From Bacteroidota bacterium (GTDB lineage Bacteria > Bacteroidota > Bacteroidia > CAILMK01 > JACPUW01), in assembly GCA_016192035.1 (NCBI GenBank), contig JACPUW010000038.1, positions 1 to 64,000 on the forward strand: a stretch of 64,000 nt of DNA, given 5' to 3'. Positions 1 to 64,000 of this stretch are shown piece by piece. A model generated the notes under the pieces. It searched no databases and was not told the origin of the DNA. It was given only the letters and a program-made list of their open reading frames with translations. Position numbers and translations under genes: made by a program. Within the stretch, counting starts at the first letter, position 1. Every line of letters begins with the position of its first letter.

Positions 1-2215
1 CAACCCCCACGTAGGGGCCGAACATGTTGGGGAAGCTGGACGTGAGGTGGTGGTCCTCGTCCTTCTGCACCCAGGCCGGGTCAAGCTCCCAGTTGTGCTG
101 GTTGGCACCGGGGTTCCAGCCCTTGAGCGCGGCGGCGTTGGAATACACCGACCCGCTGATGTAGGCCAGGTTGCCCCCCGTCTTGTAGTAGTCGTTGTAG
201 TCCCACTCCACAAACGTGGGATTGTAGGTGTAGATTAAATATCCAGTTCCTTCATAGTGGAATATGTTATTGCGTATGTCATTGTTGGTCATGTAGTACC
301 AGTAACACATATAGGATGAACTCCTGCCAAAAAGGGAATTGTGCCAGAAATTGGTGTACGACATGTAATAGCCATAATGGGAATAAGATGAGCCAGTGCC
401 AGTAGAAATCAAGACGTTATTGGCGAACATTGAACGCTGTTTCCCATTGTAGTTGTAGTAATTGGCATAAGCCAAATAGTTGTAGTACTCACAGCGGGCG
501 TAATTCCTCTGGATATCAAAATTGGATTGGTAGTACATAAGCATACCATAGTTGTAGGTGTACCTGAAGTCTTTTATGGTATTGTCGTGAAAAGTGAGGC
601 TATCACCATAGTACATATAAACACCATAATAGTATCCCTGCTCAAACTTGCAGCTATAGAACGAGTTGCCCTTGATAGGTGCAGTACTTCCCCCGCCGTA
701 CATCACGCAGTTGAAATAACCGCCACGTATTTGGCAATCGGTAAAGGTGTTGTAGTTGGCGTTGTTGCCCGAAGTGCTGTAGGAAGTACTGCTTCCAGAA
801 GCTACCAAGGCAATACTCGAAGAACTGGAAGAAGACAGGCTAGCTTGGATAACGCAGTTGTTGAACGAATTGTAATCGGCAGCACCCGTAAGGTGTACGG
901 CCCAGCCGTAAGTGGAGCCATTGGCCAGGATGCGCATGTTCTCAAAACTCATGTAGTCAGCCCCCGAAAGGGTAAGCGTATTGTCGCCGGTGGTAGAGCC
1001 GGTGTACTGCAGGGTCACGCTGTCAATGTGGGCACTTTTGAATTTGATGGTGTTGGTGGCCGAGGCGCCAAGTACGGTGCTGATGGAAACCTTTTCGGTG
1101 TAGGTGCCCGGCCTGACTATGAACTCCACGGGGCCACAGACCCCATAGGCGCTCAGGTCGGCGGCGGCGGCGGAGAACGACTTATAGTCGCCGTTGGTGC
1201 CTATGGTAAAGCGCCCGGAAAGAGAGGGCCCAAAACTCTTTTGCAGGGAGTCATTGGTGGTAACCGTGTCGGTTATGTTATTTGGGTTGGCCGTGGAAAC
1301 GGTGATGGTCCTGTTGGTATTAAAAAGCACCTTGCCCAGGAAAATTTGGGCTTCGGTCTTGCCCTTGCCGTTCGGCGTGTCCAGCAGGTTGGTATAAAGG
1401 ATGGGCTTCTGGGCCACCCCGTCCACCTTCCAGTTCACAGTAAGGGTGTCAATTTGATTGGTGCCAAAGTTCCCAATGGTGGCATACACACTTTGAGTAC
1501 CGCCGCAAAACACAGTGGGTGAATCGATGGAAACCACGCCGGCATTGTTGGGGCCCAGGCTCACCAAGTCCATGCCCAAAAGGTACATAAAACTGGAACT
1601 GGAACCCGACGCACTGGCAGATGTGGAGGGCGAGGCATAGTTCCTGGCGGCATTGGTGGCCGACCAGTTGGCTATGTAATAAAGGTTGTAGGTGGACTGT
1701 GATGGCCACGAGACATCCACCAGCAGGGGTTTTTTGGGATCATAATTGAAGGGGATAGTCAGCGGCACTTCACACCACTGATTCATGCCCCCTTTTATCT
1801 GGTAGTTTGATTGGTTGACCACCGTAGTCATATCGGTGGTATGCCAGGTGGTGGAGAGAGAGGTAATGCTGGGCTGGCCGATTTTGATAACCATGCTGGT
1901 GTAGGTGACCGGGCTGCTGAATGTACCCGAAGTAGGGTAGATGTACAGCTTGCTAATGGCCTGTCCACCAGGGGCTGCCTTTCTCGATTTGGTGTCGGTA
2001 AAGGCGTTGGCAGGGATGAGCATTTGCCCGCGCACACCGGCGGAGTTCCAACTAAATGGAATGGAGTTGCCCCCCGAAGGGGTAGTACCACCAGTATTGT
2101 CATACTGTGGCTTAAATTGGGCGTTTGCCGCTAAAGGCAACGTGCAGGAGGCGACCAGGGCGAATAGCCATAAGGCCATGCCGGGTCGTTTGGGAAGTAG
2201 GGTAAATGTGTACAT
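1..2215 (-). CDS. Secreted parallel beta-helix surface protein (3' end off the window)
   Basis: 738 codons are open from an ATG at 2215 to the left edge; the C-terminus lies outside. The N-terminus has a signal peptide (Lys/Arg, then a hydrophobic stretch ending LPLAANAQ). Residues about 30-210 form a domain with alternating Thr/Ser-rich strands. Residues about 223-320 form a CARDB-like module (NNAGVVSID, Cys-Gly, then KVDG) also found in the next gene. From about residue 340 the sequence reads GTNGDYKSFSAA and VRPGTYTEKV, followed by short Asn/Gly/Tyr-rich repeats typical of right-handed beta-helix (pectin-lyase fold) surface proteins. A T9SS sorting domain is likely in the missing end, by analogy with the neighbours. 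The substrate is unknown; carbohydrate binding or cleavage is only a guess. Residues about 500-660 are unusually rich in paired tyrosines. Confidence 0.85.
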   Translation of the reverse strand, partial: MYTFTLLPKRPGMALWLFALVASCTLPLAANAQFKPQYDNTGGTTPSGGNSIPFSWNSAGVRGQMLIPANAFTDTKSRKAAPGGQAISKLYIYPTSGTFSSPVTYTSMVIKIGQPSITSLSTTWHTTDMTTVVNQSNYQIKGGMNQWCEVPLTIPFNYDPKKPLLVDVSWPSQSTYNLYYIANWSATNAARNYASPSTSASASGSSSSFMYLLGMDLVSLGPNNAGVVSIDSPTVFCGGTQSVYATIGNFGTNQIDTLTVNWKVDGVAQKPILYTNLLDTPNGKGKTEAQIFLGKVLFNTNRTITVSTANPNNITDTVTTNDSLQKSFGPSLSGRFTIGTNGDYKSFSAAAADLSAYGVCGPVEFIVRPGTYTEKVSISTVLGASATNTIKFKSAHIDSVTLQYTGSTTGDNTLTLSGADYMSFENMRILANGSTYGWAVHLTGAADYNSFNNCVIQASLSSSSSSSIALVASGSSTSYSTSGNNANYNTFTDCQIRGGYFNCVMYGGGSTAPIKGNSFYSCKFEQGYYYGVYMYYGDSLTFHDNTIKDFRYTYNYGMLMYYQSNFDIQRNYARCEYYNYLAYANYYNYNGKQRSMFANNVLISTGTGSSYSHYGYYMSYTNFWHNSLFGRSSSYMCYWYYMTNNDIRNNIFHYEGTGYLIYTYNPTFVEWDYNDYYKTGGNLAYISGSVYSNAAALKGWNPGANQHNWELDPAWVQKDEDHHLTSSFPNMFGPYVGV

Positions 2216-2669
2216 AAAGAAGGGTTTAATAGAATGTGACAACAATAGTACGGCTATTAAAGAAAAAATTGTTGCTCTTTCAGATTTTTTTCGTTGGGTT
2301 TGGGCAATACGTGCATATACGCCTATCACAGGGCTTTGGATCGGTGCCGGCGTGAGGGGAATTGGGTTTGGTGTGGTTGATAGATAGCTTTGGCAGCTGT
2401 GTAAGCGTACAAAAAACGCGCGTAAAGGGTCGGCAAGGCGGGGGAAGCCGAAGGCGGAATGGCAAGCCGTAAGTACACTGCCTGAATGACTGTGCATGAG
2501 CGGTATGTGGTATTTGAGCCGGTAGGATGGAAAGTGGGGCACTTTTTATTTCAATCAACATGAAAAAAATGTCCATTGGGTAGGCCCCACTGGGCAAAGG
2601 ACATGCTAGGTGGGGCGGCGGCGCAGGGATGTGGGCAGAATTGTGGGGCAAAACCGGGTGAGCTAAATC
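2216..2669. other. Non-coding spacer
   Basis: The stretch between the beta-helix gene and the terminator of the PKD gene holds no convincing gene. Reading frames here lack the codon pattern and signal peptides of the neighbours. It must carry the promoter of the beta-helix gene. The closest -7 match upstream of 2215 is TACTATTG at about 2246-2253, one base off TAnnTTTG, which is too weak to call. Confidence 0.5.
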
Positions 2670-2705
2670 AAAAAGGGGCTGCCCATAGCAGGACAGCCCC
2701 TTTTT
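2670..2705 (-). terminator. Intrinsic terminator of the PKD-protein gene
   Basis: A 12-bp stem (2670-2681 pairing with 2694-2705) closes a 12-nt loop. On the minus strand it ends in a run of T. It lies 22 nt past the stop codon of the PKD-domain gene, where a rho-independent terminator is expected. Confidence 0.85.
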
Positions 2706-2727
2706 GGCATGTACCATTGATGAAGAT

Positions 2728-5700
2728 CTATTGGCCTTTGACAATGCGTTGGTGGTGTACGGCTTGGTCAATGACCATTCGTACCATGTACACGCCCGAT
2801 GGTCCGGGGATGGTGCATTTGTGGAGGTGGCCACCGGCTTGTTGCCATTGATTTACCAGTCCCACTATTCGCTTGCCGTCTAAGGAGTACACTTCTATGA
2901 TGACATTGCCCGGCTTTTGAAGCTGGTAGGCAATGTTGGTTTCGGTTTCAAATGGGTTGGGGAATACCTGGAAAGGGCCTGGCGGGTTTCCATTTTCGGC
3001 GATGCCGGTGCTGACGGTGATTTGCACGGTTTCCTCTGAAACACAACCATTGATGTCAGTAGTGGTGAGGGCCACGTCATACAGGCCATCGGCGGTATAG
3101 GTATGGGCAGGGGCCACATTGGCTGAAGTGTTGCCATCACCAAAATCCCATAGATAGGAAACCAGGGTGGAATCATCCGGCGCAAAGTGATATAGGCCGG
3201 CGCCATTGTGATCAAACGAGAAAGTGGCCACGGGCAATGGATAAATTTCCACGGTGTCCTGTGTACTGGCCGTGCATCCGTCTTCGGTGGTTACTAACAG
3301 CCCCACGATATAGGTGCCGTGCTGTGAATAGATGTGCTTGGGGTGCTGGGCAGCCGATGTATTGCCATCGCCCAGCGTCCATTGGTAATCAAGGGAATCA
3401 GAAGTTGTGGTACTCTGGTTGTCAAAAGACACTTCCTTGCCCTGGCACACACTGGCTGCGGCAAAGAGTGCGGTGGGCACGGGGAAAACCTCTACCTCAT
3501 GTATGGCGGTATCGAGGCAGCCGCCGGTACCGGTGGCTATGAGCTGCACGGCATACAACCCGGGCTTGTTGAAGGTGTAGCTGGGATCGGTGTCGGCACC
3601 TAGGTCCTTGAGTCCTGCGGTCCAGGCATATGCGGTAATGCTTCCGGTGCCTATGGTGGTGGTGTTGGTAAACAAGGTGGGATTGCCCTGACACACATTG
3701 GTAGCGCTGAAACCGGCTACGGGTATGTCATACACTTCCACCTTGACCTGTGCTGAATCAGGGCAGCCTTGTGCAGAAATTACCTTCATTTTCACTTTAT
3801 ATAGGCCTGGGGCGGCATATCGGTGGGTTGGCTTTAGGTCGGTAGCCGTAGAGCCATCGCCAAAGTCCCAGAGGTATGTAAGGGCATCGGTACCGGTGTA
3901 GGTGGTGGCATTGCCAAAAGAAACCAGGTCCATCTTACAGGCATCCATGCCGCTAATGGCTGCTTCGGGCGCGGGGTGTACCACGGTTTGGCCTTTGATG
4001 CGCTTAAAGCAGCCCTGATCTGAAGTGGCGGTAAGGAATACGGTATAGGTGCCTGGCGATTTGTACAAATGGGTGGCTTTTTGACGGCCGGATGTATCGC
4101 CATCACCAAACTCCCATAAGTAGCCCACTATGCTGCCGGTGGCAATGGTAGAAGAGTCTAGGAATACCACGGCGCTGCTGTCGCAACCGGCCAAGGTGCC
4201 AAACTTGGGCTCAGGTATATCATACACTACCACAGACTTGCTCACGGATGCTCGGCACCCAAAAGGTGAAGTCGCTTGGAGGGTAACGGTATAAGTACCT
4301 GGCCCCTTATAGAGTTTATAGGTATTCATAAGTTTGGATGTGGTATTGTCACCAAAATCCCATACATACTTATTGTCAGCCCCTCCTTTTGACTTATTGG
4401 TGAGCACCACCAGTTTGCCGTCGCAGGCATTGGTGGGGGTAAATGCGGTGTGGGGCCTGGGGTGTACAAAGAAATGGTGGGCAAGCACGGTATCACAGCC
4501 CCCGGTGCCTACCGACACAGAGATTTGGATCTTGAACACATAGTTTTCTTCGCTGGTATCGGCCACGTACTGGAGCAAGTAGTTGCTGGCGCCCGAGGGC
4601 TTGGTGGTTAGGGTGTCCACGGGGGCCTTGCTGTTTCCTTCCATCTTGATATAGTTGATCTTCCAGCCGGTGCCCAGGTCGGCACTGGTATATCCTGAAG
4701 GCGGTGTGAGCTCATAGGTAAGGGTATCGCCCACGCACACGGTATCAGGCCAAGCGGAGGTGCCCGCGCCCATAAGCCCCTGGAAAATGGATCCATAGAC
4801 TATGTCCACGCCCCTGATCTCTGCCTTTAGGGAAGCCACAAGGGTATCGTCAAAATTGATGGTGTCGGCCACGCCGTTGGGATATGCTGTCCAGGCCTTG
4901 ATGGTGTGGGTGCCATTGCTCAGGTTTAGGGTGCTGTCAAGTGTAACGGTGAGCCGGTTGCCCTTTTTGCTGAAATTGGTGTCAATGGGAGTTTTTACCT
5001 TGACCGGGGGCTGCATTTTGCCATCCACCGACCATAAAACCCGAACGCTGTCAATGATGTTTAGGCCATTGTTTACCACGCGTACCTTCACGTCGTTTTT
5101 GCCACAGGAGGCGCCTGTGGGCGAGGTAAGGAGCTCAATGCCCGCATTGTTTCGCGAAGGCGGGGCATAGATGAACGACACATCGTCCACCCAAAATGAG
5201 GCATCCTTATCGGACGGGTAAAGGTCAAGGAATGCCACCTTGTTGACACTGTTGGCAAAGTAGCCGATATATGCCCCATCTATATAGACGTGCCATTCGT
5301 TGCGGGTAAGGTTTATGTACATCTTGAATTCAAACCACTTGCCCTGAGGGTAGGTGGTTTGGTACATGGTGCCGGTAGAAAGGTTGCTGAATACGAGGTC
5401 GCCATTGGATTTAAAATTGATTTCAACGGCCCAGGTAACGCCCACGCTGGAAGCGCCCTGAAAGTTGAAATAGGCTGTTTTTGCGTTGGGAATCTTCATC
5501 ATGTGGCGGTAGAGAAACTGGCCTTTTTCATGCAAGCCTCCAAAAGGCAGGACCACGTCTTCAGGGCCGGGGCCGGCACTAAAATAGATGGACTTGGATC
5601 CGCTGTAGGCATCGCTGTTGGTCACGCGTACATCGTCGCCGGATGTGCTGGGGGTGCCGCTCCAGGTGTCCCAAACCGAGGATGTCTGGGCTAGCCAGGC

Positions 5701-5808
5701 ATTGGTGGCGTAGCTCTCAAAATTGTCGGAAAATGACTTGCCCGATTGGGCGTTGGCCGTGGCAACGACGGCCATAAGTACCAGAAAATGGGTAAAATGC
5801 TTGGTCAT
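2728..5808 (-). CDS. T9SS type A cargo with jelly-roll, CARDB-like and six PKD domains
   Basis: 1026 aa from the ATG at 5808; a start 11 codons further up is possible, but the signal peptide (TKHFTHFLVLMAVVATANAQ) begins here. Residues about 20-215 look like a concanavalin/LamG-type jelly roll (FSDNFESY near the start, WVDDVSF at the end). A CARDB-like module follows (NNAGIELL, Cys-Gly, WSVDGK), then about 130 residues without a clear family. Six PKD domains come next, most with WDFGDG-like cores followed by GTYTV-type strands. The fourth is degenerate, with WTAGL in place of the core. The last 80 residues are a type A sorting domain (VFPNPF, GVYMVRM, final basic strand). It is presumably exported by T9SS and attached to the cell surface. 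Adhesion or polysaccharide binding is likely but not shown. Confidence 0.85.
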   Translation of the reverse strand: MTKHFTHFLVLMAVVATANAQSGKSFSDNFESYATNAWLAQTSSVWDTWSGTPSTSGDDVRVTNSDAYSGSKSIYFSAGPGPEDVVLPFGGLHEKGQFLYRHMMKIPNAKTAYFNFQGASSVGVTWAVEINFKSNGDLVFSNLSTGTMYQTTYPQGKWFEFKMYINLTRNEWHVYIDGAYIGYFANSVNKVAFLDLYPSDKDASFWVDDVSFIYAPPSRNNAGIELLTSPTGASCGKNDVKVRVVNNGLNIIDSVRVLWSVDGKMQPPVKVKTPIDTNFSKKGNRLTVTLDSTLNLSNGTHTIKAWTAYPNGVADTINFDDTLVASLKAEIRGVDIVYGSIFQGLMGAGTSAWPDTVCVGDTLTYELTPPSGYTSADLGTGWKINYIKMEGNSKAPVDTLTTKPSGASNYLLQYVADTSEENYVFKIQISVSVGTGGCDTVLAHHFFVHPRPHTAFTPTNACDGKLVVLTNKSKGGADNKYVWDFGDNTTSKLMNTYKLYKGPGTYTVTLQATSPFGCRASVSKSVVVYDIPEPKFGTLAGCDSSAVVFLDSSTIATGSIVGYLWEFGDGDTSGRQKATHLYKSPGTYTVFLTATSDQGCFKRIKGQTVVHPAPEAAISGMDACKMDLVSFGNATTYTGTDALTYLWDFGDGSTATDLKPTHRYAAPGLYKVKMKVISAQGCPDSAQVKVEVYDIPVAGFSATNVCQGNPTLFTNTTTIGTGSITAYAWTAGLKDLGADTDPSYTFNKPGLYAVQLIATGTGGCLDTAIHEVEVFPVPTALFAAASVCQGKEVSFDNQSTTTSDSLDYQWTLGDGNTSAAQHPKHIYSQHGTYIVGLLVTTEDGCTASTQDTVEIYPLPVATFSFDHNGAGLYHFAPDDSTLVSYLWDFGDGNTSANVAPAHTYTADGLYDVALTTTDINGCVSEETVQITVSTGIAENGNPPGPFQVFPNPFETETNIAYQLQKPGNVIIEVYSLDGKRIVGLVNQWQQAGGHLHKCTIPGPSGVYMVRMVIDQAVHHQRIVKGQ

Positions 5809-6112
5809 AGTTTTGGGGATTTGATTATGAAACTTGTACATAGGTATGCATTCGATGCATCGAATTAAGGCATATTTTCATGCAATTTACATTTTTCCAC
5901 CGTGGGGACAAAAAAAAGGCGATTGGAGCAAATCTTTCAGGAGGCGAAAAATTGTCGGGACTCCCTGTATGGCAAGGGCCATGGCGTGATACGGCCGGGC
6001 TGCCACAAGTATAGAAATGGGGGCTACACAGGATGTGGGCATCTTTGAGATAATGGGTATAAAACGCTCTGGTTCTATATGTTAAACATGATAAAATGCT
6101 AAAAATAATGGC
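5809..6112. promoter_or_regulatory. Upstream region of the PKD gene with a 16-bp perfect palindrome
   Basis: No gene is visible. A perfect 16-bp palindrome, ATTCGATGCATCGAAT, sits at 5850-5865, 42 nt upstream of the start codon of the PKD-domain gene, where an operator could lie. No exact TAnnTTTG element was found around it. The rest of the stretch shows nothing I can name. Confidence 0.45.
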
Positions 6113-6143
6113 AAAAAAAAGCGGCCCGGAGGCCGCCTTTTTT
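6113..6143 (-). terminator. Intrinsic terminator of the 310-codon lipoprotein gene
   Basis: A GC-rich 6-bp stem, GCGGCC (6121-6126) with GGCCGC (6131-6136), closes a 4-nt loop and is flanked by A and T runs that extend the pairing. It begins about 23 nt past the stop codon on the minus strand. Confidence 0.85.
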
Positions 6144-6165
6144 ATTGTGTCATGGAAAGGTGCGC

Positions 6166-7095
6166 TTATTCGCCCCTCACCACTACGTCAATTTCTATGT
6201 AGTCGGTAGAATTCATGGTGCCTTCAATTTTTCGCACTATGAAGAAACCTTTCTTGGCGCCTTTGTCGGCATCAAGGGTAAAGGCCACCAGGTCATTCAC
6301 GGCCAGGTTGATTACGTCACCATCGGCATCGTCCATAAAGTTGGCGCCGAGCATATCCCAGTGTGCATCAAAGTTGGTGTTGTTTGAAATCATATCGAAG
6401 TGGCCCGACTCCATGCTGGAAAGTTTCATCAGGGTTTCGTTGCGGGTGCCCCATGCGCTCAGGTCATAAATACCAGATGGGTAGGTGGCAGGGCTTACTA
6501 TGCTGGCCATATCAGAGTTGCCATAGTAGTAGCCAAAATCGATAAGGGGCGAAACGGTTTCGGTGGTATTTTCTATGTCGTTTCGGGAGTAGGTATTGCC
6601 ATTGTCGGTAGAAAGGAAAGTTTTGCTTGATTTGTCGAGTACGGGTGCGTACATCAACCGGGCGGTGTATTTCACCACGTCCACTGGCGCAGCTTCGGCA
6701 TCAATGGTAATGGTTTTCTCGTCGCTGAGGCCTTCGTCGTCAATACCGGCTATGGTGATGGTCACGTCTTGGTCCACATCGTCGGCCACTACTTCATAGC
6801 CAAAGGTGTAGGTGTAGCTGGTTTGGCCTTCGGTGTCGCGTGATTTCTCCACCAGGTTGGCGGATCCTTTGCTGATGCGCAGGGTGTTGAAACCACCTTC
6901 GGCGGTCACGGTAATGTCTAGGATGAGCGAATCACCTACCATACCGGTGAAAGTGCTGGTGCCGGCATCCCAACCATCGCTGTTGGATGTTACTACCACC
7001 ACCGGTGGTTCGTCTTCGGGCGGGGTACAGGCATTGAACAAACTAACAGAGCCCAATAACAACAGGCTCAAGGAATAAACAAGAACTCTTTTCAT
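6166..7095 (-). CDS. Predicted lipoprotein with Ig-like N-terminal region, unknown function
   Basis: 309 aa. The N-terminus is a lipoprotein signal peptide: MKR, a Leu/Ser-rich core, then the lipobox FNAC at about residues 20-23, so the mature protein should be lipid-anchored. Pro and acidic residues follow the cysteine. Residues about 40-130 have the alternating pattern of an Ig/PKD-like beta-sandwich (ITVTAEGGFNTLRISKG, then DVTITIAGIDDEG). The rest holds DFGYYYG and WDMLGANF and matches no family I recognise. It has its own terminator and is separated from the upstream YceI-like gene by 75 nt. It may be an outer-surface lipoprotein of the kind common near T9SS genes; no enzymatic motif is visible. 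Confidence 0.8.
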   Translation of the reverse strand: MKRVLVYSLSLLLLGSVSLFNACTPPEDEPPVVVVTSNSDGWDAGTSTFTGMVGDSLILDITVTAEGGFNTLRISKGSANLVEKSRDTEGQTSYTYTFGYEVVADDVDQDVTITIAGIDDEGLSDEKTITIDAEAAPVDVVKYTARLMYAPVLDKSSKTFLSTDNGNTYSRNDIENTTETVSPLIDFGYYYGNSDMASIVSPATYPSGIYDLSAWGTRNETLMKLSSMESGHFDMISNNTNFDAHWDMLGANFMDDADGDVINLAVNDLVAFTLDADKGAKKGFFIVRKIEGTMNSTDYIEIDVVVRGE

Positions 7096-7170
7096 GATGA
7101 TGATTTGGTTTAGGGTGCAAATTTGGTCATTAATTTGGTAACCTGCTACGTGTTAAGCGGCATTAACATT

Positions 7171-7851
7171 TTAATTGGTACCGGCACAATCCTTTTTGAG
7201 GAAACCGGTAACGGCCACTGAAACATTGGGCCAGAGGATGCTTTTCTGGCCTGGGGCCTCGCGGTGCAGGTCTTCACAAACTTTGTTGAGGGCGGCAATG
7301 GCCTGCAAGCCATCAAATTGGGTCATGTCGAGTTCAAATGCCATGCGGATGTTGCCATTAGCCAGGGTGTAGGTGCCCGGCACCTGGTGGGTTACTTCAT
7401 TGAGGGTGATGCTGGCCATGAGCTTGCCTTCGGTTTCGGTGCCCGATACTTCCACGATTTGGCCCATGATGGTTGCCGTGTTTTTTAGGTTGCCCCAGAA
7501 GTGGTCCTTTATCTTGTTGTCGCGGTCATCATTTGCTGTGTTGGTGCCCTGCACGGGGATGCGAAACTCCATGGCATTGAGCACTTGAGCCAGTAGGCCT
7601 GACTCGGTAAGCGGATATACTTCTACTTGGTTAAAGGTGCCTCCTACCCCGGTCTTTCCTTCAAACTTATAGGCTGTAAATGAGACGGTGGTACTGTCAT
7701 GCACATAGGTGTAGGTACATGTAGCGGTGGTGCCGGTGTTTTCTTGGGGCGTGACGGGCTGGGGGGGCTGTGGGGACTGGGGCTGGCTACCACATGACAA
7801 CAAACTGATGATGAGCGCGGTGGCTAGGGCATGGGTGGCTGGTGATGGCAT
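7171..7851 (-). CDS. YceI-like lipoprotein
   Basis: 226 aa with a lipoprotein signal (LLSC lipobox at about residues 17-20) and a Pro/Gln-rich linker. The body reads VSFTAYKFEGKTGVGGTF, then a region with NDDRDNKIKDHFW, and a C-terminal strand WPNVSVAVTGFLKK. This order of strands matches the YceI family, a lipocalin-like fold that binds isoprenoid or amphiphilic ligands in the periplasm. The length suits one YceI domain plus anchor. It is divergently transcribed from the BNR-repeat gene, 96 nt apart. The ligand is unknown. The family call rests on pattern reading and should be confirmed by a profile search. Confidence 0.7.
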   Translation of the reverse strand: MPSPATHALATALIISLLSCGSQPQSPQPPQPVTPQENTGTTATCTYTYVHDSTTVSFTAYKFEGKTGVGGTFNQVEVYPLTESGLLAQVLNAMEFRIPVQGTNTANDDRDNKIKDHFWGNLKNTATIMGQIVEVSGTETEGKLMASITLNEVTHQVPGTYTLANGNIRMAFELDMTQFDGLQAIAALNKVCEDLHREAPGQKSILWPNVSVAVTGFLKKDCAGTN

Positions 7852-7871
7852 ACTTTGGTTTTTTTATGGGG

Positions 7872-7879
7872 CAAATCTA
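7872..7879 (-). promoter_or_regulatory. Candidate -7 promoter element of the YceI-like gene
   Basis: The minus strand reads TAGATTTG, an exact match to the Bacteroidota -7 consensus TAnnTTTG, 21 nt upstream of the start codon at 7851. No convincing -33 TTG was found, so the call rests on the -7 box and its position. Confidence 0.5.
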
Positions 7880-7947
7880 GGCTTTGACCGTAAGCCCCCT
7901 GAACCAGGGGGCTAATATTGCGTTTTGCTAAGCACAGCCCAAACCAT

Positions 7948-10461
7948 ATGAAACAAGGTTTTTTCGCTATACTCCTACTCCTTTTGGCCAGCCTAGGCAC
8001 GGTGCTGGTATGGACACCCATGCTGAACCCAGATGGATCTGTTTTGCCTGACAAGGCAGAAAAAAAAACACCTGGCACCCACCCTGGCTATGCGGAACAA
8101 TGGCGGCTGATGAAGGGACTGGACTCAGGGACTTGGCTGCCCAGTGGGCTGTACCGCCAGTGGGCCATGGCCGATAAGGCGGCACAGTACAAAAAGCCTT
8201 GGGCGACAGGGCTATGGAATGTGAGGGAACTGGGGCCCAGCAACATAGGCGGCAGGACCCGGGATATGCTGATAGACCTGGCCGACCCGGACAGGCTGCT
8301 GGCCTGTGGCGTGTCGGGGGGCATATGGGAGAGCAAGAATGGTGGCGGTAGCTGGAAGGCCATTAACGACCGGGCGGCGACACTCTCGGCCACGTGCATA
8401 ACACAAGACCCATTTAACCACCAGGTGCTGTACTACGGTACGGGGGAGCCTACGGGCAATTCGGCGGGGATAAGCGGCGAGGGCATTTTTAAGTCGGTGG
8501 ATGGTGGAAAGACCTTTGAACAGATAGACAATGAACAAAACCGCAATTTTGGCGGCATATGGGACATAAAGCACAGCCTAAGTGACTCGCACACGGTGTA
8601 TGTGGCCACGGCCAACCAGGGAATGTGGAAAACGGTGAACGGCGGCGACTCGTTTTACAAGGTGTTTACCTTTGGCTCGCACATACATGACATAGAGGTG
8701 CGGGCTGACGGGGCGGTGTTTATAGGGGTGGAGGCCAAGGGGGTTTATTACTCGGCCACCGGCGAAACGAATACTTTTGAGCTGCTGGGCCAGGGGATGC
8801 CGGCCAGTGGGTTTAACCGCCTGGACATAGCGCTGAGCACGGCGCACCCGCAGGTGATGTATGCGCTATTTGCCAAAGGGACAAGCGGCTATGGCGGCGA
8901 GGCCGTGGGCGTGTGGAAATCGGGGAATGGGGGAAAGACCTGGCAGCTGATGGGCAATCCGCAAACGGGAACGGGCGAGAGTTTTGGTTTTCCCTGGTAC
9001 TGCCTGGCGCTGGGCGTGGACCCCACAGACACGAACAAGCTGGTGGCGGGTTCGGCAGGCTATGCCTACTCTACCAATGGGGGCACCACCTGGATGAGGG
9101 CACGTGATGCGCACGCGGACTACCATTGTTTTGCGTTTAGGCCTGATGTGCCAGGCTCTTTCTACGCGGGCAACGACGGTGGTATCTATCTGTACAACTG
9201 GAGCACTATAGCCAATAGCTATGATGACAAGAACAGCGGATACAATGTGACCCAAGTATATGCAGGATCATTTACGCCTGACAGCAACGGGGTGCTGATA
9301 GGCTCTCAGGACAACTGGACCACGTATTCGGCCGCGGGCCAGGGCACTTTTAGGCAGGTTTACGGTGGCGATGGCGCTTTTTGCCATGTGCACCAGCAGA
9401 ACCCGGATATAGCCTACCTCTCATCACAAAACGGGAACCTGAGAAAGACGGGGGGCCTGAACTACAGCTCACCCAGTACCATAGGGGTGATGGGGGGCAT
9501 GGACGCGGACAACAACAATAGCATAGACGATGGTGCGTGGTTTATCAACCCTTTTGAAATGAACTACCTAAATGGCGACATGTTGTTTTTCCCTACCAGG
9601 AGGCGGCTGTGGTGGAGCTATGACGGTGCACAGACTTGGGAGGCGATAACGAACTATAAATCTAACCTATACGCGGTGGGGATACCCAACGCTGCGGCGC
9701 CCGGGCGGGTGTATGTGGGTGGCGATAACCTGCAGCTGTACCGTATAGACAACCTGTATGGTGCGGCGGCCGGCGAGGAGGTATCCATAGGCCGCACGGG
9801 CCCCATGGGCATAAGCAGCAGTTTTGTGGCCTGCATAGCGGTGCACCCGCGCACGGACAAGACGCTGTACCTGGCGCTGAGCAACCTGAACAATGCGGGA
9901 CGTGTATGGCGGGTGGACAGCGCGCACCTTGCTGTGCCTGTATGGACTGACATAAGCGGCGACCTGCCCAAGGGGCTGCCGGCCAACTGGATAGTGGCCG
10001 ATCCCTACCAACCCGACCAATACCTGGCAGTGGGGACAGATTTTGGCCTGTACGTGACCCAGAACGGGGGCCAGACCTGGGCCAAGGAAGAGCGGATACC
10101 CAATGTATCCATACACAACATGCGGCTGCGGTATAGCGACCGCACCCTGTTTGTCTATACACACGGGAGGGGGGTGTTTGTGGCCAAGCTGCCGAGGATG
10201 GAAGACCCCTATGTGGGGGTGGCGGCGGGCCAGGAAGGCGGCGGTGTGGGGGTGTACCCCAACCCGAGCGGCGGCGTGGTGCGCCTAAGCGGTTTGCCCG
10301 CCGGGAGCTATGGCTACCGGGTGGTGGACGGCGCGGGCCGCGAGGTGGCCAAGGGCCTGACCACGGGGGATATGGACCTGGGCAGGCTACCAAAAGGGAG
10401 CTACCTGCTGGAGCTTAGCGGCCAGGGGGGCCGCTGGGTGCATAAGGTGGAGCTGAGGTGA
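7948..10461 (+). CDS. T9SS type A cargo with BNR/sortilin-type beta-propeller repeats
   Basis: 837 aa from the ATG at 7948; a TTG ten codons upstream is unlikely because the hydrophobic signal (KQGFFAILLLLLASLG) starts here. The body holds repeated Asp-box-like units, for example SKNGGGSWKA, KSVDGGKTF, KSGNGGKTWQ, STNGGTTW, WSYDGAQTW and TQNGGQTWAK, which place it in the BNR/VPS10-sortilin propeller group often annotated as glycosyl hydrolase. No complete sialidase active site is evident. The last 75 residues form a type A sorting domain (GVYPNPSGG, PKGSYLLEL, final HKVELR). The 3' third is noticeably more GC-rich than the start of the gene. Likely a surface adhesin or glycan-binding protein exported by T9SS. 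Confidence 0.85.
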   Translation: MKQGFFAILLLLLASLGTVLVWTPMLNPDGSVLPDKAEKKTPGTHPGYAEQWRLMKGLDSGTWLPSGLYRQWAMADKAAQYKKPWATGLWNVRELGPSNIGGRTRDMLIDLADPDRLLACGVSGGIWESKNGGGSWKAINDRAATLSATCITQDPFNHQVLYYGTGEPTGNSAGISGEGIFKSVDGGKTFEQIDNEQNRNFGGIWDIKHSLSDSHTVYVATANQGMWKTVNGGDSFYKVFTFGSHIHDIEVRADGAVFIGVEAKGVYYSATGETNTFELLGQGMPASGFNRLDIALSTAHPQVMYALFAKGTSGYGGEAVGVWKSGNGGKTWQLMGNPQTGTGESFGFPWYCLALGVDPTDTNKLVAGSAGYAYSTNGGTTWMRARDAHADYHCFAFRPDVPGSFYAGNDGGIYLYNWSTIANSYDDKNSGYNVTQVYAGSFTPDSNGVLIGSQDNWTTYSAAGQGTFRQVYGGDGAFCHVHQQNPDIAYLSSQNGNLRKTGGLNYSSPSTIGVMGGMDADNNNSIDDGAWFINPFEMNYLNGDMLFFPTRRRLWWSYDGAQTWEAITNYKSNLYAVGIPNAAAPGRVYVGGDNLQLYRIDNLYGAAAGEEVSIGRTGPMGISSSFVACIAVHPRTDKTLYLALSNLNNAGRVWRVDSAHLAVPVWTDISGDLPKGLPANWIVADPYQPDQYLAVGTDFGLYVTQNGGQTWAKEERIPNVSIHNMRLRYSDRTLFVYTHGRGVFVAKLPRMEDPYVGVAAGQEGGGVGVYPNPSGGVVRLSGLPAGSYGYRVVDGAGREVAKGLTTGDMDLGRLPKGSYLLELSGQGGRWVHKVELR

Positions 10462-10759
10462 GGTGGGCCATAATAGCAGGGCGCTGTATTGCCCATTTGA
10501 CTTTTTTTGCTACTGGGTGTAGCGGCGGAGTGCCCCTATTTTTGGGCAAGCCCTGGGCGGTGATAGATAGCCCATCTTAGACCCTGGAAATGTTTGGGGA
10601 ACATGTTTGCTGTACCGGGCTACCCACTACAATGCCAGATAACGGCTGCACCATGTACTTTTTAATCAACGGGATACGGTAAATAATGCACTACACTGGG
10701 CGTGCCGTATGCTGTGTAGATGTGAGTTAGGCCCGCTAGCACTGGTATGGTTAATCAAA
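10462..10759. other. Spacer containing a folded, attC-like segment
   Basis: No gene is seen. Positions 10634-10732 hold nested inverted repeats: GCC-AGA-TAAC at 10634-10643 can pair with GTTAGGC at 10726-10732 apart from a 3-nt bulge. CTACAC at 10691-10696 pairs with GTGTAG at 10714-10719, and ATACGG at 10674-10679 with CCGTAT at 10705-10710. This lies just downstream of arr, a gene known elsewhere as an integron cassette, so an attC relic is possible but unproven. Confidence 0.4.
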
Positions 10760-11206
10760 TCAATCATTTAGCGAATGAATGTCTTGTACTTTCAGTTTTT
10801 CAAGGTGTTCTTTCATGGACATGAGCTGATGGGCAGGGTGTCCTTGCCAAACGGTGACCTCTCCCACTACCCTGAAGGGTTGAGCAGATCGGAAAGAAAG
10901 CGTGGGGTTTCCCGGAAACTTTTTGTTGGTCAAGTCTGGGTCATTTTCAATTTGACCTGTGGGTTCTACCAGGAAGATTCTTTCGCGTCCGCTGCCCACC
11001 GCCAGTTCAGCCCCCCAAACTGCCGCGTCAAGTGTGCCGGTACAGAATATATATGCGGCATTTTTTTGCTGCCCGTAGATGGAGTTGTACCCCACTTGAA
11101 TCAAATCACCCAGTTTGAGGTCTGCCTTTGTACCGTGAAAATACGTTTGGGCAAAAGGTGTTGGGCCTTTTATGCTTAGGTCTTGTTCGGTGTTGAGCTG
11201 TTTCAT
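10760..11206 (-). CDS. arr: Rifampin ADP-ribosyltransferase (Arr family)
   Basis: 148 aa from the ATG at 11206, the usual length for Arr. Motifs line up along the whole protein: FHGTKADLKLGDLIQ near the N-terminus, AAVWGAELAVG in the centre, then VEPTGQIENDPDLTNKKFPG, and a C-terminal half ending in VWQGHPAHQL. Arr transfers ADP-ribose from NAD+ to the 23-hydroxyl of rifamycins and inactivates them in the cytoplasm. An in-frame upstream extension to 11281 is possible, but it runs through a C8-A6 tract and adds no family sequence, so I reject it. The gene follows hsdR by 85 nt on the same strand and may be read from the same transcript. Natural role uncertain: resistance to environmental rifamycins or another ADP-ribosylation substrate. 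Confidence 0.93.
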   Translation of the reverse strand: MKQLNTEQDLSIKGPTPFAQTYFHGTKADLKLGDLIQVGYNSIYGQQKNAAYIFCTGTLDAAVWGAELAVGSGRERIFLVEPTGQIENDPDLTNKKFPGNPTLSFRSAQPFRVVGEVTVWQGHPAHQLMSMKEHLEKLKVQDIHSLND

Positions 11207-11291
11207 TTGTTTTCTTTTTTGGGGGGGGTGGTTTCTTGGCTGGTATAGGTGGGGTTGAGCGGCATGGCAATGTTCCACCAATAACGGGGGC

Positions 11292-14200
11292 TTATTCTTC
11301 TTTTTTGTCTCCGTTTTTTACCAAGTCTTCTGCCAACATTTTCGCTTGGGTGATTACCGTGTCAACCGCTTTTTCTTGAAGGTCTGGCGGATACCCGTGT
11401 AGTCTTAAAATTCGTCTGATGTTTCGTCTTAATGCCGATTGTACACTTTCTTTAATTGTCCAATCTATTGTCGTGCTGTTGCGGACGGTTTTTAAAAGTT
11501 CTTGGGCAATATGTTTCAGAATGTCGTCACCCAATACGGCTACTGCACTGTTGTTTACTTCCAAAGCGGTGTAAAAGGCATATTCTCTGTAATCCAATCC
11601 CAATTTATCGCCACGTTGGTCGGCTTCTTTCATTTGCTCGGCAAAAGGGATTAGTACTTTCTCCAAAAACTCTACTGTGTCAATCATTCCGTTGTGATAG
11701 CGTTTGATGGCATCTTCCAACATTTCGGAAAATTTCTTGCTCTCCACTAAGTTGATTTTTGTCCGCTTCTTGATTTCGTCTTTGAGAAGTTTTTTCAATA
11801 ACTCAACGGCTAAATTCTTTTGTGGCAAGTCTTTCAGTTCTTGCAAAAAGCGTTCGTCAAGAATTTCAATGTTGGGCTTTTTCAGACCTGCGGCATCAAA
11901 AATGTCAATTACATTGTCGGCAGTGATGGCTTCTGAAATGATTTGCTTGATGGCGGTTTCCATTTCTTCGTCCGTTTTGCCACCTTCGTTTCGGTCGGAT
12001 ATTTTTTGCAATCGAGCTTTTATGGACTGAAATAAAGCCACATCATCACGTATTGCCATTGCCCGCTCGTGGGGAACGGATATCGCAAAGGCTTTCAACA
12101 GGTTTTTGGTGTTTTCAGTAAAACTCTGCTCTCCGTTTTCCTGACTGAAAATGTAATCGACAATGACAGGAATAAATCTTAGTTTTTCTTCGGGTGTAAG
12201 TGTGAAGAATTTACGCCAATCAAAATGCCTTAACTGGTAGTCTATTGCTTCGTGCAATTCTAACATTTTGGCTACTGCCAATTCCTGGTCGAGTGTGGGT
12301 TTACCTTCTCCACCGCTGGCGGTGTAGTCGGCTAAAGCGGTTTTGAGTTCTTGTGCAATGCCTAAATAATCCACTATTAGACCGCCTGATTTACCTTCTG
12401 TAAAAACTCGGTTTACTCTTGCAATGGCTTGCATCAGGTTGTGTCCTCTCATGGGTTTGTCCACATAGAGCGTATGCAAACAAGGTGCATCAAATCCTGT
12501 GAGCCACATATCCCGAACAATGACCAATTTCAAAGGGTCGTTCGGGTTTTTCAAGCGGTCGCCAATGGCTTTTCTTCTGGGTTTGTTGCGAATGTGGGCT
12601 TGCATATTCAAGGCATCACTGCTGCTGCCTGTCATTATCACTTTTATAGTGCCTTTGTCATCATCTTCCGAATGCCACAACGGACGGATTTTGATAATGG
12701 CTTCATAGAGTTCTACACAAATTCTGCGGCTCATACACACAATCATGGCTTTGCCGTCTAACACAGCATTGCGTTGCTCAAAGTGATAGACCAAATCTTG
12801 TGCGATTTTCTCAATGCGGTTGGGGTTGCCCACAATGGCTTCCAACCGTGTCCATTTTGCCCGCATTTGTTGGCGGTTGCTCAGTTCTTCGCCTTCAGTG
12901 AGTTCTTCAAATTGCTCGTCAAGGCTTACTTTTTCATCATCTTCAAAATGGACTTTTGCCAAACGGCTTTCATAGAAAATCGGAACGGTGGCTTTATCGT
13001 TTACGGCTTGTTGAATGTCGTAAATGTCCACATAGTTACCGAAAACTGCTTGGGTGTTTTTGTCGGTGGTTTCAATGGGCGTACCTGTGAAACCAATAAA
13101 CGTGGCATGAGGCAAAGCATCACGCAAATGTTTGGCAAAGCCATCAATAAAATCGTATTGGCTTCGGTGGGCTTCATCCGCTATGACTACAATGTTTTTT
13201 CGTTCGCTTAGTGCTTGAATGTCTGCACCGATATATTCTACACTTGGCTCGCTTACAATATTTGGAAATTCAGGTTGCACAATGTCGGTGGGCATTGGCA
13301 TAAACTTCTGAATGGTGGTAAACACAATACCGCCTGATGCCACTTTGAGCAATTGGCGTAATTCCCTGCGGCTTTCTGCCTTTTGTGGTTCTTGCCTTAA
13401 TAGTTGCTGGCAATTGGTAAAGGTTTCGTGCAATTGCTCGTCTAAATCGTTTCTATCGGTCAAGATGACCAAGGTGGGATTTTCCATTCTCGGCTCAATG
13501 ATGAGCTTGCCCGAAAAGAAAACCATACTCAAACTTTTGCCGCTTCCTTGTGTGTGCCAAATCACACCGCCTCTGCGGTCTCCAACATTCCCCTCCTTTG
13601 GAGGGGTGCCAGAAAGGCGGGGTGGTTTTTCCTCGTTACTAAAAGCCGGGTGGTTCTTTAGCATTTCCAATAACTGATCCATGTGTTTCATCACATCTTC
13701 TACAGGTATATGAATTGTCGTAAGTCCTAAAGATTCTAAATAAGCGTCTCGCTCCGCATCATATTCTTGCTTATCATCATGGCTACTACCATCAATCTCG
13801 ATAACTACATTGCAATTGGAGCAGTAGAAATCTACTATGTAATTGCCAATGATTTTTTGTCGGTCAAAGTCATATCCTTTGAATTGTTTGTTCTTTACCT
13901 GGTTCCAAAACAATACCTCTGATAGATTTCCTGCTTGCCTTAGCTCACGAGCTCTTTCTTTGAGGTTAGGGTTGTAGGGGAGCTCGAAATAGTTTTTGCT
14001 GGCTCTTTTTACCACCCCGGTCTGCGACCACCCCTCCAAAGGAGGGGAAAAACCACCCCCTGCCCCATCCAAAGGAGGGGAATTATTGCCAGCGGCACGA
14101 ACCGTGCTTTCTACCGCTTTGTTTACAGCATAATATTGATGATAGGCAGCTACTTTTTTGAGTGTTTTGCTGTCGCTTTTTTCAAAAACAATAAATTGAT

Positions 14201-14945
14201 GAATAAGGTCTAAAAGCGTGGTTTTATTAAGCATTCCCAAAAACATAACCTCCATTTGCGGTTGCAAATGGTCGGCTGTGGTTTGTCCGTCTTTGGTTTT
14301 CCAAGTCATAAACCTGCCGTAATCGCTGGTAATGGTGCCACAACGGGCATCCCAACCATCACTGATAACGAGTAAACTGTTGTAAGTGAAAAGCGAAGGA
14401 ATGGCTTGTTTGTAGGTTTGCAGTTGGTTGAATGCCGATTTCAAGTTGGCGTTTTCGTCCACTGCATTTTTGAGTTCTATCACTACCAAAGGCAAGCCGT
14501 TTACAAACAGGATAATATCGGGTCGTTTGTTTTGGTTGCCTTCTACTACTGTAAACTGGTTGATGGCTAAAAACTCGTTGTTCTCTGGGTTTTGAAAATC
14601 AACGATATAAATTTTCTCGCCACGAATGCCGCTTTCGGTTCTCATTTCTACATCTACGCCATCCGTCAGGTAGCGGTGAAATGTTTCGTTGTTGATTAAG
14701 GCATTGGGGCTTTCGGTACGCAATACTTTTTTCAGGGCATCTTCTTTGGCATCTTGCGAAAGCGTAGGATTGAGTTTGTCAATGGCATCACGCAAACGAG
14801 AAACCAACACCACTTCGTTGTATTGCCTTTCGGGGTGCTCACCATCAGGGGAAATGACTGTTCCCAACTGATAGGCATAGCCCAAACCTTGCAGATAGCT
14901 AAGGGCAATTTCTTCTATTTCGTTTTCGGTGATGCTGTTTCTCAT
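11292..14945 (-). CDS. hsdR: Type I restriction enzyme R subunit, with in-frame inserted nuclease element
   Basis: 1217 aa, about 166 longer than expected; removing residues 288-453 gives 1051, normal for HsdR. The N-terminal nuclease shows [19 protein letters not shown] (PD-(D/E)xK) and QLQTYK. The translocase follows with WHTQGSGKS (Walker A, Lys470), [16 protein letters not shown] and [15 protein letters not shown] (motif VI). The C-terminal half is the helical HsdM/S-binding region. The inserted segment, between Asn287 and Val454, lies only 12 residues before the Walker A signature. The start codon overlaps the hsdS stop by 4 nt. HsdR cuts unmethylated DNA after ATP-driven translocation by the HsdM2S2 complex. 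The native motifs are intact, so activity is plausible if the insert is tolerated between domains. Confidence 0.95.
13587..14084 (-). mobile_element. 498-bp in-frame element with terminal inverted repeats and a DUF559 nuclease domain, inside hsdR
   Basis: On the coding strand both ends read inward as ATTCCCCTCCTTTGGA and, about 25 nt on, GGGGTGGTTTTTCC, giving imperfect inverted repeats of about 40-45 bp. Near-palindromes of the form CCCCTCC-nnn-GGAGGGG lie at 13590-13606 and 14031-14047, with a variant at 14063-14080. AAT flanks both sides and may be a target duplication. The segment is exactly 166 codons without a stop, so hsdR stays open. Its centre encodes a DUF559/Vsr-like endonuclease domain with [17 protein letters not shown] and [13 protein letters not shown], so the Asp, Glu-x-Asp-Gly and His positions of that fold are present. 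A GTG before [10 protein letters not shown] could allow separate translation. The centre is AT-rich (18 of 60 G+C in one sampled line) between GC-rich ends. No intein motifs are seen. Confidence 0.8.
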
Positions 14946-16081
14946 ACTGCTTCTAATTGTCCGCTCATTAACTTAGGTAGAAGTGTGTCACGGGTTTGGG
15001 TTAGTGAATGGATATTTTGACTGTTTATGTCTATTCTCTCGTAAATTGTTTTAGCATATTCATTAAACGAATTTAAGGTTTCATCATCAGGCAAAAGGAT
15101 AGGTGTTTGCCGCAAAGTTTCTAATGTCAAATATTGTTGAGTTGAGCCTGCCAATCTTTTTGTGAAATATTCTGATGTTTCTTTAGAGTCAATCGTGAAA
15201 TATAAAAAATATGCTAAATCAGGTCTCTCAGAAGCTTTGAACAATCCAATATTCTTAATAGCAAAGTCAATTTCATTTTCGTGAACAAAATAGAGATTCC
15301 CAACTGTACCAATCATTGTAATTAAAATGTCCAATCTATCAACCTTACTTCTTTTGTTTACTTTATTGAAATCATCATCTGAGATTTTATATGCGCTTGA
15401 AAAATCAATGAAATGATTTTTAAGATGTTTTGAAGTAATTAAGTATTTACCTTCTTGTTGTTGTTTTGGCGAATCGTGAGTACCATCTTTTACTGAAATT
15501 AGACTTGACAATTCAACAATTCTCCATCCCTTCGGAAGTCCATCCACCAACTCGCCATCAAAGCCGGGGAAGTTGAAATTGACAAACCACTCTTTGAAAA
15601 TGGCTTGAGCCATTGCTTCCAAAGTTTGGTTCATTTGCAGGTTGAGTTCTATTTTGTCGTCAAGCGAAGTAAGGATTTGGGCGATTTGGCGTTGGGTGGG
15701 AAGGTCGGGGGCTTTTACTTCTATCGGATGAATATAGTTCCTGTTCAGACTTGGAACAGCACTACCTGAATTATGCCCGCCAAAATTCATTGTTTGAAGC
15801 AAGTAGTAGATAAATTTGGGGTCGCAGTTTTTGAACTCTTTGATATATAAGGTGGTGTTGTGTGCCCAAAAATCTGTATCAAAGAAATATGCATTGCCAA
15901 TATTCCCACTTCTCCCAATTGTAATACTTGGGGCTTTGGTTGTAAATTCATTATGGTAGCCAATGACACCATTTGAACCCGCAACAGGATAAATTCCTTC
16001 TTGCATTTGTGTTCGTGTCAAATCGTGTCCCCTTTGAAAAGTGACTAACTCCCCCAACTTATATGTTTTCCATTCGCTCAT
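14942..16081 (-). CDS. hsdS: Type I restriction-modification specificity subunit
   Basis: 379 aa. Two target-recognition domains: residues about 1-150 start [15 protein letters not shown] and contain [13 protein letters not shown]. The second begins at [14 protein letters not shown] near residue 185. Each is followed by a conserved coiled-coil spacer, [20 protein letters not shown] in the middle and a shorter helical end. HsdS chooses the bipartite DNA target of the HsdM and HsdR complexes. It is slightly short but has both halves. The second domain is very AT-rich: 17 of 60 G+C in the sampled line 15241-15300. The gene overlaps the PIN gene upstream and hsdR downstream by 4 nt each, so the three are translationally coupled. 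Confidence 0.95.
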
Positions 16082-16536
16082 ATCACTTTCAATACATTTA
16101 GTAGAGTTCCGTTCAGATGGTCAAATCCCTTATCGGCTGTAAGTAAAGGGACATCTAACGCAAATGCTGTTGCGGCAATCCAAAGGTCGTTTTTGTGCAT
16201 GGTTTTGTGCGTACCGGTCATCAGGTTGCCATTTTTATCGGTGGCTTTTTGCTTGGAATAGGCATCAATCCGTGCGTAGGCATCCAACAGATCTTGGTCG
16301 GAGTGAGCAATATCTATGAAGGTTACCCCTTCTAAAAATGAGTGTAGGGCATTCTTTCTTTTGTCACTCCACGTTTGAAATACTTTCATCGCTTCCAACT
16401 CGCCTGCTGTAATTACTGACAATACAAAGGCAGGTGCATCGCTGAAATTCCGTATGGCCTCCTTTGAGCGTTCGCTGTAATCGTTATTCCTGAGAATATG
16501 CAATACAATGCAGGTGTCTAAAACAATGTAATCCAT
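16078..16536 (-). CDS. PIN-domain protein (VapC-like ribonuclease toxin candidate)
   Basis: 152 aa. The start reads MDYIVLDTCIVLHIL, with the first PIN-domain Asp at residue 7; SVITAGELEAMK gives the conserved Glu. The end has HKNDLWIAATAFALDVPLLT and ADKGFDHL, carrying the Asp residues of the active site. The acidic cluster typical of Mg-dependent PIN RNases appears complete. It starts 1 nt after the 311-aa gene and overlaps hsdS by 4 nt, so it is a built-in member of the restriction operon. In VapBC systems a PIN toxin is paired with an upstream antitoxin. Here the only candidate partner is the unusually large 311-aa protein. It could instead be an effector that acts when restriction fails. 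Confidence 0.88.
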   Translation of the reverse strand: MDYIVLDTCIVLHILRNNDYSERSKEAIRNFSDAPAFVLSVITAGELEAMKVFQTWSDKRKNALHSFLEGVTFIDIAHSDQDLLDAYARIDAYSKQKATDKNGNLMTGTHKTMHKNDLWIAATAFALDVPLLTADKGFDHLNGTLLNVLKVI

Positions 16537-16537
16537 A

Positions 16538-17473
16538 CTATTTTACCGCTTTAAGCATTTCTTCAAATTCGTCATCGCTTATGTCAGACAAAAGGCCTGA
16601 GATACTTTTTAGGGCGTCCAAAGAATTGGAGCCTTTCCCTTGCTTCGCCTGAAACAACACCTGCTGTTTGGCAGTCATAGCATTAGGCTTTTTGGAAAAA
16701 TAACGGTCTCTTGCTCCTGGCTCACTAAACTCCTGTATTTCCACAAAACTCAACTGTCCGTTTGGCTTGTAATGAGCCATTCCTGAAATAGTTACTTCCT
16801 TGCCCATAAAGCTGACAATGTTTTCAATGATTGTTTTGTCGTTGGCAAACACATTCACAAAACCTTGTTCTGTCTGTAAACCAAGTTTTCCTTTGGAAAC
16901 CTTCATTTCATCCAACTGACCGTTTACGATTACCTTCTTAGGCTCAGGAATGCTGTCTTCCAATAGACCAATTTTTTGAAAATCATCTTTTGTCAAACGA
17001 ACTTCTGCAATCGTTCCACGATTTGCCATATAGAAAATTTCATTATCGCTAATGAAGTTTTTCTTGAAGCTCATTAATGATTTCAATAGTGGTTTGTCTA
17101 AGTCTGCATCTTCGCTTTCATCATTCAGGGCTGTTTGAAAAGAATGTATTACCAACGCCATTGGAGTTAATTGTAAAACTTCTTCTCGTGGTTTAAACAT
17201 ATCCATCTGAACCCCTTTGATGGTTTCCGAAAAATGGGTGCAATCAATGGTTAGAGAAGTGCCATCCTGTTCACTTCCCGTAATGCTTTGTAATCGCATA
17301 GCCAAAGCCTTTTTTAGGTTTTTGTCAGGATTTATGTCACTAAAACCCCTTAGCCTGAACATCAATGCTTTGGTCGCAATGTCTTTGGTGGATTTAGTCA
17401 ATTGGTTTAATCGGTCAAATTCCAATAACCCATTGTCTTCATCTTCGCCTACTATTTTAATGTCGTAATTCAT
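16538..17473 (-). CDS. Hypothetical 311-aa protein between hsdM and the PIN gene
   Basis: Not a family I can name. Residues about 1-130 are mixed alpha/beta, with VGEDEDNGLLEFDRLNQLT and KALAMRLQS. Residues about 180-260 have beta strands that could form a small barrel (KVIVNGQLDEMKVSKGKLG, then GKEVTISGMAHYKPNGQLSF). The basic stretch GARDRYFSKKPNAMTAKQQ precedes a C-terminal amphipathic acidic tail, LLSDISDDEFEEMLKAVK. The position directly before a PIN toxin with a 1-nt gap, and a C-terminal tail like those antitoxins use to block PIN active sites, make it a candidate atypical antitoxin. It starts 14 nt after hsdM. A DNA-mimic or regulatory role in the restriction complex is an alternative. 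This is inference from context only. Confidence 0.8.
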   Translation of the reverse strand: MNYDIKIVGEDEDNGLLEFDRLNQLTKSTKDIATKALMFRLRGFSDINPDKNLKKALAMRLQSITGSEQDGTSLTIDCTHFSETIKGVQMDMFKPREEVLQLTPMALVIHSFQTALNDESEDADLDKPLLKSLMSFKKNFISDNEIFYMANRGTIAEVRLTKDDFQKIGLLEDSIPEPKKVIVNGQLDEMKVSKGKLGLQTEQGFVNVFANDKTIIENIVSFMGKEVTISGMAHYKPNGQLSFVEIQEFSEPGARDRYFSKKPNAMTAKQQVLFQAKQGKGSNSLDALKSISGLLSDISDDEFEEMLKAVK

Positions 17474-17487
17474 TGTTTTTTTAGGTT

Positions 17488-19020
17488 TTAAATGGTGAAA
17501 CCAATTTTTTTCAAATTTACTTTTACCGCTTCATCCAACTCATTCGCTTTCTGCATTTGCTCTGAAAGGGTAGAAGTGAGCATTTGCATTTTTTCGTCAA
17601 ATGCTTGTCCGTCTTCTTCTACTTCCTTAAAGTCAATATATCGTCCTGGGGTGAGGATGTAATTGTTCTTGCGGATGTCCTGAATGTTGGCAGACTTGCA
17701 AAAACCTGCAATGTCTTTGTATTCGGCAAATTGCTCTTTGCTTCGCCACTTGTGATAAATGTCGACAATGTTGGCAATGTCGTTGTCTGTTAGTTCACGC
17801 TGTTTGCGGCTTATCATTGTGCCAAATTCCCGTGCATCAATAAAAAGTACTTCACTGGTGCGGTTTCTGAATTTGGTGGTTTCGGTTTTGTTGCGAGCCA
17901 AAAACCACAAACAAGCGGGAATTTGAGTGTTGTAAAACAACTGTGAAGGCAAAGAAACCATACAGTCCACCAAGTCGGCTTCAATCATTGCTTTTCTGAT
18001 TTCGCCTTCGGTGGCAATTTCAGAACTCATACTTCCATTTGCCAATACAATTCCTGCCGTTCCGTAAGGGGCAAGTTTGCTCACAAACAACTGTAACCAA
18101 GCATAGTTGGCGTTTCCTGTTGGCGGTACGCCAAATTTCCATTTGTGGGTTTCGGCTTTGTTGATGTTGTAATCGCTCACATTGAAAGGCGGATTGGCTA
18201 TGACATAATCCACTTTCAATTCAGGGAATTTGTCGTTCATCAATGTATCGCCCAATTCAATTTTGGCATCAATCCCACGGATAGCCAAATTCATTTTTGC
18301 CAATTTGTAAGTGGTCGGGTTGCTCTCTTGTCCGAAAATGGAAATTTTACCTTTTCGGTGTTCGTGCATTTCAATAAAGCGTTCGCTTTGAACGAACATT
18401 CCACCGCTACCGCAACAGCCGTCATACACTCGTTTTTCAGGTTCGGGGGCAAGCATATCCACCAAGATTTTCACAATGCTTTGCGGTGTATAAAACTGTC
18501 CGCCTTTTTTGCCTTCGGCATCTGCAAACTGTCCCAAGAAATATTCAAACACAAAGCCCAAAACGTCTTTGCCTTTTCCGTTTCCGCCTTTGCTCAAAGT
18601 GATTGAGCCAATCAGGTCAATAAGTTCTCCAAGTCTTTGCTTGTCGAGTGCAGGTCGGGCATAGTCTTTTGGCAAAACGCCTTTCAAAGAAGCATTGTCA
18701 CGCTCAATGCTGTCCATTGCTTCGTCAATGTCTTTTCCGATTGTCGGCAGTTTGGCTCTGCCTTGCAGCCATTTCCAACGTGCTTGCGGTGGTACATAAA
18801 AAACTCTTTCGGCTGTGTATTCGTCTTTGTCTTCTGGGTCGGCTCCCGTTTCGTGTTTTGTTGCTTCTAATTTTTGATATAATTCGTCAAAAGCATCTGA
18901 AATATATTTTAAGAATATCAAACCCAAAACAACGTGTTTGTATTCAGCCGCATCCATATTGTTGCGAAGTTTGTCGGCTGCTTGCCAAAGGGTTTTTTCT
19001 AATTCTATATTCTCGCTCAT
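17488..19020 (-). CDS. hsdM: Type I restriction-modification DNA methyltransferase subunit
   Basis: 510 aa, typical for HsdM. Residues about 1-130 are the N-terminal helical domain (LWQAADKLRNNMDAAEYKH, then LGLIFLKYISDAF). The methyltransferase core carries motif I in VYDGCCGSGGMFVQS and the N6-adenine catalytic motif IV in VIANPPFNVSDY. It methylates adenines at the HsdS-chosen site and protects host DNA from HsdR. It is the first gene of the five-gene operon, with a TAnnTTTG element 32 nt before its start. Local G+C is low, 24 of 60 in the line 18961-19020, against neighbours near 50%. This fits horizontal acquisition of the island. Confidence 0.96.
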   Translation of the reverse strand: MSENIELEKTLWQAADKLRNNMDAAEYKHVVLGLIFLKYISDAFDELYQKLEATKHETGADPEDKDEYTAERVFYVPPQARWKWLQGRAKLPTIGKDIDEAMDSIERDNASLKGVLPKDYARPALDKQRLGELIDLIGSITLSKGGNGKGKDVLGFVFEYFLGQFADAEGKKGGQFYTPQSIVKILVDMLAPEPEKRVYDGCCGSGGMFVQSERFIEMHEHRKGKISIFGQESNPTTYKLAKMNLAIRGIDAKIELGDTLMNDKFPELKVDYVIANPPFNVSDYNINKAETHKWKFGVPPTGNANYAWLQLFVSKLAPYGTAGIVLANGSMSSEIATEGEIRKAMIEADLVDCMVSLPSQLFYNTQIPACLWFLARNKTETTKFRNRTSEVLFIDAREFGTMISRKQRELTDNDIANIVDIYHKWRSKEQFAEYKDIAGFCKSANIQDIRKNNYILTPGRYIDFKEVEEDGQAFDEKMQMLTSTLSEQMQKANELDEAVKVNLKKIGFTI

Positions 19021-19051
19021 TTGTTGTCTGTTACTCTAAATTTTTAATTGT

Positions 19052-19059
19052 CAAAGTTA
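19052..19059 (-). promoter_or_regulatory. Candidate -7 element of the restriction-modification operon
   Basis: The minus strand reads TAACTTTG, matching TAnnTTTG, 31 nt upstream of the hsdM start codon at 19020. The surroundings are AT-rich. No -33 TTG at the usual spacing was seen. Confidence 0.5.
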
Positions 19060-19765
19060 ATTTTTAAATGCCTGTTATTGATGTCAAACCGTGTCTAATG
19101 TCGGACGGTGCGTTGGGGCAAAAGCAAATTTGCTGCATTGGGTCGGCTTTGAGCGTGGGTATGCAACTCTTTTGATTTTGATGAAGCGTCGGCTTTTCTT
19201 TTCATTTTTCTGTTCGTTTATTGTCGGTTTTTAGGGTTGCACACAACGGTAACGTATAAGAGCAGTAGCGGATTTCGAAGCACTTTCCTGTCCCCCGAAA
19301 CCAAAGCTGGCTACGGAGCCATGCCCCTGCCCACCTTTGGAATTGCTTCTTGCTTGCGGCCCGCCTATCCTATTGCCTGAACCTTGGCAGTATTCACATA
19401 ATGGGGGCTCTAGCAAGTGGCCGTTCGCGGCGCATCCCTTTTCATTGGGCGTTTCCACCTTCATTTACGCCCCCATTTCTACTGGGCTCCTATTTGTCTA
19501 AAATACTGTTTTTCAACACCTTAAATCCTTTCATCCACGCTAAAAAATAGGCTTCGCCAGGTCAGTCCCATTTTGCCCCTTTAGCAGGGTGTACTTTAGG
19601 CTAACTTAATAGGAAGGCCAAATGTAGCCAAAATTTCACATGGGCCACCGCTAGGTCAAATTTTTTTCCTCCAAGATTGCATCATCTTGGATATGTGCCT
19701 ATTAATCCAATCCCAAGCCCGGTGCCCCTTGCCCTTTGAGGCTGCACCCACATAGTGCCCCGCGT
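19060..19765. other. Non-coding spacer at the island edge, possible repeat element
   Basis: About 700 nt without a convincing gene. At 19236-19270 the text reads TTGCACACAACGGTAACG and continues GTATAAGAGCAGTAGCGG, a pattern I associate with dispersed intergenic repeats that border mobile modules in Bacteroidota genomes. A frame at 19231-19464 on the minus strand is probably a by-product of that repeat rather than a gene. The composition changes here from AT-rich (restriction operon) to the genomic average (eno side), so this is the likely right boundary of the island. Confidence 0.4.
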
Positions 19766-22442
<2,677 letters not shown>

Positions 22443-22450
22443 GGTACAAC

Positions 22451-22487
22451 AAAAAAATGGGATGGTACATCAGGTGCGCCATCCCAT
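22451..22487 (-). terminator. Hairpin with T-run between rplQ and carA
   Basis: A 9-bp perfect stem (ATGGGATGG with CCATCCCAT; plus-strand 22457-22465 and 22479-22487) closes a 13-nt loop and is followed on the minus strand by seven T. It ends the ribosomal operon on structural grounds. Because the carA start at 22442 is only 8 nt further, it may also act as an attenuator for carA. A near -7 element (TAAGTTTT on the minus strand) sits just before the stem, so a carA transcript could begin inside the hairpin. Confidence 0.75.
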
Positions 22488-22533
22488 AAAACTTACCTCA
22501 TAATGAAATTATGAAACAATATGCTTTATTCCC

Positions 22534-23178
22534 TTACTCGTTGTTGGGTTTGGTTTCGGTCTCTCCTTCCTGGTCGGCGGCGGTTTCCGCATCGGGCATT
22601 TCGTCGGCATTCAATTCGGCATTGGCAGCCTCCATGCTCATGTCAGACAGGGCCGTATCTGGCTCACCATCTAGCACAGGTGCCATGGTGCTGGCCGTTG
22701 GCGTATTGGCCGGTGACTCTCCCTCAGGCTTGGCGCCCCCGGATTTCTTGCGTCGGCGGCGGCCTTTCTGTGCCGTGGCAGCGCCCTTGTTTTGGGTATA
22801 TATCTCGTTAAAGTCCACCAGTTCTATCATGGCAAGCTCGGCATTGTCGCCCAAACGGGTACCCAGTTTTACTATGCGGGTGAACCCACCGTTACGGTCG
22901 GTTACTTTGCCCGACACTGCTGCAAACAATTCTTTCACAGCGGTTTTGTCTTGAAGGTACCTAAATGCGTAGCGGCTGGCGTTCATTATGTCCACCATTT
23001 CTTCATTGCCCCTGCTTCGATTGATCACTGGCTCCACATAGCGCTGCAGGGCCTTGGCCTTGGCCAGGGTGGTGGTTATCCTTTTGTGGAGTATGAGCGA
23101 ACTGGCCATATTGCGCAGCATGGCTTTGCGGTGCGGCGCAGTCCTGCCCAAGTGGTTGAATTTCTTACCGTGTCTCAT
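22534..23178 (-). CDS. rplQ: 50S ribosomal protein L17 with acidic C-terminal extension
   Basis: 214 aa against about 120 for the bacterial core. The core ([20 protein letters not shown] to about residue 125) is intact and lines the exit-tunnel side of the large subunit. Residues about 130-150 are basic ([12 protein letters not shown]), then the tail turns acidic and Ala/Glu-rich up to the stop. Extended L17 proteins are usual in Bacteroidota; the tail's job is not known. Starts 10 nt after rpoA and is the last gene of the alpha cluster. Confidence 0.96.
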
Positions 23179-23188
23179 GTCTTAGGTG

Positions 23189-24178
23189 CTATTCTTCGTC
23201 TAATCGGTACTTGAGTATGTCCATGCCGAAAACCAGGTTCTTGTCCTTGACCAACTCTTCTAACTCAGCCAAGGATTTCTTACCAAAATTTCTGAATTTC
23301 AGCAAATCAGCTATTTCATACTGAACCAGGTCGCCGAGAGATTTGATTTCGGCAGCGCGCAAACAGTTGTATGCCCGTACGGAAAGATCCAAATCACTCA
23401 GCGGGGTATTTAGTAATTTCCTCATTACCAAAAACTTCTCATCAATCACTGGGTCCTCGGTGCGTACCTCGCTGTCCAAGGTAATGTTCTCATCAGAGAA
23501 AAGCACCAAGTGCTGTATAAGGATGCGTGCGGCCCGTTTGAGGGCTTCCTCTGGGTGTACCGAACCGTCGGTTTCCAGGTGTATGATCAGCTTTTCAAAG
23601 TCGGTAGCCTGGCCCACACGGGTATTTTCTATCTCATAGCGCACCATCTTGATGGGTGAGTAAATGGTATCCACCGGAATAAGCCCAATGGGTGCCTCTT
23701 TGCCCTTTCCCTCTTCGGCAGCAACGTACCCCCTACCCTTGTTTACCACCAGCTCAATTTCCAGCTTAACGGTAGGCTCCATATTGCATATCACCAAGTG
23801 CGGGTTGAGCACCATGAAACTGCTTGATGCTTTACCTATGTCGGCCGCGCTAAAGGTGTCTTGGCCGCTTATGCTTATGAAAATCTTTTCCTCATCGTCC
23901 ACCCCCATCGACTTAAAGCGCACTTGCTTGAGGTTGAGCACGATTTCTGTCATGTCTTGGTAAACCCCATTGATGGTGGTAAACTCATGGGGCACGCCCT
24001 GTATCCTCACCGAGGTGATGGCGTAACCCTCAAGTGATGAGAGAAGCACCCTTCGCAGGCTGTTTCCTATGGTTATACCGTACCCTTTTTCCAGGGGGGA
24101 AAATTCAAATGTTCCGTTGAAGTCTGATGCTTTGTGCATCAAAACTTTATCGGGCTTATAAAAAATGCTTGTACTCAT
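23189..24178 (-). CDS. rpoA: RNA polymerase alpha subunit
   Basis: 329 aa from the ATG at 24178 ([14 protein letters not shown]); an ORF extension to 24268 runs into rpsD and is rejected. The N-terminal domain carries the dimerisation and assembly surface: [16 protein letters not shown], then [21 protein letters not shown] flexible linker leads to the C-terminal domain that contacts UP elements and activators, with [16 protein letters not shown] and [16 protein letters not shown]. It scaffolds assembly of beta and beta'. Lies between rpsD (13 nt) and rplQ (10 nt). Confidence 0.98.
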
Positions 24179-24191
24179 ATCCGGGTTATCG

Positions 24192-24797
24192 TTACTTAGA
24201 ATAAAGTTCCACAATAAGTTGTTCCTTAATGTTTTCGGGAATATCTTCCCTTCTGGGCTGAGCGGCAAACTGCGCAGTCATGGTAGCGCCGTCCCAATCC
24301 AGCCAAGGCATTTTCTTGAAATTCCTGGACAGTGAATCGGTAATGGCCACCAAGGTGCGCGATTTTTCGCGCACGGCTACCTTATCGCCTGGTCTAAGGG
24401 TAAACGAAGGCACGTTTACCACCTTGTCGTTTACCATCACGTGTTTGTGGAGCACCAACTGTCGGGCCGCCCGGCGCGTGGGTGCTATTCCCAAGCGAAA
24501 AACGGTGTTGTCCAACCTAGATTCCAGGAGCATCAATAGGTTCTCGCCGGTAATGCCCTTTCGGCTGGCTGCCTTGTGAAAAATATTGCGAAACTGGCGT
24601 TCCAACACGCCATAGGTGTATTTCACTTTTTGTTTTTCATTGAGCTGAACGGCAAATTCCGATTTTTTGCCCTTTCGTTTGTTTGGGCCGTGCATACCCG
24701 GAGGGTAAGGCTTGCGGTCCAGGGTTTTGTCATAACCGAAAATAGGTTCTTTGAACTTGCGGGCTATCTTGCTCTGTGGGCCTCTGTATCTTGCCAT
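24192..24797 (-). CDS. rpsD: 30S ribosomal protein S4
   Basis: 201 aa. [18 protein letters not shown] at the start and a central S4 RNA-binding domain ([20 protein letters not shown], then [18 protein letters not shown]). It is a primary 16S rRNA binder that nucleates 30S assembly at the 5' domain. The N-terminal zinc-binding cysteines found in some lineages are absent, as is common for Bacteroidota. In many bacteria S4 represses its operon by binding the leader; no such structure was looked for. The 22-nt gap to rpsK is among the larger ones in the cluster. Confidence 0.98.
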
Positions 24798-24819
24798 TAT
24801 CTAAATGTATTATAAGGGG

Positions 24820-25215
24820 TTATACTCTTCGTCGCTTAGGTGGACGGCAACCGTTGTGCGGCATGGGGGTCACATCGTACACGGTCTGTATTTCAATACC
24901 GGAGTTGTGAAAAGTCCTAATGGCCGAATCACGCCCTGAACCTGGGCCTTTGACAAACACATCGGCCTTGCGCATGCCCAAGTCATAAGCTACCTTGGCA
25001 CAGTCGGTTACGGCTACTAGAGCAGCGTACGGAGTGTTCTTTTTAGAGCCCCTGAAACCCATTTTTCCCGCCGAAGACCAGGCAATGACATCGCCGTTGG
25101 CATTGGTAATGGAAATAATGATGTTATTGAACGTGGCCTTGATAAAAATTTTACCCATTGGGTCAACCACCACGTTTCTCTTACGGGTAACGGTTTTTGA
25201 AGTTTGCTTAGCCAT
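24820..25215 (-). CDS. rpsK: 30S ribosomal protein S11
   Basis: 131 aa. Signature [21 protein letters not shown], then [13 protein letters not shown] and [15 protein letters not shown] at the end. S11 sits on the 30S platform and helps form the path for mRNA near the Shine-Dalgarno region. In Bacteroidota, S11 together with S21 and bS18 is thought to hold the anti-SD tail, which fits the lack of Shine-Dalgarno signals throughout this window. 6 nt separate it from rpsM. Confidence 0.98.
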
Positions 25216-25221
25216 CTTATG

Positions 25222-25599
25222 TTATTTGGTCGCCTTCTTCTTGTTGGCTACAGTTTTTCTCTTTCCTTTTCGGGTACGGGCGTTGGTCTTGGTGCGTTGG
25301 CCCCTTACCGGCAAACCCTTGCGGTGGCGCAGGCCTCGGTAACAACCTATGTCCATAAGTCGCTTGATGTTCATTTGCGTTTCGGTGCGCAAATCGCCTT
25401 CTATCTTATAGTTCTCATTGATAATCTGACGTATGGCGGTAAGCTGATCGTCATTCCAATCTTGCACTTTCACGTCGTGCGACACATTCGCACGGTCTAA
25501 AATTTTCTGAGCGGTGGATTTGCCTATGCCGTAGATATAGGTCAATCCTATAACCCCTCTCTTGTTCTTGGGCAAATCGACTCCGGTAATTCGTGCCAT
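25222..25599 (-). CDS. rpsM: 30S ribosomal protein S13
   Basis: 125 aa. [21 protein letters not shown] with the helix-two-turn-helix [12 protein letters not shown], and the basic C-terminal tail [21 protein letters not shown] that contacts the P-site tRNA and the 50S head bridges. S13 tunes subunit movement during translocation. Starts 6 nt after the small L36 gene. Confidence 0.98.
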
Positions 25600-25605
25600 A
25601 TAGTA

Positions 25606-25722
25606 CTAGTGTTGTCGTTGTTTGAATTTGGGATTCTTCTTGTTAATCACGTATATGCGCCCTTTGCGGCGTACAATGATGCACTCAGCGCTACGTTTCT
25701 TGACTGATGTTCGGACTTTCAT
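25606..25722 (-). CDS. rpmJ: 50S ribosomal protein L36
   Basis: 38 aa, short enough to be easily missed. ATG at 25722 and TAG at 25606-25608. The protein runs [20 protein letters not shown], then [17 protein letters not shown]. Only one cysteine remains, so this is the zinc-free form of L36. It stabilises 23S rRNA near helices 42 and 97 and is the smallest ribosomal protein. It lies 2 nt after infA and 6 nt before rpsM, the standard position in this cluster. Confidence 0.97.
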
Positions 25723-25724
25723 GA

Positions 25725-25943
25725 CTATTTGTATCTGTACGTTATTCTTCCTTTGGTGAGGTCATAAGGCGACATTTCAATCTTCACCTTGTCGCCGGGC
25801 AATATCCTTATGTAATACATGCGCATTTTGCCTGAAATGTGGGCCAAAATTTCATGGCCATTCTCCAGTTCCACCCTGAACATGGCATTTGGCAGTGCTT
25901 CTACCACTACACCATCTTGTTCTATTGTGGCCTGTTTTGCCAT
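25725..25943 (-). CDS. infA: Translation initiation factor IF-1
   Basis: 72 aa, an OB-fold protein. Key stretches are [37 protein letters not shown] and [22 protein letters not shown]-1 occupies the 30S A site and works with IF-2 and IF-3 at initiation. Sits 50 nt after secY; neither adk nor map is found between them, unlike the arrangement in many Gram-positives. Confidence 0.98.
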
Positions 25944-25993
25944 GTTTTACGCGTTGTATGAAAAAAAGGAGTGCAAAAGTAAATAAATCAGGT

Positions 25994-27346
25994 TTATGCC
26001 GCACCACCTACCGTGCTGCGCCCTTTGAGCCTGCCAGATTTGAGCAGGCCATCGTAGCGCTTCATGAGCAAATGGCTTTCTATCTGTTGAAGTGTGTCTA
26101 GTATAACCCCGACCATAATGAGCAGGGAGGTGCCGCCAAAGAAGTAGGCAAACCCGGCATCTACCCCAAAAATCATGGCGATGGCCGGGAAAATTGCCAC
26201 GGCGGCCAAGAACAGAGATCCTGGGAAAGTAATCCTGCTCATGATATTGTCTATCAAGTCGGCGGTATCCTTTCCGGGTTTCACTCCGGGCACAAACCCG
26301 CCGTTGCGCTTCAGGTCATCGGCTATCTGGGTGGGGTTGATGGTCACAGCGGTGTAGAAATACGTAAAGGCCACGATCATGACGGCAAACGTGATGTTAT
26401 ATGTCCAGCCCATGTAGTCGCTAAAGGCCACGTTGACAGCCGACATGGTTTCATTGTTTTCAAACAGGCCGGCAAATGCCGCTGGCAAAAACATGAGTGC
26501 CTGTGCAAAAATGATGGGCATAACCCCAGCAGCGTTCACTTTCAATGGCAAGAAATCCCGCTTTCCTCCTTGTGGTTTATTGCCTATTACCCGTTTGGCA
26601 TATTGTACCGGCACGCGCCTTACACCCTGCACCAACATAATGGTTACCAATATGACAAACAATAGGATAACCAATTCAAGCAATAGGACAATAAGTCCTG
26701 CGCCCTCGGTGCTCATGCGGTTGGCCACTTCTTGCACCATGCTCTGAGGCAAACGGGCTATGATACCAATCATGATAATAAGCGAAATGCCATTGCCAAT
26801 GCCCCGGTCGGTTATTTTTTCGCCAAGCCACATGACAAACAGGGTTCCCGTGGTAAGAAGGATCACGTTAACCGCCATAAATACGGCGTAGGGCATCACG
26901 CTCTCCGGCACTATGGCTTCCGGGGTTTGGCTTTTCAGGTTTATGAGGTAGCTCACAGCCTGCACAAAAGTGATGGCAATGGTGAGCAGTCGGGTAATCT
27001 GGTTTTGCTTGTTGCGGCCAGATTCACCGTCTTTTTGCATTTTTTGAAAGTAGGGCACTGCTATACCCATAAGCTGTATAACAATGGATGCCGAGATGTA
27101 GGGCATGATACCCAGGGCAAAAATGGAAGCCCTGGCAAAAGCCCCGCCGGCAAATATGTTGATCAAGCCCTGCAAGCCTTCTTGTGCTTGGTCGGTATAA
27201 TCCTGTAAACCAACGGTATCGATACCAGGCAGTACCACGTATGAGCCAAAACGATACACTGCGATAAGACCCAAAGTAATGAGGATCTTGTTCCTCAGTT
27301 CTTCGATGCTCCAGATGTGTCTTAATGTATTGATAAACCGTTTCAT
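25994..27346 (-). CDS. secY: Protein translocase subunit SecY
   Basis: 450 aa with about ten transmembrane segments. First helix follows RNKILITLGLIAVYRFGSYV; the plug region shows LQGLINIFAGGAFARASIF; the cytoplasmic loops include GIGNGISLIIMIGI and RRVPVQYAKRVIG. SecY is the pore of the Sec translocon with SecE (encoded about 24 kb upstream on the same strand) and SecG. All T9SS cargo and lipoproteins in this window should first cross the inner membrane here. Located 7 nt after rplO. Confidence 0.98.
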   Translation of the reverse strand: MKRFINTLRHIWSIEELRNKILITLGLIAVYRFGSYVVLPGIDTVGLQDYTDQAQEGLQGLINIFAGGAFARASIFALGIMPYISASIVIQLMGIAVPYFQKMQKDGESGRNKQNQITRLLTIAITFVQAVSYLINLKSQTPEAIVPESVMPYAVFMAVNVILLTTGTLFVMWLGEKITDRGIGNGISLIIMIGIIARLPQSMVQEVANRMSTEGAGLIVLLLELVILLFVILVTIMLVQGVRRVPVQYAKRVIGNKPQGGKRDFLPLKVNAAGVMPIIFAQALMFLPAAFAGLFENNETMSAVNVAFSDYMGWTYNITFAVMIVAFTYFYTAVTINPTQIADDLKRNGGFVPGVKPGKDTADLIDNIMSRITFPGSLFLAAVAIFPAIAMIFGVDAGFAYFFGGTSLLIMVGVILDTLQQIESHLLMKRYDGLLKSGRLKGRSTVGGAA

Positions 27347-27353
27347 GCAGCAA

Positions 27354-27800
27354 TTACATTTTATTGGCTACGCCACCTTGGGCTTCAATGGCAGCAATAG
27401 CACTCTTAGAGAACGCGTGGGCCGTAATGGATACCTTGGCCTTTAGCTCACCACGCCCCAAAATCTTCACTTTGTCCTTACCGCTGGCAAGTCCGTTTTG
27501 GCGGAAGGTTTCAAAAGTGAACTCATTGGTATTGAGCCTTTCTACCAATTCTTGTATGAGGTCTAGGTTCAATGCGGTATAAACGGTTTTGTCAAGCGAT
27601 TTGAATCCAAACTTTGGCAAACGGCGCTGTAGCGGCATTTGACCACCTTCAAAACCGGCCTTTCGGCTATATCCCGAACGTGATTGGGCCCCCTTGTATC
27701 CCCTGCCCGATGTGCTGCCCAAACCGGAACCTTCACCGCGACCTACGCGCTTGCGGCTTTTTACGGAGCCAGCCGCTGGCTTCAGTGTGTTGAGTTTCAT
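27354..27800 (-). CDS. rplO: 50S ribosomal protein L15
   Basis: 148 aa. The N-terminal Gly/Arg/Ser-rich arm (KSRKRVGRGEGSGLGSTSGR) threads into 23S rRNA; the globular part has GFEGGQMPLQRRLPKFGF. L15 is a late-assembly protein near the central protuberance. Starts 1 nt after the L30 stop codon. Confidence 0.98.
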   Translation of the reverse strand: MKLNTLKPAAGSVKSRKRVGRGEGSGLGSTSGRGYKGAQSRSGYSRKAGFEGGQMPLQRRLPKFGFKSLDKTVYTALNLDLIQELVERLNTNEFTFETFRQNGLASGKDKVKILGRGELKAKVSITAHAFSKSAIAAIEAQGGVANKM

Positions 27801-27801
27801 G

Positions 27802-27981
27802 TTATATTTCTTCTACTTTTACCAAATGTGATACCTTGGCTATCATGCCGTTTATCACTGGGTTATTGTCATGTTCCACGCTGTGGCTAATCTTGCGCAG
27901 GCCCAGGGCTTTTAGGATCTTTCGCTGATGCTCAGGCCTGCCTATGATGCTGCGCACTTGGGTTACTTTTAGCTTTCCCAT
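27802..27981 (-). CDS. rpmD: 50S ribosomal protein L30
   Basis: 59 aa from the ATG at 27981 ([20 protein letters not shown]). A longer reading frame to 28065 runs into rpsE and is not used. The rest reads [18 protein letters not shown] and [15 protein letters not shown]30 lies on the 23S domain II surface. 4 nt after rpsE, 1 nt before rplO. Confidence 0.96.
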
Positions 27982-27985
27982 CTTA

Positions 27986-28501
27986 CTATCCGTTGTAAAC
28001 TTGGTTAATGTCAATACCCCTGGTTTTTGCCACTGTATATGCATCGCGCATTTGAAGCAGGGCATGTATGGTGGCTTTCACCACGTTGTGGGGGTTTGAA
28101 GAGCCCTTTGATTTGGCCAAAACGTCTTTTATACCCGCTTCTTCAAGCACGGCGCGCATGGCGCCGCCCGCTATCACACCCGTGCCTGGGGCAGCGGGTT
28201 TGATGAGTACCCTTGCCCCGCCGTATGATGCGGTTTGCTCATGGGGTACCGTACCCTTGTTTATGGGCACTTGCACCAAGGCTTTCTTGGCATCGTTCAC
28301 GCCCTTTGCTATGGCTTCGGTTACCTCTCGTGCCTTGCCCAATCCGAAGCCCACTATACCATTTCCATTTCCTACCACTACTATGGCAGAAAAGCTAAAG
28401 GTGCGACCACCCTTGGTAACCTTGGCCACGCGCTGTATTCCTACCACGTTCTCGGTAAGTTCTATTTCGCTTGACTTTATTCTTTTTACGTTGCTGTTCA
28501 T
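27986..28501 (-). CDS. rpsE: 30S ribosomal protein S5
   Basis: 171 aa from the ATG at 28501 ([20 protein letters not shown]); a TTG two codons upstream is less likely. The S5 double-stranded-RNA-binding-like domain shows [20 protein letters not shown] and [15 protein letters not shown]. The C-terminal domain has [20 protein letters not shown] and [19 protein letters not shown]5 sits at the mRNA entry tunnel and affects fidelity; spectinomycin resistance maps to its loop 2. No obvious loss in that loop. Confidence 0.97.
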
Positions 28502-28513
28502 ACTCAAACTTGT

Positions 28514-28885
28514 TTAAAAAATCAATCCACCTTCGCGGGCACTATCGGCCAGGGCCTTTACCCTGCCGTGGTAGAGGTATCCATTTCGGTCAAACACCAC
28601 CTGAGCTACCTGGGCTTCTTTTGCCTTGGCGGCCAATCGCTTGCCTACCTCCGAAGCAATTTCCACCTTTGTGGTAACCCCTTCTTTCAGTCCTGCTTCC
28701 ACAGATGAAGCCGACACAATGGTGCGTTGGTTCACATCATCAATGAGTTGGGCGTAAATCTCCTTGTTGCTTCTAAAAACGCTCAGGCGGGGCCGCTCTT
28801 GGGTGCCGGTAATCCGGCCCCTGATGGCACGCTTTATTTTTTGCCTGCGCGCTACTTTCTTTCTTTGTATGGTTGCTGTGCTCAT
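28514..28885 (-). CDS. rplR: 50S ribosomal protein L18
   Basis: 123 aa. [20 protein letters not shown] and [18 protein letters not shown], then [20 protein letters not shown] and [14 protein letters not shown]18 binds 5S rRNA and anchors it with L5 in the central protuberance. 12 nt before rpsE, 9 nt after rplF. Confidence 0.98.
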
Positions 28886-28894
28886 GGGCTATTG

Positions 28895-29452
28895 CTATTT
28901 TTTAGATGCAGACTTGCCTGCCTTCCTTCTCAGGATTTCATTCTTAAACTTGATACCCTTACCCTTATACGGCTCTGGCTTTCTAAGTGAACGGATTTTG
29001 GCTGCTACTTGTCCGAGCAGTTGTTTGTTGCAGCTCTCCATGGTCAGCAGGGGTGCCTTACCCTTTTCGGCCACTGCAGTTGCCTTAATATCTTTAGGTA
29101 GCTGGAATACAATATCGTGAGAGTAACCCAAGGCCATTTCAACCAATGAACCTGCTACGGATACCTTGTACCCCACGCCGACAAATTCTTGCTCGGTTTT
29201 AAATCCCTCATGCACCCCTATCACCATGTTGCTGAGCAGGGCGCGGGTAAGACCGTGCAGGGCCTTATGGCGCTTCTGGTCGGTGGGCCGTTCTACCCTT
29301 ATCACGTTGGCTTCCATCGTGATGGTCATATCAGGGTGCAATTGCTGTGACAATTCGCCCTTGGGGCCCTTTATGCCTACTAAGTTGTGTTCGCCTATGG
29401 TAACCGTAACCCCGGTGGGGACAGTAACGGGCGCTAAACCAATCCTGGACAT
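28895..29452 (-). CDS. rplF: 50S ribosomal protein L6
   Basis: 185 aa. MSRIGLAPVTVPTGVTVTIG at the start; two similar alpha/beta domains. The second ends with the conserved RKPEPYKGKGIKFKNEILRR. L6 lies near the factor-binding site at the stalk base and the sarcin-ricin loop. 12 nt after rpsH. Confidence 0.98.
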   Translation of the reverse strand: MSRIGLAPVTVPTGVTVTIGEHNLVGIKGPKGELSQQLHPDMTITMEANVIRVERPTDQKRHKALHGLTRALLSNMVIGVHEGFKTEQEFVGVGYKVSVAGSLVEMALGYSHDIVFQLPKDIKATAVAEKGKAPLLTMESCNKQLLGQVAAKIRSLRKPEPYKGKGIKFKNEILRRKAGKSASKK

Positions 29453-29464
29453 CTCTTCAGTATT

Positions 29465-29860
29465 TTAATAAACGTAACAAATGACTTCACCTCCCACATT
29501 GTCTTTTCTGGCCTGTTTGTCGGTCATTACCCCAGATGAGGTTGACACAATGGCAATGCCCAACCCATTGATAACCCGTGGTATATCCTTTGCGCCAGAG
29601 TACATGCGCAAACCCGGGCGGCTGGCACGTTGTATTTTGGTTATGGCCGGGGTACCGGTAGTGGGGTCGTACTTGAGGGCTATTTTTATACGGTCATGGC
29701 CATCCACTTCCACAAACTTGTAGCTCAGGATGTAGCCTTGCTCATACAAGATTTCAGTGATGCGCTTCTTCACATTTGATGAAGGCACCTCTACAACCCT
29801 ATGGTTGGCCTGCATGGCATTTCTAATCCTGGTGAGATAGTTTCCTATTGAATCTGACAT
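29465..29860 (-). CDS. rpsH: 30S ribosomal protein S8
   Basis: 131 aa. SDSIGNYLTRIRNAMQANHR, then LKYDPTTGTPAITKIQRASR and a C-terminal region GLGIAIVSTSSGVMTDKQAR that contacts 16S helix 21. S8 is a primary 30S assembly protein and, in enterobacteria, the repressor of this cluster through a leader near rplE; that feedback is not shown here. Confidence 0.98.
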   Translation of the reverse strand: MSDSIGNYLTRIRNAMQANHRVVEVPSSNVKKRITEILYEQGYILSYKFVEVDGHDRIKIALKYDPTTGTPAITKIQRASRPGLRMYSGAKDIPRVINGLGIAIVSTSSGVMTDKQARKDNVGGEVICYVY

Positions 29861-29878
29861 GGTTGTATCCTTAACTTA

Positions 29879-30148
29879 TTACCAACTAGATTTTGTTACC
29901 CCGGGAATTTTGCCCTGAAGGGCCATTTCCCTAAACACCACACGGCAAACTCCAAATTGCCTCATATAACCCTTGGGGCGGCCGGTGAGGGAGCACCTGT
30001 TTTTTGCCCTTACTGGAGACGCGTTCCTGGGCAATTTATCAAGCCCTTCATAGTCGCCCTTGGCTACCAGTTCTGCCCTTTTGGCGGCGAACTTCTCCCT
30101 GAGCTTGGCGCGCTTTTGATCGCGAACGATAATGGATAATCTTGCCAT
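29879..30148 (-). CDS. rpsN: 30S ribosomal protein S14 (zinc-free form)
   Basis: 89 aa, the longer form without the CxxC pairs of zinc-binding S14. Conserved end: [18 protein letters not shown] followed by [19 protein letters not shown]14 lies in the 30S head and contacts 16S helices near the A site. 18 nt from rpsH, 3 nt after rplE. Confidence 0.98.
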
Positions 30149-30151
30149 ATT

Positions 30152-30712
30152 CTAGTTGTTATCGGTTTCTTTGGTTCTAAAGGGTAGCCCCAGTCCTTTG
30201 AGCAGGGCAAGAGCCTCCCGGTCGTTGGCAGCAGTGGTTACGAAAGTGACATCCATACCGGTTATCCGGTTGATTTTATCGATGTTGATTTCTGGGAAAA
30301 TGATTTGTTCCTTGATGCCCAGGGTATAGTTGCCACGGCCATCAAAACCCTTGTCGCTTATACCCCTAAAGTCACGCACACGGGGCAGTGCAATGGCCAC
30401 AAACCGCTCCAGGAATTCAAACATTCGGTCGCCGCGTAGGGTTACCTTCACTCCTATGGGCATTCCCTCCCGCAACTTGAAGTTGGCCACCGACTTTTTG
30501 GCCAAAGTGGGCACGGCGGCCTGTCCGGCTATGGTTGACATTTCAACCACGGCAGCGTCTATGAGCTTCTTGTCAGATACGGCAGCGCCTACTCCCTGGT
30601 TCAGCACAATTTTCTGCAAACGGGGAATCTGCATGACATTTTTCAGGCCCAGTTCCTCTCGCAACTGAGGGGCCAGTTTGTCATTATAAAATGTTTTTAA
30701 ATTGGGTGTCAT
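30152..30712 (-). CDS. rplE: 50S ribosomal protein L5
   Basis: 186 aa from the ATG at 30712 ([20 protein letters not shown]); a frame extending 21 codons further overlaps rplX and is rejected. Conserved [39 protein letters not shown] and [15 protein letters not shown]5 binds 5S rRNA and forms the B1b bridge with S13. Confidence 0.97.
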
Positions 30713-30716
30713 TGTC

Positions 30717-31034
30717 TTAATCAATGAATTTTCCGGATTTCTTTGAATATCGCTTGAGCTTTCCGTGCTCGTCAAGCTTGCGGCCTATGCGGGTGGGGTT
30801 TCCATCTCCGTCTATTACCATAAGTTTTGAGGCCGGTATGGGGGCTTCCCTGCGCTCTATGCCACCGGTAGTGTTACCTGCGGTGGGCTTGCGGTGTTTT
30901 ACCTTGATATTGGCTCCTTCCACTATGGCGACGCCATCCTTTGGCATCACGGTAAGCACTTCACCAATAACCCCTTTGGAGTTGCCGGACAGCACCTTTA
31001 CCTTATCGCCTTTTTTTATGTGCAGCTTTGTCAT
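30717..31034 (-). CDS. rplX: 50S ribosomal protein L24
   Basis: 105 aa from the ATG at 31034 ([20 protein letters not shown]), where the KOW domain begins; the frame upstream of it overlaps rplN and has no family sequence. Continues [20 protein letters not shown] and a C-terminal [16 protein letters not shown]24 is one of the first proteins in 50S assembly and lies at the tunnel exit. Confidence 0.97.
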
Positions 31035-31047
31035 TATCTTAGGTAGG

Positions 31048-31416
31048 TTAAAGCACCTCGGGTGCAAGTGAAACAATCTTCATGAACCGCTTGTCACGCA
31101 GCTCCCTGGCCACTGGGCCAAAAATTCGGGAAGCCCTGGGTTCGTCTTGGTTGTTGATGAGCACACAGGCATTTTCGTCAAAGCGGATGTAGGAACCGTC
31201 TTTGCGCCTGTACTCCTTTTTGGTTCTCACCACCACGGCTTTAGATACAGAACCTTTTTTCATGCCACCACTGGGCATGGCATCTTTTACCGATACCACT
31301 ATCTTGTCGCCCACAGAGGCATATCGCCGCTTGGTACCTCCGAGCACCCTTATGCAGAGCACTTCTTTGGCACCGCTGTTGTCGGCTACTTTTAATCTTG
31401 TTTCTTGCTGTATCAT
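31048..31416 (-). CDS. rplN: 50S ribosomal protein L14
   Basis: 122 aa. [20 protein letters not shown] with CIRVLGGT, then [20 protein letters not shown] and [21 protein letters not shown]14 forms bridge B8 with 16S helix 14 and is also where RsfS silences idle 50S subunits. 1 nt from rpsQ. Confidence 0.98.
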
Positions 31417-31417
31417 A

Positions 31418-31675
31418 CTACTTTGCCTTTTCTACGATTCGTACCAATCTCCATCGCTTGGTTTTGCTCAGCGGACGGGTTTCCATCAGTTCCACCACAT
31501 CGCCTTCGCCGCACTCGTTGTTTTCATCGTGGGCCACGTACTTCTTTGTTTTCTTCACAAACTTTCCGTACAGGGGGTGCTTTACCTTCCTTTCTATGGA
31601 CACCACAATGGATTTGTCCATTTTGTTGCTGGTAACCTTTCCGATTACCTCTTTGCGTTTATTTCTGTTCTCCAT
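31418..31675 (-). CDS. rpsQ: 30S ribosomal protein S17
   Basis: 85 aa from the ATG at 31675 ([20 protein letters not shown]), which matches the usual Bacteroidota N-terminus. An ATG four codons upstream, right behind the rpmC stop, is also possible. OB fold with [20 protein letters not shown] and [21 protein letters not shown]17 is a primary binder of 16S helices 7 and 11. Confidence 0.95.
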
Positions 31676-31687
31676 GGATGGCATCAT

Positions 31688-31882
31688 TTATTTGGCTAAC
31701 TGCCTGGCGCGTTCCTCGGTCATGAGCCGCGCTATCTTCTTACGGGTGGCACCAAGATTGGCGGGGCTTTCAAGGGGAGTTATGGCGTGCGACAACCGCA
31801 TTTTGGTATAGTTCAGCGATTCCTCGTTGATCAGTTCGGACAACTCCTCGTCGGTAAGCTCCTTTATATTAATAGATTTCAT
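31688..31882 (-). CDS. rpmC: 50S ribosomal protein L29
   Basis: 64 aa, a two-helix hairpin: KELTDEELSELINEESLNYT, then KMRLSHAITPLESPANLGAT and RKKIARLMTEERARQLA. L29 stands beside L23 at the tunnel exit where trigger factor and SRP dock. 20 nt after rplP. Confidence 0.97.
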   Translation of the reverse strand: MKSINIKELTDEELSELINEESLNYTKMRLSHAITPLESPANLGATRKKIARLMTEERARQLAK

Positions 31883-31902
31883 GATTCAAATATTTAGTAT
31901 GG

Positions 31903-32325
31903 CTATGCGACTTCGTAATCGTGACGGATGACAAACTTGGTAACGCAGGGCAGTTTCTGTGCGCCCAGTTCCAGTGCGCGCTTGGCAATGGCTTCGCTGA
32001 CCCCATCTACCTCAAACAGAATGCGGCCTGGCTGCACGGGCGCCACCCAGAATTCTGGGTTACCCTTACCCTTACCCATACGCACCTCGGCGGGTTTCTT
32101 GGTCATGGGCTTATCTGGAAATATCCTGATCCACACTTTGCCTTCCCTTTTCATATATCGGTTAATGGCTATACGGGAGGCTTCAATTTGACGGGAGGTA
32201 AGATGTACCGGCTCCATGGCCTTGATGGCAAAACTGCCAAAAGACACCAGGCTGCCCTTATTGGCTATGCCTTTGAGACGGCCTTTCTGTACTTTTCTTC
32301 TCTTTACTCGTTTTGGTTGCAGCAT
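31903..32325 (-). CDS. rplP: 50S ribosomal protein L16
   Basis: 140 aa. [40 protein letters not shown] and the conserved [19 protein letters not shown], which includes the hydroxylated-arginine loop position of E. coli L16. L16 binds near the A site and organises tRNA accommodation. Confidence 0.98.
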
Positions 32326-32336
32326 TGCAATTCAAT

Positions 32337-33053
32337 TTATGATTTCCTGTTCCTGCGTTGTGGCCTTTTCGGTGCCCTATCCCTTTTCTCCTCGGTCTTT
32401 ATGCCAAAGTTTAGGGAGAGGTCGCGCTTGCCATATACCGTGCCCTTGCAAATCCAAACCTTTACGCCAATCTTGCCATACACGGTCTGAGCTTCGGCCA
32501 GGGCGTAATCAATGTCTGCCCTAAAGGTGTGCAGCGGTATCCTGCCATCCTTATATGCTTCGGAACGGGCCATTTCAGCACCGCCCAACCGGCCTGAGCA
32601 CTTTATCTTAATACCTTCGGCACCCAAGCGCATGGTAGATGCGATGGCCATTTTCATGGCCCTCCTAAATGATATACGCGCTTCTAATTGGCCTGCTATG
32701 TTTTGCGCTACCAAGTTGGCATCCAATTCGGGGCGCTTTATCTCAAAGATGTTTATCTGTACATCCTTTGACGTGATGTTTTTTAGCTCTTCGCGGAGTT
32801 TGTCCACTTCATTTCCCCCTTTTCCTATCACAATTCCTGGACGGGATGTATGGATGGTTATTGTGACGCGCTTCAGTGTCCTTTCAATGACGATGCGTGC
32901 GATACCCGCCTTTGGTACCCTGGCGTGCACGTACTTCCTTATCTGTTGGTCTTCATAGAGTTTATCGGCAAAATCTTTCTCGCCGTACCAGTTAGACTCC
33001 CATCCTCTGATGTAGCCCAGTCTCAGTGCTATTGGATTTACTTTCTGGCCCAT
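32337..33053 (-). CDS. rpsC: 30S ribosomal protein S3
   Basis: 238 aa. N-terminal type II KH domain with [21 protein letters not shown]-terminal domain with [20 protein letters not shown] and [20 protein letters not shown]3 forms part of the mRNA entry helicase centre with S4 and S5. The tail ends in a basic stretch ([15 protein letters not shown]). 3 nt after rplV. Confidence 0.98.
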
Positions 33054-33056
33054 GGG

Positions 33057-33455
33057 TTAGTTATTGTCGTCATTTGGCTGATTGTTCACTGGGTTTTGGC
33101 CGTTACCTACCTGGCTTGTGGAGACCACCACGGTGATGTGGTTAGATCTTTTGCGCACGCGGTGGGCGCGGCCCTGCGGTGCCGGTTGGATACGCTTCAG
33201 GGTTTTGCCTTCGTCCACCATCACGGTTTTTACCACCAGGGTCACCTCATTGATGTCCATATCCTCATTCCGTTGTTCCCAGTTGTTCACTGCCGATTTG
33301 AGGAGTTTTTCCATTTCACCGGCGTAGGCCACCTTCTTGTGGTACTTAAGGATGCTCAGGGCTTCGGTAACGGCTTTGCCGCGCACCAAATCTGCCAAGA
33401 GCCGCATCTTTCTAGCGGGGTAGGGACTGTTTTTAAGTTTGGCTACACTTTCCAT
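33057..33455 (-). CDS. rplV: 50S ribosomal protein L22
   Basis: 132 aa. KLKNSPYPARKMRLLADLVR at the start; the tunnel beta-hairpin includes LKRIQPAPQGRAHRVRKRSN. The hairpin lines the exit tunnel constriction, where macrolide-resistance changes occur in other bacteria. The C-terminus is Asn/Asp/Gln-rich and longer than the core. 3 nt before rpsC. Confidence 0.98.
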   Translation of the reverse strand: MESVAKLKNSPYPARKMRLLADLVRGKAVTEALSILKYHKKVAYAGEMEKLLKSAVNNWEQRNEDMDINEVTLVVKTVMVDEGKTLKRIQPAPQGRAHRVRKRSNHITVVVSTSQVGNGQNPVNNQPNDDNN

Positions 33456-33460
33456 TTCAC

Positions 33461-33730
33461 TTACTTTTTCTTCTTATCGGAGTGTCCCCTGAAATTGCGG
33501 GTAGGCGAAAACTCTCCCAGCTTGTGGCCCACCATGTTTTCGGTGACATACACCGGTATAAACTTGTTGCCATTGTGCACGGCGAAGGTGTGGCCCACAA
33601 ACTGTGGGAATATGGTTGACCTCCTGGACCAGGTTTTAATGACGGATTTTTTGCTTGCTTCCGACATTCTTTCCACTTTCTCCATGAGTTTGAAGTGGAC
33701 GTAGGGGCCTTTTTTTAGCGATCTCGACAT
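33461..33730 (-). CDS. rpsS: 30S ribosomal protein S19
   Basis: 89 aa. [40 protein letters not shown] and [21 protein letters not shown]19 lies in the 30S head with S13 and contacts the A-site finger. 3 nt after rplB, 5 nt before rplV. Confidence 0.98.
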
Positions 33731-33733
33731 AGA

Positions 33734-34558
33734 CTATTTTCTTTTCCTATCGATAATAAATTTATTGCTGGCCTTTTTGGGCTTTCTAGTTTTCAATCCC
33801 TTAGAGAACAAGCCTTTGCGCGAACGAGGGTGTCCACCCGAGGCACGGCCTTCGCCACCACCCATGGGGTGGTCCACAGGGTTCATGGCCACACCCCTAA
33901 CCCTAGGCCTGCGGCCCAGCCACCTGTTTCGGCCCGCCTTGCCCAGGACAATCAGGTTATGATTGGAATTTGACACCACGCCCACGGTGGCCATACATTC
34001 TCCAAGTATCATCCTGGTTTCGCCAGATGGCATACGGAGCACCACATACTTGCCTTCACGCGCCACCAACTGGGCTGAGGTACCGGCGCTGCGCACCAAC
34101 ACCCCACCAGCACCTGGATAAAGTTCGATATTGTGAACGGCAGTACCCAAGGGCAGGTTTTTTAGCGGTACGGCATTGCCAATTTCAGGAGCCACATTGT
34201 CACCTGATTCTATTTTTTGGCCTACTTTAACCCCCTCTGGGCAAATGATATATCGTTTTTCACCATCGGCATATTCTACCAATGATATATAGGCTGATCG
34301 GTTGGGGTCATACTCTATGGTCATGACGGTAGCCGCCATACCATGCTTGTTCCGCTTGAAGTCTATGATCCTGTACTTGCGTTTGGAGCCACCTCCGCGT
34401 TGGCGCACCGACATGCGTCCCTGGTTGTTTCTACCGCCTGATTTCTTGAGAGGGGCCGTGAGCCGTTTCTCGGGCGTGTCGGTGGTTATCTCGGCATAGG
34501 TATTGAGTACCGCAAACCTAGAAGCCGGTGTTATTGGTTTTAATCTCTTGAGTGCCAT
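33734..34558 (-). CDS. rplB: 50S ribosomal protein L2
   Basis: 274 aa. [20 protein letters not shown] near the N-terminus, and the conserved loop [20 protein letters not shown] whose His lies close to the peptidyl-transferase centre. Basic C-terminal [21 protein letters not shown]2 is a primary 23S binder and holds the subunits together at bridge B7b. Confidence 0.98.
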
Positions 34559-34561
34559 TGC

Positions 34562-34855
34562 TTATATATTGCTGTAAAAGTCTATGCTACCATCATCGAG
34601 CAGGGTAACAACCGCCTTTTTGTAAGCCGCTGTTTTACCTTGAATGATTCCTTTTTTGGTGTAGCGCGTTTTTTTGGTGCCACCATATATCATGGTGCGC
34701 ACGGCGTTTACCTTCACGTTAAAAACCTTTTCTATTTCGGCCCTGATGTCGTCTTTGGTAGCCTTTCGGTCCACTATGAAGGTGTATTGCTTCAATTTGT
34801 CGGCTAGCGCATTGTATTTCTCAGATAGCAATGGCCTTTTTAGGATTTCTTTCAT
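34562..34855 (-). CDS. rplW: 50S ribosomal protein L23
   Basis: 97 aa. KRPLLSEKYNALADKLKQYT, FIVDRKATKDDIRAEIEKVF and VNAVRTMIYGGTKKTRYTKK. L23 sits at the tunnel exit and is the docking site for trigger factor and SRP. 6 nt after rplD. Confidence 0.98.
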   Translation of the reverse strand: MKEILKRPLLSEKYNALADKLKQYTFIVDRKATKDDIRAEIEKVFNVKVNAVRTMIYGGTKKTRYTKKGIIQGKTAAYKKAVVTLLDDGSIDFYSNI

Positions 34856-34861
34856 GGTCGA

Positions 34862-35491
34862 TTAGTTTTCTTGGGTAGGTTGAAAATGGGCCATCACCCC
34901 CTCAGAAATCACGAGGACCTGGTTGTCCAAGATGTCGTAGGTATTGATGTTGCTGGCTAGGATCACCTTGGCCTTGGGCAAATTCCTTGATGCGAGGAAT
35001 ACGTTATCGCTCTCTTCCACACGCAAGTGTAGGGATTTAACTTCCTGTATATTCAGGTTTTTGAGAAATCCCAGGTACTGCTTGGTCTTTGGTGCGTCAA
35101 AACTGAAATCTTCTACCACATAAATGGCATTTTCACGGGCCTTATAAGAAAGGGCTGACACCCTGGCCAAAGCCTTCACCTTTTTGTTGACTTTGATATC
35201 ATAGTTGCGCGGCCTAGGGCCAAAAATGCGTCCACCACCGGTGAACAAAGGGCTTTTGATACTACCGGCACGGGCAGTACCGGTACCCTTTTGGCGCTTG
35301 AGCTTGCGGGTGGAACCCGATACTTCGTTGCGCTCTTTTGACTTGTGGGTGCCTTGCCGCTGCGCAGCCAAGTACCGCTTCACATCCAGATATATGGCGT
35401 GGTCATTGGGCTCTACCTCAAAGATATCGCCCGGCAACTGCACCTTTCGTCCAGTTGGTTGACCTTCAATATTTAATACGTCGAGTTCCAT
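34862..35491 (-). CDS. rplD: 50S ribosomal protein L4
   Basis: 209 aa. The extended tunnel loop includes the basic stretch around [20 protein letters not shown], followed by [21 protein letters not shown]4 lines the exit tunnel opposite L22. Its start codon overlaps the rplC stop by 1 nt. In enterobacteria L4 represses the S10 operon through a leader; no such leader is evident in the 11-nt rpsJ-rplC gap. Confidence 0.98.
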
Positions 35492-36108
35492 TACTTCTCA
35501 ATAATTACGTTGCTTCCAATATGGCCTGGAACCGCGCCCTTAATGAGCATAAGGTTCTTTTCAGGATAAATCTTTACCACCCTCAAGTTGAAAATCATGC
35601 GCTGGGCGTTGCCCGTACGGCCACCCATGCGCATACCCTTGAATACGCGCGAAGGGGTTGAACACGCACCAATTGAACCCGGAGCGCGCAGTCGGTTGTG
35701 CTGGCCGTGGGTGGCTTGGCCTACCCCACCAAACCCGTGTCGCTTTACCACGCCCTGGAAACCCTTGCCCTTGGTAGTACCGGTTACCTCTACTAAATCA
35801 CCTTCCTTAAAGAGCGAGACATTGAGCATGTCACCCACCTTGTAAGAGGCATCAAACTCCTTGAACTCTTTTAGTTCGCGCATAGGCTTGAGGCCGGCTT
35901 TGGCAAACTGTCCTATTTGCGGCTTTGCCAAGTGCTTTTCTTTGGCTTCGCCGAATCCCAATTGAATGGCTTCGTAACCATCTACCTCCGAAGTTCTCAC
36001 TTGAGTAACATAGCAAGGACCTACTTGCAACACTGTGCAAGCCACATTTTTGCCGGTTTGGTCAAAAATGCTGGTCATTCCGATTTTCTTTCCTATTAGG
36101 CCAGACAT
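35491..36108 (-). CDS. rplC: 50S ribosomal protein L3
   Basis: 205 aa. [40 protein letters not shown] and the central extension [20 protein letters not shown] that reaches toward the peptidyl-transferase centre. The Gln methylated in E. coli L3 is not present in that loop (ACST instead), consistent with no PrmB-type modification at that spot. Confidence 0.98.
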
Positions 36109-36119
36109 ATCCTTGTGTT

Positions 36120-36425
36120 TTAAACTTTTATTTCTACATCAACACCGCTTGGCAACTCCAGTTTCATCAATGCATCGACTGTTTTAGAGCTGCTGCTGTA
36201 AATGTCAATCAAGCGCTTGTGGGCGCAGAGTTGAAACTGCTCCCTGGCTTCCTTATTTACGTGAGGAGACCTAAGTACGGTAAAGATTTTCTTGCGTGTG
36301 GGAAGCGGTATAGGGCCGCTCACCACTGCCCCGGTGGACTTTACTGTCTTCACGATTTTCTCTGCCGACTTGTCAACCAAGTGGTGATCGTAAGACTTGA
36401 GCTTTATACGTATTTTTTGCGCCAT
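36120..36425 (-). CDS. rpsJ: 30S ribosomal protein S10
   Basis: 101 aa. [20 protein letters not shown] and [20 protein letters not shown], ending [20 protein letters not shown]10 (NusE) is both a 30S head protein and, with NusB and NusG, part of antitermination complexes. It begins the S10 block, 4 nt after fusA. Confidence 0.98.
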
Positions 36426-36429
36426 TGAA

Positions 36430-38559
36430 TTACGCTTTTACGCCTTTTACTTTGTTGATGATATCGATTTCTATGTTCTGGGGCACGAAATCGTACTCCA
36501 AAAATTCCATGGTAGAAGTAGCCCGTCCTGAGGTGATTGTCCGCAGCGAGGTCACATAGCCAAACATTTCAGATAGGGGCACCTTGGCCTTTACCACCTG
36601 TGCTTCGCCCCTTGTGTCCACGCCTTGGAGCTGTCCCCTTCGGCGGTTTAGGTCGCCCATCACATCGCCCATGTTCTCTTCGGGCGTAATTACCTCCAGT
36701 TTCATGATGGGTTCCATGATCTTAGGCCTGCAGTTTTTGGCAGCGGCGCGGAAACCTTCCTTGGCGCACAATTCAAATGCAATCGGTTTGGAGTCCACGG
36801 CGTGCATGCCACCGTCAAACACGCGCACCCTCATGCTCTCTATAGGGTAGTTGGCCAGAATGCCATTTCCCATCATGGCCTTAAATCCATCCTTGATGGG
36901 TTTTATATAGTTCTTGTCAATGGCACCACCAACTACTTCCCATACAAACTGGATTTTCTCTTTGCCGCTTTTAAACTCATCGGTTTGCAGGAATTCTGGA
37001 TCTACAGGGCCCAGTTCAAATTCCATTTCGGCAAATAGACCGGAACCACCGGTTTGCTTCTTAAGTCGCTCGCGGTGCTTGGTAGTGGCAGTAAGTGCTT
37101 CTTTGTAGGCCACTTGTGGTTCACCTTGGTTGCACTCTACCTTGAATTCCCTTCTCAGTCGGTCCACTATAATATCTAGGTGGAGCTCACCCATACCCTG
37201 AATGATGGTTTGGTTAGAGTCCTCATCGGTATGCACCTTAAAGGTTGGGTCTTCTTCGGCCAGCTTGGCCAATGCCATACCCAGCTTGTCCATGTCCTTT
37301 TGGGTTTTGGGCTCTATGGCAATGGCAATTACCGGATCAGGGAATACCATGCTTTCCAGCACGATAGGTGATTTCTCATCGCAAAGCGTATCACCTGTTT
37401 TAATATCCTTAAATCCCACGGCAGCCGCTATGTCACCAGCTTCTACCCGGTCTATGGGGTTCTGCTTGTTGGAGTGCATTTGGAAAATGCGGCTAATCCT
37501 TTCCTTTCTGCCCGTACGGGTATTCAGTACATATGAACCTGCATCGAGTGCTCCAGAATAGACCCTAAAAAAGCACAGTCGGCCAACAAAAGGGTCGGTG
37601 GCAATTTTAAAGGCAAGCGCGGTAAAAGGCTCATCGGTTGACGGCTTACGCTTCACTTCCAGTTCGGTATCGGGGTTTGTGCCAATGATGCTTTCCTTGT
37701 CTTCAGGTGAAGGCAAGAAGGAGCACACTCCATCCAATACGGCCTGTACACCCTTGTTTTTGAATGCCGAACCGCAGAACATGGGCACCACTTTCATGGC
37801 CACCACGGCTTTACGCACGGCAGCGATGATTTCCATTTCCGAAATGGAGTCTGGGTCGTCAAAGAACTTCTCCAGCAGGGTATCATCAAACTCAGCTACC
37901 TGTTCCAACATTTTGGCACGGTAGGTATTGGTTTCTTCCAAGAGGTCAGCGGGAATGGGTATCTCTTTGTATGTCATACCCATATCATCATCATTCCAAA
38001 TTACGGCTTTGTTGGTGATCAAATCGACTACCCCCTTAAACTGGTCTTCATTACCTATGGGTATCTGCATAACCAAAGGGGTAGAACCCAACATGGTTTT
38101 CACTTGGCTAACTACGTTGAAGTAGTCAGCCCCTTGTCTGTCCATTTTGTTCACAAAACCAAGACGGGCCACATTGTAGTTATCGGCCAGGCGCCAGTTG
38201 GTTTCTGACTGTGGCTCCACGCCATCTACGGCACTAAACAAAAACACTAGGCCATCAAGTACCCGGAGGGATCGGTTTACCTCCACGGTAAAATCCACGT
38301 GGCCTGGAGTGTCAATAATATTAATGGTATAAGGCTTATTCTTCCAGGTCCAAGAGCACCTGGTAGCGGCAGAGGTAATGGTGATACCCCTTTCCTGCTC
38401 CTGCTCCATCCAGTCCATGGTAGCGCCCCCATCATGCACCTCACCTATTTTATAGTTGATGCCCGTGTAATACAACACCCTTTCGGTAGTAGTGGTCTTG
38501 CCGGCATCAATGTGTGCGGCAATACCAATATTTCTTGTATAGCTAAGGTCTTTACCCAT
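36430..38559 (-). CDS. fusA: Elongation factor G
   Basis: 709 aa, full length. G domain: [55 protein letters not shown] and [12 protein letters not shown]. Domains III-V continue through [20 protein letters not shown] and end [20 protein letters not shown]. It drives translocation by GTP hydrolysis and recycles ribosomes with RRF. fusA lies between rpsG (3 nt) and rpsJ (4 nt); unlike in E. coli, tuf is not here but upstream of secE. Confidence 0.98.
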
Positions 38560-38562
38560 TAT

Positions 38563-39030
38563 TTATGATCTGAAATGTGAGAAGGCTTTGTTTGCTTCGG
38601 CCATTTTATGAGTGTCTTCCCGCTTCTTGAAAGCCGAGCCTTCGCCGTTGGACGCAGCCAACACCTCAGCTGCGAGTTTTTCTGACATGGAGCGTCCGGA
38701 GCGTTTGCGCGAGTACCCTATTAACCACTTCATACCCAATGAAGTGCGTCTGTTAGGCATAATTTCGGTAGGAATTTGAAAAGTAGCGCCACCTACCCTT
38801 TTACTTTTTACTTCCACGGCGGGTGTCACATTGGCCAGGGCCTTTTTCCAAACTTCCAGTCCGTTTTCGCCGGTTTTTTGTTCCACTATTTCAAGGGCCC
38901 CATATACTATGGAGAAGGCCACGCTCTTTTTGCCTGCGTACATCATATTGTTCACGAACTTCATGAGCAGTTCGTCGCCGTACTTGGGATCGGGGAGTAG
39001 GTTGTGCTTTTTAGCTACTGATTTGCGCAT
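38563..39030 (-). CDS. rpsG: 30S ribosomal protein S7
   Basis: 155 aa. LLPDPKYGDELLMKFVNNMM, YAGKKSVAFSIVYGALEIVE, VGGATFQIPTEIMPNRRTSL. S7 organises the 3' major domain of 16S rRNA and contacts E-site tRNA. 2 nt after rpsL and 3 nt before fusA. Confidence 0.98.
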   Translation of the reverse strand: MRKSVAKKHNLLPDPKYGDELLMKFVNNMMYAGKKSVAFSIVYGALEIVEQKTGENGLEVWKKALANVTPAVEVKSKRVGGATFQIPTEIMPNRRTSLGMKWLIGYSRKRSGRSMSEKLAAEVLAASNGEGSAFKKREDTHKMAEANKAFSHFRS

Positions 39031-39032
39031 GG

Positions 39033-39416
39033 CTACTTGGTTTTGGCTTTTGGTCTTTTAGTTCCGTACTTGCTCCTACCCTGTTTTCTGCCGTCAACAC
39101 CGGCGGTGTCAAGGGCACCCCGCACTATGTGGTAACGCACACCGGGAAGGTCTTTAACCCTACCCCCGCGCACCAGCACAATGGAGTGTTCCTGTAGGTT
39201 GTGTCCTTCGCCGGGTATGTACACGTTGACTTCCTTTTGGTTAGTAAGCCTTACCCTAGCCACTTTGCGCAATGCTGAGTTGGGCTTTTTGGGGGTTGTG
39301 GTATATACCCTAGTACAAACACCCCGTCGCTGGGGGCTGGAATTGAGGGCAGGTGACTTACTTTTTTTGGTCATCTGCCGCCTTCCTTTTCTAACTAATT
39401 GCTGTATAGTAGGCAT
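39033..39416 (-). CDS. rpsL: 30S ribosomal protein S12
   Basis: 127 aa. [20 protein letters not shown], then [20 protein letters not shown] and [20 protein letters not shown]. Both lysines that mutate in streptomycin-resistant strains of other bacteria (in PKKPNS and RVKDLPG) are unchanged. S12 lies at the decoding centre. It is the first gene of the long ribosomal transcript, with a TAnnTTTG element 32 nt upstream. Confidence 0.98.
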
Positions 39417-39447
39417 AAAGACTGAATCCTTCTTGAAATTGGGTTTG

Positions 39448-39455
39448 CAAAAGTA
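39448..39455 (-). promoter_or_regulatory. Candidate -7 element for the str-S10-spc-alpha transcript
   Basis: The minus strand reads TACTTTTG, an exact TAnnTTTG match, 31 nt upstream of the rpsL start at 39416. A clean -33 TTG at the usual spacing is not evident. This would drive all genes from rpsL to rplQ. Confidence 0.6.
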
Positions 39456-39508
39456 GGAGTTATATTCCTACCACCACATGATTAAGAAAATATTTTTTTT
39501 AACACCAA

Positions 39509-39826
39509 TCAGGCCTCCGGCAGAGGGCCGCCGAAGTTCATGGGAATGCCCTCAAAATGACCTGCATTGTCGTCTATTTCACCGTGCTGTGCTTCAAATC
39601 TATTGATATTGTCCCTCAGCGCCTTAAGCAGTCTTTTGGCGTGTTGGGGCGTAAGTATGATCCGCGATTTGACCTTAGCCTGGGGTACCCCAGGCATGAT
39701 GCGCACAAAATCCACGATAAACTCGGAATTGGAATGGGTGATGATGGCCAGGTTGGAGTAAATCCCCTCGGCCACTTGGTCGGTGAGTTCTATGTTGATC
39801 TGGCCGTCCTTCTTTTGTTCGTCCAT
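39509..39826 (-). CDS. DUF3467 protein
   Basis: 105 aa. IELTDQVAEGIYSNLAIITH, SNSEFIVDFVRIMPGVPQAK and LTPQHAKRLLKALRDNINRF match the DUF3467 family as I know it. The family is small, cytosolic and of unknown role, and in Bacteroidota it commonly sits right behind rpoC, as here (6-nt gap). That fixed position suggests a link to transcription or to expression of rpoBC, but nothing is established. It ends the rpoBC transcript. Confidence 0.85.
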   Translation of the reverse strand: MDEQKKDGQINIELTDQVAEGIYSNLAIITHSNSEFIVDFVRIMPGVPQAKVKSRIILTPQHAKRLLKALRDNINRFEAQHGEIDDNAGHFEGIPMNFGGPLPEA

Positions 39827-39832
39827 GGTAGT

Positions 39833-42800
39833 CTATTTGGTAATGACCAACAATTCCTCGTATTCGTCCTTAGAGCCCACGATGTTCTTTTCAAACTTCC
39901 TGATACCCGTTCCGGCAGGAATTCGGTGGCCCACGATCACATTCTCTTTAAGGCCGAGCAGGTAATCGGTTTTGCCCGAAATGGCAGCTTCATTGAGCAC
40001 CTTGGTGGTTTCTTGGAACGATGCGGCCGACAAGAAACTCTTGGTGCCCAATGATGCACGGGTAATACCCTGCAACATGGGCATAACGGTGGCAGGTATG
40101 GCTTCCCTGGCCTCTACCAGTTTCATGTCCTTTCGCTTGAGCTGGGAATTCACCTCGCGCAGCTGTCGGTTACTCACTATCATGCCCGGCTTGAGATCGT
40201 TGGAGTCACCGCCTTCTACCACAACCATTTTATCGAATATCCAGTTGTTCTCTTCTATGGCGTCGAATTTGTCCACGGCGGTTCCTTCCAAGAACTTGGT
40301 ATCGCCGGGATTGACAATTTCTACCTTCTGCATCATTTGGCCCACAATGGTTTCAATGTGCTTGTCGTTGATCTTAACACCCTGTAGGCGATATACTTCC
40401 TGGATGCCATCAATAATGTATTGCTGAACGGCAAAAGGCCCTTTGATTTTGAGAATGTCCATAGGGGAGACCGCACCGTCAGAGAGTTGATCTCCTGCCC
40501 GCACATAGTCATTCTCTTGTACCAGGATGTGCTTGGAGAGGGGTACCAAATACTTCTTCTTATCACCCTCCTTGGATTCTACCACTATCTCGCGGTTGCC
40601 CCGCTTAATACCCCCAAAGGCGATAATGCCATCAATCTCAGAAATAATGGCAGGGTTTGATGGGTTTCGCGCTTCAAATAACTCGGTAACCCTGGGCAGT
40701 CCCCCGGTGATGTCCTTTGTTTTTGTCATCATTCGTGGAATCTTGGCAATGGTCCTGCCCTCATCCACTTTCTCGCTGTCGTTAACCACTATATGTGCAC
40801 CTACGGGAAGGTTGTATTCTTTGAGCATCATGCCATCTGGCGACATAAGCTTCAAGGTTGGGATGCGGCGTTTGTCACGCGATTCCACTATCACTTTTTC
40901 CTTGTGACCGGTCTGCTCATCGCTTTCCTCCCTAAATGTCACGTTTTCAATGATATTATCGTATTCTATCCTACCAGCGGCGTGGGCAAGGATAACGGCG
41001 TTGTAGGGGTCCCAGCTGGCTATGAGCTCGCCTTTTTTAATAGATTTCCTGCCAAAGGCCTCTAAGATAGAACCATAAGGTATGTTATTGGTGGCCAATA
41101 CCACTTTCTTCTCAGGATCGATTATACGGACTTCACCGGCACGCGACATAACCAGTCGCTTGATGGCCCCATCATCACTGGTTCGGTCAACCACTTCAAT
41201 GTTTTCAAACTCAATCTTTCCGTCAAACTTGGCTACGATTTGCGACTCGGATGCAATCTGAGAAGCCACACCACCCACGTGGAAGGTACGTAGGGTAAGC
41301 TGGGTACCTGGTTCGCCGATAGACTGCGCGGCGATAACGCCAACAGCTTCACCCTGGGTAACCATGCGCCCGGTAGAGAGGTTTCTGCCATAGCATTTCA
41401 CGCACACGCCACGCCTGGTTTCGCAGGTGAGTACCGATCGGATTTCCACTTCTTCTATAGGAGAATCTTCAATGGTTTGGGCCACGTCCTCGGTAATCTC
41501 CTCGCCAGCGCCCACCAAAAGTTCCTCGGTAATGGGGTGGAACACATCATGTAGGGAAGTCCTACCCAAAATCCTATCATACAGTGATTCCACCACTTCT
41601 TCATTGTCCTTGAGGGTGGTTGTGATGATGCCCCTGAGGGTACCGCAGTCTTTTTCAGAAACGATCACATCTTGGGCCACATCATGGAGCCTTCGGGTAA
41701 GGTAACCCGCGTCGGCAGTTTTAAGTGCCGTGTCGGCCAAACCCTTACGTGCACCGTGGGTAGAGATAAAATACTCAAGTACCGAAAGGCCCTCCTTAAA
41801 GTTGGCAAGGATGGGGTTTTCGATGATGCCGCCGCCTCCGCCGCCAACATTTTTGCGCGGCTTGGCCATAAGGCCCCTCATTCCACCCAACTGGCGGATC
41901 TGTTCTTTGGAGCCCCTGGCGCCTGAATCCAACATCATATACACGGAGTTGAACCCCTGCTTGTCGGCAGCCAATTGGCGCATGAGATGGTCAGTAACCC
42001 TATTGGTTATCCTGGTCCAGATGTCAATAACCTGGTTGTACCGCTCATTGTTGGTGATGAAGCCCTGGTTATAGTTTTCCCATATCTCATCCACTTCGGC
42101 CTGGGCCTCATCAATGAGTGTAAACTTCTGTGCAGGGATCTCTACGTCTGAAAGGGAGAAGGATAGCCCCCCTTTGAACGCGTAGTGAAATCCTAGTTCC
42201 TTAATGTCATCCAAGAACTTGGCGGTTTTGGCCAATCCTGCCCATTTGAATATGTCGCCAATGATTTTACGGATGGATTTTTTGGTAAGCAGTTCGTTGA
42301 TATAACCTACTTCGGCGGGTACTTGCTGGTTGAAGATTACCCTGCCCACGGTAGTTTCTATCATTTGCTTTTCCAGTTGTCCCTGCTCATTCCTGGCCAT
42401 GACCTTTACATGTATATAGGTATGCAGGCCAACCACGCCGTGGTTAAACGCAATAAGGACTTCTTCAGATGAATAGAACTTCATACCTTCACCTATGGCG
42501 GGGTATTCGGGGATGCTCCTTCGGCCTTTGGTGATGTAATACAATCCCAACACCATGTCCTGGGATGGCACCACGATGGGTGAACCATTTGCCGGGCTCA
42601 AAATATTGTGAGAGGAGAGCATGAGGAGCTGTGCTTCCAGAATGGCACCATGCCCTATGGGCAGGTGGATGGCCATTTGGTCACCGTCAAAGTCGGCGTT
42701 GAAACCCGTGCAAACAAGTGGGTGGAGCTGTATGGCCTTTCCTTCCACGAGCTTTGGCTGGAATGACTGAATACCCAAACGGTGCAGTGTTGGGGCGCGG

Positions 42801-44116
42801 TTGAGCAATACCGGGTGTCCCTTTATCACGAATTCAAGGATTTCCCAGATCACAGGATCCTTTCTGTCAACAATCTTGCGGGCAGATTTTACTGTTTTGA
42901 CAATGCCTCTTTCAATGAGCTTACGGATAATGAACGGCTTAAACAACTCGGCGGCCATATACTTGGGTACTCCGCACTCATTGAGTTTAAGCTGTGGGCC
43001 ACCCACAATAACCGAACGGCCAGAATAGTCCACGCGCTTACCAAGGAGGTTTTGCCTAAATCGCCCCTGCTTGCCCTTAAGCATGTCAGACAGGGATTTG
43101 AGCGGTCGGTTGTTTTCTGTTTTTACCGCACTTACCCTCCTGGTATTGTCAAACAAGGAGTCAACCGCCTCCTGTAGCATCCGCTTTTCGTTTCGCAGGA
43201 TAACCTCAGGAGCCTTGATCTCCATTAAACGCTTGAGCCTGTTATTCCTAATGATTACACGCCTGTAAAGGTCGTTGAGGTCAGAAGATGCAAACCTGCC
43301 GCCATCCAATGGCACCAAAGGCCGCAGTTCGGGTGGGATGACAGGTAAAACCTTCATGATCATCCACTCTGGCCTATTTTCAAATTTCTTGTTGGCCGAG
43401 CGGAAGGATTCAATGACCTTAAGCCGCTTTAGCGCCTCGTTCTTTCGCTGTTGTGATGTTTCAGAGAACGCCTTGGCACGCAGGGAGTATGACAGCTCAT
43501 CGAGATTGAGCCTCTCCAGAAGGGCGTGCAGCGCTTCACCGCCCATCTTGGCAATAAACTTATTTGGATCGTTTTCATCCAACAAATGGTTTTCCTTTGG
43601 CAAGGAATCCATAATGTCAAGGTACTCTTCTTCGGTGAGGAAGTCGAGGTAAGTCACGCCATCTTCCTCCTTAATGCCCGGCTGGATAACTACATACCTC
43701 TCATAATAAATAATGAGTTCCAGTTTTTTGGTAGGCAAACCTATGAGATAGCCAATTTTATTTGGGAGTGACTTAAAGTACCAAATATGCGCCACTGGCA
43801 CCACAAGGTTTACATGGCCAAGCCTGTCCCTGCGCACGCGTTTTTCGGTGACTTCCACGCCACAGCGATCGCACACAATGCCTTTATATCTAATTCTCTT
43901 GTACTTACCACAGTGGCATTCATAATCCTTGACCGGGCCAAAGATCCGCTCACAGAAAAGGCCTCCCATTTCGGGCTTGAATGTCCTGTAGTTGATGGTT
44001 TCAGGCTTATTTACTTCGCCATATGACCAATCGATGATTTCTTCGGGCGATGCCAAACCAATTGATATGGTTTCGAAATCGCTGGTAAGTTGTACGCGCT
44101 CTTTTTTAAATGACAT
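39833..44116 (-). CDS. rpoC: RNA polymerase beta' subunit
   Basis: 1427 aa. The N-terminal zinc ribbon has [20 protein letters not shown]; the catalytic Mg-binding motif is [15 protein letters not shown]; the second zinc site includes [16 protein letters not shown]. The bridge-helix and trigger-loop regions are continuous ([23 protein letters not shown]). It forms the active centre with beta. 15 nt after rpoB. No truncation or frameshift seen. Confidence 0.98.
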
Positions 44117-44131
44117 GTTTGATCTTGAGAA

Positions 44132-47100
44132 TTAGTCTAATCGGATACTAAGTGCCAATCCCTTAAGTTCGTTTAGAAGCACATTGAACGATTCGGGAAT
44201 GCCTGGTTTGGGCATCACGTCGCCTTTTACAATGGCTTCATACGTTTTAGCCCGTCCCACTATGTCGTCGGACTTGATGGTGAGGACCTCTTGGAGTATG
44301 TGTGATGCGCCAAAAGCCTCCAGTGCCCACACCTCCATTTCACCAAACCGCTGTCCACCAAACTGCGACTTACCGCCGAGTGGTTGCTGTGTGATAAGGG
44401 AGTAAGGGCCTATGGACCTTGCGTGCATCTTATCGTCCACCATGTGGGATAGCTTAATCATGTATATGTACCCCACGGTGGTTTTTTGGTGGAACCGTTC
44501 GCCGGTAAGGCCATCAAAGAGGTAGGTGCTGCCGTTTTTGGGCAACTCTGCCTTGTTCATATAGTCATCAATCTCCTCATCGGTGGCCCCGTCAAAAATG
44601 GGTGTGGCAAAGCGTACGCCCAATTTCTTGCCGGCCCAGCCCAATATGGTTTCATAGAGCTGCCCCAGGTTCATACGTGAAGGCACGCCCAATGGGTTAA
44701 GGCATATGTCAACCGGGGTACCGTCTTCCAAGAACGGCATGTCCTCTACCGGTACAATCTTGGCCACGATACCCTTGTTACCGTGACGTCCCGCCATTTT
44801 ATCGCCCACCTTGAGCTTACGCTTAGCGGCTACATATACCTTGGCGAGCTTGAGCACGCCAGTGGGTAGGTCGTCGCCAATGGTAATGGTGAAATGTTCC
44901 CGCTTGTACCGCCCCAATTCTTCGTGCACCTTGCGCTTATAGTTGGCAATCACGCGCCTCACAAGGTCGTTCTTGGCCGCATCATTGGTCCAGTCTGTTG
45001 GGTTTATCAAATTGAAATCCAACTCCATGAGTGTTTTTACGGAGAACCTCGCACCCTTGGGTATCTTTTCTCCTTTATACACGTCAAAAACTCCTTGTGA
45101 TGTTTTGCCCTCCATGATGATAAGGAGTTTGTCCACCAGTCTCTCCTTGAGGATAGACAGGTTTCCCTGGTGTGTATTATCCAGTTTCTGAAGCAGGGCT
45201 TTGTCCTTGTCTTTGCTGGACTTGTCCTTCTTGGCCCTGGCAAATAGCTTCTTGTCAATTACGGTACCTTTTCCTGAAGGCGGCATGCGTAGGGACACGT
45301 CTTTGACATCGCCCGCCTTTTCACCAAATATGGCGCGCAGCAATTTTTCTTCAGGGGTTGGCTCGCTTTCGCCCTTAGGGGTGATTTTGCCAATGATGAT
45401 GTCGCCTTCGGCCACTTCAGCACCTACCCTTATCAAACCATTCTCATCCAGGTCTTTGGTAGCATCTTCACTTACGTTGGGAATGTCGTTTGTAAACTCC
45501 TCTACCCCCCGTTTTGTATCGCGCACATCTTGTTCAAACTCACTAATGTAGATAGATGTAAACACATCTTCTTTCACTATTCGCTCTGAGACCACAATAC
45601 CGTCTTCAAAGTTGTACCCCTGCCAAGGCATGAAAGCCACCAATAGGTTTTTGCCCAGTGCCAGTTCGCCGCGCTCGGTGGCAAAACCGTCGCAAAGGAT
45701 TTGGCCTTGGCTAACCCTTTCATTTTTTCTGACAATGGGCTTTAGGTTGATGCAGGAGTTTTGGTTGGTCCTTCGGAACTTGGGCAGGTAGTATGTTTTG
45801 CTATCGCCGTCAAAGTCTATGAGTCGCTCCACATCCGTCCTATCATAGCAAATGACAATTTTGGTAGAATCCACAAATTCCACGTAGCCATCGCCTTCGG
45901 CTACTATCATCACGCGCGAATCTTTGGCCACCCGGCCTTCAATACCCGTTCCCACTATAGGAGCTTCAGGCCTTAGCAATGGCACTGCCTGTCTCTGCAT
46001 GTTAGAACCCATCAAGGCACGGTTGGCGTCGTCGTGCTCAAGGAATGGAATAAGGGAGGCGGCAATGGATACAATTTGGTTGGGGCTCACATCCATATAG
46101 TGTACCTCTTCAGGCGACACCACAATAAATTCCCCCCCGTGTCGGGCTTTTACCTTATCGTTTACAAAAGTCCCGTCCTTATTAATCAAGGCGTTGGCCT
46201 GGGCTATGATGTGTTCGTCTTCTTCTTCGGCACTTAGGTAGTCCACCGGAGCGTCAATAAGTACCTTACCGTTTTTCACCTTTCGGTAAGGGGTTTCAAT
46301 AAAGCCCATTACGTTAATCTTGGCGTACACGGCCAGCGATGAAATCAAACCGATATTGGGGCCTTCAGGCGTTTCAATGGTGCATAGACGGCCATAGTGG
46401 GTATAGTGTACGTCGCGCACCTCAAATCCGGCACGTTCCCGCGAGAGTCCACCAGGGCCCAGGGCTGACATGCGCCTCTTATGCGTGGTTTCGGCCAAGG
46501 GGTTCATCCTATCCATAAACTGCGACAACTGGTTGGTGCCGAAGAAGGAATTGATGACCGATGACAATGTCCTTGAGTTGATAAGGTCGGTAGGGGTAAA
46601 TACCTCATTGTCGCGCACGTTCATGCGCTCCCTGATGGTACGTGCCATGCGCGACAGGCCCACGCCAAATTGGTTGTATAGCTGTTCGCCCACTGTGCGC
46701 ACCCGTCGGTTGGACAGGTGGTCAATGTCGTCTATATCGGCCTTGGCATTGCTGAGTTGTATCAGGTACTTAATGATACTGATAATGTCCTCATTGGTGA
46801 GGGTTCGATGGTCCATGTCAATCAGCAAACCCAATTTTTTGTTGAGCCTGTATCGTCCCACATCTCCCAGGTCGTAGCGCTTGTCGCTAAAGAACAAACG
46901 GTCAATGATTCCCCTGGCTGTTTCTTCGTCCGGTGGGTCAGCATTGCGCAACTGGCGGTATATATGTTCCAATGCTTCCTTTCCGGAGTTTGAAGGGTCT
47001 TTCTGCAAGGTGTTGTAGATGATGGCAAACTCATTTGAATTGGCATCGTCCTTGTGTAGGATGACCGATTTGACATTGGCCTCCAGTATTTCTTCTATAT

Positions 47101-47938
47101 GCTTGTCTTCGAGAATGGTATCGCGTTCAAGGATAATTTCGTTCCTTTCAATTGAAACGACTTCGCCGGTATCTTCATCCACAAAGTCTTCAATCCATTT
47201 GCGCAGCACCCTGGCAGCCAGTTTTCGGCCTACTATGGCCTTGAGCTTTGATTTGGTGACCGATACCTCCTCGGCCAGGTTGAATATTTCGAGAATTTCT
47301 TTGTCAGATTCAAAACCAATGGCCCTAAACAGAGTGGTAACCGGGAATTTTTTTCGCCGGTCGATATACGCGAACATGACATTGTTCACATCGGTGGCAA
47401 ATTCAATCCAGGAGCCCTTGAAAGGGATAATCCTGGCGCTGTACAGCCTGGTGCCGTTGGTGTGGAAGCTCTGGCTAAAGAACACGCCGGGTGACCGGTG
47501 CAACTGGGAAACAATCACCCTTTCAGAACCATTGATTATGAAAGATCCACGCTCGGTCATGTAGGGGATGGTGCCCAAATACACGTCTTGCACAATGGTC
47601 TCGAACTCTTCATGTTCGGGGTCGGTACAGTAAAGTTTGAGCCTAGCTTTAAGTGCTACCGAATAGGTGAGCCCACGGTCAATACATTCTTCTACATGGT
47701 ATTTGGGCGGGTCAATGTAATAATCGATAAACTCCAGCACGAAAAGGTTCCTGGCATCGGTGATGGGGAAGTTTTCGGCAAAAACATTGTATAAGCCTTC
47801 ATTTACCCGCTCCTCGGGAGAGGTTTCCAGCTGAAGGAAGTCTTGAAATGACTTGATTTGAACATCTAAGAAATCGGGATACTCGATTGGGGATGTAAGC
47901 GATGCGAAGCTTATCCTGTTATGAATTCCTCCTGCCAA
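44132..47938 (-). CDS. rpoB: RNA polymerase beta subunit
   Basis: 1268 aa. Starts [20 protein letters not shown]; the rifampin region reads [20 protein letters not shown], then [18 protein letters not shown]; the C-terminal part has [20 protein letters not shown] and [20 protein letters not shown]. The residues equivalent to E. coli Asp516, His526 and Ser531 are unchanged, so classic rifampin target mutations are absent. Positions equivalent to Gln517, Asn518, Ile524 and Pro564 differ (Arg, Met, Thr, Thr). 110 nt from rplL with a strong hairpin between. Confidence 0.98.
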
Positions 47939-47970
47939 GTTTGTAGATTTAATGAAAAGAATAAAGAACT

Positions 47971-48010
47971 AAAAAAACGGAAAAACAGCCCCTTGGGTAA
48001 GGGGCTGTTT
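47971..48010 (-). terminator. rplL-rpoB intergenic terminator or attenuator
   Basis: A 12-bp perfect stem (47983-47994 with 47999-48010) and a 4-nt loop, followed on the minus strand by TTCCGTTTTTTT. It lies 38 nt after rplL and 32 nt before rpoB. Partial termination between rplL and rpoB is classic in E. coli and lowers polymerase relative to L7/L12. The same role is likely here. No promoter for rpoB is evident in the gap. Confidence 0.85.
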
Positions 48011-48048
48011 GTATTCAGTTTACCGCACTGAGGGCGGGTGACATAGCA

Positions 48049-48432
48049 CTATTTAACTTCCACTTCGGCTCCAGCCTCTTCCAGTTGTTGCTTGATGCTC
48101 TCGGCTTCCTCCTTGGGAATCCCGCCTTTGATAGACTTGGGAGCACCGTCAACAATGTCTTTAGCTTCTTTGAGCCCGAGACCGGTGATGTTTTTCACCA
48201 CCTTCACAACGTTCAGCTTAGCACCGCCAGCACTTTTAAGAATTACCTCAAATTCGGTTTGTTCTTGAACCACTGGGGCACTGTCACCATCAGAAGGGCC
48301 GGCCATAACGGCTACCGGAGCGGCAGCAGCAGGCTCAATGCCGTATTCTTCTTTCAGGATCTTGGCCAATTCGTTGGCCTCTTTTACGGTTAGGTTAACC
48401 AGGCTTTCAGCTAATACCTTTAATTCAGCCAT
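48049..48432 (-). CDS. rplL: 50S ribosomal protein L7/L12
   Basis: 127 aa. N-terminal dimerisation domain ([20 protein letters not shown]), Ala/Pro/Gly-rich hinge, and the factor-binding domain with [20 protein letters not shown] and the acidic end [10 protein letters not shown]. Stalk protein present in several copies that recruits EF-Tu, EF-G and IF-2. 22 nt after rplJ. Confidence 0.98.
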
Positions 48433-48454
48433 TGTAAGATTGATTTATGATTAA

Positions 48455-49015
48455 TTAAGCAGCTTTTTTGTCTTTGTCTTTTGCAAGGTCAGCTAGTTTA
48501 CCCTCTCCTTCCTGGCTAAGAATGCTGGCCAATTTTCCCGCCGGGGATTGTAAGGCAGCGATAACACGCTGCGCTGGAGATTGTAGGATGCCAATAATTT
48601 CGCCGAGGACTTCTTCCTTCGACTTGAGTTCCAGGACTTGGTTGAGCTTGTCGTCGCCCACAAACACAGACTCCTGAAGGTAGGCGGCCTTCAACAGAGG
48701 TTTGGGGTTGGTCCTTCTAAACTTCTTGATCAGCTCGGCAGGCGCCTTCATGTTGGAAGCTATCATGATAGACGACTCGCCCTTTAGCGCGTCAATAAGG
48801 CTAGAATCGGAAATGTTTAGGTGTTCAAGTGCCTTGACAATCAATTTGTTTTTGACAACTTGTAGGTACACTTCCCTTTCGTGACAAAACTTGCGCAGTT
48901 CGGTAGAATGCTTCACGGTCATGCCCCCTATATCGGCGACATAAAACGCGTTGTCATTCGCCGCGATGCGCGCGGCCAATTCCTGAACAATGGTGAGTTT
49001 GTCTTCTCTGTTCAT
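48455..49015 (-). CDS. rplJ: 50S ribosomal protein L10
   Basis: 186 aa. KLTIVQELAARIAANDNAFY, LRKFCHEREVYLQVVKNKLI, then the C-terminal helix (LASILSQEGEGKLADLAKDK) that holds the L7/L12 dimers. Base of the stalk. The 29-nt leader before it is too short for the L10 autoregulatory leader seen in E. coli. Confidence 0.98.
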   Translation of the reverse strand: MNREDKLTIVQELAARIAANDNAFYVADIGGMTVKHSTELRKFCHEREVYLQVVKNKLIVKALEHLNISDSSLIDALKGESSIMIASNMKAPAELIKKFRRTNPKPLLKAAYLQESVFVGDDKLNQVLELKSKEEVLGEIIGILQSPAQRVIAALQSPAGKLASILSQEGEGKLADLAKDKDKKAA

Positions 49016-49044
49016 ACAGAATTGTTTAATACCTCGGCAATAGG

Positions 49045-49740
49045 TTAAATGCCGGGGACGGTTTTTGAGTCTATCTTAATGCCAGGACTCATGGTGGAAG
49101 AAATGTGTAGGCTCCTAAAGTAGGCTCCCTTGGCGGCTGAAGGTTTCAGCCTATTTATGGTGTGTAACAGCTCAACAGCGTTTTCAAACAACTTATCTTG
49201 TGGGAAAGAAACCCTTCCGATGGTTGTGTTTATAATTCCGTATTTGTCCACTTTAAAGTCGATTTTACCAGCCTTTACTGAGGTCACGGCGTCTTTAATG
49301 TCGTCGGTCACGGTACCCGATTTGGGGTTCGGCATGAGTCCCCTTGGGCCAAGTATCCTGCCCAGCCTGCCAATTTTCGGCATGATGGAAGGCATGGTAA
49401 TAATCACGTCCACGTCGGTCCAGCCACCCTGTATCTTGTTGATATAATCATCCAGGCCCACGTAGTCGGCGCCGGCTTGGCGGGCTTCCTCTTCCTTATC
49501 GGGGGTTACCAATGCCAGCACAGACACGGTCTTGCCAATGCCATGTGGCAGGGATACGGTACCGCGTACCATTTGGTTGGCTTTTTTGGGATCCACGCCC
49601 AAGCGTATGCTCAGGTCAACCGACGCGTCAAATTTGGTATAGGTAATTTCCTTTACCAATTTGGCTGAATCGAGAAGGGAATAGGATTTTTCCCTATCTA
49701 TTTTGGCAATCGCCTCTTTTCTTTTCTTGGTGATAGACAT
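49045..49740 (-). CDS. rplA: 50S ribosomal protein L1
   Basis: 231 aa. [55 protein letters not shown] and [21 protein letters not shown]1 forms the mobile stalk at the E site and helps tRNA release. 13 nt after rplK. Confidence 0.98.
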
Positions 49741-49753
49741 ATGGATGGATAGA

Positions 49754-50200
49754 TTAATTGTTGTCCCAAGGTGCGTTTCCGCTCACGGTAATGCCCATAC
49801 TACGGGCGGTACCGGCTACCATGCGCATGGCACTGGTGACGTTGTTGGTGTTGAGGTCAGGCATTTTTTCCTTGGCAATATCTTCTACCTGTTGCCAGGT
49901 AACCGAGGCTACCTTTTTTCGGTTGGGTTCGGCGGAGCCTTTTTTAGCCTTGGTCACTTCCATGAGCTGAATGGCCACGGGAGGTGTTTTAACAATAAAC
50001 TCAAAAGACTTGTCGCTGTACACGGTAATTACTACGGGCAATATCTTGCCTGCGCGGTCTTGCGTGCGGGCATTGAACTGCTTACAGAATTCCATGATGT
50101 TCACACCCTTGGATCCAAGTGCAGGACCGATGGGTGGAGATGGGTTGGCTGCCCCTCCTTTTACTTGGAGGCGGATAAAACCGGTAACTTCCTTGGCCAT
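49754..50200 (-). CDS. rplK: 50S ribosomal protein L11
   Basis: 148 aa. [40 protein letters not shown] and a C-terminal domain ending in the conserved [13 protein letters not shown]11 and 23S helices 43-44 form the GTPase-associated centre, where thiostrepton binds and RelA senses uncharged tRNA. 1 nt after nusG. Confidence 0.98.
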
Positions 50201-50201
50201 A

Positions 50202-50786
50202 TTACTCTTTCTCTACTTGTATATAATTCAATTCCAGTGGCGTTTTCCTGCCAAAAATCTTCACGATTACCTTGAGCTTTTTCTTCTCTTCGTTAATGCC
50301 TTCTATCACACCGATAAACCCTTGGAAGGGCCCTTCAATTACTTTTACCGATTCGCCCACCAAAAATGGCACTTCTACCACTCCCGATGTTTCGTTGAGC
50401 TCATCCACCTTGCCCAGGAACCGATCTACCTCTTCCTTTCGCATAGGCTTGGGGGCGTCATTGTTGGGAAGGAACTTGGAAACCCCGGTAATGGCGGTTA
50501 CGGTAGTGATAACTTCCTTGCCATAGGCGGTAATTTCATACTTACCTTCCTTTTGGTGCTGGAGATAGGCTTCGATAAAAATGTACCCTGGGAAATAGTT
50601 GCGCTCCACAGTGACCTTTTTGCCTTTTCTGAGCTGGACTACCTTTTCTAGTGGTATAAGCACCTGCCCTACATACTGCCTAAGGTTCTCCCTGGTCAAT
50701 TCGCTCTCAATGTAATTTTTGAGCTTCTTTTCCTGGCCAGAAACTGTTTTAAGGCTGTACCAGTGCATTTTGCTTTGATCTATCAT
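50202..50786 (-). CDS. nusG: Transcription termination/antitermination factor NusG
   Basis: 194 aa. NGN domain with [20 protein letters not shown] and [23 protein letters not shown] domain with [20 protein letters not shown]. NusG binds RNA polymerase, suppresses pausing and couples to Rho or ribosomes. A start six codons downstream at Met7 is equally possible. 18 nt after secE. Confidence 0.97.
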
Positions 50787-50804
50787 CGGCGTTCAGTCAG
50801 CAGT

Positions 50805-50996
50805 CTAGAACAAGTCATACACTATCTTCATCAAAAACTCAAAAACCACATCCATACCAAAAACGAGGAGGGCAATGATTAAAGAGGCCACAAGGGTAAC
50901 CACCGATGACTCTTGCAACTCGTCCCAAGAAGGCCAGGTAACCTTATGCCTTAGCTCGTCGAACGAGAGTTTTATGCTATCTATGACTTTGTTCAT
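50805..50996 (-). CDS. secE: Protein translocase subunit SecE
   Basis: 63 aa from the ATG at 50996 (MNKVIDSIKLSFDELRHKVT); the frame extends seven codons further but family proteins start here. A short amphipathic helix with WPSWDELQESS precedes the single transmembrane segment (VASLIIALLVFGMDVVFEFL). SecE clamps SecY in the translocon. Lies between tRNA-Trp and nusG, the normal Bacteroidota order. Confidence 0.95.
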   Translation of the reverse strand: MNKVIDSIKLSFDELRHKVTWPSWDELQESSVVTLVASLIIALLVFGMDVVFEFLMKIVYDLF

Positions 50997-51014
50997 GTTT
51001 GATGGCGCGTTATG

Positions 51015-51087
51015 CACGGGTGGTAAGATTCGAACTCACGACCTTCGGTTTTGGAGACCACTGCTCTACCAGCTGAGCTACACCCGT
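51015..51087 (-). tRNA. tRNA-Trp (CCA)
   Basis: 73 nt fold as a cloverleaf. The acceptor ACGGGTG pairs with CACCCGT before a G discriminator, the D arm contains GCTCAGCTGGTAGAGC, the anticodon loop is CTCCAAA with anticodon CCA, and the T loop is TTCGAAT. The outermost anticodon-stem pair is a G/A mismatch. The 3' CCA is not encoded. It sits 18 nt before the secE start and 21 nt after tuf and is part of the tuf transcript. Confidence 0.93.
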
Positions 51088-51108
51088 GTACCTTATATAA
51101 GGTGAGAA

Positions 51109-52296
51109 TTATTTCAGAATTTCGGTTACTTGTCCGGCACCTACGGTACGTCCACCTTCCCTTATGGCGAAACGAAGACCTTTTTCCATGGCAATGGGGG
51201 CTATCAGTTCCACGGTAATGGTGAGGTTATCACCGGGCATACACATTTCCACGCCTTCGGGCAAGGATATTTCGCCGGTAACGTCGGTGGTACGGAAATA
51301 GAACTGAGGGCGGTACTTGTTGAAGAATGGGGTGTGTCGTCCACCTTCTTCCTTCTTTAGCACGTACACTTCGCCTTTAAAGGTGGTGTGCGGCGTTACC
51401 GATCCTGGCTTGGCAATCACCATGCCCCTCCTAATGGCATCTTTTTCGATACCCCTTAGCAAAAGGCCAACGTTATCACCGGCTTCTCCGCGGTCCAGCA
51501 GTTTCCTAAACATTTCCACACCGGTACAAGTAGATGTAAGCGGTTGCTCCACGAAACCCAAGATTTGAACGGGGTCACCCACGTTCACCACACCACGCTC
51601 AATCCTACCCGTAGCCACGGTACCGCGTCCGGTAATTGAGAATACGTCTTCAACCGGCATGGCAAAAGGAAGGTCAATGGCACGGGGCGGCATTTCAATG
51701 TACTCGTCCACAGCTTGCATGAGTTCCATTACCTTTTCTACCCACATGGGCTCACCGTTTAGGGCACCCAGTGCAGAGCCTTGAATCACAGGCACATTGT
51801 CGCCGTCATATTCATAAAAAGAAAGGAGGTCACGGATTTCCATTTCCACCAATTCAAGAAGTTCAGGATCATCTACTGCATCTACCTTGTTCATAAACAC
51901 CACCATGCGTGGTACACCTACCTGGCGGGCCAGCAGGATGTGCTCACGGGTTTGAGGCATGGGGCCGTCGGTAGAGGCCACCACTAGAATGGCACCGTCC
52001 ATTTGGGCAGCACCTGTTACCATGTTCTTTACGTAGTCGGCGTGGCCAGGGCAGTCCACGTGGGCATAGTGTCGGTTTACCGTTTCGTATTCCACGTGTG
52101 CGGTGTTGATGGTAATACCCCTTTCTTTTTCTTCGGGGGCATTGTCAATGGAGTCAAAGCTCCTTGCTTGGGCCATACCCTTGTCGGCCAAAACTTTGGT
52201 TATGGCGGCCGTTAGGGTGGTCTTGCCGTGATCCACGTGCCCCAGTGTTCCAATATTTAAGTGAGGCTTGGATCTTTCAAATTTCTCTTTTGCCAT
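51109..52296 (-). CDS. tuf: Elongation factor Tu
   Basis: 395 aa. [20 protein letters not shown] then [14 protein letters not shown] (G1), [34 protein letters not shown] and [14 protein letters not shown]. Domains II and III are complete through [20 protein letters not shown] and the C-terminal [16 protein letters not shown]. It carries aminoacyl-tRNA to the A site. Flanked by tRNA genes on both sides on one strand: Thr, Gly and Tyr upstream, Trp downstream. Confidence 0.98.
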
Positions 52297-52346
52297 GACG
52301 TAGTGTAATTAAAGAATGAGTTTAGGTTATGAACTTGGTTAATCAG

Positions 52347-52418
<72 letters not shown>

Positions 52419-52425
52419 ATTGAGG

Positions 52426-52498
52426 AGCGGATGACGAGACTCGAACCCGCAACATTCAGCTTGGAAGGCTGATGCTCTACCAATTGAGCTACATCCGC
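52426..52498 (-). tRNA. tRNA-Gly (TCC)
   Basis: 73 nt. Acceptor GCGGATG pairs with CATCCGC, the anticodon stem TCAGC/GCTGA encloses CTTCCAA with anticodon TCC, and the T loop reads TTCGAGT. CCA not encoded. 7 nt from tRNA-Thr. Confidence 0.95.
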
Positions 52499-52502
52499 GT
52501 GG

Positions 52503-52585
52503 TGGGGAGAGCAGGATTCGAACCTGCGAAGACGTACGTCAACGGATTTACAGTCCGGCCCATTTGACCGCTCTGGAATCTCCCC
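52503..52585 (-). tRNA. tRNA-Tyr (GTA)
   Basis: 83 nt with a long class II variable arm. Acceptor GGGGAGA pairs with TCTCCCC before an A discriminator; the anticodon stem CGGAC/ATCCG region encloses the GTA anticodon; the T loop reads TTCGAAT. First gene of the tRNA-tuf-sec-nusG-rpl transcript. Confidence 0.95.
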
Positions 52586-52635
52586 AAGGGTATATGTCAG
52601 TACTATAAAAGAACTATGCCTTAAAAAAAGGTCTG

Positions 52636-52643
52636 CAAAGATA
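52636..52643 (-). promoter_or_regulatory. Candidate -7 element for the tRNA-tuf-secE-nusG-rplKAJL transcript
   Basis: The minus strand reads TATCTTTG, an exact TAnnTTTG match, about 50 nt upstream of the 5' end of tRNA-Tyr and outside any gene. A TTTTAC lies about 16 nt further upstream; a clear TTG is not seen. Confidence 0.55.
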
Positions 52644-52684
52644 TGTAATCCCAGCGTAAAATCTCCCTGACCTGTTGATATTTT

Positions 52685-52981
52685 TCAACTATGCTTTTCC
52701 TTGTACTTTTTAAGCTGTCGGCTCATATTGTCCACCGCAGGGTCTATGGCCTGGCCATAGGTCTCAGCTTGCTCCTTGCAAAAGAGGGTAGCCCCTTGTA
52801 CATTGACCTTAATTTCAACTACTTGAACCTTGTTGCTTTCTGAGTGTCCCTCTTCTGCTAGGAACACCACACAATCGATGATATGATCAAAATACCGCTC
52901 GAACTTGGAAACTTTTTTGGTAATCAGCGCTTTAAGTGTCTCATCTACTTCAAACTGGGTAGCATTGATTTCTGTTCTCAT
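52685..52981 (-). CDS. hpf: Ribosome hibernation-promoting factor, short form
   Basis: 98 aa, a single HPF/RaiA domain. It begins with INATQFEVDETLKALITKKV, followed by SKFERYFDHIIDCVV and VQVVEIKVNVQG, then SRQLKKYKEKHS. It binds the 30S decoding region of idle ribosomes and blocks tRNA and mRNA. The short form has no C-terminal dimerisation domain, so 100S formation would need another partner. 8 nt after xerC. Confidence 0.92.
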   Translation of the reverse strand: MRTEINATQFEVDETLKALITKKVSKFERYFDHIIDCVVFLAEEGHSESNKVQVVEIKVNVQGATLFCKEQAETYGQAIDPAVDNMSRQLKKYKEKHS

Positions 52982-52989
52982 GGTCTTCT

Positions 52990-53886
52990 TTATTTATGTG
53001 GATGTGATTGCTTGTACACGTCTTTGAGTCGCTCTATGGAGTTGTGTGTATATACGGAGGTGGAAGCCAGGGATGCATGCCCCAACAACTCCTTTATTGC
53101 GTTGATGTCGCTTCCGTTATTTAATAGATGTGTGGCAAAGGTGTGGCGGAGCACGTGGGGATTTGTTTTGGTAATATTGGCGTACGCACCGAGTATGGTG
53201 TGGACCTTTCGGGATACAAACATGGGATACAGGCCCTTGCCTGTATCTGAGGTCAATAGGGGGTCGGTACCCGAATAAGAGCCAAAAGCCAGCTTGCGTT
53301 CCGAGAGATATTCTTTCACCAATTGTAGCAGCGAAGCACCTATGGGTATGTGCCGCTCCTTGTTGCCTTTTCCCAAAACCTTTATTTCCAACCTGTCATT
53401 GTCCACATCAATCACCTTCAGGCCAATAAGTTCTGAAACCCGCACGCCCGTGGCGTAAAAAATTTCCATGAGCAGCCGGTCGCGCAAACCTTGAAAAGAC
53501 CGTTCAAACTGCTCGGGAACAAACACCTTAGCCGTGGTGGACTGATCAATAAACCTAGCCAGGCGTTTGGGTTGTTTGGGCCTGTTCACCTGCTCCACAG
53601 GGTTATGGCCAATTACCTGGTTCCTTTCCAAGAAATTATAAAAGGAACTGAGTGTCACCATTTTTCGGTTAACTGAACTGCTCAACATACCTGAATCGAG
53701 AAGCTGCATGAGCCAAGACCTTATCTGTGCCTTGCCTGCCAAAGCCAGGTCGTCCACTTGGTAGGTGTAGTCCATAAACTCAGCAAATTTTTGCAAATCA
53801 GTACGATAGGATCTTATCGTATGCGGGCTATATTTTTTCTCCCTTTCAAGCCAAAATAAAAATTCCTGAACGCGCTGCTGCTCCAC
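52990..53886 (-). CDS. xerC: Tyrosine recombinase (XerC/XerD type)
   Basis: 298 aa. N-terminal SAM-like DNA-binding domain with YSPHTIRSYRTDLQKFAEFM. Catalytic residues of the integrase family are all present: Arg in TGVRVSELIGLK, Lys in LGKGNKERHIP, HVLRHTFATHLL, His in LLGHASLASTSV, and Tyr in VYTHNSIERL. It resolves chromosome dimers at dif with its partner. Position with rpsU and hpf near tuf is usual for Bacteroidota. No dif-like sequence was found in the window, and it is not next to the restriction island, so it is not that island's integrase. Confidence 0.93.
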   Translation of the reverse strand: MEQQRVQEFLFWLEREKKYSPHTIRSYRTDLQKFAEFMDYTYQVDDLALAGKAQIRSWLMQLLDSGMLSSSVNRKMVTLSSFYNFLERNQVIGHNPVEQVNRPKQPKRLARFIDQSTTAKVFVPEQFERSFQGLRDRLLMEIFYATGVRVSELIGLKVIDVDNDRLEIKVLGKGNKERHIPIGASLLQLVKEYLSERKLAFGSYSGTDPLLTSDTGKGLYPMFVSRKVHTILGAYANITKTNPHVLRHTFATHLLNNGSDINAIKELLGHASLASTSVYTHNSIERLKDVYKQSHPHK

Positions 53887-53895
53887 ACAGCCAAA

Positions 53896-54078
53896 TTACT
53901 TTGTCTTGGATTGCTTGTACTTGGCCTTGATGATTTCCGCCCTGCGTTCTACCGATGGTTTGGTGAAAAACTGGCGGTTTTTGTAATCCTTCAATATCCT
54001 GGCCTTCTCCAGCTTTTTCTTGAAACGCTTGAGTGCCTTGTCAATTGATTCACTTTCTTTTACGATAACTCTGATCAT
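53896..54078 (-). CDS. rpsU: 30S ribosomal protein S21
   Basis: 60 aa. MIRVIVKESESIDKALKRFK, KKLEKARILKDYKNRQFFTK and a basic end. In Bacteroidota S21 helps cover the anti-Shine-Dalgarno tail of 16S rRNA, consistent with the absence of SD signals here. 9 nt before xerC, with its own -7 element. Confidence 0.95.
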   Translation of the reverse strand: MIRVIVKESESIDKALKRFKKKLEKARILKDYKNRQFFTKPSVERRAEIIKAKYKQSKTK

Positions 54079-54098
54079 TCAAATCGATTTTGGGAGCG

Positions 54099-54106
54099 CA
54101 AAAATA
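54099..54106 (-). promoter_or_regulatory. Candidate -7 element for rpsU-xerC-hpf
   Basis: The minus strand reads TATTTTTG, an exact TAnnTTTG match, about 20 nt before the rpsU start codon at 54078. No -33 TTG at proper spacing. Confidence 0.5.
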
Positions 54107-54146
54107 GATGTCTTATTCAATTGGTTGTGCATTCCAATCAAAATGT

Positions 54147-55049
54147 TTAATCAAAGCTCAGGTAAGGAGCCAATCTGGCCAACTCGCTTTCGGTAAATGC
54201 CTTAGACTGTAGTAAATCTTCCTGTTTAAGGTATTTCCCGTGGTGCTGGCGATAGTTTATCAACAAGTTGGCCTGCTTATAGTCTATGTACGGGTGAGAT
54301 GCCAGCGCAGCCGCATCCAGGTCATTTACCCTGAGTTTCTTTATCAGCAAAGAGTCAAATTGCATGACCACGTGTTCCAATTGTATCTGTGTGCTATCCA
54401 TGCCATACACTTCAAACAGCTGGGCCCTGTTTACAAAACCACCCAACACATTGCGGTATTTCACGATCCTGGCAGCCAGTGTAGGGCCCACCCCACTCAA
54501 TTTTTCATAAACCTGGGCATTAGCCAAATTCATGTCTATGGTTAGCCTTGCTGGCTTGTCATCCCTGGTGTATTCACCTCTTTGCCAAGTGGCGGTCCTA
54601 TCACTACCTCCCCTGTCCTTTTGTAGAAGGGCAACCGCGTTAGTATCTATTTGGGGCAGGGTGCTTGCTGCCCAGCGCTTCACCTTTTCCCTTAGTGCCT
54701 CAGAAAGGCCATAGACTTTATCTATCTGTTCAAGTGAGGTAAACCCACCAATAGATGTGCGGTAATTGATAAAAATATGGGCTTGTTTGTCACTGAACCC
54801 TATGGCGACCAAGCTATCAACGTTTACTTTGTTGATATCCAAGGCCAATGTGCGGTTCTCTTTTGGCAACCTTTTATCCAAAACCGAAGCCAGTGAATCT
54901 AGTCGTTTTAGGTCCACGCTGCCCAAGGGAGGAACCCAAGCGTGCCAAAATATCCTGAAACCTAGCGCCATAACCACCGCAATGGCGAATAATACCAATC
55001 CAGAAGCCTCTACCCTTGAAATTCCGTTAAACCAGTTCCCCATGGGCAT
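54147..55049 (-). CDS. Membrane-anchored helix-hairpin-helix (ComEA-like) protein
   Basis: 300 aa; a start two codons later at 55043 is also possible. An N-terminal transmembrane segment (SGLVLFAIAVVMALGFRIFW) is followed by three helix-hairpin-helix units: INKVNVDSLVAIGFSDKQAH, then LANAQVYEKLSGVGPTLAAR and KQANLLINYRQHHG with matching second halves. ComEA proteins bind DNA during uptake. The HhH-plus-anchor layout fits a periplasmic DNA-binding protein, and competence or DNA repair at the envelope are possibilities. Divergent from the next gene. Confidence 0.8.
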   Translation of the reverse strand: MPMGNWFNGISRVEASGLVLFAIAVVMALGFRIFWHAWVPPLGSVDLKRLDSLASVLDKRLPKENRTLALDINKVNVDSLVAIGFSDKQAHIFINYRTSIGGFTSLEQIDKVYGLSEALREKVKRWAASTLPQIDTNAVALLQKDRGGSDRTATWQRGEYTRDDKPARLTIDMNLANAQVYEKLSGVGPTLAARIVKYRNVLGGFVNRAQLFEVYGMDSTQIQLEHVVMQFDSLLIKKLRVNDLDAAALASHPYIDYKQANLLINYRQHHGKYLKQEDLLQSKAFTESELARLAPYLSFD

Positions 55050-55076
55050 ACCTTAGCGGCTTTGTTTGTTTGTTCA

Positions 55077-55106
55077 TTTGCCAAAGATTGCAAAAATGTA
55101 AATTTG
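55077..55106 (+). promoter_or_regulatory. Promoter of the T9SS type B gene
   Basis: TTTG at 55077-55080 and TAAATTTG at 55099-55106 are separated by 18 nt. This is the most complete match to the Bacteroidota -33/-7 consensus (TTG and TAnnTTTG) in the window. The start codon at 55127 follows 20 nt later, so the leader is short. Confidence 0.65.
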
Positions 55107-55126
55107 GCCGGTTTTCAATTATTAAG

Positions 55127-57754
55127 ATGATGAGGATTACTGCCCCTATAGCTATTTTAGGCATTTTACTATTGCAGAGTGTACCTATACTATCCTTTGG
55201 GCAGAAATGCAATTACACCATATCGCCAGCTACCCACCACAACTGGATAGACGTGACGGCCCAGCGGATAACCGATAGCATAGGGATTGGGGCCGATTCG
55301 GTTATTTTAAGGACCTCAAAAAAAATCGCGGCAGCATGTGAGCCTTTTAAGGGCAGCCAACATAAGATAACCCGGACTTTTATAAAGTTCGATTTGGCCT
55401 TTGACTCCAAGAACAGTTGTGATTGGGAAAAAGCCCTGCTCAACTTGCGGTTTACTGGCAACACCCTTGACTCGCACAAAACCACATCAGGGCCCAATGA
55501 TTTTGTCATTTCCAGGATAATAGAGCCCTGGGGCGACGATACGCTGCGATGGAAAAACCCGCCCCTAATTGGCCGATACCGTATGCCGCTTGCTTTTGGC
55601 TTTGACGCCATCAAGGTTTCGGGCACCACGGTGGGCAACGAGGACTATCAGGTGGATATAGTCAAATTCATAAATTTTTGGAGAGAATACCCCGACAGCA
55701 ATTTTGGAATAGAAATTAGGCTGGCCAATGAAACGGGTACCAGGAGCTTGAATTTTGCCAGTTCGGAGTTTGACAGCCCCCTGGGACGGCCATCCATTTC
55801 CGGTGAAATCAAGTCATGCTCCCGGAACTCTGCCTATGCCGGCAAGGATGTGGAGATTTGTATTGGCCAATCTTATCAATTATCTGCCAACTATTTAGAG
55901 TTTTTTGAATGGAGCACCTCCGCCCCAATTGACAATAAGTTCATAGCCAACCCCACCACTACCCCTACAGCGGTGGGCAGCTTTACCTATAAACTGACTG
56001 CCGTGCTGGGTACCTGCACCACAAGCGATGAAATGGTGATTAAGGTGAACCCATACCCGGTAATTTCCGTGAGTGCCAACCAACAAATCTGTTATGGCGA
56101 CACGGCAGCCATTTCGGTAGCGGGCGCCACCAATTACGTGTGGTCGCCAAACTCATATATTACTGACCGCAATTCGGCCAACCCTAAAGTGTTTCCGCTC
56201 ACCACCACACGCTACGATGTGTTGGCCGACAATGGAAATGCATGCAAAACGCTGGATTCGGTAAGGGTGGTAGTGCGCCCCTTAACCAAGACCGACGCCG
56301 GTACCGACGTGAAAATATGTGAGGGAAGCAGCATTCAGTTGTTTGCCACCGGAGGCAAGACCTATACTTGGACCGGTAACACCTCAAGCCTGTCGGCTAC
56401 CAATATCCACAACCCCACCGCCTCACCGGTGGTGACCACAACCTATTACCTTACCGCCAGCAATGGCTACTGCCCCGTAGAAGACTCGGTGAAAGTGACC
56501 GTGATTCCGGCCTTTACGGTCAATGCGGGGCCAGACCAGTCTATTTGCTTGGGAGACACGACTTACCTAAACGGCGAACCTGGTTTCTTTTTCTATGAAT
56601 GGACACCAGCCGGCCTGTTTAACAAGACCAACATAGCCGACCCATTTATACTTGGGCTACAAACCACACAAACTGTAAAACTGCGGGTAGAGGACGAAAA
56701 CCAGTGTTTTGCCGAAGATGAGTTAACCATAACCGTAAACATGCCGCCCTTTGTGTATATCGGTTCTGATTCCTTTGTGTGTGTAGGCGATAACATAGAC
56801 ATACTCTTGGACTCTATAAGCGGGAATGAACCTTTCAAGTACAATTGGTCACCTGGTTTTGCCATAACCACCGACACCAAGGCAAGGGACATAAATATAG
56901 AAGGCATAAAGGATACGCTGGTAACCTACGAACTGAGGGTAACCGACGCCAACGGCTGTGAAATGACCGATGATATTTTAATAACCACATTGCCCACCCT
57001 GGCCATTGAAACCTACGGCGATACCACCATTTGCTATGGCTCTGCCGTGGAGATAGGGGTGAAAGGCGGACGCTTTTTTAAGTGGGCAGGTGAAGACATA
57101 ATAGGCAGCGACATAAAACGTACGGCCATAGTGCAACCTGACAAACCTACTGAATACCAAGTGGAAGCCAGTAGTGGGGAGCGTTGTGGGAACACCATAG
57201 GATTTGTAAACGTAAATGTGATCCAGTTGCCAAAAGCATACGCCCACTTAGCTGATTCCAAGCGCGAAAACGACACCGCGATGGTGTGTAAAGGGCGGTA
57301 TGCCGAACTGGAAGCCGAAGGGGCGGAATGGTATATATGGAATACGGGTGACACTGCGGAAAGCATATCGTACCGTGTGTTGGTGGATGATTACTACCTT
57401 ACGGTATTTGGCATTTCCAAAGGCTGCCCTGGCCCTATCGATTCTATACTGATAAAGATTGACCAAACCGACACTTGTTATTCTAAAGTGTTCGTTCCCA
57501 ATGCATTTTCACCCAACAACGATGGCAAGAACGATGTCTTTGCCATAAAACCCTTCCTAATTGAGCAGTACAAGTTGAGCATTTTCAACCGCTGGGGCAA
57601 CCTACTGTACTACACCGAAGATCCCTATGCGTGGTGGGATGGCACTTTCAATGGCCAATTGGTGCAAGAAGGGGTGTACTACTATGTGATAGAAGCATTT
57701 GGCAGGGACGAGGAGTCGCGTAAATACCACGGCACAGTTCAAGTTTTATATTGA
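55127..57754 (+). CDS. T9SS type B cargo with DNRLRE-like and Ig-like repeats
   Basis: 875 aa from the ATG at 55127; the longer frame lacks a better start. A signal peptide (MMRITAPIAILGILLLQS) is followed by a DNRLRE/CBM96-like domain, about residues 25-190, with IRTFIKFDL-type strands, DDTLRWKNPPLIGRYR and RSLNFASSEFDSPLGRPS. Six or so Ig-like domains of about 80 residues follow (KDVEICIGQSYQLSAN, then DQSICLGDTTYLNGEPG among others). The end is the gliding-motility-associated type B sorting domain: VFVPNAFSPNNDGKNDVF, FNRWGNLLYYTED, YHGTVQVLY. Likely a secreted, surface-bound protein; ligand unknown. Confidence 0.88.
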   Translation: MMRITAPIAILGILLLQSVPILSFGQKCNYTISPATHHNWIDVTAQRITDSIGIGADSVILRTSKKIAAACEPFKGSQHKITRTFIKFDLAFDSKNSCDWEKALLNLRFTGNTLDSHKTTSGPNDFVISRIIEPWGDDTLRWKNPPLIGRYRMPLAFGFDAIKVSGTTVGNEDYQVDIVKFINFWREYPDSNFGIEIRLANETGTRSLNFASSEFDSPLGRPSISGEIKSCSRNSAYAGKDVEICIGQSYQLSANYLEFFEWSTSAPIDNKFIANPTTTPTAVGSFTYKLTAVLGTCTTSDEMVIKVNPYPVISVSANQQICYGDTAAISVAGATNYVWSPNSYITDRNSANPKVFPLTTTRYDVLADNGNACKTLDSVRVVVRPLTKTDAGTDVKICEGSSIQLFATGGKTYTWTGNTSSLSATNIHNPTASPVVTTTYYLTASNGYCPVEDSVKVTVIPAFTVNAGPDQSICLGDTTYLNGEPGFFFYEWTPAGLFNKTNIADPFILGLQTTQTVKLRVEDENQCFAEDELTITVNMPPFVYIGSDSFVCVGDNIDILLDSISGNEPFKYNWSPGFAITTDTKARDINIEGIKDTLVTYELRVTDANGCEMTDDILITTLPTLAIETYGDTTICYGSAVEIGVKGGRFFKWAGEDIIGSDIKRTAIVQPDKPTEYQVEASSGERCGNTIGFVNVNVIQLPKAYAHLADSKRENDTAMVCKGRYAELEAEGAEWYIWNTGDTAESISYRVLVDDYYLTVFGISKGCPGPIDSILIKIDQTDTCYSKVFVPNAFSPNNDGKNDVFAIKPFLIEQYKLSIFNRWGNLLYYTEDPYAWWDGTFNGQLVQEGVYYYVIEAFGRDEESRKYHGTVQVLY

Positions 57755-58262
57755 TCTAATCCACGGAATTCCCCTTATATGCCCTTGACATTCTGAAAAT
57801 AGGCATTGAATCAAGAAGCTCCCTCCACACCTTTCATTGTTTAGAAAAAAAGGCATCCTATATCCGTTGCGGTCTTAGGTACTCAAATTCCAAATCACCA
57901 CCCTGTTTCGGTAACCTACATGTGCGCTTATGGCTCCCGCGCCTCCCACCACTTGTGCCCAGAGTGCCTATTTCCCACTCGCTTAGTGCCGTTTGTGGTT
58001 AAATCCGCCCTATGCCCAGGGCTTGAACATGGACTAGTTGCCTAGCAATGTGCCCTATTGGTTGTGTGCAGAAAATGCCACCCCTCCGGGATTTAGCATG
58101 GCCTGGTGCACCCTGGGCCACGGGCTGCGCCCGTGGCCATCATCCTGACACCCTTTCGGGGTTTTGGAACGAAGGTTGGCCCCTGTACCCCGCTGCGCCC
58201 CTTGATTTTCTTAATCCCTTTGCGTTCTTTGCGATACACACCCTACACCCCCCGAACCCCAT
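57755..58262. other. Non-coding region with a GC-rich perfect hairpin
   Basis: No gene supported. At 58116-58138 GGCCACGGGC and GCCCGTGGCC form a perfect 10-bp stem with a 3-nt loop. Just before it, at 58081-58090, is CCCCTCCGGG, and CCCTTTCGGGG follows at about 58152-58162. Such CCCCTCCGGGG-type segments are typical of dispersed intergenic repeats in this phylum. The rest of the stretch shows nothing I recognise. Confidence 0.5.
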
Positions 58263-58302
58263 GCCCTGTGCCCTGTGCCCTGTGCCCTGTGCCCTGTGCC
58301 CT
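58263..58302. repeat. Heptanucleotide tandem repeat GCCCTGT, 5.7 copies
   Basis: Five perfect copies of GCCCTGT plus GCCCT run from 58263 to 58302. The last base is also the first base of the minus-strand TGA stop complement of the adjacent T9SS gene, so the repeat abuts that stop codon. Seven is not a multiple of three, but the tract is downstream of the coding region. Confidence 0.9.
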
Positions 58303-61241
58303 CACCTCACCAACACCACCACCCCTCTGTATGCCATCACCTTGCCGCGCACGTCGGTGGCGGTGATCACGTAGCGGTAGCCCCCCAGGGGAAAGGCTTC
58401 TTGGTTGAGCGTGCCGTCCCATATGTGGTCGGGATCGCGGCCCAGCACCAGTTGCTGGCCATTGGATGCGTATATGCGGCACTCAAAACTGGCCAGTCCA
58501 AAGTGGCCCACCCGCCATACGTCGTTCAGGCTGTCGCCGTTGGGGCTGAACGCATTGGGTATGAACAGGGTGGTGACCAGGGGCACGCGCACCGCGTTGC
58601 TGTGGCTCTGCTGTGCGTGGCCGCCGCGCTCCATGGCACGCACCCGGTACCATACCGTGTCGGCAATGGGCAGGTGGGGGTCCGTGTAGCCCCGGGCCCG
58701 TAGCGCGGACAGATCGGCCCAGGAACGCCCATCGGGCGAACGCTCTACCACATACTCCATAACCCCGCCGCCCCAGGCCTGGTAGGCCGCCCACTCCAGC
58801 GCCACGAACCCGTTGTCGTGGTTGGCATGGCGCAGTAGGATGTTGCCGCCGGGGTTGGATGCCGCGCCGGGGCTGCCACAGGAGTCCACGGGCCACAGGC
58901 GGTAGCTATAGGCGGTGTGGGCCGCGCTGGTGGGGATGGTATCTATCAGGCTGTCGGTGGCCGGGCCCCCTATCCAGGCATGGGCCGTGTCGCCGCCGGG
59001 GCCCCTGCGCTCCAGGCGGTAGCCCATGCCCCGTGCATCCGTGGTCCAGGCCAGGCCTATGCGGTGGCTGTCCACCACGGTGGCATAGAGCATGTCCACG
59101 CGGTCCCGGACGGTAATGCCCGGGCGCACCCGCACCCAGGCGCTGTCGCGGGTCACGCAGCCCGTGGGGCCGCGCAGCGTCTGGGTGAGCTTGTACCTGC
59201 CGGGAAAGATAAACCGCTCACTGCAAACCGTATCGGCGCAGGCTATGCCGCTGCTCCACCTAAACTCACGCGCGGTGATGGCACCTGATGACCGGTCGGT
59301 GGCCATGAACGTGGCAGGGGCACAGGCCAGCGTGTCGGAAAGGTCAAAGCCCGGGGCGGGCGCATCCAGCACAAACAGGGTGTCGGCCATCCAGGCCGTG
59401 TCGCTGCAAAAACCGTTGGAATACACCAGGGATACCGAATAGGCTCCCGCGCTGTCAAACGCCACGCCGGGGTGCTGTTTCCGCGATTCGCGCACCGGGA
59501 GCCCATTGCGGAAAAACCGCCAGTGCCAGGTGGCCCCGGCCGATGTGTCTGACCGTGAAGCATCGCGAAAGCTCATCTCTTGATGGGCACAGCCCAGGGC
59601 CGTGTCCATGGCTATGCCTGCCTTGACCTTTCCGGGTAGGTGCAGTACGGTGTCGAGCACGGCAGTGATGCCCCCCGGCCGTTTGGCGGTAAGGCGCAGC
59701 AGGTAGCGGCCACCTGCAGGCATGGGCACCTTAAGGCCACGGCGGCTGGAGTGGGCCAGGGTACTGCCCCCGTGGCGGAGCTGCCATTTGAACTCGGTGA
59801 AGTAGGGGTGGCTATGGTTGCGCACCAGGAGGCTGTCGCCGCCGCAGGCCAGGTCCAGACCCAGGGCGGGGTAGTACTGCTCCAAAAAGTCCCAGGAAAA
59901 GGCGCTGCCGCCATACTCCCCTATGTCGAGCACGGGCGTAGGGTTTACCTTAATCTTGCCCGCATCCTGCCTATAGGGCATGGGGATTTTAAATAGCCTG
60001 TCACCTAACCCGCCAGATAATTCCCAATTGAAGTATAGGTTTCTGTCGGCTCCCCACAATAGATCTCTTGCATACTTGTCAAGCGGGATTGAATCCACAG
60101 TTACAGCGTTGGTTTTCAATTGATACCGCAATACGGAATTGTATTTTATTATGTCAGGTGCGCTGTACTCCGGATGTTCTTCAATCAGTTTTTTTCGGAT
60201 AAAAAGAAAGCTGTCGTTGTCAGAAAACACAGGGGAGTAGGAGTACATCATATTGAATTGGGATACCATGTACGGCTCCGTTATGGGGTCATAGTCCGGG
60301 TCGGTGGTAATGGTGTCAATAAACCGGTCTTCATCAAGCAACTGGGCCGAAACTATACGGCCCTGGTGGGGATTGAAGCCGAACAGCTCCACAGATGCAT
60401 GTACCTGTGAGATAAGCCTTTCCTTACTGGGCTGGCTTAGGCCTATATGTGTTTGTTGATACAGGATATTTCGCCCCGTACTACTGAACAGTAAATACCT
60501 ACGTGTACCCGAGTAATAATCCTTAACAGGCATGACCTGTTCAATCGGCAGGTCGTCTATAAAATGCTCGGTGTTTGGCTTGCGCCACACATGGTTGAGG
60601 AATACCGTATCGGTGGCAAATGAAAATACGCAAATGGAATCCCGGTTGTGGGCCAGCAACCAGTACGACCTATTTATCCCAGGTTTTTGCATCATATCCA
60701 CGGTCTTTGGGTTATGTCTGTATGGAAACGACGATTGGTTAATGTCAAAGGTGCCCAGAAGGATGAGCCTTCCGTTGCCCTTAAACCGCAGTTCGCCGGT
60801 GGAGTCGTTATACACCTCATAGTACAGGCCCTCTGGCCTTGTAGTAGCGTCTATTCTGCGGCGGACCACATATACCAGGGCGTATTCCCGCTCGCCAACC
60901 TTAAAGAAAATACTGTTTGGATATAAATAATTGTTTTCTATCAATGGATGCCTGCTGCTGTCTTTCACATTATATACATTCCTTCGTTTATCACCCTCTG
61001 TGGAGTAATACCCCAGATAAAGGGCCTTGTTGTCGTAGTCGCGCAACAAAACGGAAGCGTCAAAACTTATCCGTATTTTGTTGTCATTCCACAGAAATTG
61101 CAGTTCACCATTGGGTTTCATCCGCAATATGCCGTCGTCGGTGGCGTAGTCCATGCCCACCTGGGCGCACAGGGTATTGGCCACTAGCAACAAAAAGCAC
61201 CCCCCCAGTGCCAGGGTGCTTTTTACGCGCTTCTTGAACAT
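58302..61241 (-). CDS. T9SS type B cargo with Fn3 and PKD-like domains
   Basis: 979 aa from the ATG at 61241, where a clear signal begins (MFKKRVKSTLALGGCFLLLV); the ATG at 61256, directly behind a stop codon, is an alternative. Residues about 30-430 look like an Ig/propeller-type beta domain of unknown family (DGILRMKPNGELQFLWNDNK, GYYSTEGDKRRNVYN). Two PKD-like domains follow (GAYSVSLVYSNGF; PGRYKLTQTLRGPTGC). Fn3-like units hold VDSHRIGLAWTTDARGMGYR and GFVALEWAAYQ. The type B sorting domain ends the protein: FIPNAFSPNGDSLNDVW, YRYVITATDVRGKV. G+C jumps from about 38-52% in the 5' half to about 65% in the 3' half (hand-counted lines). No heme or nuclease motif is visible. Confidence 0.85.
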   Translation of the reverse strand: MFKKRVKSTLALGGCFLLLVANTLCAQVGMDYATDDGILRMKPNGELQFLWNDNKIRISFDASVLLRDYDNKALYLGYYSTEGDKRRNVYNVKDSSRHPLIENNYLYPNSIFFKVGEREYALVYVVRRRIDATTRPEGLYYEVYNDSTGELRFKGNGRLILLGTFDINQSSFPYRHNPKTVDMMQKPGINRSYWLLAHNRDSICVFSFATDTVFLNHVWRKPNTEHFIDDLPIEQVMPVKDYYSGTRRYLLFSSTGRNILYQQTHIGLSQPSKERLISQVHASVELFGFNPHQGRIVSAQLLDEDRFIDTITTDPDYDPITEPYMVSQFNMMYSYSPVFSDNDSFLFIRKKLIEEHPEYSAPDIIKYNSVLRYQLKTNAVTVDSIPLDKYARDLLWGADRNLYFNWELSGGLGDRLFKIPMPYRQDAGKIKVNPTPVLDIGEYGGSAFSWDFLEQYYPALGLDLACGGDSLLVRNHSHPYFTEFKWQLRHGGSTLAHSSRRGLKVPMPAGGRYLLRLTAKRPGGITAVLDTVLHLPGKVKAGIAMDTALGCAHQEMSFRDASRSDTSAGATWHWRFFRNGLPVRESRKQHPGVAFDSAGAYSVSLVYSNGFCSDTAWMADTLFVLDAPAPGFDLSDTLACAPATFMATDRSSGAITAREFRWSSGIACADTVCSERFIFPGRYKLTQTLRGPTGCVTRDSAWVRVRPGITVRDRVDMLYATVVDSHRIGLAWTTDARGMGYRLERRGPGGDTAHAWIGGPATDSLIDTIPTSAAHTAYSYRLWPVDSCGSPGAASNPGGNILLRHANHDNGFVALEWAAYQAWGGGVMEYVVERSPDGRSWADLSALRARGYTDPHLPIADTVWYRVRAMERGGHAQQSHSNAVRVPLVTTLFIPNAFSPNGDSLNDVWRVGHFGLASFECRIYASNGQQLVLGRDPDHIWDGTLNQEAFPLGGYRYVITATDVRGKVMAYRGVVVLVR

Positions 61242-61256
61242 TGGGGGGGTGTACAT

Positions 61257-61397
61257 TTAGTGTTGTATGATGATGGTGACTGACTGGGCCTGGCCGCCGG
61301 CGGCGAGCAGCACCATATGGTACAGGCCGCTGGGCCCAGCCTTCGAGATTTTATATTCACCGTGTGTAACATTTTGGTCCAAAGGCGAATGCATTGT
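61257..61397 (-). pseudogene. Relic of a T9SS type A sorting domain
   Basis: 46 codons open between an in-frame TGA at 61398-61400 and a TAA at 61257-61259. They read THGEYKISKAGPSGLYHMVL and LAAGGQAQSVTIIIQH, the pattern of the last part of a type A sorting domain. The rest of the gene is gone. The TAA touches the alternative ATG (61254-61256) of the downstream T9SS gene, so the two genes were once adjacent. Confidence 0.7.
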
Positions 61398-61539
61398 TCA
61401 AGATTCAATACTGGGCAAGACTACAATCCAAAAGGTAAAATAACCAAATTATGTCCGTTCCTTTTCATTTCGCACCAAGAAAAATTGCCTTCCAATCAAA
61501 GCCCATCTGGGCGGATATGGCATATATAAATCCTTTCCA
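61398..61539. other. Short spacer between the two T9SS gene relics
   Basis: No gene, repeat or hairpin recognised. It separates the type A relic from the type B relic and marks where the lost coding sequence used to be. Confidence 0.4.
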
Positions 61540-61617
61540 TCACCTCACCAACACCACCACCCCTCGGTACGCCATCACCTTGCCGCGCACGTCGGTGGCG
61601 GTAATCACGTAGCGGTA
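61540..61617 (-). pseudogene. Relic of the 3' end of a T9SS type B paralogue
   Basis: This 78-nt segment matches the 3' end of the T9SS type B gene (58302-58379) at 75 of 78 positions, including the stop. All three differences are synonymous codon changes (GCA/GCG, AGA/CGA, ATC/ATT). It encodes the C-terminal YRYVITATDVRGKVM and AYRGVVVLVR and then stops. Upstream the similarity ends at 61618. Confidence 0.85.
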
Positions 61618-61721
61618 AGCTCGCATTGATTGATGATGCGCCTAAGGCTAGTTTGTCTAAATGCCCCAGCCCAATGAAGTGAAGTGAATCTCCACGTACC
61701 CGTCTCCCCCAATTGGATTGT

Positions 61722-61742
61722 TATTTAGATTTATTCTAAATA
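61722..61742. promoter_or_regulatory. Candidate metalloregulator operator upstream of the HmuY-like gene
   Basis: A perfect inverted repeat with 8-nt arms, TATTTAGA-TTTAT-TCTAAATA, is 66 nt upstream of the HmuY-like start codon. Its AT-rich palindromic form resembles Fur or DtxR-family boxes. With a heme/iron uptake operon just downstream, it is a likely iron-responsive site, but the regulator is not in the window. Confidence 0.55.
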
Positions 61743-61807
61743 TCTGACAAAAATCATGGCAGACCACTTTATCCGATTTCAATATTGCTCCATAATCCAC
61801 CTACAAA

Positions 61808-63055
61808 ATGAAAACCGTACTCACAACCATTATTTGCTGTTTATCAATTATTTCACTTGCCCAAACCACCCAAGATTCGGTGGTGACCGGCCCAAATAAC
61901 GCCAACCACGTATGGTACTCCCTGGCCAATGGCATCAAGGCCAGCAATGCAAATGATACCTGGCATTTAGGATTTCAAATAAGTGGTTTCCAATCGTCCA
62001 TTCTATTCAATACCCTGGCCGGTGACCAAATATTTGTGTATCCCAAGGGCGACAAGCAATCCTGGCAAACCGTGGATACCGCTGGCATGTCCACATGGAA
62101 AGCCTTATATAACTCTGATACCTCATGGTACTACGGGGCGCTCAATGCCAACATCCTGCTGTCAGACCCTTTTGACCTGGGTTGGGGCCGCTACAACATG
62201 ACCACCCACCAGGTACTGGGCGATAGCATTTTTCTGATAAAGTGGGCCGATGGAAGCGTACAAAAGCTTTTTGTGGAAGGGCTTATCGGGGGTTCCTACA
62301 ATTTCAAGTACGCAGGCCTGGACGGCAGCAACGAAAAAACCGCAGGTCTAAACAAGTCAAACTTTACCGGGCGGAATTTTGGTTATTACAATTTAATTTC
62401 AGGGGAAACAATAGATATTGAACCCCTTGCCACAGAATGGGACCTTTTGTTTACCAAGTACACCACACAGGTGCCTATGGGCCCCGGCGCCACCATGCCA
62501 TACGGCGTGGTAGGCATACTCACCAATGCAAATACCAAGGCATTCCGCCTACACCCTATAGGGAATCCCGAAACATATGACGATTATGCCCTTGCCAATG
62601 GTCCGGCAGCCATTAACGCCATAGGCTATAACTGGAAGAAGTACGACTTTGGCACTGGGGCCTACATCATTGAGGACAGCACGGTCTATCTGGTAAAAAC
62701 AGCCAAGGGCAATGTGTGGAAGTTGGTAATGACCGGCTATGGCGGCTCATCAACCGGCAGCATGTCATTTGACAAGGAGTTGCTTTTTTCCACATCCCTT
62801 ACCGAAGCCCGTGCAAGCTACATGGCGGTTTTTCCCAACCCCAGCACCGGGGGCACCGTACAAGTGATCACCGATTTAGAAAGTGACGGCTGGATTAGGC
62901 TTACCGACATCAACGGCCAGGTGGTAGCGCAGCAGGCTGCCGCTAAGGGCCTGGCACAAAACCTTGTGCCCACCTCCACCCTGCCGGTTGGAACATATGT
63001 GATACAAGTGATAGGCGACAATGAGGTGCACACCCAAAGGCTGGTTATTTACTAG
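61808..63055 (+). CDS. HmuY-like heme-binding protein with T9SS type A sorting domain
   Basis: 415 aa. Signal peptide MKTVLTTIICCLSIISLAQ; the body has the HmuY-like pattern NHVWYSLANGIKASNAND, DTWHLGFQISGFQSSILF and later TEWDLLFTKYTTQVPMG. HmuY proteins bind heme at the cell surface and pass it to a TonB-dependent receptor. Most HmuY proteins are lipoproteins; this one ends instead in a type A sorting domain (YMAVFPNPSTGG, PVGTYVIQVIGDNE), so it should be T9SS-exported. It is followed by the TonB receptor, 126 nt apart with a hairpin between. Heme ligands could not be checked by eye; the family call is moderately strong. Confidence 0.75.
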   Translation: MKTVLTTIICCLSIISLAQTTQDSVVTGPNNANHVWYSLANGIKASNANDTWHLGFQISGFQSSILFNTLAGDQIFVYPKGDKQSWQTVDTAGMSTWKALYNSDTSWYYGALNANILLSDPFDLGWGRYNMTTHQVLGDSIFLIKWADGSVQKLFVEGLIGGSYNFKYAGLDGSNEKTAGLNKSNFTGRNFGYYNLISGETIDIEPLATEWDLLFTKYTTQVPMGPGATMPYGVVGILTNANTKAFRLHPIGNPETYDDYALANGPAAINAIGYNWKKYDFGTGAYIIEDSTVYLVKTAKGNVWKLVMTGYGGSSTGSMSFDKELLFSTSLTEARASYMAVFPNPSTGGTVQVITDLESDGWIRLTDINGQVVAQQAAAKGLAQNLVPTSTLPVGTYVIQVIGDNEVHTQRLVIY

Positions 63056-63138
63056 TGTTTTACAGCGATTGTCCAGGAATCCTCTCGAAGTAAACCAAAA
63101 TCCAAAATCCGTTTGATTCCATTTTTTCCTACAAGTAC

Positions 63139-63174
63139 AACAGCCCTGACCTCCCCGGTTGGGGCTGTTCTTTT
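63139..63174 (+). terminator. Hairpin between HmuY-like gene and TonB receptor
   Basis: AACAGCCC (63139-63146) pairs with GGGCTGTT (63162-63169), followed by CTTTTAC. The T-run is short. It lies 83 nt after the HmuY-like stop and only 8 nt before the receptor start codon, so it may permit partial readthrough, giving more HmuY-like protein than receptor. Confidence 0.6.
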
Positions 63175-63181
63175 ACTCAGA

Positions 63182-64000
63182 ATGTGCTATTTGCGTCCAT
63201 TAATGATGGCCATATCCCTATTGGCCGCCCTGGGCGTTTGCGCCCAAAGCAGCATCCAAGTCCACAATACTGACCGCGTTCCGCTGCCAGGTGCGGTATG
63301 TGAGGTGCGCACACTTGATGGACAAATCATAGCCCAGGGGATTGCTGACGGCCGCGGACGGTTTGTCCTTGCCAACCCAAGCCCCGTTGGTGTCCAAATT
63401 GTGGTTAGGCACCTTGGATATGCAGATTACATGGATACCATTCAGATACAGGGCCTTATACAAGTGGTGATGGAGGAATCAGTTATTGGGCTCGATGAAT
63501 TGGTTATCACGGCCCAATATTCACCCGGAAGCGACCGCAACTCAGTTTATCAGGTGCGGGTAACCGATGGCCGTACCCTGGACAATATGGCTGCCGTAAA
63601 CCTAACCAACGCGCTCTCTACCATGGTCAACATTCGTGTGTCACAAGACAATATCCTGGGCGGTGGCTTGTCCATGCAGGGCCTCTCCGGCCAAAACGTA
63701 AAGATTTTAATAGACGGGGTGCCGGTAATTGGAAGGATGGATGGCCAGATTGATCTTAATCAACTCAATATGAATGATGTGGAAAGGATCGAAATCATAG
63801 AGGGGCCTTTAAGTGCCCTATATGGGAGCAATGCCCTTGCCGGTACCATCAACATCATAACAAAAAAAGGTGTTTCAGGCAAGCCTAGGGCACAGGGCTC
63901 ACTATACTTTGAAAACAATGGCACGCACAACCTGGGGCTCTCGGGCAGCGGCAAAGTGGCAAAGGCCGCCATAAGGGTATCGGCAGGGCGCAACTGGTTT
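63182..64000 (+). CDS. TonB-dependent outer-membrane receptor (3' end off the window)
   Basis: 273 codons to the right edge, no stop. Signal peptide after MCYLRPLMMAISLLAALGVC. Residues about 25-100 form a carboxypeptidase-regulatory-like domain (SIQVHNTDRVPLPGAVCEVR, VEESVIGLDELVITAQ). The plug domain follows: VNLTNALSTMVNIRVSQDN, GLSGQNVKILIDGVPVIGR, DVERIEIIEGPLSALYGSNA and TINIITKKG. The barrel is not in the window. Uptake of heme or a siderophore is expected from the HmuY-like partner. Confidence 0.9.
   Translation, partial: MCYLRPLMMAISLLAALGVCAQSSIQVHNTDRVPLPGAVCEVRTLDGQIIAQGIADGRGRFVLANPSPVGVQIVVRHLGYADYMDTIQIQGLIQVVMEESVIGLDELVITAQYSPGSDRNSVYQVRVTDGRTLDNMAAVNLTNALSTMVNIRVSQDNILGGGLSMQGLSGQNVKILIDGVPVIGRMDGQIDLNQLNMNDVERIEIIEGPLSALYGSNALAGTINIITKKGVSGKPRAQGSLYFENNGTHNLGLSGSGKVAKAAIRVSAGRNWF

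Follow-up and report, generated by a model that had tools for sequence, protein, structure and literature searches.

The hsdR gene and its insertion

The window, the whole stretch of 64,000 nucleotides that was analysed, carries a type I restriction-modification operon, the features of which are collected in Table 1. The product of hsdR has the Pfam domain order HSDR_N, DUF559 (E=1.6e-28), SWI2/SNF2 and HsdR C-terminal domain, and the gene is also assigned to type I HsdR by NCBIfam and PADLOC, with hsdS and hsdM adjoining. The DUF559 insert is not native to this HsdR subfamily, being absent from the HsdRs of its own genus and family. The spacing between STV and GD is 18 nt in one HsdR from the same genus (L267) and one from the same family (L268), and 516 nt in the window, so that the insertion is exact and in frame, with a difference of precisely 498 nt or 166 codons and no stop codon.

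The HsdR motifs that flank the insert are intact on both sides, and the junction allows at most a 3-bp ambiguity (AAT) as a possible target-site duplication; no firm consensus of the target emerged. A sequence-only reading of the window had already given the coordinates, frame and length of the insert correctly, and had rightly placed its end 16 codons before the Walker A lysine.

Table 1. Positions of the hsdR operon and of the parts of the inserted element in the window
Feature	Position	Strand	Basis or remark
hsdR, type I restriction subunit bearing the insert, 1217 aa	11292..14945	(-)	one continuous frame
Inserted element, 498 bp = 166 codons, in frame, stop-free	13587..14084	(-)	length difference relative to empty HsdRs
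HsdR N-terminal part, native PD-(D/E)xK nuclease domain	14085..14945	(-)	
HsdR motor and C-terminal part	11292..13586	(-)	
DUF559/Vsr-like nuclease domain, HsdR aa 328-429	13659..13964	(-)	Pfam; invariant E, W, Q, DF, E-x-DG-x-x-H, D
Outer REP-like unit, element 5' side (hsdR sense), ATTCCCCTCCTTTGGATGGGGCAGGGGGTGGTTT	14050..14083	(-)	pairs with 13587-13606
Inner, second REP-like unit, 5' side, TTCCCCTCCTTTGGAGGGGTGGTCGCAGACCGGGGTGGT	14011..14049	(-)	inverted-repeat arm; ~42-nt tandem units in related loci
Inverted REP-like unit, 3' side, GGAAAAACCACCCCGCC...CACCCCTCCAAAGGAGGGGAAT	13587..13632	(-)	
hsdS, hsdR operon	14942..16081	(-)	
hsdM, hsdR operon	17488..19020	(-)	

The nuclease domain

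The insert encodes a strongly conserved nuclease, and its earlier description as an apparently intact DUF559/Vsr-like domain holds, with the catalytic residues present and a DUF559 (PF04480) score of 104.7 bits against a gathering cut-off of 20.6. The signature residues listed in Table 1 do not vary in any of the 106 in-gene or 21 free copies, and dN/dS is 0–0.15 where it is measurable.

The model of the nuclease domain has a pLDDT of 91 and, in Foldseek searches, matches the Neisseria structure 3hrl (4.7e-7), the catalytic domain of I-Bth0305I (2.6e-3, TMt 0.72) and Vsr (1cw0, 4.8e-2), which places the insert nuclease within the Vsr-like catalytic fold of EDxHD homing endonucleases; phmmer also finds 3hrl (E=5e-14). 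In an AlphaFold model of a 517-residue fusion, the overall confidence of which is low (58) and of which only the contrast between domain and linkers is used, the nuclease is well folded whilst the linkers coded by the repeats are disordered, or of low confidence, to either side of it.

The inverted-repeat ends

The ends of the element are formed by inverted repeats, as had been noticed from the letters of the window, in pairs of 39 nt (82% identical), 20 nt (95%) and 14 nt (100%). Terminal inverted repeats of this kind are present in insertion sequences and MITEs. Matches resembling CCCCTCCTTTGGAGGGG occur five times in the window against 0.2 expected, all of them at the ends of the element, and the whole element is predicted, as RNA, to fold back on itself into a long stem closed at the point of insertion (z=-5.06).

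In the window's lineage the repeat unit is about 42 nt long (AATTCCCCTCC-TTT-GGAGGGG-TGGCTGAAAGCCGGGGTGGTA) and is arranged as one to three tandem units at the left and one inverted unit at the right. The length of the ~42-nt unit is divisible by three and five of its six frames are open. The left unit is read mostly as NSPPLEGW... in HsdR copies and as FPSFGGVAES... in copies within type ISP and Mod genes; the host phases thus differ for this unit, and the nuclease is still in frame. Imperfect inverted repeats flanking the nuclease score above shuffled sequence in most in-gene and most free-standing copies.

Nuclease-free REP-like insertions, also in frame (TTPAPPKEGN and similar), are found in the type ISP genes L225 and L235, and also in L230 and L231. 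They lie about 30–40 codons before the DUF559 element, are absent in L115, L227 and L245, and are MITE-like relatives of the element.

Distribution across genomes and host genes

Scans for DUF559 in 60 relatives and in 395 genomes of the phylum showed that open frames of great length hold many of the copies; in the class-wide scan, 62 of the 150 strongest matches (~40%, Bacteroidota) lie within open frames of 500 aa or more. Over 60 in-frame copies were found in at least 16 host gene/site classes, counts that leave out L084, in which DUF559 is at the C-terminus of a long protein, and long open frames with weak E-values (~1030–1050 aa). The proposal that the insert is a selfish element spreading through genes without killing them is supported by these copies, the biochemistry of such spread being treated below as a conditional scheme. 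In the in-gene copies that were read, the nuclease is in the frame of the host and free of stops.

The hosts include restriction-modification (R-M) genes, namely HsdR (two sites), HsdM, type ISP, Eco57I-like IIG and type III and other methylases, and genes of DNA metabolism, namely RecG, RecJ and two UvrD-like helicases. Further hosts are methionine synthase (MetH, two sites), leucyl-tRNA synthetase (LeuRS, two sites), methylmalonyl-CoA mutase/IcmF, SpoIIE-type phosphatases and CoA-transferase. Alignments of host proteins to solved structures resume past the insert for LeuRS (1h3n), MetH (9ssp), RecG (1gm5) and HsdR (4be7).

The lineage of the window (lineage A) occupies more than 20 HsdR loci, 11 type ISP loci and two loci of Mod-like methylases, besides free-standing copies, all with the same repeats, and its recognised in-gene hosts are all R-M genes. 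The suggestion that it matters for the host to be a DNA-cutting enzyme is borne out only in part: this lineage is mainly in R-M genes, but sister lineages are found in metabolic and translation genes. The element recurs at the same site in different genomes, and the HsdR linker is occupied in other hosts by an unrelated element lineage, B (38–42% identical). Phages and plasmids carry only distant DUF559 relatives with less than 60% identity, and no element was confirmed on viral contigs.

Mobility relative to host genes

The element has moved relative to its host genes, and the evidence for this comes from other genomes, not from the window's own. There, no second copy of the element was found and the only other match to the repeats (C21:27104) is an ordinary intrinsic terminator hairpin. 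The expectation of further repeats in the same genome thus failed, whilst in related genomes this nuclease is indeed flanked by these repeats.

On the tree of HsdR host genes, a single clade of hosts bearing lineage A is rejected (AU test, p=2.9e-74) and the presence of the element changes state 7 times, compared with 14.2 times for shuffled labels. An insert of equal length in all distant HsdR orthologues, which would speak against a selfish element, was not found: many orthologues are empty and are interleaved with filled ones. The HsdR of the window groups with two empty genes and L208 and L213 group with the empty L177, with most other filled genes placed elsewhere. The clade argument rests on this longer host-gene tree rather than on the tree of DUF559 itself, on which the test of HsdR-borne copies as one clade is not significant (p=0.24), DUF559 being short and many forks unresolved. 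Labels of host site cluster on the DUF559 tree (27 changes against 57 when shuffled), yet they switch, a pattern that would be given by site-preferring, homing-like spread with occasional occupation of new sites.

A comparison at short range is provided by MetH site 1, for which the tree of one genus contains 9 filled and 30 empty alleles. The filled allele L102 adjoins the empty alleles L145 and L146 at ~91% nucleotide identity, and the identities of element and host are uncorrelated (r=-0.03, over 36 non-independent pairs). The filled alleles L102 and L259 are without some eight linker codons (QAGDKQGN) that are present in the empty alleles L145–L154, as if insertion had replaced part of the linker. 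Divergence is not raised in the sequence flanking the insertion, hence no long co-conversion tract is visible around filled sites.

Between the window and L119 the elements are 83% identical and the hosts 59%, a difference that may owe something to stronger constraint instead of recent transfer since synonymous sites are saturated, as they mostly are elsewhere, and that is not taken as sole proof of transfer. For some long-lived copies, in MetH and LeuRS, divergence is similar to that of the hosts, a pattern that is also compatible with vertical inheritance and frequent loss.

Fate of the insert in the host protein

In 13 genomes with a filled leuS, single-contig genomes included, the query matches that gene alone, so that either the filled gene is functional or the insert is taken out. 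Among the Pfam matches there is no Hint (intein) domain, and the insert has no HN|C/S/T junction; nor does the insert have an Rfam match at E<=1, which covers group I and II intron cores and riboswitches. The simplest reading of these sequence features is that the insert would be translated and remain part of the protein, forming an additional domain on tethers.

Proposed mechanism

The observations are probably best explained by a nuclease-driven, homing-like selfish element that would be kept in the host protein as a tolerated loop. The proposed family, belonging to Bacteroidota, would have REP-like palindromic ends that enclose one DUF559/Vsr-like (EDxHD-type) nuclease and would lack any machinery for splicing. 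It would enter conserved genes at loops or at linkers between domains, in the frame of the host, most frames of its end repeats being readable. Translation would then yield one polypeptide of host protein and nuclease, in which the compact nuclease is carried on flexible, repeat-encoded tethers, and because of this arrangement the host protein would still work. The nuclease is envisaged to cut or nick alleles that have no insert and, on occasion, new sites, after which repair off the filled allele would copy the element in (homing).

There is an even chance, in our estimate, that these elements form a distinct class of mobile element, one that homes with a nuclease alone, is REP-ended and tolerates translation, and that has neither splicing nor a known transposase. 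Such a class would invade conserved genes of one phylum and persist in the mature protein, leaving hidden endonucleases in leucyl-tRNA synthetase, methionine synthase, RecG and HsdR, with repeats adapted to translation through their open frames and a length divisible by three.

Alternative explanations

The repeats could instead owe their movement to a different enzyme acting in trans, such as a Y1 transposase of the RAYT type, with the nuclease as cargo or stabiliser. This is unlikely, although it retains more support than the other alternatives: the ends are REP-like in structure, nuclease-free REP insertions lie in frame in some ISP genes, and palindromic repeats without a nuclease enter open reading frames in other phyla (PMC3733652). 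Against it, no match to a Y1 transposase (PF01797) was found in the window's genome, the one genome searched, the active-site residues are invariant across all in-gene copies, and one nuclease family accompanies the repeats across many genomes.

Recruitment of DUF559 as a useful domain, adding a further nuclease or mismatch-nicking activity to R-M and DNA-metabolism enzymes and kept for the benefit of the host, is somewhat less probable still. The restriction of the window's lineage to R-M genes amongst its recognised in-gene hosts, the many other hosts in DNA metabolism and the strong purifying selection on the nuclease would all be expected of such a fusion, and for a Caulobacter DUF559 protein a function as repair endonuclease has been predicted (PMC12907096). 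However, sister lineages reside in leucyl-tRNA synthetase, methionine synthase, methylmalonyl-CoA mutase and CoA-transferase, where a nuclease would serve no sensible function; the presence of the domain also differs among close species, and it is bounded by REP-like inverted repeats.

Removal of the insert, either from the protein by an atypical intein or through skipping at the level of RNA or translation with the paired ends joining the flanks, is improbable. The long stem closing at the insertion point and the interruption of vital single-copy genes are in its favour, but neither a Hint domain, nor a terminal His-Asn before Cys/Ser/Thr, nor an Rfam match was found, and the in-gene copies that were read are in frame and free of stops, with dN/dS far below 1, as expected if they are translated in line. 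Equally improbable is an old set of insertions that is now only lost and no longer mobile, which agrees with the often similar identities of element and host within a site and with the clustering of labels by host site, but not with the scattered HsdR hosts of lineage A, the absence of element–host correlation within one genus or the occurrence of one lineage with the same repeats in three types of gene.

Relation to known elements

The nuclease-driven, homing-like element favoured here seems to represent an undescribed way of being a genetic parasite, and in the titles and abstracts of the open-access literature that names DUF559 there is no apparent description of such elements. Conservatively, it belongs among homing elements as a variant form. 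A DUF559 gene has already been placed under the EDxHD homing endonucleases (PMC9403480). I-Bth0305I, the best fold match of the nuclease outside DUF559, is a homing endonuclease of phage origin whose DNA-binding region is long (PMC3943268), whereas neither an intron nor a comparable additional region was found in the element.

Among published ideas the closest is that of the ShiLan insertion, an in-frame-compatible insert in phage methylases that hides an out-of-frame HNH nuclease (PMC11855218, 2025). It resembles the present element as a stop-free, in-frame insert at a conserved methylase site that is patchily distributed, codes for an endonuclease and shows no detectable splicing, and differs in that its nuclease is of the HNH type, in another reading frame, and in that its hosts are non-essential methylases of phages (PMC11855218). 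The element described here has instead a DUF559/Vsr nuclease in the frame of the host and REP-like ends, and is found in bacteria in many genes including leuS.

Inteins are likewise translated in frame at conserved sites, are patchily distributed and often carry a homing endonuclease; in contrast, the element is without a splicing domain or splice-junction residues and its insert seems to be retained in the protein. With REP/RAYT systems and MITEs it shares GC-rich palindromic repeat ends and the existence of REP-only derivatives, but its nuclease is PD-(D/E)xK-like rather than a Y1 transposase and its insertions are in genes and in frame. Rickettsia palindromic elements (RPEs) are short and are not known to code for a nuclease. 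According to one account (PMC3733652), they are palindromic repeats that lie in frame within functional protein genes. The same is true of the repeats of the element, which occur in another phylum and whose sequences probably differ.

Implications

By the textbook view, a homing nuclease in an important gene must splice itself out, as in inteins and introns. A third answer is suggested here, in which the protein keeps the nuclease as a loop that it tolerates, a strategy that would be used across Bacteroidota in the gene/site classes counted above, and possibly beyond this phylum. It is a likely explanation for many of the essential proteins annotated in databases as DUF559-containing, and the element is a candidate mobiliser for palindromic repeats. 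The filled genes are also natural catalogues of insertion-tolerant sites, for instance in RecG, MetH, LeuRS and HsdR, and whether a homing element can live without splicing is directly testable in culturable Flavobacteriia.

Additional copies and fusions

Relatives of the element occur in metagenome-assembled genomes labelled as Desulfobulbaceae (L235/L236), Endomicrobia (L242), Cloacimonadales (L246), Neomarinimicrobiota (L255) and Lysobacterales (L205/L206), which reflects either wider spread or binning errors. In L085 (genome G007) the LeuRS frame stops about 20 codons past the element; this may reflect damage to, or a frameshift in, a copy borne by leuS, or else an assembly error.

Terminal fusions are also found, at the N-terminus of HemF and the C-terminus of PurL, and with HemD; those of HemF and PurL require no homing. 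In the case of HemF (coproporphyrinogen oxidase), DUF559 and the repeat are fused in frame to the N-terminus in L128, L129, L130 and L132, loci from several genomes of one family of the phylum, so that this terminal fusion is a conserved one. Finally, a single genome (G220) holds four DUF559 copies (L099, L110, L139 and L140) with strong end repeats that are mutually nearest among those compared (56–65% amino acid identity), a sign of proliferation within the genome.
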